IMG/VR virus record: IMGVR_UViG_3300048437_000069
Location: 1 to 22,884 of that record
DNA length: 22,884 bases
Direction: 5' to 3' (one strand)
Source of the DNA: a virus
Positions 1-22,884 of the stretch are shown here, one piece after another (within the stretch, counting starts at the first letter, position 1; every line of letters starts with the position of its first letter). The position numbers were made by a program, and so were the translations under genes. The notes beneath the pieces are model-generated. The model was given only the letters and a program-made list of their open reading frames with translations. It made no database searches and had not been told where the DNA came from.

Positions 1-344
1 ACGATCCGGCTTGTCGTGGTGTCGTCGATGGTGATGTGATTACTGACCGCCTCGTTTGTCCAAGTGATCAGCGTTTCTGTATCAGCCGCTGATGCGGTGA
101 ACGCAGTAGTGGTGTACGCAAGTAAGTGGGAGTTATGGCCGTATGCCAATGGCTCGTATGCGCCATTACGTGTCATTACCGCATGATCTTCTGCCGGATC
201 GAACGCCATGATGCCGTTATCTGCCGCTGACTCTCCGCCCCGCAAAAATGGAAGCCTGTAAAGGTTCCTTACAAGGTAAGCATTGATACGTTCGCCCCAA
301 TCGTTCCAACGTCCGCCGACTGGAGGAGGAGGGGTTTCGCTCAT
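1..344 (-). CDS. Partial small virion/tail structural protein, cut by the window edge
   Basis: An open frame runs leftward from an ATG at 344 to the window edge, giving about 114 residues without a stop. It begins MSETPPPPVGGRWNDWGERI. A Pro-rich N-terminus is followed by an amphipathic segment and then a Thr/Ala-rich beta-type stretch. The ATG overlaps the stop of the upstream 494-residue gene as ATGA, so the two are probably translationally coupled. Small proteins of this appearance often follow the gp10-like propeller gene in marine phages (recollection), so a tail or virion role is likely. No enzymatic motif is visible and the C-terminus is missing, so no specific function is assigned. 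Confidence 0.75.
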   Translation of the reverse strand, partial: MSETPPPPVGGRWNDWGERINAYLVRNLYRLPFLRGGESAADNGIMAFDPAEDHAVMTRNGAYEPLAYGHNSHLLAYTTTAFTASAADTETLITWTNEAVSNHITIDDTTTSRI

Positions 345-1825
345 CGCCTACCACCAGTTTCTGCGTTGATACGCATAGTTCCAATCCTAAAATCGCTATT
401 AACCACAGAGTCATAGCGCACCCTGACCTGCCTGCCTTGAAATCTGACAGACGTAGGATTCGCCATCGTGAACGCCCCGTATGTCCGCTCTGTGTCGTTT
501 GGATGGAACCTTGTTTTGAACGTGGCTGTGACCTCGCCCTGCGTCTCCTCATCAGGGATCAATTGATTGACCTTCATGATGCTGTCGCCGTTGACGAGAC
601 TAATTGGCCCAGACTCAACAAAACACGCATCGCCGCCGTGGTTAAATCCAAACTCGTGGAAGTAAAGATCACCATCAGCGGTAGCCCACACTGGATTACG
701 CAAGATGCCGATATCGATGGCCGCTGTACGAGAGAGAGCGCCGAAAGTCCAAACCTTATCTTTGTAGTCAAACGTAATGTATCTATCATTCTCTGTTGAC
801 CCTTCTGATGGGTAGAACCACCATATTTCTGAATATCTTGAATTATGTACGCCACACACTTTTGATATTTGGTTCGTGTTGATATCTCTAAATATGTAGT
901 CAGAAACATCGCAATTAAGTTCTGTAACCAAAGCCCCGTCAAAAGCGAAAAAGCCTTTTTGTCCCATCCAGAATGCCATTTGATCTACAGTGACTAACGA
1001 CTTAGGAGAGTCTGTCCCACACGCAGAGCCTACGCGCTCAAATCCGTACACGTATGGCGGGCCTTGATAGGTAGCCAAGTGCGCGTCTACATCTGTTAAA
1101 ATAATTGTTCTGCCCCGCACTCGTCCGGCGCACTGTATAGACCCGCCGGATTGCAACTCAATATCACCCGCCTCATTGGTTGCTGTGGCTGTCCACACAG
1201 TGTTGTCTTCACGTTCGCACCATTGAATTTTACGAGGATTCCCCCCTGCACCAAGCGCAAATATAAAACGCTCTTCTGTAACGATTAGAGCCTTATTATC
1301 GACTGGTGCATTGGACAATACCGCGGCATTCTGATTGACATCTAATTGCCACTCCCAGATCTTCCCATCGTCTGATGAGCATGCGACAAGGTATTCTCCC
1401 CAGTTATCTAGTGACCATGTCGTAGCAGGCTCGTATGTGGCTGTGGGCTGTCTTGGCTCATTGTAGTTACCAGTGTTGTAGTAGCCACCACCATAACCCG
1501 TGTTCTGCGCGGCATCCGCTCTACCTGCCGTTAATGTTGCAGGAGTAATGTCTGTCAAGTTGCCTGAAGAGCTAATGTAGTAGAGCTTGTTGTACGTTCC
1601 TGCCGCAATATTGTTTGACGCATCATTTGCTCGCCATCCATGCATACCACGAGGAGCCGCGTTCATTTGATTTGATACATCCGTAAATGCGGTCCATCCG
1701 CCTACTGGACGCAATGATCCTTCTGACCAACGCATCAGAGAACCATCCCTCCAACGATTAGACTGCTCAAACTCTGTGCCGTTCCTGAACATTCCCGGTT
1801 GTAATTTGAGCGGAACAATAGACAT
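341..1825 (-). CDS. Tail hub/nozzle-like beta-propeller structural protein (P22 gp10-like role)
   Basis: This 494-residue protein is rich in Trp, Gly, Tyr and Asn and has repeated short beta segments. It opens with MSIVPLKLQPGMFRNGTEFE, then a pattern of the form 'RWRDGSLMRWSEGSLRPVGGW'-like Trp/Gly turns. Such openings are typical of virion proteins described as packaged-DNA stabilisation (P22 gp10) or tail tubular/nozzle (T7 gp12) propellers. No catalytic motif, transmembrane segment or signal peptide is visible. The stop of the 183-residue upstream gene overlaps the ATG as TGATG, and its own stop overlaps the next start as ATGA, so it sits in a coupled structural operon. A virion role is well supported by context; assignment to the tail nozzle is inference and could be wrong. 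Confidence 0.8.
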   Translation of the reverse strand: MSIVPLKLQPGMFRNGTEFEQSNRWRDGSLMRWSEGSLRPVGGWTAFTDVSNQMNAAPRGMHGWRANDASNNIAAGTYNKLYYISSSGNLTDITPATLTAGRADAAQNTGYGGGYYNTGNYNEPRQPTATYEPATTWSLDNWGEYLVACSSDDGKIWEWQLDVNQNAAVLSNAPVDNKALIVTEERFIFALGAGGNPRKIQWCEREDNTVWTATATNEAGDIELQSGGSIQCAGRVRGRTIILTDVDAHLATYQGPPYVYGFERVGSACGTDSPKSLVTVDQMAFWMGQKGFFAFDGALVTELNCDVSDYIFRDINTNQISKVCGVHNSRYSEIWWFYPSEGSTENDRYITFDYKDKVWTFGALSRTAAIDIGILRNPVWATADGDLYFHEFGFNHGGDACFVESGPISLVNGDSIMKVNQLIPDEETQGEVTATFKTRFHPNDTERTYGAFTMANPTSVRFQGRQVRVRYDSVVNSDFRIGTMRINAETGGRR

Positions 1826-2376
1826 CAGTCCTCTCTCCCTAAATAACTCACCTTAAACTCTGACCAGTTATTGCCTGACCCAGAATAAGCCAATCCATAA
1901 TCAATAGAACCCAAACCCGAGACTGTATTACCTCTCCAGAGGTTATAACTTCCGCCTGTGTTAGTCCCATCCCCGTCTGAGTCAATCCCTAGCGCAGACT
2001 GCCTGTAATAACTAACCGTAAACCCCGGATTCAGCGTGAATCTGATCGTGGAGTTAGAACCGCCACTGCCGCCTGTGAAATACGGTGTGCCATCAAAAAC
2101 TTCTGGGTAGAGCGTAGGGTAGTCATTCACAAAATTTGCGATAGTGAATGCAGTACCAGAGGCTTGCATCGTATGCCCGCTGACTGGATTCCCTTGAGAA
2201 TACCAATCGTCCCACCTGTAAGTGAAAATCACAGTACCCGGCTCATAGGGATGCTTTGTCCACACCCGTGTGCCGTTGAAATAAACGCCCTTGTAGAGAG
2301 CTAGTGCTGTGCCGTTGAAGTACACATCATCATCTACTTCATCGATTGCTGTGTCATTGAACGTAATATCGCCCAT
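1825..2376 (-). CDS. Putative virion protein with N-terminal YFNGT repeats
   Basis: The 183-residue product starts with a short tandem pattern: ITFNDTAIDEV, DVYFNGTALALY and GVYFNGTRVW, three versions of an [IV]-x-F-N-[DG]-T-x motif spaced about 14 residues apart. The rest is aromatic and Gly/Ser/Asn-rich and ends in a beta-type domain. Short YFNGT-type repeats are common in phage fibre and tail-tip proteins and may be a coat-attachment or trimerisation region (inference). It lies between a fibre-like gene and the propeller protein, overlapping the latter by one base (TGATG). I do not recognise a family. An accessory tail or fibre role is the most economical reading. Confidence 0.75.
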   Translation of the reverse strand: MGDITFNDTAIDEVDDDVYFNGTALALYKGVYFNGTRVWTKHPYEPGTVIFTYRWDDWYSQGNPVSGHTMQASGTAFTIANFVNDYPTLYPEVFDGTPYFTGGSGGSNSTIRFTLNPGFTVSYYRQSALGIDSDGDGTNTGGSYNLWRGNTVSGLGSIDYGLAYSGSGNNWSEFKVSYLGRED

Positions 2377-2379
2377 AAC

Positions 2380-2922
2380 TCAGTCCTGTGTGTAAATGTA
2401 CAGATTGCCACTTGATAAATATGCCCTCACAGTGCCTTTGGCTGTTTCTGACGCATAATCAATTACCGGAATTGCGTTGATTTCTTGTTGCACAAAAGCT
2501 GTTGTAGCGATTTGAGCCGTATCAGTACCAGTTGCAGGAACGCTCCCAGTGACTGTAGGAGTGCCTGTAAGCGCAGGAGAAGACAAGGGTGCTTTTGTGT
2601 TCAGTTGATCCTGTATCGCGCTTGTTACGCCATCAGTGTAATTAAGCTCTGTAACAGTAGCTGTGATGCCATCGAGCGCATTGATCTCTGTCGCAGTGGC
2701 GGTCACACCATCAAGGATGTTTAGCTCCGCCGCAGTCGCTGTGACCGCAGTTCCGCCGACTTCCCACGATCCCTCTGTGAGGTTAGGTGCAATCGCAGTA
2801 GTGCCGTCTAGCAGATCATCGATGCTATCCAGATTCGTATTTAATTTCTGGCCCCATGAATTTTCACTGGCTCCAAGCTCGGGCTTTGTCAGGCCGTATG
2901 TAGTGGTTGTGGTATCTGCCAT
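2380..2922 (-). CDS. Tail fibre-type protein with three VTATAxELNxLDG repeats
   Basis: The 180-residue protein opens with a conserved phage fibre N-terminus ([20 protein letters not shown]), seen in many marine phage fibres and probably a virion-attachment part. Residues of roughly 55-100 hold a 13-residue repeat in three copies: [26 protein letters not shown] and [14 protein letters not shown] coiled segment ([12 protein letters not shown]) and an '[12 protein letters not shown]' segment typical of fibre shafts follow. The start has GAGGAA about eight bases upstream. At 180 residues it is short for a fibre, so it may be one piece of a multi-gene fibre, with the 691- and 541-residue proteins upstream supplying other parts (inference). 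Confidence 0.85.
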
Positions 2923-2932
2923 ATCTGTTCCT

Positions 2933-4558
2933 CTAAGCGGCTATGTCTGACCAGTCGGCTGACGTTTTACTAATTGTACTCCAGTTTTGGCTATCATCAC
3001 CAACTTGCACATAATCTTGTGATGTCTGTGTTTTTTGATTCCATGACTGACTATCTAGTTGTTGCGAGGCATATGACTGCCCTGTGCTTGCTGTGGCTTC
3101 CCACTTTTTACGTCCTACCGTGATTGTGACTGTTGTCGAGTCAGCCTGACATGACGCTAAGTGGATTCTTTGGCCTGCGCTAGATATCGAGGCTAAGGCA
3201 TCAATATCCGCCTCACCTTTTGCTGTGTATTGGCCTACAGCGTTAATCGATGATACTGACGCAATGTTGCTAGCGCCTTGTTGTATACGCTCCGCTTCAC
3301 TTGTGTTTGTTGCTACGGCGCTAATATCTGCTGATGCAAACTGTACGCGATTACCTACGGCGGTTACGGTTGCAGATGGTGTTGCTGATGCGTCAGCCTC
3401 TCTGACTCTTTGTGCTTCTGCCTCTGTCGTTACTGTTGTATCGATTGTTGACGATGATTGCTGAATTCTTTGAGCATCGCTCGTTACTGTGCTAGATGCC
3501 GTGACAGTGGCTGATGACTGCTTAATCCTTTCTGCATTACTAACAACAGTGGAAGCCGTTTCTACAATCAGCTCAACTAATGCAATACGCTCACTTGCGG
3601 CTGTTACTGTTGCTACTGCGTTGATGTTTTGCGGTGTAATTGGTCTTAGTACAGACCCAGAGGTCATGGTCACCGTAGACGATGCGGTTACCGTGGCAGA
3701 TGCTTCTCTTACCCTCGTCCCTTCAGAGGTAACAGAGCCAGAACAGGCAATAGTCGATTCCGCTTCTCTTACTCTTTGTGATCCCGCATCTGTGAACGCT
3801 TGGCTTGCCGTTGAATTATTTTCACCGACTAATTCGTTTGCATATAGCCGTAAATCAGAGCCAATCGTGCCTGACCAGTTGCCAGTAGTCTGAACGCCTC
3901 GGCATTGAGCATACTGTCCGAACTTCTCATGGAAATTTCCTGAATGCTGATTGCCTTCTAGCTGACCTCCGCCAGTAGTATTGCCTTCAAGAACCAGTCT
4001 TCCATCTATCCATGATCTGATGCGTCCGGGATTGATTCTGATATCAATGACAACTGTGTGAGAGTTGCCATCGAACTCTGAAATATCAGAAACACGAACA
4101 CGATCTGCCGCCGCGTCACCTAGTGCATCAAAGCCTGAATAAGATTGACCATCCCCGGAAGTAACCCAATACTTTTTCTGCCCGTCTGCGTCAGTGATTA
4201 CGCCCGCCCAAGTTCCTGTTCCATTTCCCCCTATCGTTAAGAATCCATCAGTGTTTGTACTGAATGAGGATGGCAGGGTTGATTCAAACGCGATTACAGT
4301 ATTCTGGTTTCGACTAGGCCAAGCTGTATTTGAATACTCAGGGGTATCAATTGTCGTGCCGCTTAATTCTGCTTCGCTGAACTCGTAATCAAGAGTCAGC
4401 CCCGACTCAGGATCAAACGTGTTGAGTGATGCACCAAGAGCGATACGCTGTCCGGCTGAAGTTAAAGATGATGTACAAGATGTTGATGCGCTTGCGTCAA
4501 GAATCCTTACCCCTCGATCAGATAATGCGCTTGATGCAAGTGGGCTAAATCCTAACAC
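2933..4558 (-). CDS. Fibre-like adhesin: lectin-type domain plus about twelve 20-residue repeats (GTG start)
   Basis: The 541-residue product begins at GTG 4558, with AGGATAG just upstream. One 20-residue repeat ([20 protein letters not shown]) comes first. Next is a LamG/concanavalin-like beta domain at roughly residues 45-245, containing '[20 protein letters not shown]' and '[15 protein letters not shown]', a pattern typical of that fold. Then about eleven tandem repeats with 20-21-residue period follow: [AGS]-[EQ]-R-[IV]-x-x-[AS]-S-A, a Thr/Val-rich strand and S-[AED]. The C-terminus has SxxW motifs (SQSWN, SQNWS, SADWS). No signal peptide is seen. Position among fibre genes suggests a host-recognition protein whose repeats form a beta-solenoid or spacer; this is inference. 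Repeat number may vary between relatives. Confidence 0.82.
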
Positions 4559-4588
4559 CTAACTATCCTGATGGCTCTGTTGCTAAGT

Positions 4589-4840
4589 CTATGGTTTAGG
4601 ATGTGCATTCTTAACTGCTTGAATTTTATCTGCCATCTCTTGAGGAAATACCCCTGCATGAAATAGTGCGTCTAATTGATCGCCAATGCTTGGGTAATGC
4701 GCTTTCCGATCCAACTCCCACTCTGGGGTAGCGGGAGGTTTTGCGGCAACCATTGCATCAATCTCGGCTTGTTCATCAGCAGTAATATCAACAAGCGTCC
4801 CTTCGGGATTATCCGGTGACCAGATAAAATTCTTGCTCAT
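4589..4840 (-). CDS. Small tail-fibre-associated protein with YPSIGDQLDALFHAG motif
   Basis: This 83-residue soluble protein has an acidic N-terminal half (VDITADEQAEIDAMVAAKP) and the conserved core 'RKAHYPSIGDQLDALFHAGVFP'. That Y-P-x-x-x-x-Q-L-D-A-L pattern recurs in many small phage proteins encoded beside tail fibres. Its exact role is unknown; a fibre chaperone or tip component is plausible. The ATG overlaps the stop of the 691-residue fibre gene (ATGA), so translation of the two is probably coupled. No metal site or membrane segment is visible. I am confident it is a real gene and moderately confident of the fibre association. Confidence 0.85.
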   Translation of the reverse strand: MSKNFIWSPDNPEGTLVDITADEQAEIDAMVAAKPPATPEWELDRKAHYPSIGDQLDALFHAGVFPQEMADKIQAVKNAHPKP

Positions 4841-6912
4841 TTAAAGTACTCCACAATTGTGCCGTCAAAAGTAGTCCAATTGTATGAGCTACCAGTAGTA
4901 ATAACAAATGACCCTATATCGCCGTAAGAATACCCGAAATCCGTTCGGCAATGTAGTACATAGCTTGTGCCGGTAGTTCCAGTACCCGACCCTATAGTGG
5001 CCTCGCAAGTCCATCGGTCTCCCTCTGATTTATAAAAAGTAAAAACAGTAGGGGCGCTGAAATCGTTATAATAGGATAGGAAAGAATAAATGTCTGTGGT
5101 TCCATCAACATGAAGACCCGTCATGGTATCGGTATAATTGTACATCTTCATACCCTGTATATCCCATCGATGGTTAGTGCCGCCAGATGTCTTTACTGTG
5201 AATGTGACGTTGTTTGGCCCAGAACTAGTAGTTTTTGCGGCTAATCGAAACTCCACTTTTTGTACATCAGAATCTCCGCTTAAACTAAGCGTGACTGAGG
5301 TGGCTCCGGGGGCTAGATCAAACTCCGTGTACTTGGCTACGGATGGGATGTTGACCGTTTTTTCTGCGCCAGTTCCGGTGGCTGTTACTCCAGACCCTGT
5401 GAAGTTGATAGTTGTAGCGGCAGTAGATAGTGACGTTCCCTCGTCCTTGATCGTGAGCGAACTTCCGCCGCCTGATGCATCTTGAAACGTGACAGCGCCA
5501 GAGCCATCTGTTGTGAGAACTTGCCCATTCGTACCGTCTGAAGTCGGGAATGTGTACGCCCCATTGACATTCACCGTACCTGTTGTTTGAATCCCAGTAG
5601 ATTTGGTGGCGATTTTCTGATCGCCATCGTGATAAAGAATGCTTTCACCAGTAGAGCCATCAGCTAAAAATGCCACTGTAGCACCAGCGCTTCCAGATTT
5701 TTTAGTAGAAATCCTTACATCAGCATCATCGGCAACGTTAGTTATAAATAGATCGCTTGTGTTATTCCCAATGACTGACCCTAAACTTGAGTGGTAAATA
5801 TCGAGATCACCATTATTTCCTAATAATATATGATTCTCAGTGACGTTATGATTTCCATCATCTAGCGTAATTCCATACCCATTCGTGTCTAAATTACCCC
5901 CTAGCTGTGGCGCGGTGTCCTCAACAATGTTATCTATGGCGTTGGGGTTAGCAGTGGCCGATGTGGCTATGCCATCGAGCTTCGTACCATCAGCCGCTAT
6001 ATCTCTGCCGTCTACGGTTCCCGCTATGACAATATTGTCCAGTAGGTCTAAATCGCCTTGGAAAGTGTGTCTTGCATTAGCATCGGCAAGCTGTGCTTCG
6101 CTAGATATTCCAGAGGGGGGAACTGCAACAAGAGTGTTCGATCCACTATTTACAAGTCTGCCTGTAAAAAATGCTCCATAAGTTTCGTAGTAATTATCTG
6201 GATTGATTATTTTTAGCGCAACATAACTATTAGAATCAGAATCATACGTAACGGTTACCAATTCATAACTTGGGCCGTTAGGAGAACTACCAGTATTAAC
6301 CGTAACACCATGCGCTTTTAAAGACCCAATTGGGTTAGTGCTAGAACCAGAACTAACAATAACATCAACTTGACAGGCATGACGTAGACCGCTTGTCCTG
6401 TCCATTGTGATTCTGCCGTTAACATCATTATTCGCGGCATTGCGACACAAAAGAACATACGCGACCCCGTTGCCATCCGCATTGTCCATCTCAAATCGAA
6501 AATTAATAAAATGATCGTAGGGCAGATTAATTCTAGTATTCGTTCCCGACAAGGTAAGATTACCAGTCATTGTGCCGCCTGACTTTAACAAGGCGGCTGT
6601 AGTGTCTTCAGCGAGCTTGCCCGATGGGTATGAAATGAATACCTCTTTTGTCCCTGCGCCAAAGTTGACAGCAGACCCTGAGTTTGACGATGACAGGACA
6701 GTGGTTCTTGCGAGCGTTGCAGACGATTCTGTCCACGTTCCTAGCCCGACCTCCCAGTCTGTGCCATCTGTGATGGTGTAGTACGTTGTGTCGCCGTTAG
6801 CGAGCGCGTCAGTGAACGACTGATAGCCGTCACGCGCCCCTGCTAAGACAAACGAACCAGTGCCTGTGGAGGTGCTAGTCTCCAGAACTCGATCAGCAAG
6901 AACAAACGCCAT
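4837..6912 (-). CDS. Main tail fibre protein
   Basis: The 691-residue product starts MAFVLADRVLETSTSTGTGS and continues with 'DALANGDTTYYTITDG' and 'LARTTVLSSSNSGSAVNFGAG', the typical N-terminal domain of marine phage tail fibres. 'GGTMTGNLTLSG' is the classic fibre-shaft motif. Later sections carry 'GTKLDGIATSATANP', 'DTAPQLGGNLDTNGY', 'GDLDIYHSS' and 'GTNGQVLTTDGSGAVTFQ', all familiar in trimeric phage fibres. The C-terminal 150 residues are beta-rich with many Tyr/Trp and are the likely receptor-binding part. The start lies three bases after the previous stop (TAATC then ATG) with no strong ribosome site, so coupling to the 128-residue gene is likely. Function is well supported; the receptor is unknown. 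Confidence 0.92.
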   Translation of the reverse strand: MAFVLADRVLETSTSTGTGSFVLAGARDGYQSFTDALANGDTTYYTITDGTDWEVGLGTWTESSATLARTTVLSSSNSGSAVNFGAGTKEVFISYPSGKLAEDTTAALLKSGGTMTGNLTLSGTNTRINLPYDHFINFRFEMDNADGNGVAYVLLCRNAANNDVNGRITMDRTSGLRHACQVDVIVSSGSSTNPIGSLKAHGVTVNTGSSPNGPSYELVTVTYDSDSNSYVALKIINPDNYYETYGAFFTGRLVNSGSNTLVAVPPSGISSEAQLADANARHTFQGDLDLLDNIVIAGTVDGRDIAADGTKLDGIATSATANPNAIDNIVEDTAPQLGGNLDTNGYGITLDDGNHNVTENHILLGNNGDLDIYHSSLGSVIGNNTSDLFITNVADDADVRISTKKSGSAGATVAFLADGSTGESILYHDGDQKIATKSTGIQTTGTVNVNGAYTFPTSDGTNGQVLTTDGSGAVTFQDASGGGSSLTIKDEGTSLSTAATTINFTGSGVTATGTGAEKTVNIPSVAKYTEFDLAPGATSVTLSLSGDSDVQKVEFRLAAKTTSSGPNNVTFTVKTSGGTNHRWDIQGMKMYNYTDTMTGLHVDGTTDIYSFLSYYNDFSAPTVFTFYKSEGDRWTCEATIGSGTGTTGTSYVLHCRTDFGYSYGDIGSFVITTGSSYNWTTFDGTIVEYFK

Positions 6913-6914
6913 GA

Positions 6915-7301
6915 TTAATCAAGCGTAATGTCAATGTCGCCTGCCGGGATGCGGAACACATCGCCTGTAGCGATAGTCTTGCTGTCAGTCAGTGCCGCGT
7001 AGGCCAAAAACCCTGACGTACCTGTAGATGCGGAATGTACGCCAATGTGGGTAACCGTACCATATGACGCTGTAGCTGTCGGAAATTCGATTGCGGCTGA
7101 TGTAGTCGCCGTATTGCCCGACACAGTAAACGTGGCCGTCTGCCTAGCATATGCGCCACCAGACACCTCATTAGTTGTCGATCCTGTCTCACCGGGATTT
7201 GCAGTGTGGAGACTGACATACAGGGTTGAGGGGGACGAGAATGCGTTGCCCGCAAAAACGTGATCCAAGAGTTCTGTTTCCAAGTTGTTAGTAAAGCTCA
7301 T
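6915..7301 (-). CDS. Conserved phage structural (tail fibre-type) protein, 128 residues
   Basis: The sequence begins with an LDHVFAGNAFSSP segment, followed by 'TLYVSLHTANPGETG', 'EVSGGAYARQTATF', 'IEFPTATASYGTVTHIGVH' and 'DVFRIPAGDIDITLD'. This series matches a very widespread family of small phage virion proteins, often labelled tail fibre or minor tail protein, with a jelly-roll-like beta fold. No enzyme motif is present. The ATG overlaps the adaptor stop by one base (TAATG), and the large fibre follows within three bases. That position between the adaptor and the fibre supports a role at the tail-fibre connection, though a capsid-decoration role cannot be excluded from sequence alone. 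Confidence 0.85.
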   Translation of the reverse strand: MSFTNNLETELLDHVFAGNAFSSPSTLYVSLHTANPGETGSTTNEVSGGAYARQTATFTVSGNTATTSAAIEFPTATASYGTVTHIGVHSASTGTSGFLAYAALTDSKTIATGDVFRIPAGDIDITLD

Positions 7302-7930
7302 TACCCTAGTCCTCTAATGTTAAGCCTAATACCTGATCCTGAGTTCTTGACGCGCTCAGACTGGTTGTTTAAGTTCTGCACTGATGCGGCGTACATTTGC
7401 GCCCAAACAGCCAACCTCGCGTCTTCTGCAAGGTATGGCGCTGAATGCGTCAGTACGCCGTAAAGGTACACATCCGGTGCGTATTCCAACAACCAATTGG
7501 TTGTGTTGGAGTCGGATAATGCCGGAATCTTTGCGTAATATAGCAGTTCAAAGTCTGTATCTTCATCCGGCGTAGGATAAAGCTCAAACTCACCGCGCAC
7601 ATGGCAATAGTATTGCGGAGTGCCTGCCGCGTCCTCTGCTTTTGCCCTACGGCTTGCCATACCGCTCAAACTGATGAACTCAACGACTGACGTACCGCTC
7701 CCGGTAAGGATCAATCGCAGTGTCTCATTCCAGTTTGATGGCAACTGCATAAACTGGTCACCCTGTGACTGCTGACCGCTGACACGATCCTCCATCTCCC
7801 AGTGGCGGATATCACGATTCATCTGCGCTTCTGCTAGCTGAATGAACGTAGGAATCACTGAATCGAGATCATCGCGGTTCAGGAAATCGCTGATCGTTGA
7901 CTTCAGGTTGGTGTAGTTTGTGATTGCCAT
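7301..7930 (-). CDS. Head-tail adaptor protein (SU10/T7 gp11-like)
   Basis: The 209-residue protein starts with 'NLKSTISDFLNRDDLDSVIP' and 'FIQLAEAQMNRDIRHW'. This matches the helical N-terminus of phage adaptor proteins that bind below the portal ring (R-x-D-L, then L-A-E-A-x-x-N-R-D-x-R). A beta section with 'FMQLPSNWNETLRLIL' follows, then 'GEFELYPTPDEDTDFELLYYAKIPAL', also typical. The C-terminal helix includes 'ARLAVWAQMYAASVQNLN'. In the family it forms the dodecameric interface between portal and nozzle. Its neighbours are structural, with one-base TAATG coupling to the next gene. A portal gene is not adjacent, which is unusual. Family assignment is from motif recall. Confidence 0.85.
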   Translation of the reverse strand: MAITNYTNLKSTISDFLNRDDLDSVIPTFIQLAEAQMNRDIRHWEMEDRVSGQQSQGDQFMQLPSNWNETLRLILTGSGTSVVEFISLSGMASRRAKAEDAAGTPQYYCHVRGEFELYPTPDEDTDFELLYYAKIPALSDSNTTNWLLEYAPDVYLYGVLTHSAPYLAEDARLAVWAQMYAASVQNLNNQSERVKNSGSGIRLNIRGLG

Positions 7931-8862
7931 TACCGAATCCTGTTACGGTTGTATGCGTCCATTGTAGCATCACCGAGTGGTTGTGGAGCCATAAACCCCA
8001 TCAGTGTATCCAGAATCAATTGCTGTACTTCTTTCTGGCCTTCTTCAGTGACCTTTGGCTTATCTGCGAAAACAATGTCTGCCGCTGTCGCATTCTCTGG
8101 TAGTCCGAGCGCACCGAGGATGCCGCCTGCCGCCACAGGAGCCGCGCCTGCAAGCCAGTTGTTTTCATCTTTTCTTGTATAATCGAACTTGGCATCACGC
8201 ACACGCCGCGTTTGTTCTGGACGCAAGAATGCAATGTCCTGACCGTCTAACAGGGCATCTGCGCCGCCTGCACGATAAATGTCTGACCTAGCCTTCCGGC
8301 TCATGTCTGTTGGCGGTACACCTGTCAATTTAAACTCATCGAGCTTTTGGGCAATGTATCGCTCGTCTCCGCCAAATTGATCTTTCAGCATTTTCTCATA
8401 TGCATCGATCATCGCTTGATTTGGCTTGTCAGCACCGCGCACAAAGATTTTCTGCGCCCTAGACACTAATTCGTATGTCTCTGGGTTCTCTCCTGCATCC
8501 TTGAGCATTTGAACATATTTGGCTGTACGCTCTGGCTGAGTGGCCGTGTAGAGACCTTCTGGCGACATTCCTGCGTGTATTTTTGGCGCATCCATATCAT
8601 ACGATGTCATGCCGCGCTTTGGGCTTGTGTGTTCAAACAAGAATGACTGGTAGCCTTGAGCCTGACCGTGTGATGGGACAGGAGACCTGCGAGTATTCAT
8701 CAGTACCCGATCAACGAACTCTTGGCCTTCGGAGCTATACGCTTGCATCGGTTGAACAGGAAAATGCTTGGCTACCATTTCGCTAGCCTCGTCTCTTGTA
8801 TAACCCTGCTTCATTGCTCTGTCGATTGTGTCGAGAATGAAGTTGATTGCTCTTCCTGCCAT
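7930..8862 (-). CDS. Virion-associated candidate with ADP-ribosyltransferase-like (ART) domain
   Basis: The 310-residue product has GAGGTAG eight bases before its ATG. Residues 75-230 resemble the H-Y-[E] ART fold found in phage polyvalent proteins. H78 lies in 'LFEHTSP'. 'GLYTATQPERTAKY' gives Y105 and Y116 with exactly ten residues between, the Y-X10-Y spacing of diphtheria-toxin/PARP-type enzymes. A strand 'YELVSRAQKIFV' follows. 'GQDIAFLRPEQTRR' at 207-220 resembles the last conserved strand, where the catalytic Glu would be expected but Q208-D209 stand. 'AKFDYTRKDENNWLAGAAP' then leads into a Gly/Ala-rich hydrophobic stretch (238-254). The similarity is pattern recognition only. If true, it may be injected with the DNA or may be an inactive scaffold. 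The downstream adaptor start overlaps the end. Confidence 0.7.
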   Translation of the reverse strand: MAGRAINFILDTIDRAMKQGYTRDEASEMVAKHFPVQPMQAYSSEGQEFVDRVLMNTRRSPVPSHGQAQGYQSFLFEHTSPKRGMTSYDMDAPKIHAGMSPEGLYTATQPERTAKYVQMLKDAGENPETYELVSRAQKIFVRGADKPNQAMIDAYEKMLKDQFGGDERYIAQKLDEFKLTGVPPTDMSRKARSDIYRAGGADALLDGQDIAFLRPEQTRRVRDAKFDYTRKDENNWLAGAAPVAAGGILGALGLPENATAADIVFADKPKVTEEGQKEVQQLILDTLMGFMAPQPLGDATMDAYNRNRIR

Positions 8863-8918
8863 TAGTAGCTACCTCGCAACGATTTATGTATACTGCAAGT
8901 AGTAATAGGAGCGAGCAT

Positions 8919-9113
8919 ATGAACGATACCAGAGACCTTGAGCAACGCTTTATCGATGCATTCAGTTGGGTTGACCTTGATGAAGGCGAGTTGATGCCTT
9001 ATGACGCTGTGGCAAGCCATGAGTTGTTTACTGAGAATGAACTTCAACAACTTATTGACCTCGGCCTTGTTGATCAAGATAGTCAAAAATCCTCTGGCCC
9101 CACTCTTGAGTAG
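8919..9113 (+). CDS. Lone plus-strand small acidic protein, unknown function
   Basis: The 64-residue acidic product (MNDTRDLEQRFIDAFSWVDL...) is the only convincing plus-strand gene in the window. I chose ATG 8919 over upstream starts because AATAGGAGCGAGCA sits directly before it. Those 14 bases are identical to the ribosome-binding leader of the annealing-protein gene at 20672-20685. The C-terminal part 'LFTENELQQLIDLGLVDQ' is an amphipathic helix. There is no metal site, signal or membrane segment. It is convergent with, and overlaps by about 62 bases, the 3' end of the 518-residue gene. A TATACT -10-like sequence lies at 8889-8894 without a clear -35. Function is unknown; a regulator or host-takeover peptide is conceivable. 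Confidence 0.65.
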   Translation: MNDTRDLEQRFIDAFSWVDLDEGELMPYDAVASHELFTENELQQLIDLGLVDQDSQKSSGPTLE

Positions 9114-10608
9114 TTAGCTGATAATCATCTTTCCCGCCAGACGTTTGCAGGCTTCTGTACGCCCCTGCCGGAGTCTTGCCCATCTGAAGTCTCTTTTGGA
9201 TTGGATCGTGGAACATTAGGTCATATGGGATCAAGCCTTCCTCGATGCCGAATGTCCCTTGAAGCGGAACAATTGTACTGTAACTTCTGTGGCTTGATGA
9301 TGTGTAGTCAACTGGCAAATTATTCGGATCGATGCTTGTATCTGCTACGCCACCTCTGAATCCACTAGCGCCTTTTGGCGCACCTCTTAACTCAGGTTGG
9401 TTGATTGCCGCATGAACATCAGACACATCCGGCAAGCCGTACTTCTGCATATCAACATTACTCAAAACCTTCATGAATGCTTTTCTGCGATTTCCAAGTG
9501 ATGCGTCTTTACCCTTTGCAAATGGCTGATCAAGATCAGTGAGCCATGAAAGCATTTGCTCCACGTTCTCATAACCCGGCCATGTGCTTGCTATGTTCTT
9601 GTTGTCGCCAGTGTTTGGTAGTTTTCGCATTGCATCATCAAGCGCCTTGCGAGCCTCTGGAGGCAATCCGCCAACTGCCTTGATGTAGCCCAAAACTCCT
9701 TCAGCGGCCATTGTGCTGAAATTGCTTCCCGGATCATCCATCGCCATGTGGATCATCAATGGGTCTTGACCCGTCTCTTCAGCAACTCGCAACGTATGAG
9801 CCTGCTTTGCTTTCGCCGCATCCATCTCTGATCGCCAGTTGCCAAAAATATCTGCATGGAACGGGCCGCCTTCTGTGTCAAGTGGATCAATATCGACACC
9901 GCCTATTCGTGTTACATCAACTCCTGCCATTGTCTTATCGGCAGGCAATACAACCAGTGGTACATCCTTCCCTGCAAGATCAAGCAATTGAATTATTGGT
10001 GAGTATGTATCTCTCGTGACGATAGCCTGATTACCTCGGCCTCTGCGTCCCGCCATCTCAGCGAATAATGGATTTTCTTGAGCGAGTCTCGTCATGGTTG
10101 TTGCCTGACTTTTTGTGACTCTGTCTGGAATATTTCCGCCTGTCAGCGCATCAAGTAGTGGGTTAGCAAGCGCGCCTGTGTCTGTAATCCTTTCACCGGG
10201 AGCAATCTCGATTACATCACCTTTCTTTTGAGTCTGCACTACTCTGCTTGGGATTCCGCTTGGCTTTTTTACTTGCTCTGGACTTTCGATCCGCTCTAAC
10301 GGCTTATCAATGAGATTCTTTGTTTCTCTCAGTCCACTGGGTGCAGGAACGAATGGAAGCAAGCCTGCCAGTGATAACCCGGCGTTTAGCCAAGTACGCT
10401 CTTCTGGCTTTGTAGCGTACATCTCAGCGTCAGCCGCGAGTCCTGTAATGTCACCGACAACTGGGACTGGCGATGTAACCAATGCGGCTTTTTCGAGAAG
10501 ACTCATGTTTTTCCATGCGTCTTGCCCAACTTGCTTAATCAGCTTTGAGGTTCGGTTATCGTTGATAACGCCCGCATCGCTGACTGTAAGTGCATCCAGA
10601 ATGTTCAT
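9052..10608 (-). CDS. Polyvalent-protein-like virion candidate, 518 residues
   Basis: The start ATG at 10608 has TAGGA seven bases upstream. Residues 35-90 form helical hydrophobic segments ('LLEKAALVTSPVPVVGDITG' and 'WLNAGLSLAGLLPFVPAPSG') like those in phage polyvalent or ejection proteins. The centre has 'VPLVVLPADKTMAGVDVTRI' followed by 'DTEGGPFHADIFGNW', which I recall from large phage virion proteins that are cleaved or injected. The C-terminal third is mixed alpha/beta, with 'STIVPLQGTFGIEEGLIPYD'. No recognised catalytic site is seen. It lies directly downstream of TerL and upstream of the ART-like gene; together they look like separate pieces of proteins that are often fused. The last 62 bases overlap a plus-strand gene. 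Virion role is inference. Confidence 0.75.
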   Translation of the reverse strand: MNILDALTVSDAGVINDNRTSKLIKQVGQDAWKNMSLLEKAALVTSPVPVVGDITGLAADAEMYATKPEERTWLNAGLSLAGLLPFVPAPSGLRETKNLIDKPLERIESPEQVKKPSGIPSRVVQTQKKGDVIEIAPGERITDTGALANPLLDALTGGNIPDRVTKSQATTMTRLAQENPLFAEMAGRRGRGNQAIVTRDTYSPIIQLLDLAGKDVPLVVLPADKTMAGVDVTRIGGVDIDPLDTEGGPFHADIFGNWRSEMDAAKAKQAHTLRVAEETGQDPLMIHMAMDDPGSNFSTMAAEGVLGYIKAVGGLPPEARKALDDAMRKLPNTGDNKNIASTWPGYENVEQMLSWLTDLDQPFAKGKDASLGNRRKAFMKVLSNVDMQKYGLPDVSDVHAAINQPELRGAPKGASGFRGGVADTSIDPNNLPVDYTSSSHRSYSTIVPLQGTFGIEEGLIPYDLMFHDPIQKRLQMGKTPAGAYRSLQTSGGKDDYQLTTQEWGQRIFDYLDQQGRGQ

Positions 10609-10658
10609 CAGCAGTCCTAAAACCGCTCGCCCACGCCTATTCTATCAGACCTCAGTCG

Positions 10659-11954
10659 TCAAGCAACGCCCGCGAGATTTCGGCGTATTGGCGTATCCCA
10701 ACCATCGGATTGACCGATGCCTTGCCTGTAGACGGCCACCAAGCCAAAAGCGTCAGCGCCGTGTGATGCCCAATCGTGTTCTGGGCCGAGGCCGAGTCCT
10801 CTGGCCTCGTCACGCTTCTCGTGATACCAACCGAGTGCCTCTCGTCCGCCTTTAGTGTTTTCATCGTGGAATCGGCAGGATGGGAACATCCTTCTGGCCG
10901 CTTCGATGCGGGACAGTACAGCCCCTGCGCCTTGATTCGGGATAGACTCAACAGTGAATCCGGCATCTTGCAGGAATCCTTCTGGGGTGACCTTGTAGAC
11001 CATGTCATGCTTCCTGCCGTCATGTGGCAGTACCATGAGTGCGTCCTCGTATCCTTTCGCCCTCAGCCAGTTTACATGAGACTCAAAGGGCTGTCCTACC
11101 GCCTCGTAGTAATCCAACAGGCGAATCTCTTCACCGATGAACTGCACAATCCAAATAGCAGTCGCATCCGACTTCTTGGAGGTTCCGCCGATGTCCCACA
11201 CGGCATGTAGTTTGACAAGAGGGTCTTTTCCAAAGAATCCGATTCTACCCTCAAGTGCCGCTTCCGATAGGTGTCTAGCATAATACGCGCCTTCCAAGAC
11301 AGTAGCATACTCGCCCTCCCATACATGCAGATACCGATCAGGGGTCATGCGTAGGCAGTCGTCTTTCTCCTGCAACAGCACATCACTGATCCAAGGGTTA
11401 TCGTTCCAGTTGGCCTGAACGACAACAGAGCCTGTTGGTGTCTCTGTCCCCCTCAGTAGCTGATCAATGGCATCTGTCGGCCTATTAGGGTTCCATGATG
11501 CCCATAGCTCGGAGCCTTCCTTGCGCATGGTTGGCGTCAGTAGCTCTAGCGATCTGTGGGACAGCGACTGGGCCTCCTCGATCCATGCCCGGTCAAAGCC
11601 CTCCAGAGACTTGATAGAGTCCGCTGTGTGGTCTTGCATACCAGTGAAGATGATAATGCCGTCACCGGGCGTCTCGATGACCTCACGGTAGACTTTGAAG
11701 CCTGCCCGCTCTCCAAGGTTGTATGCCTGTAGCTTGTCCTCGATCAGGCGCTTGGATGACTGCTTGAGTGACTTCTGCACCTCCCGGATACATGCCGCTC
11801 GCATGCCCGGTATCCTGAGTGAGTCCTCAATCAATAGCTCGGCAAAGAAGTGGGACTTGCCGCTACCTCGTCCGCCGTGGATTCCCTTCCATCGGGCAGA
11901 GTCTAGCAGTGGCGAGAATACCCTTGCCGTCTCTAGCCGTAGGACTCCGCTCAA
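10659..11954 (-). CDS. terL: Terminase large subunit (PBSX-type), TTG start
   Basis: The 431-residue protein is the packaging motor ATPase-nuclease that translocates DNA into the prohead and cuts it. Walker A is GGRGSGKS (27-34). Walker B is RAWIEEA (122-128), with the catalytic Glu pair at 126-127. The coupling motif is LWASWNPN (150-157). The C-terminal RNase H-like nuclease has acidic residues in 'AVWDIGG' (D254), 'LPHDGRKHD' (D312) and 'SHGADAFG' (D401). The length is normal. The only plausible start is TTG at 11954, overlapping the TerS stop as TTGA; there is no ATG in the first 50 codons, and cutting there would remove Walker A. The ribosome site is weak, so synthesis probably depends on TerS translation. 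Confidence 0.95.
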   Translation of the reverse strand: MSGVLRLETARVFSPLLDSARWKGIHGGRGSGKSHFFAELLIEDSLRIPGMRAACIREVQKSLKQSSKRLIEDKLQAYNLGERAGFKVYREVIETPGDGIIIFTGMQDHTADSIKSLEGFDRAWIEEAQSLSHRSLELLTPTMRKEGSELWASWNPNRPTDAIDQLLRGTETPTGSVVVQANWNDNPWISDVLLQEKDDCLRMTPDRYLHVWEGEYATVLEGAYYARHLSEAALEGRIGFFGKDPLVKLHAVWDIGGTSKKSDATAIWIVQFIGEEIRLLDYYEAVGQPFESHVNWLRAKGYEDALMVLPHDGRKHDMVYKVTPEGFLQDAGFTVESIPNQGAGAVLSRIEAARRMFPSCRFHDENTKGGREALGWYHEKRDEARGLGLGPEHDWASHGADAFGLVAVYRQGIGQSDGWDTPIRRNLAGVA

Positions 11955-12325
11955 ACCTGTCTCGCATCGATCAGGACGCGCTCAATCTTGTGGGTCTTCA
12001 TTGACCCATCAGTGGACATATGATCGGTCTCTGTGCGCTCACGGTAGCCGTGATTGACGTTCATCATCATCTTGGTGATTGTTGAGTTGTACTCACCTGC
12101 GAGTCCACTATTGATCAAAGCAATTGCTTGTTTCCGCATGACTGCTTCTAAAGTGTCCGAAAACGCCTCGATCTCATCGCGCCATTTATAGACTGTAGAC
12201 CGCGCCAGATCTAGGTGATCGGCCAGTCCTTCGATGCTGTGGATGATCTCGCCTTCCGGTAGAGTCGTGATGTACTCGTCTGCCTTTTTCTGAATCGCAG
12301 GAGTGTATTTGGTTGGTCGTGCCAT
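11951..12325 (-). CDS. terS: Terminase small subunit / DNA-packaging HTH protein
   Basis: The 124-residue product begins MARPTKYTPAIQKKADEYI, a typical TerS opening. A helix-turn-helix follows, 'SIEGLADHLDLARSTVYKWR', and then the helical oligomerisation segment 'SDTLEAVMRKQAIALINSGL'. The C-terminus is 'TKMMMNVNHGYRERTETDH'. TerS recognises packaging sites and recruits TerL. I chose ATG 12325; a longer TTG-started frame from 12346 would add seven residues and run into an inverted repeat. The stop overlaps the TerL TTG. An interrupted palindrome at 12332-12359 sits seven bases before the ATG and may be an operator or a TerS-binding site (inference). Confidence 0.88.
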   Translation of the reverse strand: MARPTKYTPAIQKKADEYITTLPEGEIIHSIEGLADHLDLARSTVYKWRDEIEAFSDTLEAVMRKQAIALINSGLAGEYNSTITKMMMNVNHGYRERTETDHMSTDGSMKTHKIERVLIDARQV

Positions 12326-12331
12326 CTCTGT

Positions 12332-12359
12332 GCCTATAGCGTCCAAAGTGTCTATAGGC
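12332..12359. repeat. Interrupted palindrome at the TerS start
   Basis: GCCTATAG (12332-12339) and CTATAGGC (12352-12359) are perfect 8-base inverted arms with a 12-base spacer, immediately upstream of the terS ATG. A TATAAA -10-like hexamer (minus strand, 12362-12367) lies just before the distal arm, so the repeat would cover a transcription start. It could be an operator, a TerS recognition site or a leader hairpin. Confidence 0.65.
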
Positions 12360-12374
12360 GCTTTATAACATCAA

Positions 12375-12599
12375 TCATCTGACGTTACCACGGTACATGT
12401 TCCTCCTGCGCTTATCGCCTATGACGTTGCGGCAGTTCAGTTCAGCGATCAGGAAGGGAACCTTGGCCCCTCCCTTCTTCACCACAACATGGTAGCTCGT
12501 TGACCGAGTACCGCCGTGTATAATCCTGTAGGTATGGCCCGTGGTCTTGACGAGATACTCCATCTCTTCAAATGCCGCTGTAAGGTCAGTGAATCTCAC
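12375..12599 (-). CDS. Small basic protein of unknown function, GTG start
   Basis: This 74-residue protein starts at GTG 12599, which overlaps the previous stop as GTGA. An N-terminal helix (FTDLTAAFEEMEYLVK) is followed by beta segments ('TYRIIHGGTRSTSYHVVVKK') and a very basic tail (GDKRRRNMYRGNVR), a layout compatible with nucleic-acid binding. No family is recognised. It is the last small gene before the packaging genes and belongs to the run of coupled genes that starts at 13715. Confidence 0.7.
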   Translation of the reverse strand: MRFTDLTAAFEEMEYLVKTTGHTYRIIHGGTRSTSYHVVVKKGGAKVPFLIAELNCRNVIGDKRRRNMYRGNVR

Positions 12600-12793
12600 G
12601 CACCAAATCTCTTGGCGTGGATCACATGCGGGAAGTTGAAGTTGCGCTCGTATTGGTACGAGTACCGAGAGACCATTTGCTCGACTACCCGGTAGCTCTT
12701 GTCAAAATGATCCGCCACTTCCTGAAGGCTCTTACCCTTGCTCCAGAAACGCATCATCTCATCGATTGTTGGGCCATCAAGATTCGGACGCAT
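12596..12793 (-). CDS. Small helix-turn-helix protein
   Basis: I place the start at ATG 12793, preceded by GGAGTGAG. The longer frame to 12922 is a shadow of the zinc-ribbon gene. The 65-residue product contains 'TIDEMMRFWSKGKSLQEVAD' followed by 'HFDKSYRVVEQMVSRYS', a homeodomain/sigma-4-like helix-turn-helix, and a Tyr/Phe-rich tail. A DNA-binding regulatory role is likely. It overlaps the upstream zinc-ribbon gene by 17 bases and the downstream gene by four (GTGA). Confidence 0.75.
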   Translation of the reverse strand: MRPNLDGPTIDEMMRFWSKGKSLQEVADHFDKSYRVVEQMVSRYSYQYERNFNFPHVIHAKRFGA

Positions 12794-12977
12794 TTTGCTC
12801 ACTCCATTTGTAGAAGCGATCCCTTTCGAGTTCGCCGTAGGTATCAAGTTCACGAGTCGGTCCGCACCAACGGCAGACCTCGTCACCCATGTTGAGATGC
12901 TCACGCAACAGGTTGTCGCCACAGCTTGGGCAGGTTGGGTAGCGAGGCATTGCCGCTGACTCAGATAATGTCGTCAT
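12777..12977 (-). CDS. Small zinc-ribbon protein
   Basis: The 66-residue product carries a four-cysteine zinc ribbon, 'CPSCGDNLLREHLNMGDEVC' followed by RWCG (C-x2-C-x16-C-x2-C). An acidic/aromatic helix (YGELERDRFYKWSEQ) completes it. ATG 12977 is chosen because GGGGCGG precedes it; an internal ATG at 12950 is possible. It begins within the end of the 40-residue membrane gene and overlaps the HTH gene downstream. Single zinc ribbons in phages commonly bind nucleic acids or host RNA polymerase; no target can be named here. Confidence 0.78.
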   Translation of the reverse strand: MTTLSESAAMPRYPTCPSCGDNLLREHLNMGDEVCRWCGPTRELDTYGELERDRFYKWSEQNASES

Positions 12978-13083
12978 GATCGCCGCCCCACTTCTTGACC
13001 AACCAGTCACCCAGTATCCCGATCAGACCTGCTACCACAAACGCGGTAGCTAGGCCGAAAATTAAAACGAAAGCCTCTGGCAT
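12961..13083 (-). CDS. 40-residue single-pass membrane protein
   Basis: A short frame, below common gene-finder cut-offs, begins at ATG 13083. AAGGAG lies eight bases upstream, one of the best ribosome sites in the region. The start overlaps the OB-fold gene stop as TAATG. The product has a hydrophobic helix (residues 4-24: AFVLIFGLATAFVVAGLIGI) and a short tail, GDWLVKKWGGDHDDII. The N-terminus is short and acidic; the tail has two Lys just after the helix and ends acidic. Its size is compatible with a tiny host-membrane effector or holin-like peptide, but it is far from the lysis genes. No family is recognised. Confidence 0.75.
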   Translation of the reverse strand: MPEAFVLIFGLATAFVVAGLIGILGDWLVKKWGGDHDDII

Positions 13084-13715
13084 TATTCTTCTCCTTTGAC
13101 TACGACAATCTTGGTAGGACGCTGAACGACAGTCTGCTTTGCGCCATCGCGTACACCGTGGTTCTTGACCTTAGCCATGAACAAGACAGTGTCGCCTTTC
13201 TCAGCAGGCATGTAGCCGTTGTCGTCAATCTTCTCACCAAGGGTGTTCATGTAGACAACCTTGTTGCCTGCCGCATCTTCCATGATGGTGATGTGGCCGA
13301 CACCGCTGTCGTAGTAGTGGAACTTAGGGCGGTCATACTCGATGACAGCAACCACAGTCAACTCAAACTGCATGCGCTCACCAACGACACCAACGTGTTC
13401 CAACGTAGCGTTCTTGGCATTCTTGTCTGCCTCACGCTTTGCGTCCCACTCAGCCTGACGAGCCGCTTGCTTGTCAATGATCTTGCACACAGCGTTGTAC
13501 TGACCTTCAGTCAACTTGCCATACAAGTCATACGCTTTGGCAAGGCTCAACGCGAAATCATTCTTTGACCAGAACTTGTCAAACTCGATGTTGATCAACC
13601 AACCCTCGACTTCACCTGAACGCTCAAAGGTACGGTGAAACGTCTTGTTAGCGTTCTGCCAAATGTTGCGGTTGACTGCGTTGTTGTAAGCCACTTCATC
13701 TTGGATAAAAGCCAT
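13083..13715 (-). CDS. Replication-region protein with C-terminal OB-fold-like domain
   Basis: The 210-residue protein has an N-terminal half of unknown type, with 'LTEGQYNAVCKIIDKQAARQ' near its end, and a charged linker. Its C-terminal beta domain (about 108-207) reads 'GERMQFELTVVAVIEYDRP', 'HITIMEDAAGNKVVYMNTLG', 'EKGDTVLFMAKVKNHGVRDG' and 'AKQTVVQRPTKIVVV'. The V-K-x-H-x-x-x-x-G-x-K-Q-T-V-x-x-R pattern recurs in many phage and bacterial proteins with an OB-like fold, often of unknown role and suspected to bind single-stranded nucleic acid. It is the first gene of the unit driven by the promoter at 13753-13793 and has AGGAG before its ATG. ssDNA binding is inference. Confidence 0.85.
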   Translation of the reverse strand: MAFIQDEVAYNNAVNRNIWQNANKTFHRTFERSGEVEGWLINIEFDKFWSKNDFALSLAKAYDLYGKLTEGQYNAVCKIIDKQAARQAEWDAKREADKNAKNATLEHVGVVGERMQFELTVVAVIEYDRPKFHYYDSGVGHITIMEDAAGNKVVYMNTLGEKIDDNGYMPAEKGDTVLFMAKVKNHGVRDGAKQTVVQRPTKIVVVKGEE

Positions 13716-13748
13716 GTCGTTCTCCTAATTACATTTCAATTTCGACAT
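13714..13748 (-). repeat. Leader inverted repeat ATGTCG...CGACAT, copy 1
   Basis: On the minus strand ATGTCG (13748-13743), at the predicted transcription start, is repeated inverted as CGACAT (13719-13714), which ends in the first two bases of the ATG. The 23 bases between contain AATTGAAAT and AGGAGA. Equivalent repeats lie at 16742-16781 and 17359-17398. Confidence 0.75.
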
Positions 13749-13752
13749 GCAT

Positions 13753-13793
13753 AGAATAGCAAACTGATCAGGGATTGCAACACTTTTTGTTTC
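13753..13793 (-). promoter_or_regulatory. Repeated-family promoter, copy 1
   Basis: On the minus strand: upstream box GAAACAAAAAGTG (13793-13781), -35 TTGCAA (13780-13775), a 16-base spacer ending in TGC (extended -10), and -10 TATTCT (13758-13753). It begins exactly at the stop codon of the primase zinc-finger gene and drives the OB-fold gene and the small genes after it. Confidence 0.8.
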
Positions 13794-14188
13794 TAAGATG
13801 CATTCTTGATCTGTTCGATGCCTTCCAACCTAGCCTTGGCGAGCCTGAGACGGCGCTTATCCTCCAGTGTTAGCTTTCGTTGCTGACTGGCTATGCTGAT
13901 CACAAACTCGTCCTCTAGGGCTTCCTGTTGCATCCTCTTGGTGACCGCAGGCCGGACGTAGTGGTTGTCTGGCGGGAATATCTCAGACAGCGGCAGGCCG
14001 AGAGACTCGCAGAGTGCAGGGCCATCAGCGCCGCATACGAAACAATGGGCTAGCACTGTGCCGTCAGCGCACTCCTTGATGCTCATATTGAAGTCCTTGC
14101 CATTGTGAACTGGACAAGGGATACGCCACTTGTCCTGCCCAGAGTTACGCACTTTGTCGAGTCGATTTAGAATTGTTTGAACCGTCAT
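13793..14188 (-). CDS. Stand-alone primase-type CHC2 zinc-binding protein
   Basis: The 131-residue product has the primase zinc-binding pattern 'WRIPCPVHNGKDFNMSI...AHCFVCGADG', with ligands C25, H28, C49 and C52 (C-x2-H...C-x2-C). In DnaG and T7 gp4 this domain recognises the priming site. No TOPRIM catalytic domain follows; the rest is a charged helical tail. It therefore cannot make primers alone and may recruit a host or separately encoded primase (inference). The ATG at 14188, with GAGG upstream, lies 44 bases inside the end of the helicase gene, an unusually long overlap that supports coupling. Confidence 0.88.
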   Translation of the reverse strand: MTVQTILNRLDKVRNSGQDKWRIPCPVHNGKDFNMSIKECADGTVLAHCFVCGADGPALCESLGLPLSEIFPPDNHYVRPAVTKRMQQEALEDEFVISIASQQRKLTLEDKRRLRLAKARLEGIEQIKNAS

Positions 14189-15653
14189 CTTTCATCCTCT
14201 GATACGCCAATTTAATGTTTTGGCTTGTTATAAATCGATTGACCTCATCGCTCATCCCGGACACATATGCCGGGTCAATGCCGTTAGGCCATACGCCGAA
14301 TTTTGCGCGGTACTTGTGAGCCGCCCAACCGTTGCTGTAGCCACGAGTCTTCGCGTAATACTGAAGCTCTCCTAGCCACTCTGACTTGCGCTCAGGGCTG
14401 TAGGTCTTATTTGCCTCCTTGGATAGGCGCTCAAGCTCTGAGCCGTCAGTCTTGATCTGTTCTTCAATCGGTATCTCGTAACCACATGAACAGCGAATGC
14501 CCATCATCTGGCGGTAGCACTGTGGGCAACCCGATACCTTGGCGTCCTTTTTCTTCTTGGTCTGCTTTTTCTCGCTGAACTTCTTCTCTCCATCATCGAG
14601 TTCTGCCGGGCAGATCGTCTCGCTGAATCCAAAATACTTCACGTTGTTGGCGTGATCGAGGTACACGGCATTCTCCTTGCCGGGAGCCGTCCGCATAATC
14701 CTGCCTGCACGTTGGACGTAGGCAATGTGCGAGCGGGTAGGGAAGCAGTCGATCAGGCACGAGACCGATGGGGCATCGTAGCCAGTGTTGAGCAACCGGG
14801 AGCATGACAGGATCATGAACTCACCATCATCATGCGCCTCGTAGAGTTCCTGCCGGATGTCGTCAGGCATGTAGCCATCGATGTGTTCTGCGCTGATGCC
14901 TTGCTCCCGGAACGATGCCACAAGAAACTTGCTGTGCTTGATCGATGGGCTGAAAGCGATTGTCTGTCGGCCTGCGCCATGCTTGAGCCAATTCTGGACG
15001 ATGTCACCCACTAGCTCGTCATCTTTCTCGACAGCCTCAGCCAAAGCGTTTGGATCGTAGTCTGTGCCGCCAGTCGGCAGTGACTTGGTCTTGATGCCCT
15101 TCAGGGCAACCGAGCGTCCGCCGTAGTAGTCAATAGGGCAGAGGTAGCCGTCAGCCAACAGGTCTTCCGCTGTCGCCGGGACGATCAGGTCATCGTAATA
15201 CTTGCCGAGTCCCTTGCTGAATGGTGTCGCTGACAGGCCGATGAATGGCACGTTGTCATACGCATCCATCATCTTCTTCTGGTACTCATACAAGGTGTGA
15301 GCCTCGTCCACGATGGCAAAGTCAAACTCAACCATGTGGTGTCTACGAGCCAGTGTCTGGATCGATGCGATTTGGATCGGCGCGTCTGGATTGGTTAGCT
15401 CGTGATTACCCTGCATGACACCGAATGGTAACCCGTGATGGTCAAACGCTTCCAGTGACTGCTGAACCAGTTTGATCCGGTCACAGATGAAAATGCCGCG
15501 CTTGCCCTTCTCCAGAGCATTCTTGAGCATTGCCGCCGCTGTGATGGTCTTGCCGAATGAGCATGGAGCCGCAAGCATCGGACGCTTGTTTCCTGCCGCT
15601 AGGCTGTCGCGTAGCATCTGGATCGCTAATTCTTGGTGTGGTCTCAATTTCAT
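14145..15653 (-). CDS. SF2 DEAD/DEAH-box helicase (RadD-like) with C-terminal zinc ribbon
   Basis: The 502-residue helicase has a Q-motif-like start (KLRPHQELA). Walker A is APCSFGKT (29-36), motif II is DEAH (116-119), motif III is SAT (141-143) and motif VI is QRAGRIMR (314-321). A Lys-rich linker (359-372) leads to a zinc ribbon, 'GCPQCYRQMMGIRCSC' (C376, C379, C388, C390). The C-terminal 'GWAAHKYRAKFGVWPNG' module is one I recall in phage and RadD/YejH-type helicases. It likely unwinds DNA during replication or recombination. The start has AGGAAATTGAG upstream. A structured gene-free stretch precedes it, and the primase zinc-finger gene overlaps its end. Confidence 0.93.
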   Translation of the reverse strand: MKLRPHQELAIQMLRDSLAAGNKRPMLAAPCSFGKTITAAAMLKNALEKGKRGIFICDRIKLVQQSLEAFDHHGLPFGVMQGNHELTNPDAPIQIASIQTLARRHHMVEFDFAIVDEAHTLYEYQKKMMDAYDNVPFIGLSATPFSKGLGKYYDDLIVPATAEDLLADGYLCPIDYYGGRSVALKGIKTKSLPTGGTDYDPNALAEAVEKDDELVGDIVQNWLKHGAGRQTIAFSPSIKHSKFLVASFREQGISAEHIDGYMPDDIRQELYEAHDDGEFMILSCSRLLNTGYDAPSVSCLIDCFPTRSHIAYVQRAGRIMRTAPGKENAVYLDHANNVKYFGFSETICPAELDDGEKKFSEKKQTKKKKDAKVSGCPQCYRQMMGIRCSCGYEIPIEEQIKTDGSELERLSKEANKTYSPERKSEWLGELQYYAKTRGYSNGWAAHKYRAKFGVWPNGIDPAYVSGMSDEVNRFITSQNIKLAYQRMKDDGSNNSKSTRQSA

Positions 15654-15666
15654 CTCAATTTCCTAA

Positions 15667-16064
15667 CCTGTTGAAATCCCAGGGTTTCTTCAGGCAATAG
15701 TTGTCATCTAGAGGACGAGGGGTGATCCCTGTCCATCCTGTGGTATCTCAATGCTAGTCCATGCAGTCTCGGTCATCAGCAGTGCTTTCAGTCGGGGGTG
15801 TCTCGACTCGGTAGCTCAACCGTCCCTGCCCGTAGGCGGATCACCTCTAACGCTGTTTGTCCCGTCCTCAAAGGTCGGACTGCAATCGTGCTTTCTGGTG
15901 CTGTACGACACTGAGCGTACTTCAACGGACGGTAACGGACTGGACTGAGTGAGAAGGGGTCTGTTAGACTTTGACCATGTGCCGGAATGCGACACGGGCC
16001 TTTCTCGTATTTCAATCCGGTAAGCTAGGGAGTTGGTCGCTCCCGTCCGGCACTGTTTTAAACT
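15667..16064. other. Gene-free structured region (candidate ncRNA or replication origin)
   Basis: About 400 bases hold no convincing gene. Several inverted repeats are present. GGTGATCC (15721-15728) pairs with GGATCACC (15838-15845), extendable outward by three pairs including one G-U. AGTCG/CGACT lies between them at about 15790-15807. GTGCCGG (15979-15985) pairs with CCGGCAC (16047-16053), enclosing GGGAG/CTCCC (16028-16032/16040-16044). AACGGAC is repeated at 15924-15930 and 15934-15940. The last element is 75 bases with a 7-pair closing stem and a T-arm-like hairpin, but lacks a usable anticodon arm and TTCGA loop, so it is not a normal tRNA. It separates the winged-HTH gene from the helicase. 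Confidence 0.5.
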
Positions 16065-16286
16065 CTACTCTCCTAAACTCTCGTTTGTCAAACCGCGATA
16101 CCGATATTCGGCTCTATTTTTATTTTCTCCGCATGGCACGAGGACGGTGAAGATCACATGTCCTCGATCACGCATCTCTTGAATGCGGGCCGCTAGACGG
16201 TAGCAACCGTAGCGGTGCAAGGCTTTCATCGGATCGATTGATCCATGCTGTTTCAGGTGCGACAAAATGTCGGTGTACTGGCTCAT
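16065..16286 (-). CDS. Winged helix-turn-helix protein
   Basis: The 73-residue product, 'SQYTDILSHLKQHGSIDPMK' then 'ALHRYGCYRLAARIQEMRDR' then GHVI, matches the small HTH_39-type phage family. In it, the pattern I-L-x-x-L-x-x-x-G-S-I-x-x-x-x-A-L-x-x-Y-G-x-x-R-L-A-A-R-I-x-E-x-R-x-x-G forms a DNA-binding winged helix. The ATG overlaps the upstream stop by one base (TAATG). It sits directly beside the structured gene-free region and upstream of the helicase. A role in replication initiation or transcription control is possible, but the target is unknown. Confidence 0.85.
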   Translation of the reverse strand: MSQYTDILSHLKQHGSIDPMKALHRYGCYRLAARIQEMRDRGHVIFTVLVPCGENKNRAEYRYRGLTNESLGE

Positions 16287-16498
16287 TACTTAATCTCCAC
16301 TGTGAACGATGTGCCTGAAGGCTCACCCAGAAGGTTGATCAGGTTGCCGTTTATCGACATGTAGGCGCTCATAATCTCAGACACCTCTTCCAGATCAAAA
16401 CCCTCTGCAACGAGCTTGTTGTGAAGGGTAGACTGACACTCGCACATGAAGTCAGCGATGGTATCAGCGGTTTCTGATGTGATTTTGACTGCTGTCAT
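16286..16498 (-). CDS. Small acidic protein, unknown function
   Basis: The 70-residue acidic product is mostly helical ('ETADTIADFMCECQSTLHNK' and 'FDLEEVSEIMSAYMSINGNL') with a short beta end (TSFTVEIK). GGGAGAGAG precedes the ATG. It has two Cys (CEC) but no complete metal site. It is the second gene after the promoter at 16786-16826. No family is recognised. Confidence 0.75.
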   Translation of the reverse strand: MTAVKITSETADTIADFMCECQSTLHNKLVAEGFDLEEVSEIMSAYMSINGNLINLLGEPSGTSFTVEIK

Positions 16499-16521
16499 GA
16501 CTCTCTCCCGGAGGGGACGGC

Positions 16522-16743
16522 TTACGCCGCCGCCTTAAGGTTGCAAAGATGTGGGCCGAAAAATGTGCCGTCCTCAAACTTAACTGAGTAGCCCCACTTT
16601 CCATCGATTGAATACTGGACGCGGTCACAGATTTTTACTGGACGCTCTTGATACTCAGAACCGTTCTCAGTCTGGAACTCAGCGCAATACAGGGCTGTGT
16701 CACCTACGTTGAACTCTGGCTTGATTTCGCTGTACTTGATCAT
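16522..16743 (-). CDS. Small beta-rich protein, unknown function
   Basis: The 73-residue product contains 'FNVGDTALYCAEFQT', 'RPVKICDRVQYSIDGKWGYS' and 'VKFEDGTFFGPHLCNL', an SH3-like or small beta-barrel pattern. AAGGAG lies ten bases before the ATG. It is the first gene of the unit driven by promoter copy 2 and has the conserved leader. The end of the gene forms a GC hairpin with the stop codon in the loop (16518-16529). Early phage proteins of this size often modify host functions, but no target can be inferred. Confidence 0.8.
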   Translation of the reverse strand: MIKYSEIKPEFNVGDTALYCAEFQTENGSEYQERPVKICDRVQYSIDGKWGYSVKFEDGTFFGPHLCNLKAAA

Positions 16744-16781
16744 GTCGTGTTCTCCTTAATTTCAATTTAATTACCCGACAC
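16742..16781 (-). repeat. Leader inverted repeat, copy 2
   Basis: On the minus strand GTGTCG (16781-16776) at the predicted transcription start is matched by CGACAT (16747-16742) at the start codon, with five of six pairs Watson-Crick plus one G-T. The leader between carries AATTGAAAT and AAGGAGA, as in the other two copies. Confidence 0.7.
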
Positions 16782-16785
16782 AGAG

Positions 16786-16826
16786 ATAATAGCACAATGA
16801 GGATTGGGTGCAACACTTTTTGTTTC
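16786..16826 (-). promoter_or_regulatory. Repeated-family promoter, copy 2
   Basis: On the minus strand: GAAACAAAAAGTG (16826-16814), -35 TTGCAC (16813-16808), a 16-base spacer ending TGC, and -10 TATTAT (16791-16786). It lies directly after the terminator at 16831-16854 and drives the genes from 16743 down, probably through the HTH, helicase and primase genes. Confidence 0.82.
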
Positions 16827-16830
16827 ATTC

Positions 16831-16854
16831 AAAAAGAAAGGGGCGCTTGGCCCC
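16831..16854 (-). terminator. Rho-independent terminator
   Basis: On the minus strand GGGGC, CAAGC loop, GCCCC, then TTTCTTTTT. It abuts the stop of the 64-residue gene at 16855 and separates it from promoter copy 2. Confidence 0.85.
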
Positions 16855-17049
16855 TCATCTTCTCGTCCCGATCTCTAGCGTCTCGCATCGGCCTGAGTCG
16901 CGGTAGGCTCTCGCCATGTCCGCCGCATCTGCCTTGCGGTGATACCACTCGCTCTCGCCCACTGGCATGTCATCATTGTCGTACCAACTCACACCCCACG
17001 ACTTGAACTCATCGCAGTACCAAACTCGGATTGTCTTGCACTTGTCCAT
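16855..17049 (-). CDS. Small protein, unknown function
   Basis: The 64-residue product, 'KTIRVWYCDEFKSWGVSWYD' then 'WYHRKADAADMARAYRDSGR', looks like a small alpha/beta protein with aromatic strands followed by a helix. GGGAGG lies before its ATG. A GC hairpin (17063-17080) separates it from the 96-residue gene, and a strong terminator follows directly. It is the last gene of the unit driven by promoter copy 3. No family is recognised. Confidence 0.78.
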   Translation of the reverse strand: MDKCKTIRVWYCDEFKSWGVSWYDNDDMPVGESEWYHRKADAADMARAYRDSGRCETLEIGTRR

Positions 17050-17062
17050 GATTACCTCCCAA

Positions 17063-17080
17063 AAGCCGCTTACGCGGCTT
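17063..17080 (-). terminator. Weak hairpin with the stop codon in its loop (possible attenuator)
   Basis: On the minus strand AAGCCGC and GCGGCTT form a 7-pair stem with loop GTAA; the TAA stop of the 17070-17360 gene is partly in this loop. Only four T residues follow, so termination would be partial. Confidence 0.5.
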
Positions 17081-17360
17081 CCTTGTATTTTTTAACATAC
17101 CGTTTCAAGGCTCGGTACTGCTTATTGAGATCCTTGATGATGTCATCTGGGTCACCCGTCCAACCCATGCGGATGTCATGGTTGTTGTGGCCCTTTTCAT
17201 CGAACGTCGATAGGATGTACTTTGCCTCGCCGTAGATTTGCTCCTCGGTGAGTGCCTCAATATTTTCGAGGCGATCATCCTCAACCCACATCTCCAACGA
17301 CAATTGGAACTCGTAAATTTTGTCAGCGTCAGCGATCATTTTTGCTTTGAGTGTAGTCAT
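17070..17360 (-). CDS. Acidic helical early protein, unknown function
   Basis: The 96-residue product starts at ATG 17360, just after AAGGAGATCGAC; a longer TTG frame from 17381 would include the ribosome site and is rejected. It is helical and acidic: 'KMIADADKIYEFQLSLEMWV', 'NIEALTEEQIYGEAKYILST', and a Lys-rich end 'KQYRALKRYVKKYKEAA'. It is the first gene after promoter copy 3 and has the conserved leader. No family is recognised. Confidence 0.82.
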   Translation of the reverse strand: MTTLKAKMIADADKIYEFQLSLEMWVEDDRLENIEALTEEQIYGEAKYILSTFDEKGHNNHDIRMGWTGDPDDIIKDLNKQYRALKRYVKKYKEAA

Positions 17361-17398
17361 GTCGATCTCCTTTGATTTCAATTAAATTTATTCGACAT
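17359..17398 (-). repeat. Leader inverted repeat, copy 3
   Basis: On the minus strand ATGTCGA (17398-17392) and TCGACAT (17365-17359) are a perfect 7-base inverted repeat. The first arm lies at the predicted transcription start and the second runs into the start codon, with AATTGAAAT and AAGGAGA between. Confidence 0.78.
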
Positions 17399-17402
17399 GT
17401 GT

Positions 17403-17444
17403 ATATTCGCACTTTACGATCTTGATTGCAACACTTTTCGTTTC
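17403..17444 (-). promoter_or_regulatory. Repeated-family promoter, copy 3
   Basis: On the minus strand: GAAACGAAAAGTG (17444-17432), -35 TTGCAA (17431-17426), a 17-base spacer ending TGC, and -10 GAATAT (17408-17403). The upstream box and -35 lie inside the last codons of ninG, whose stop is at 17414-17416. Confidence 0.78.
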
Positions 17445-18001
17445 TTCTTGGTAAATATTTTCTTGAGGCGGATTAAATACTCTTCATTTATCCGCATACT
17501 TTCGACTTGATTCATGCTTTCGAGCGCCTCGACTTTCTCGATGCCGATCTTCCTGACCAATCCCTTGCGGTACTCTGCCACGTTGCCTGACAGGAACCGA
17601 TTGCATTTGACGCACTGCTTATGGCAGTTGTGGAGGTTGAAGCGTAGGTGTGGGGCTGACCCTGTTGACCTGTAATGCCCGGCATCCCATCCGCCGCCGT
17701 ACATATCGTCCAAGGTGTAGTTGCCGCACGAGATACATGCGTCCTTGTCATCACGGGCGCGTACGTACGCATTGAAGGCGGCCTGCGCTTCCTTCATGTA
17801 ATCACTGCGAGTCTTGAGCTTTTCCTTACGCTCACGATCCTGGGATTTACGTTGTTTTTCAATGACTTGCGCCCCCTTGTCGCTTTTTGTAAACGACTGT
17901 AGGCACTCGAAAGAACAGAAGGCCCGTAACTGGGTCACAAATGCCGACTCAGCCGGAACCTTCTTGCGACACTGCTTACATCGCCTATTCGCCGCTTTCA
18001 T
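17414..18001 (-). CDS. ninG: NinG (Rap-like) recombination protein
   Basis: The 195-residue product (lambda NinG is about 204) starts at ATG 18001. It has an N-terminal zinc finger 'RRCKQCRKKVPAESAFVTQL' followed by 'RAFCSFECLQSF', a charged helical middle (KQRKSQDRERKEKLK), then 'CISCGNYTLDD', 'GWDAGHYRS' and 'NLHNCHKQCVKCNRFLSG', the HNH-like cysteine/histidine module of the family. Lambda Rap is a structure-specific nuclease that processes recombination intermediates in phage Red recombination. It overlaps ninB by 17 bases, the usual neighbour. Its last codons double as part of promoter copy 3. The C-terminus is strongly basic (KKIFTKKKRKVLQSRS). Confidence 0.93.
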   Translation of the reverse strand: MKAANRRCKQCRKKVPAESAFVTQLRAFCSFECLQSFTKSDKGAQVIEKQRKSQDRERKEKLKTRSDYMKEAQAAFNAYVRARDDKDACISCGNYTLDDMYGGGWDAGHYRSTGSAPHLRFNLHNCHKQCVKCNRFLSGNVAEYRKGLVRKIGIEKVEALESMNQVESMRINEEYLIRLKKIFTKKKRKVLQSRS

Positions 18002-18428
18002 GCTTACGTTTGGTGCGGTAATACTCGTTGTCGTCCGGGTGACTGAGGGCAAGCCCTGCATCGATAGCCCAGTGTTCTACCTGTTGCATGTAGTAGAACA
18101 TCTCGCCCTTGGTGAACTTACTGGTGCTTTTGAGTTTCTCTGGTATCTCAGTAGAGCCGACCTTCTTTGCAGGGATCAGACCAAGGAACATACGCTTGAA
18201 CTTGTCATGCACCTCTTCCTTGCCGTAGTCGGCCTGATTCCTTTCGTTTACAGCGTCAGCGATCTCCTGCATCCATTTCCAGTACAGCGCGTTCTGTTCC
18301 AGTGATCGGCCACCCGCCCTGATGGTGACCACACAGTAGCCATGCCCTTCCATCATCTTCATGATGTCGCGGTACGCTTGCTGTGCGGCCTGCTCTGACG
18401 TTACTGTCTGCTTGAGCGAGTCACTCAC
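17985..18428 (-). CDS. ninB: NinB (Orf) recombination mediator, GTG start
   Basis: The 147-residue product matches lambda NinB in length (146). Its conserved features are 'GGRSLEQNALYWKWMQEIAD', 'DYGKEEVHDKFKRMFLGLIP' and 'FTKGEMFYYMQQVEHWAIDA'. Lambda Orf binds single-stranded DNA and SSB and helps load annealing protein in place of host RecFOR. I set the start at GTG 18428, overlapping the previous stop as GTGA; the frame extends to 18443 but the extra codons lie inside the SANT-like gene. It is followed by ninG, the standard lambda nin pair, and fits the annealing protein and exonuclease upstream. Confidence 0.93.
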   Translation of the reverse strand: MSDSLKQTVTSEQAAQQAYRDIMKMMEGHGYCVVTIRAGGRSLEQNALYWKWMQEIADAVNERNQADYGKEEVHDKFKRMFLGLIPAKKVGSTEIPEKLKSTSKFTKGEMFYYMQQVEHWAIDAGLALSHPDDNEYYRTKRKHESGE

Positions 18429-18706
18429 CAGAACTTCCACCAAGGCTTGGCAGGCTCTGAGACACCAGTGGTGCGAACCGGGGCTGTAAACGCCTCTTCC
18501 CTCACCTTTGGCTTCCTGCCACCGCCACGCTTGTATCGGTAGTCCACGTTGATAAAATCTCTGTACTTGCTCAACGCGCCCCGGATTGATGCCTCTGATC
18601 GGCCAAGTTTTGACGCCATCACAGAGTATTTTGCCCCATCCCGGTAAAGGTCACCGAGTGTTAGTAACTCGATATTTGACCAACGCTTTTTTGTTTTACT
18701 AGTCAT
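18425..18706 (-). CDS. Small Myb/SANT-like DNA-binding protein
   Basis: The 93-residue product has an N-terminal tri-helical motif, 'KRWSNIELLTLGDLYRDGAK' then 'YSVMASKLGRSEASIRGALS', typical of SANT/Myb or GcrA-like helix-turn-helix domains. A Gly/Lys/Arg-rich linker (KRGGGRKPKVR) follows, and the end is aromatic (KPWWKFW). It overlaps the Cro-like gene by eight bases and NinB by four. A regulatory role is probable; the target is not visible. Confidence 0.82.
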   Translation of the reverse strand: MTSKTKKRWSNIELLTLGDLYRDGAKYSVMASKLGRSEASIRGALSKYRDFINVDYRYKRGGGRKPKVREEAFTAPVRTTGVSEPAKPWWKFW

Positions 18707-18917
18707 CGGATTGTTCCCCTAATTTTAAAAATTCAAAAAAATTCATTTCAAAGTATTCAGCGAATGACACCAATTTGCCGAGGTGCATGTCGCTCTGGCT
18801 TCGCCATCTCGTGACCTGCTGACGGTGTAGACCGTAGTCTTCTGCCATCTGCTGACACGATATTCCTCTCAGCGATTGGGCGCGTTTGATACATTGCCCT
18901 GCGTTAATTTGTGTCAC
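18699..18917 (-). CDS. Cro/XRE-type HTH regulator, GTG start
   Basis: The 72-residue protein carries an XRE-type helix-turn-helix: 'GISCQQMAEDYGLHRQQVTR' then 'WRSQSDMHLGKLVSFAEYFE', followed by an acidic tail. It starts at GTG 18917 with AAGGAG six bases upstream; an ATG between the two is followed at once by TGA. Its length and position before the nin genes recall Cro/CII-class regulators (inference). The leader on the opposite strand contains two hairpins and a terminator, so expression may be subject to antisense RNA. No repressor partner gene is seen. Confidence 0.85.
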   Translation of the reverse strand: MTQINAGQCIKRAQSLRGISCQQMAEDYGLHRQQVTRWRSQSDMHLGKLVSFAEYFEMNFFEFLKLGEQSDD

Positions 18918-18929
18918 TCCATGCTCCTT

Positions 18930-18998
18930 TTGTTAAACTAAAGAGGCATCGGACGAGATGCCCCTCATTGACCCGTGTAAGCCACGGGTCTTTTTTTT
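18930..18998 (+). ncRNA. Candidate antisense small RNA opposite the Cro-like leader
   Basis: The plus strand has hairpin GGCATC-GGACGA-GATGCC (18945-18962), then a strong terminator hairpin ending in T8 (18970-18998), with no plus-strand gene within 9 kb upstream. A TAAACT -10-like sequence lies at about 18934-18939 with a poor -35, so the 5' end given is a guess. The arrangement resembles lambda OOP RNA, which is antisense to cII. The RNA itself is inference; the terminator is visible. Confidence 0.4.
18970..18998 (+). terminator. Rho-independent terminator on the plus strand
   Basis: GACCCGTG (18970-18977), TAAGC loop, CACGGGTC (18983-18990), then eight T residues. The perfect 8-pair stem and T-run point rightward, against the direction of all nearby genes. 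Confidence 0.85.
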
Positions 18999-19274
18999 CT
19001 ACCAAGTTATCTCGTCATTGATGTCCTGAGCGTTTGGCACAATTCGCTCTATAGGCTGAGGAGACATATCTTCTTTCGGGGCAGTCTTCTCACGCACTGA
19101 CATCGATAGCACCGGGGTCTTGGGTCCAACCTTCTCAGGGTCAGGCTTCCACGCCGATAGCTGATACTCCTTGCCATCGATGTTGATCGTGCCTTGGAAG
19201 TGTGGGTCACGCTTATCAGGACGCATCTCAGTGTTCTTCCACAGTGCGCCTCGGTTTGTGTTGTCGTATTGCAT
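18999..19274 (-). CDS. DUF736-like replication/recombination-region protein
   Basis: The 91-residue product begins 'MQYDNTNRGALWKN' and continues 'DPHFQGTINIDGKEYQLSAW' and 'VLSMSVREKTAPKE'. This 'DNTNRGxLxKN...G-x-I-N-[IV]-x-G-x-x-[YH]-x-[LI]-S-A-W' series is common in small phage proteins beside recombination genes and resembles DUF736, which is suspected to bind single-stranded DNA but is uncharacterised. AAGGA precedes the ATG, and the gene follows the exonuclease by overlapping its stop by one base. The acidic, Pro-rich C-terminal tail (DINDEITW) could contact partner proteins as SSB tails do (inference). Confidence 0.85.
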   Translation of the reverse strand: MQYDNTNRGALWKNTEMRPDKRDPHFQGTINIDGKEYQLSAWKPDPEKVGPKTPVLSMSVREKTAPKEDMSPQPIERIVPNAQDINDEITW

Positions 19275-19873
19275 TACATTTTCCTTAATCGATTTACTTC
19301 AGATTGAATTGTGTCTACCGCCTTTGATACCTCATCGGCCAGTAGTGCGATGTAGTCATCGTCACGCTCGACTCTGACGATCAATGCAGGCATAGACTCG
19401 TGGTACGACACAAAGTCCCACCACTGCCTGTCAGTGATCCACATACAGCCCATCACTTGCTGTTTGTATTTGGTTGGCAACTTGCCTTCACGCAGGTAGC
19501 CAATATGCGTATGCGGAGCGGGAACCTTGATTTCTAGCCCGCCGCCTTCTATCAACCCATCGGGTGACACACCACACTGTAGCGTATCGTGTAAGCAGAA
19601 ACCAGTTTGGTTTACAGAGTTTCCAGAGACCAATTCGTAGAACTCCCGCGCCATAGGCTCTTGCTCGGTTCCTCTTTCCATAGCTTCAGTGACATGAACA
19701 TAAGTTGTTTCCCCTGTCATAAGCTCTGCGATTAACTGGTTGATGTAGCCCTCTGCCTGCGTAGACGGTTTGCCTGCCGCAGTGATGAGCTTGTCGAACC
19801 CTGAGCCGCTAGGGCATCCGAGGCGGCTTTTCAGCCACTCCGGTGTCCCTTGCTCGTGCTTGATCTCTCTCAT
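19274..19873 (-). CDS. YqaJ/lambda-exonuclease family viral recombinase
   Basis: The 199-residue product is a PD-(D/E)XK exonuclease: 'EQGTPEWLKSRLGCPSGSGF' is the conserved N-terminal motif. 'ERGTEQEP' carries the conserved Glu (70/72), 'GVSPDG' gives D105, 'GLEIKVP' gives E114 and K116, and 'KYKQQVMGCMWI' gives Q138. In the family it digests one strand of DNA ends to expose single strands for an annealing protein. It overlaps the zinc-ribbon gene as ATGA, and the annealing protein is two genes upstream, so this is a Red-like pair. All key residues are present, and the length is close to YqaJ proteins. Confidence 0.94.
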   Translation of the reverse strand: MREIKHEQGTPEWLKSRLGCPSGSGFDKLITAAGKPSTQAEGYINQLIAELMTGETTYVHVTEAMERGTEQEPMAREFYELVSGNSVNQTGFCLHDTLQCGVSPDGLIEGGGLEIKVPAPHTHIGYLREGKLPTKYKQQVMGCMWITDRQWWDFVSYHESMPALIVRVERDDDYIALLADEVSKAVDTIQSEVNRLRKM

Positions 19874-20052
19874 TTGTCTCGCCCTTTTGAAAGATTCTGT
19901 CCCAGTTGCTCTCGTACCGATCCTTGTTTGGGATTGGTCGAGGCTTGCTTCCTTTTCCCATTACCTACTCCATTGAGCCAACATGCGGCGCACTGGATGC
20001 CAAAGCTGTCGATGACGACAGCCTTTTCTCCGCACCATTTACAGATCGACAT
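19870..20052 (-). CDS. Small zinc-ribbon protein between annealing protein and exonuclease
   Basis: The 60-residue product carries 'CKWCGEKAVVIDSFGIQCAA' then CW, a C-x2-C...C-x2-C zinc ribbon, followed by a basic, polar, disordered-looking tail. AGGAG lies seven bases before the ATG. It overlaps the annealing protein stop by 14 bases and the exonuclease start by four. Its position within the recombination pair suggests DNA binding or bridging between the two (inference). No family is recognised. Confidence 0.82.
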   Translation of the reverse strand: MSICKWCGEKAVVIDSFGIQCAACWLNGVGNGKRKQASTNPKQGSVREQLGQNLSKGRDK

Positions 20053-20671
20053 CGGTCAACTCCTGATCCGCCTGAGCGGTCTGGGCTTCCATGTCAGCGA
20101 TCCGCTTTGCTAGCGCGTTGTACGCTTGCTCGTGGTGCGACTGTGGTAGCTCAGAGACAGAGTTGATCTTGTAGTGAAGCAAGAACTTGCCCGCGTCAGC
20201 GCCTGAGTAATCAAGCATCTCATTGAGGCGTTGGGCCTGCGCCTGATCGATCGGCTGTGTGAGAGCCTCTGCTTCGGCTTGAGGGATGTCACTGCCGCTG
20301 AAAATGTAGAAGCCTAATCCGAACATGGCTAGGCACTTGACCAGTGTTCTCATGCGGGTGTCTGAGATATCACGCGCATTCGGGTTCATGATCGCCTTGT
20401 TCTTGTGATCCATGACAGGCAACCACATTGTACGGGTAGCCACCTCTTCACCCTCATGAATGGTTAAGACGCACTCAACCATGACAGAGCCGTCCTCAAG
20501 GCGGTTATCTTGGAAGACGTAGTAAGACTCAGGGTAACGCTCCATCAGTGTGGCCCAAGCCCAAGTCCATGATAGGTATGACAGATTGCCTTTCTTCTGA
20601 ACGTGTTCGTTCACATTGATTGGCGAAAGATCAGCCCAGACACGGGCCATAAGGGTTGTTTGCTTTTTCAT
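20039..20671 (-). CDS. DUF1071/Sak3-type single-strand annealing protein
   Basis: The 210-residue protein has the family signature 'NVNEHVQKKGNLSYLSWTWA' then 'WATLMERYPESYYVFQD' near the N-terminus, and 'RDISDTRMRTLVKCLAMFGL' then 'GFYIFSGSDIPQ' in the middle, as in Rad52-like SSAPs of the DUF1071/Sak3 group. It would anneal complementary single strands made by the exonuclease. The C-terminal third is acidic and Ala/Gln-rich, a likely partner-binding or flexible tail. It is the first gene after promoter copy 4. Its leader, AATAGGAGCGAGCA, is shared with the lone plus-strand gene, and AGGAGC can pair with an upstream GCTCCT. Confidence 0.9.
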   Translation of the reverse strand: MKKQTTLMARVWADLSPINVNEHVQKKGNLSYLSWTWAWATLMERYPESYYVFQDNRLEDGSVMVECVLTIHEGEEVATRTMWLPVMDHKNKAIMNPNARDISDTRMRTLVKCLAMFGLGFYIFSGSDIPQAEAEALTQPIDQAQAQRLNEMLDYSGADAGKFLLHYKINSVSELPQSHHEQAYNALAKRIADMEAQTAQADQELTDVDL

Positions 20672-20676
20672 TGCTC

Positions 20677-20699
20677 GCTCCTATTTAAACAACAGGAGC
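20677..20699 (-). repeat. Inverted repeat over the annealing-protein ribosome site
   Basis: GCTCCT and AGGAGC (minus strand 20699-20694 and 20682-20677) are perfect 6-base arms. The second arm is the Shine-Dalgarno sequence of the gene at 20671. The first arm overlaps the bases just after the -10, so it may lie before the transcription start and act as an operator rather than as RNA. Confidence 0.6.
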
Positions 20700-20740
20700 A
20701 TTACAACAGATTATGTTGCCGCCCGCAACAACTTTCGTTT
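20700..20740 (-). promoter_or_regulatory. Repeated-family promoter, copy 4 (divergent member)
   Basis: On the minus strand: AAACGAAAGTTG (20740-20729), -35 TTGCGG (20728-20723), a 17-base spacer ending TGT, and -10 TGTAAT (20705-20700). A TGTTGC-GGGCG-GCAACA hairpin lies inside the promoter. It starts at the lysozyme stop codon and drives the recombination genes. Confidence 0.72.
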
Positions 20741-21179
20741 AAACGGCTCTCATTCGCTGTACGAGACGCTCGGCACGATTTGTGACCTGACGATACCAAC
20801 GGCTGTCGATCATCTCATCTGCCGCGCCATCCCAGTCACCATCACCCACACAGGCATTGAACTTCTTGAATCCTGACAGGCGTGGACGGCCCATGTTGAA
20901 CATCATGTTCGCCAGAATGTGCTGAACCTCTTCAGGAAGCTCTGAGAAGCCGCTGTAGAGACGTTCGCACTCATCGATGGTGACCTGTACGTCTGACTCG
21001 AAAACTTCCGCTACGCGCTCTTCTGTGACCTCTGCGCCTACAGGCTGACCATGCTCAGGATCACCTTCTGTAACCAGATGTCCAATACCGAAAGTAGGTA
21101 GGCCCAGATGATCAAGGTAAATTTCATACTTACAGCCTTCATCGGCCTCAATCTCTAAACGCAGTTGTTCTAGGTTCAT
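20739..21179 (-). CDS. GH24 (T4-type) lysozyme / endolysin
   Basis: The 146-residue enzyme has the GH24 catalytic triad in 'EADEGCKYEIYLDHLGLPTF' then GIGH: E14, D23 and T29, matching T4 lysozyme E11, D20 and T26. The C-terminal lobe includes 'MMFNMGRPRLSGFKKF' and 'EMIDSRWYRQVTNRAERLVQ', characteristic of the family. It hydrolyses peptidoglycan between MurNAc and GlcNAc. There is no signal peptide or SAR-type membrane helix, so it needs a holin for release; the 126-residue holin overlaps it as ATGA. Its stop codon lies in promoter copy 4. Confidence 0.95.
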   Translation of the reverse strand: MNLEQLRLEIEADEGCKYEIYLDHLGLPTFGIGHLVTEGDPEHGQPVGAEVTEERVAEVFESDVQVTIDECERLYSGFSELPEEVQHILANMMFNMGRPRLSGFKKFNACVGDGDWDGAADEMIDSRWYRQVTNRAERLVQRMRAV

Positions 21180-21556
21180 TTGCCACCCTTCTTCAAGTTC
21201 ATGAGTTTGTCAGCACTCTTGAGTCCGTAGCTCGCGCTGATGCTGATAAAAAGACAGTAAGTGAACCATTCAGGAAGGGTATCCAGTGCCGCAAATGCCT
21301 GATTCACTCGATCCATAATTGACTGATCACCGATGACTGCGCCGTACATTACTGCAATCACAGGCGATGCGAGGACAATCGTCCAAAATTCATCCTTCCA
21401 CGAGTTTGCCGTAGCGTCCGCCATCTTGGCTTCCCAGTTAGCGTCATTTTGAATTGCCGCTATCTTGCGCTCCTGAATGGCTTTCTTTTCATCCGCCTTG
21501 CCTTTGATCAGGTCTTTTCCAAGCTCTAAGGCAGGCCCAAGCAATAAATTAAGCAC
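21176..21556 (-). CDS. Holin (3TM gene-transfer-agent-like), GTG start
   Basis: The 126-residue product starts at GTG 21556 with CGGAGG seven bases upstream. It has an amphipathic N-terminus, a charged helical linker (ADEKKAIQERKIAAIQ), the conserved 'NSWKDEFWTIVLASPVIAVM' first membrane helix (about 57-75), and a second helix 'FTYCLFISISASYGLKSAD' (98-116) with 'LPEW' before it. This pattern matches the GTA_holin_3TM family. It would make the inner-membrane hole that releases the lysozyme. The lysozyme start overlaps its stop (ATGA). Only two clear membrane helices are visible; a third might be the N-terminal hydrophobic segment. Confidence 0.87.
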   Translation of the reverse strand: MLNLLLGPALELGKDLIKGKADEKKAIQERKIAAIQNDANWEAKMADATANSWKDEFWTIVLASPVIAVMYGAVIGDQSIMDRVNQAFAALDTLPEWFTYCLFISISASYGLKSADKLMNLKKGGK

Positions 21557-21698
21557 GAGTAGTCCTCCGTTTCTTCTTGGCTACACCCTTGAGCTTGCCT
21601 GAGTTTTCCATTGCGTAGAAGACCGACTCACCGCGCCTTTTTCCGTAAGACTCGGTCATCGACTTTTTGATCTTCTTGCCTTTCTTGGTCAGCGGCAT
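21549..21698 (-). CDS. Small basic conserved phage protein (MPLTKKGKKI...)
   Basis: I set the start at ATG 21698, preceded by GAGG. The 49-residue protein 'MPLTKKGKKIKKSMTESYGK' with 'RRGESVFYAMENSGKLKGVA' is a common marine phage small protein of unknown function, strongly basic. A longer frame to 21770 is a shadow of the overlapping zinc-finger gene. Its first 71 bases overlap the end of that gene, a long two-frame overlap, and the holin GTG overlaps its end by eight bases. Confidence 0.82.
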   Translation of the reverse strand: MPLTKKGKKIKKSMTESYGKRRGESVFYAMENSGKLKGVAKKKRRTTRA

Positions 21699-21819
21699 AG
21701 CGCACCTCTTCCAGTTTACGTCCACAGCGGTCACAACGGCCTGTGGGACGGGCCAGTAGCCTTCCGCCACATTCGGTCTGGTACAGCCCCCTATGGTAGC
21801 TATACAGACAGGTCTTCAT
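21628..21819 (-). CDS. Small zinc-ribbon protein
   Basis: The 63-residue product has 'CGGRLLARPTGRCDRCGRKL', where three Cys (and C4 upstream) suggest a zinc ribbon, and a charged tail that is read in another frame as the N-terminus of the next protein. The ATG overlaps the previous stop as TGATG. Location within the lysis/late cluster gives no clear function. It is real on the basis of coupling and the cysteine pattern, but the tail after about residue 40 may be under constraint only from the overlapping gene. Confidence 0.7.
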   Translation of the reverse strand: MKTCLYSYHRGLYQTECGGRLLARPTGRCDRCGRKLEEVRYAADQERQEDQKVDDRVLRKKAR

Positions 21820-22142
21820 CAGTCAGCCTTTTTCGACTGGTAGGCGCTCGCGCCGAAAAACGAGGCAACGAGGGCAGACACGGCAATGAAATACGTCCCG
21901 GCGATGTCAGTGATCAGTCCCGCCGCTTTATCAAGTCCGACAAGGCTACATACAAAAATACCACTGGGATAAAGCAGTAAGCCGAATAGTGCAAACCACG
22001 CCATCTTCCTGATCGAATCACGCTGTGCGTCTTCATCTTCCATTTTACGGCGGCGATCCTCAAGCTCAATGAGAGCAAGCTCATGCGGATCGATAACGCC
22101 GTTGCCGTTCGCATCGTATTTCTCCAACATTTCTTTTGTCAT
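21819..22142 (-). CDS. EF-hand membrane protein beside the lysis genes
   Basis: The 107-residue product has a canonical EF-hand loop, DANGNGVIDPHE (D10-E21), with D, N, N, D and E at calcium-ligand positions 1, 3, 5, 9 and 12 and Gly at 6. A charged helix (22-45) leads to two membrane segments (about 47-68, 'AWFALFGLLLYPSGIFVCSL'; 78-97, 'TDIAGTYFIAVSALVASFFG'). It therefore looks like a calcium-sensing membrane protein, with the EF-hand on the cytoplasmic or periplasmic face depending on topology. It is coupled on both sides (ATGA and TGATG). A role in host lysis timing or envelope function is inference; no family is known to me. Confidence 0.85.
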   Translation of the reverse strand: MTKEMLEKYDANGNGVIDPHELALIELEDRRRKMEDEDAQRDSIRKMAWFALFGLLLYPSGIFVCSLVGLDKAAGLITDIAGTYFIAVSALVASFFGASAYQSKKAD

Positions 22143-22273
22143 GCCTTCTTACCTTTAGACTTTTTCTTGCCACGAGCCACAGTGAGGTTTGACCATGCGT
22201 TAGGGTACTTCACGCCCTTCCGCTTGCTCATTGCCTTGGCTCTCGCCTTCTGTGCGGCTGTGAGCTTTGCCAT
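22139..22273 (-). CDS. Small basic protein, 44 residues
   Basis: A short frame, below usual cut-offs, reads 'MAKLTAAQKARAKAMSKRKG' then VKYPNAWSNLTVARGKKKSKGKKA. It starts in TAATG with the previous gene and ends in ATGA with the EF-hand gene, so it is fully coupled. It is Lys/Arg-rich (about 40 percent Lys/Arg) with 'KYPNAWSNLTVARG' as the distinct core. Related basic peptides are common in marine phages. Nucleic-acid or membrane-phosphate binding is possible; function is unknown. Confidence 0.78.
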   Translation of the reverse strand: MAKLTAAQKARAKAMSKRKGVKYPNAWSNLTVARGKKKSKGKKA

Positions 22274-22413
22274 TAGCTCATCGCCTTAGCCAGACACATA
22301 CCTGCTGATGTGCATGCCCGTGGGTTAGGACAGCGGCTACATGGAGTGAACTCCTTCTTAGCCTTCATCGTCTTCTTGCCTGCGTTTTTGTACATTGCCA
22401 TCGTCTTCACCAT
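22273..22413 (-). CDS. Small cysteine-motif protein, 46 residues
   Basis: A short frame begins at ATG 22413, overlapping the previous gene's end. The product is Lys-rich at the N-terminus ('MVKTMAMYKNAGKKTMKAKK') and has a cysteine motif 'CSRCPNPRACTSAGMC' (C-x2-C-x5-C-x5-C), a likely small zinc or disulfide knuckle. Its TAA overlaps the next ATG (TAATG). An internal ATG at 22401 is possible. Position and coupling make it a real gene; no function can be named. Confidence 0.75.
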   Translation of the reverse strand: MVKTMAMYKNAGKKTMKAKKEFTPCSRCPNPRACTSAGMCLAKAMS

Positions 22414-22682
22414 TTGACCTTGTGTGACCAGTATTTAGCAGAGAGCTTACTTGTGGGCTTTCCCTGCGCGTTGTGGCGGGCGTAATAGGACTTGCGCCGC
22501 GCCTTGTCCTTCTCGCTCTTCGGGTTCTTGCCCGCACCACTGACTCCCTGCTGACCGAAACGAATTAACTTGATTGTGTCGCCTTCCTTTGCCAGAACAG
22601 CATGCGACTTACGAGGATGATTGGGTGTCCTCTTGGGCTTGTTGTAACCGGAGAATCGCTCTCCACGGTATTCTATAGCCAT
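22407..22682 (-). CDS. Conserved phage small protein (KPKRTPNHPxKSH...YWSHKVKW)
   Basis: The 91-residue basic product has 'YNKPKRTPNHPRKSHAVLAK' , 'IKLIRFGQQGVSGAGKNP', 'RRKSYYARHN' and a terminal 'SAKYWSHKVKW'. I recognise this series as a widespread phage protein family of unknown function, including marine phages. A virion role is possible because relatives sit near structural genes, but this is not established. The ATG overlaps the previous stop by one base (TAATG). Confidence 0.85.
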   Translation of the reverse strand: MAIEYRGERFSGYNKPKRTPNHPRKSHAVLAKEGDTIKLIRFGQQGVSGAGKNPKSEKDKARRKSYYARHNAQGKPTSKLSAKYWSHKVKW

Positions 22683-22870
22683 TAAAACGCCGTCCCTTTA
22701 ATCTGGTCTGTCTTGATACAGACTACATTGTAGTTCAGCTTTTCCCGGCCAACATAGGCGATTACAGCCTCGCTAGCCATAAGGCATCCCATTTCTGTGT
22801 CGTGCATCTCCAGTACCCTGAAGTTAAATGTCGCATTAGAGACATAAATGCCAACCAGAAGCCATGTCAC
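22682..22870 (-). CDS. Small protein with hydrophobic N-terminus, GTG start
   Basis: The 62-residue product begins at GTG 22870, with GGTAG nine bases upstream, close to the window edge. Residues 1-12 (MTWLLVGIYVSN) are hydrophobic, possibly a short signal or membrane anchor. The rest contains 'EMHDTEMGCLMASEAVIAYV' and 'NYNVVCIKTDQIK' with two Cys. Such short envelope-type phage proteins often accompany lysis genes; a spanin-like role is only a guess, as no lipobox is seen. The upstream start context cannot be checked fully. Confidence 0.65.
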   Translation of the reverse strand: MTWLLVGIYVSNATFNFRVLEMHDTEMGCLMASEAVIAYVGREKLNYNVVCIKTDQIKGTAF

Positions 22871-22884
22871 AGTTAACTACCTTT

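Follow-up and report, generated by a model that had tools for sequence, protein, structure and literature searches.

Stabilisation of ompA-type mRNA by a 5'-terminal stem-loop was reportedly described by Emory, Bouvet and Belasco in 1992, and leaders of this type carry the hairpin upstream of a ribosome-binding site that is itself free. Both ompA and papA are listed among the bacterial mRNAs that 5'-terminal stem-loops stabilise (PMC3997798), and in vitro, RNase E cleavage of RNA is much slower when the 5' end is base-paired (PMC3997798). In the leaders of the T4 genes e, soc, 49 and I-TevI, paired arms act mainly in RNAs initiated upstream and are absent, at least in part, from transcripts of the gene's own promoter (PMC3014915, PMC2988022). 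Iterated conserved sequences at the starts of many unrelated genes occur in cluster K mycobacteriophages, where SAS is a 13-bp Shine-Dalgarno-like motif, about half of the SAS have an upstream inverted repeat with a variable spacer, and the ESAS repeats measure 17 bp and lie upstream of SAS (PMC3203893). In archaeal viruses, one conserved regulatory cassette stands at many unrelated small early genes and is proposed to be bound, as DNA, by an Aca8-type repressor (PMC11065993).

Here we describe a promoter-leader cassette that recurs before dozens of unrelated genes in a group of uncultured phages. Rather than forming a new category, it is a variant of leaders already known, those with a 5'-terminal stem and those with a promoter in a hairpin. 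As in the ompA and papA leaders, its 5'-terminal nucleotide is predicted to be paired and its ribosome-binding sequence unpaired; it differs from them in a stem of only 4 bp, a 3' strand that touches the AUG and a Shine-Dalgarno (SD) sequence inside the loop. Unlike SAS/ESAS, the repeat has one arm at the transcription start and the other at the start codon, the unit includes a full promoter, and in contrast to the archaeal cassette, RNA pairing is favoured here. A sister cassette before a Sak-like gene resembles the T4 leaders in that its promoter overlaps the 5' strand of a hairpin and, like gene e, it is predicted to sequester SD and start in read-through RNA and to lack the 5' strand in native RNA. 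It departs from them in its host-type promoter, its predicted early gene and the lysis genes upstream. The main-class cassettes differ from the T4 type in retaining the 5' arm, with GUCG at +1 to +4 of the predicted native RNA.

The window, that is, the whole stretch of DNA analysed (22.9 kb; IMG/VR virus record IMGVR_UViG_3300048437_000069, positions 1-22,884), is probably a fragment of a virus genome. Its apparent genes are carried on the minus strand, and the region from ~13 to 21 kb holds genes for a Sak-like annealing protein, a RecE-like exonuclease, NinB, NinG and a helicase, along with many for small unknown proteins, with a lysozyme gene directly upstream of the Sak gene. Searching a phage collection with the window revealed no similar DNA among deposited phages, and the protein relatives in cultured phages are distant (helicase ~35%, Sak ~31-41%, terminase up to 62% identity). 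A scan of a genome collection returned a single match, in Flagellimonas, which is probably due to chance.

Three promoter copies with an inverted repeat, proposed earlier by a sequence-only reading of this DNA, are indeed present on the minus strand, one or two bases from where they had been placed (Table 1). Each consists, in order, of AAACRAAAAGTG, a -35 element TTGCA, a spacer of 16-17 nt, a -10 element, 5 nt, TGTCG, an A+T-rich linker, AGGAGA, CGAC and ATG, with CGAC abutting ATG in all three. The G of TGTCG is the seventh base after the -10 element in every copy, in agreement with the proposed start site. The arms themselves had to be redrawn: the constant part is TGTCG/CGACA (5 bp), and the preceding [AG] is not kept in relatives (G 23, A 14, T 6, C 2). 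The perfect 7-base pair ascribed to copy 3 is also found in copy 1 (CATGTCG/CGACATG), and the arms of copy 2 pair over 5 bp. Similarly, the shared linker sequence AATTGAAAT occurs in three of three copies, but AAGGAGA reads TAGGAGA in copy 1, and in relatives the linker is replaced altogether. The pattern TGTCG N18-36 CGACATG matched five times in the window (three on the minus strand, two mirror matches on the plus strand) versus 0.07 expected in shuffles, and none of 100 shuffles reached five; together with retention in ~50 distinct relatives, this rules out a chance origin of the repeat. A generic sigma-70 scan of the window did not flag the cassettes because their -35 element is TTGCA. A consensus scan of the window for terminators, suggestive only, found 11 versus 7.7 expected in shuffles.

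Table 1 Coordinates of cassettes, leader elements and neighbouring genes in the window.
Feature	Position	Strand	Remarks
Cassette 3	17358-17443	-	upstream element AAACGAAAAGTG
Cassette 3 promoter	-35 17431-17426; -10 17408-17403	-	TTGCAA; GAATAT
Cassette 3 5' arm	17397-17393	-	TGTCG; predicted +1 = 17396
Cassette 3 SD, 3' arm, start	17370-17367; 17364-17360; 17360-17358	-	GGAG; CGACA; ATG
ORF, 96 aa	17070-17360	-	behind cassette 3; without known family
Terminator-like hairpin	16838-16856	-	just upstream of cassette 2; consensus scan, suggestive only
Cassette 2	16741-16825	-
Cassette 2 promoter	-35 16813-16808; -10 16791-16786	-	TTGCAC; TATTAT
Cassette 2 5' arm	16780-16776	-	TGTCG; predicted +1 = 16779
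Cassette 2 SD, 3' arm, start	16755-16752; 16747-16743; 16743-16741	-	SD; CGACA; ATG
ORF, 73 aa	16522-16743	-	behind cassette 2; without known family
Cassette 1	13713-13792	-
Cassette 1 promoter	-35 13780-13775; -10 13758-13753	-	TTGCAA; TATTCT
Cassette 1 5' arm	13747-13743	-	TGTCG; predicted +1 = 13746
Cassette 1 SD, 3' arm, start	13725-13722; 13719-13715; 13715-13713	-	SD; CGACA; ATG
ORF, 210 aa	13083-13715	-	behind cassette 1; PHROG 27218 (unknown function)
Sister cassette	20669-20740	-	promoter-embedded hairpin
Sister cassette promoter	-35 20728-20723; -10 20705-20700	-	TTGCGG; TGTAAT
Sister cassette arms	20699-20694; 20682-20677	-	discriminator GCTCCT; SD arm AGGAGC
Sister cassette starts	20693; 20671-20669	-	predicted +1; start codon
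Sak-like ssDNA annealing protein gene	20039-20671	-	behind sister cassette; PHROG 659, E 2e-37
Cro/C1-type HTH gene	18699-18917
Winged HTH gene	16065-16286

Relatives were gathered by scanning viral contigs with the upstream element alone, leaving the arms free, with cassette patterns, and through helicase and Sak relatives; for the helicase relatives, a first simple promoter search gave few sites and the upstream regions of the genes were inspected instead. Among the matches listed, related viral contigs contain ~50 distinct cassettes, and a looser scan yielded, among the matches listed, mostly phages that are unrelated and have ordinary TTGAC promoters; other 5' hairpins occur in many of them. 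In the scan with the upstream element only, cassettes of related phages have both arms and unrelated chance matches usually neither. Entropy is zero or near zero in the arms, and linkers differ from one another both in sequence and in length, the loops measuring 20 (seen once, in contig G030), 22-26 and 28-30 nt; given such divergent linkers, the arms are what is kept. The gap between the -10 element and the arm is 5 nt in the inspected copies, and the distance from the last -10 base to the arm is constant. The genes behind the cassettes fall into 33 unrelated protein clusters, so the conservation, which reaches as far as the ATG, does not stem from the gene, and the conserved unit ends there. 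Loss of the arms from a retained promoter without compensation, the pattern that would have spoken against the earlier proposal, was not observed among 47 sites that combine a promoter match with a start and an SD and had not been selected for arms: 40 have both arms, and the other seven comprise three of the Sak class, two in contig L168 and two that look like chance matches. These cassette counts are not independent, since the cassettes are copies of one another.

Folding of the predicted messages, which start with GUCG, gave a 5'-terminal stem of 4 bp with CGAC and the SD in the loop. The earlier suggestion of a stem covering the ribosome site therefore does not describe the main class, in which the native-RNA stem ends at the base next to the AUG. 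Stem probability was 0.97 when leaders were folded alone and averaged 0.72 in 49 cassettes carrying 30 nt of coding sequence; in most of these 49 folds the 5'-terminal nucleotide, as placed by -10 spacing only, is paired. Mean minimum free energy (MFE) was -4.1 for real leaders versus -0.87 with a random 5' tetramer, single-leader z-scores of the three window copies ranged from -0.6 to -1.2, and a 4-bp stem over a loop of 20-30 nt is marginal. Chimeras that join the 5' half of one linker to the 3' half of an unrelated one folded as well as real leaders; this test was negative for co-adaptation of the linker halves, which leaves the arms as the only co-adapted part. Compensatory changes, which the sequence-only reading had suggested seeking, were absent from the main-class relatives examined; because the arms never vary, this class gives no proof by covariation. 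A known Rfam leader or riboswitch family is ruled out for the window and seven relatives, where no match reached the gathering score.

Covariation was found in the sister cassette, which has the same type of -35 element as the main class and a different leader. Among 14 aligned Sak relatives, the discriminator arm (mostly CTCCT) pairs with the SD arm (mostly AGGAG), with variants such as CTCCC/GGGAG and CCCCT/AGGGG, among others, and a GUUG/CAAU pair further in. In this alignment 95.7% of cells are paired, four pairs show double changes, and the covariation score was reached by none of 500 shuffles. The leaders contain G-U pairs, one pair being G-T in 13 of 14, which fits with RNA. Because the 5' arm (-6 to -1, by -10 spacing) precedes the predicted +1, the hairpin would form only in read-through RNA, where folds and covariation indicate that it sequesters SD and start as in T4 gene e (MFE -7.7 to -22 kcal/mol in 16 leaders; -15.5, z -5.4, in the window). 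Native Sak RNA (5'-GUUG) in turn often pairs weakly, in predicted folds, with (G)CAAU(G) or CAAC near the start codon. Such pairing would give the architecture of the main class, altered by a compensatory change (C-to-U at +3 matched by G-to-A), a suggestive parallel between paralogous cassettes. Since the Sak class pairs its start-site and initiation regions with covariation, it supports RNA pairing in the main class.

Several other leaders and structured elements were noted. Upstream of the helicase, 15930-16060 (minus strand) is non-coding and structured (MFE -40.5, z -2.8), has no Rfam match and is possibly a small RNA; a related stretch, GTGCCGGAATGCG...CACGGG...CCGGT..GCTAGGG, lies next to a AGTGTTGA element in L417 and L420. 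In the helicase leader itself (15651-15760, minus strand), a CCTCTAGATGACAACTATTGCC-like stretch recurs at L148:9704, L175:6602 and L169:6694. In distant helicase relatives, a -10-like sequence is followed by GCGTCGGTGGGG-N7-CCCC-TAAAGA-CCGACGG...CACCCGACGC (L154:4968, L171, L174:3694, L176, L177:7219, L180, L182, L186, L187); GCGTCGG could pair in either of two ways, and no Rfam match was found in L154, L174, L182 or L187. A second iterated cassette, present in other relatives, TAGTTAACAAAAGTGTT plus TATAAT plus AAGTTAAGTAAATAAC...CGGAGC..ATG, has another leader without TGTCG/CGAC arms (L157:6096, L161:4554 and 5493, L164, L165, L190, L192, L194). In the stretch 18905-18990, a GAGG hairpin leader precedes the Cro/C1-type HTH gene and a terminator-like hairpin lies on the plus strand (18970-18990); L142 and L144 have a hairpin leader similar to that of the HTH gene before small GTG-started genes. 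The unrelated phages L224, L225, L275, L301, L302 and L257 have AGTGTTGAC promoters with hairpins that begin no more than a few nt from the predicted start, and hairpins at the 5' end may be widespread among promoter-leader units of phages.

The two main-class arms might instead be independent elements, a TGTCGR start-site motif (Y at -1, G at +1) and a CGAC context before the AUG, that are complementary by accident and inherited as a unit, which we consider unlikely but worth weighing. Invariant arms tied to separate landmarks would be expected of such elements, yet two fixed tetramers are complementary by chance in only ~1/256 cases per register. CGAC precedes the ATG at 59 of 826 distinct SD+ATG starts in related contigs, with TGTCG no more than 45 nt away in 51 of them; at starts without TGTCG it is near background (8 of ~775, about half of these, at least four, looking like internal coding ATGs), and CGAC as a general start-codon context is therefore ruled out. 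Likewise, in a wider set and among the matches listed, CGAC accompanies 40 of 45 promoters with TGTCG versus 2 of 111 without. The T at -1, outside the predicted transcript, is invariant in the main class, as a promoter would require; a lone CGTCG...CGACATG promoter in the unrelated GC-rich 91-kb virus contig L109 (near 4110, reverse complement, before a 59-aa ORF), possibly convergent or due to chance, has C at this position and keeps GUCG/CGAC. In L168, two cassettes keep TGTCG though the 3' arm is no longer CGAC, as independent elements might; in one, GUCGAA/UUCGAU pairing is the MFE fold, and in the other GUCGAA/UUUGAU pairing is possible with two G-U pairs, weak and absent from the MFE fold. 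Pairing of start-site and initiation regions also in the Sak class, with covariation, argues against accident.

The sequence-only reading had left a DNA operator and an mRNA stem side by side, and it is the RNA stem that is better supported, by arms locked to separate landmarks at free spacing and by the covarying Sak-class hairpin. An operator with two half-sites, through which a phage regulator such as the Cro/C1-type or winged HTH protein encoded nearby would co-repress the cassettes, is very unlikely. Iterated operators at early promoters under one repressor are known (archaeal virus Aca8, PMC11065993), and copies 1 and 3 do form a 7-bp palindrome, but the outer bases are not kept symmetric and the 3' half-site always lies exactly at the ATG. 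Half-sites for a single dimer would keep a fixed spacing; the arms are instead 20, 22-26 or 28-30 nt apart, a range that takes in the greater part of a helical turn, shows no preferred phasing and makes a rigid operator unlikely. The G-T pair in 13 of 14 Sak leaders is also acceptable to RNA and not favoured in a DNA palindrome. Least probable is that the main-class arms act mainly in RNAs initiated upstream, as in the T4 leaders: this fits the Sak cassette well, where only read-through RNA forms an SD-hiding hairpin of -8 to -22 kcal/mol, but main-class GUCG lies inside the predicted native transcript, read-through adds a single pair (U-A) without raising the predicted stem probability (mean 0.62 vs 0.72), and a terminator-like hairpin precedes cassette 2.

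RNA pairing of the message start with the bases before the AUG is thus our best explanation of the main class (probability roughly 0.55), with 5'-end protection as the proposed function, and the cassette probably acts through a short RNA stem at the 5' end of the message rather than a DNA switch. Transcription from a sigma-70-like promoter would begin at the G of TGTCG and give an mRNA with 5'-GUCG at its head; GUCG would pair in vivo with CGAC just before the AUG, and an A/U-rich loop of 20-30 nt would hold the SD. The most likely role of such a 5'-terminal stem of 4 bp would be to shield the triphosphate end against RppH/RNase E-type decay with the SD still exposed and to fix the start codon at the stem edge, rendering early mRNAs stable and initiation tunable. 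Its function may lie in 5'-end protection with an exposed SD or in gated initiation. A more far-reaching version, quite unlikely in our judgement, would be a phage-wide leader code, in which a 4-nt message tag complementary to the pre-start bases and a toehold-like device with the SD in its loop would let a phage or host factor that recognises it hold or release the translation of dozens of unrelated early genes together, the cassettes spreading as interchangeable units.

Should the stem form, many unrelated genes in a group of phages would be under the control of a single short leader rule, by which the message start pairs with the bases before the AUG and the SD lies in the loop. With the Sak leader, a recombination gene outside T4 joins those with a predicted promoter-in-hairpin guard, here with covarying arms. 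Conserved early promoters led to anti-defence genes in archaeal viruses (PMC11065993), and the cassette described here gives a similar sequence handle on early genes that are still uncharacterised.
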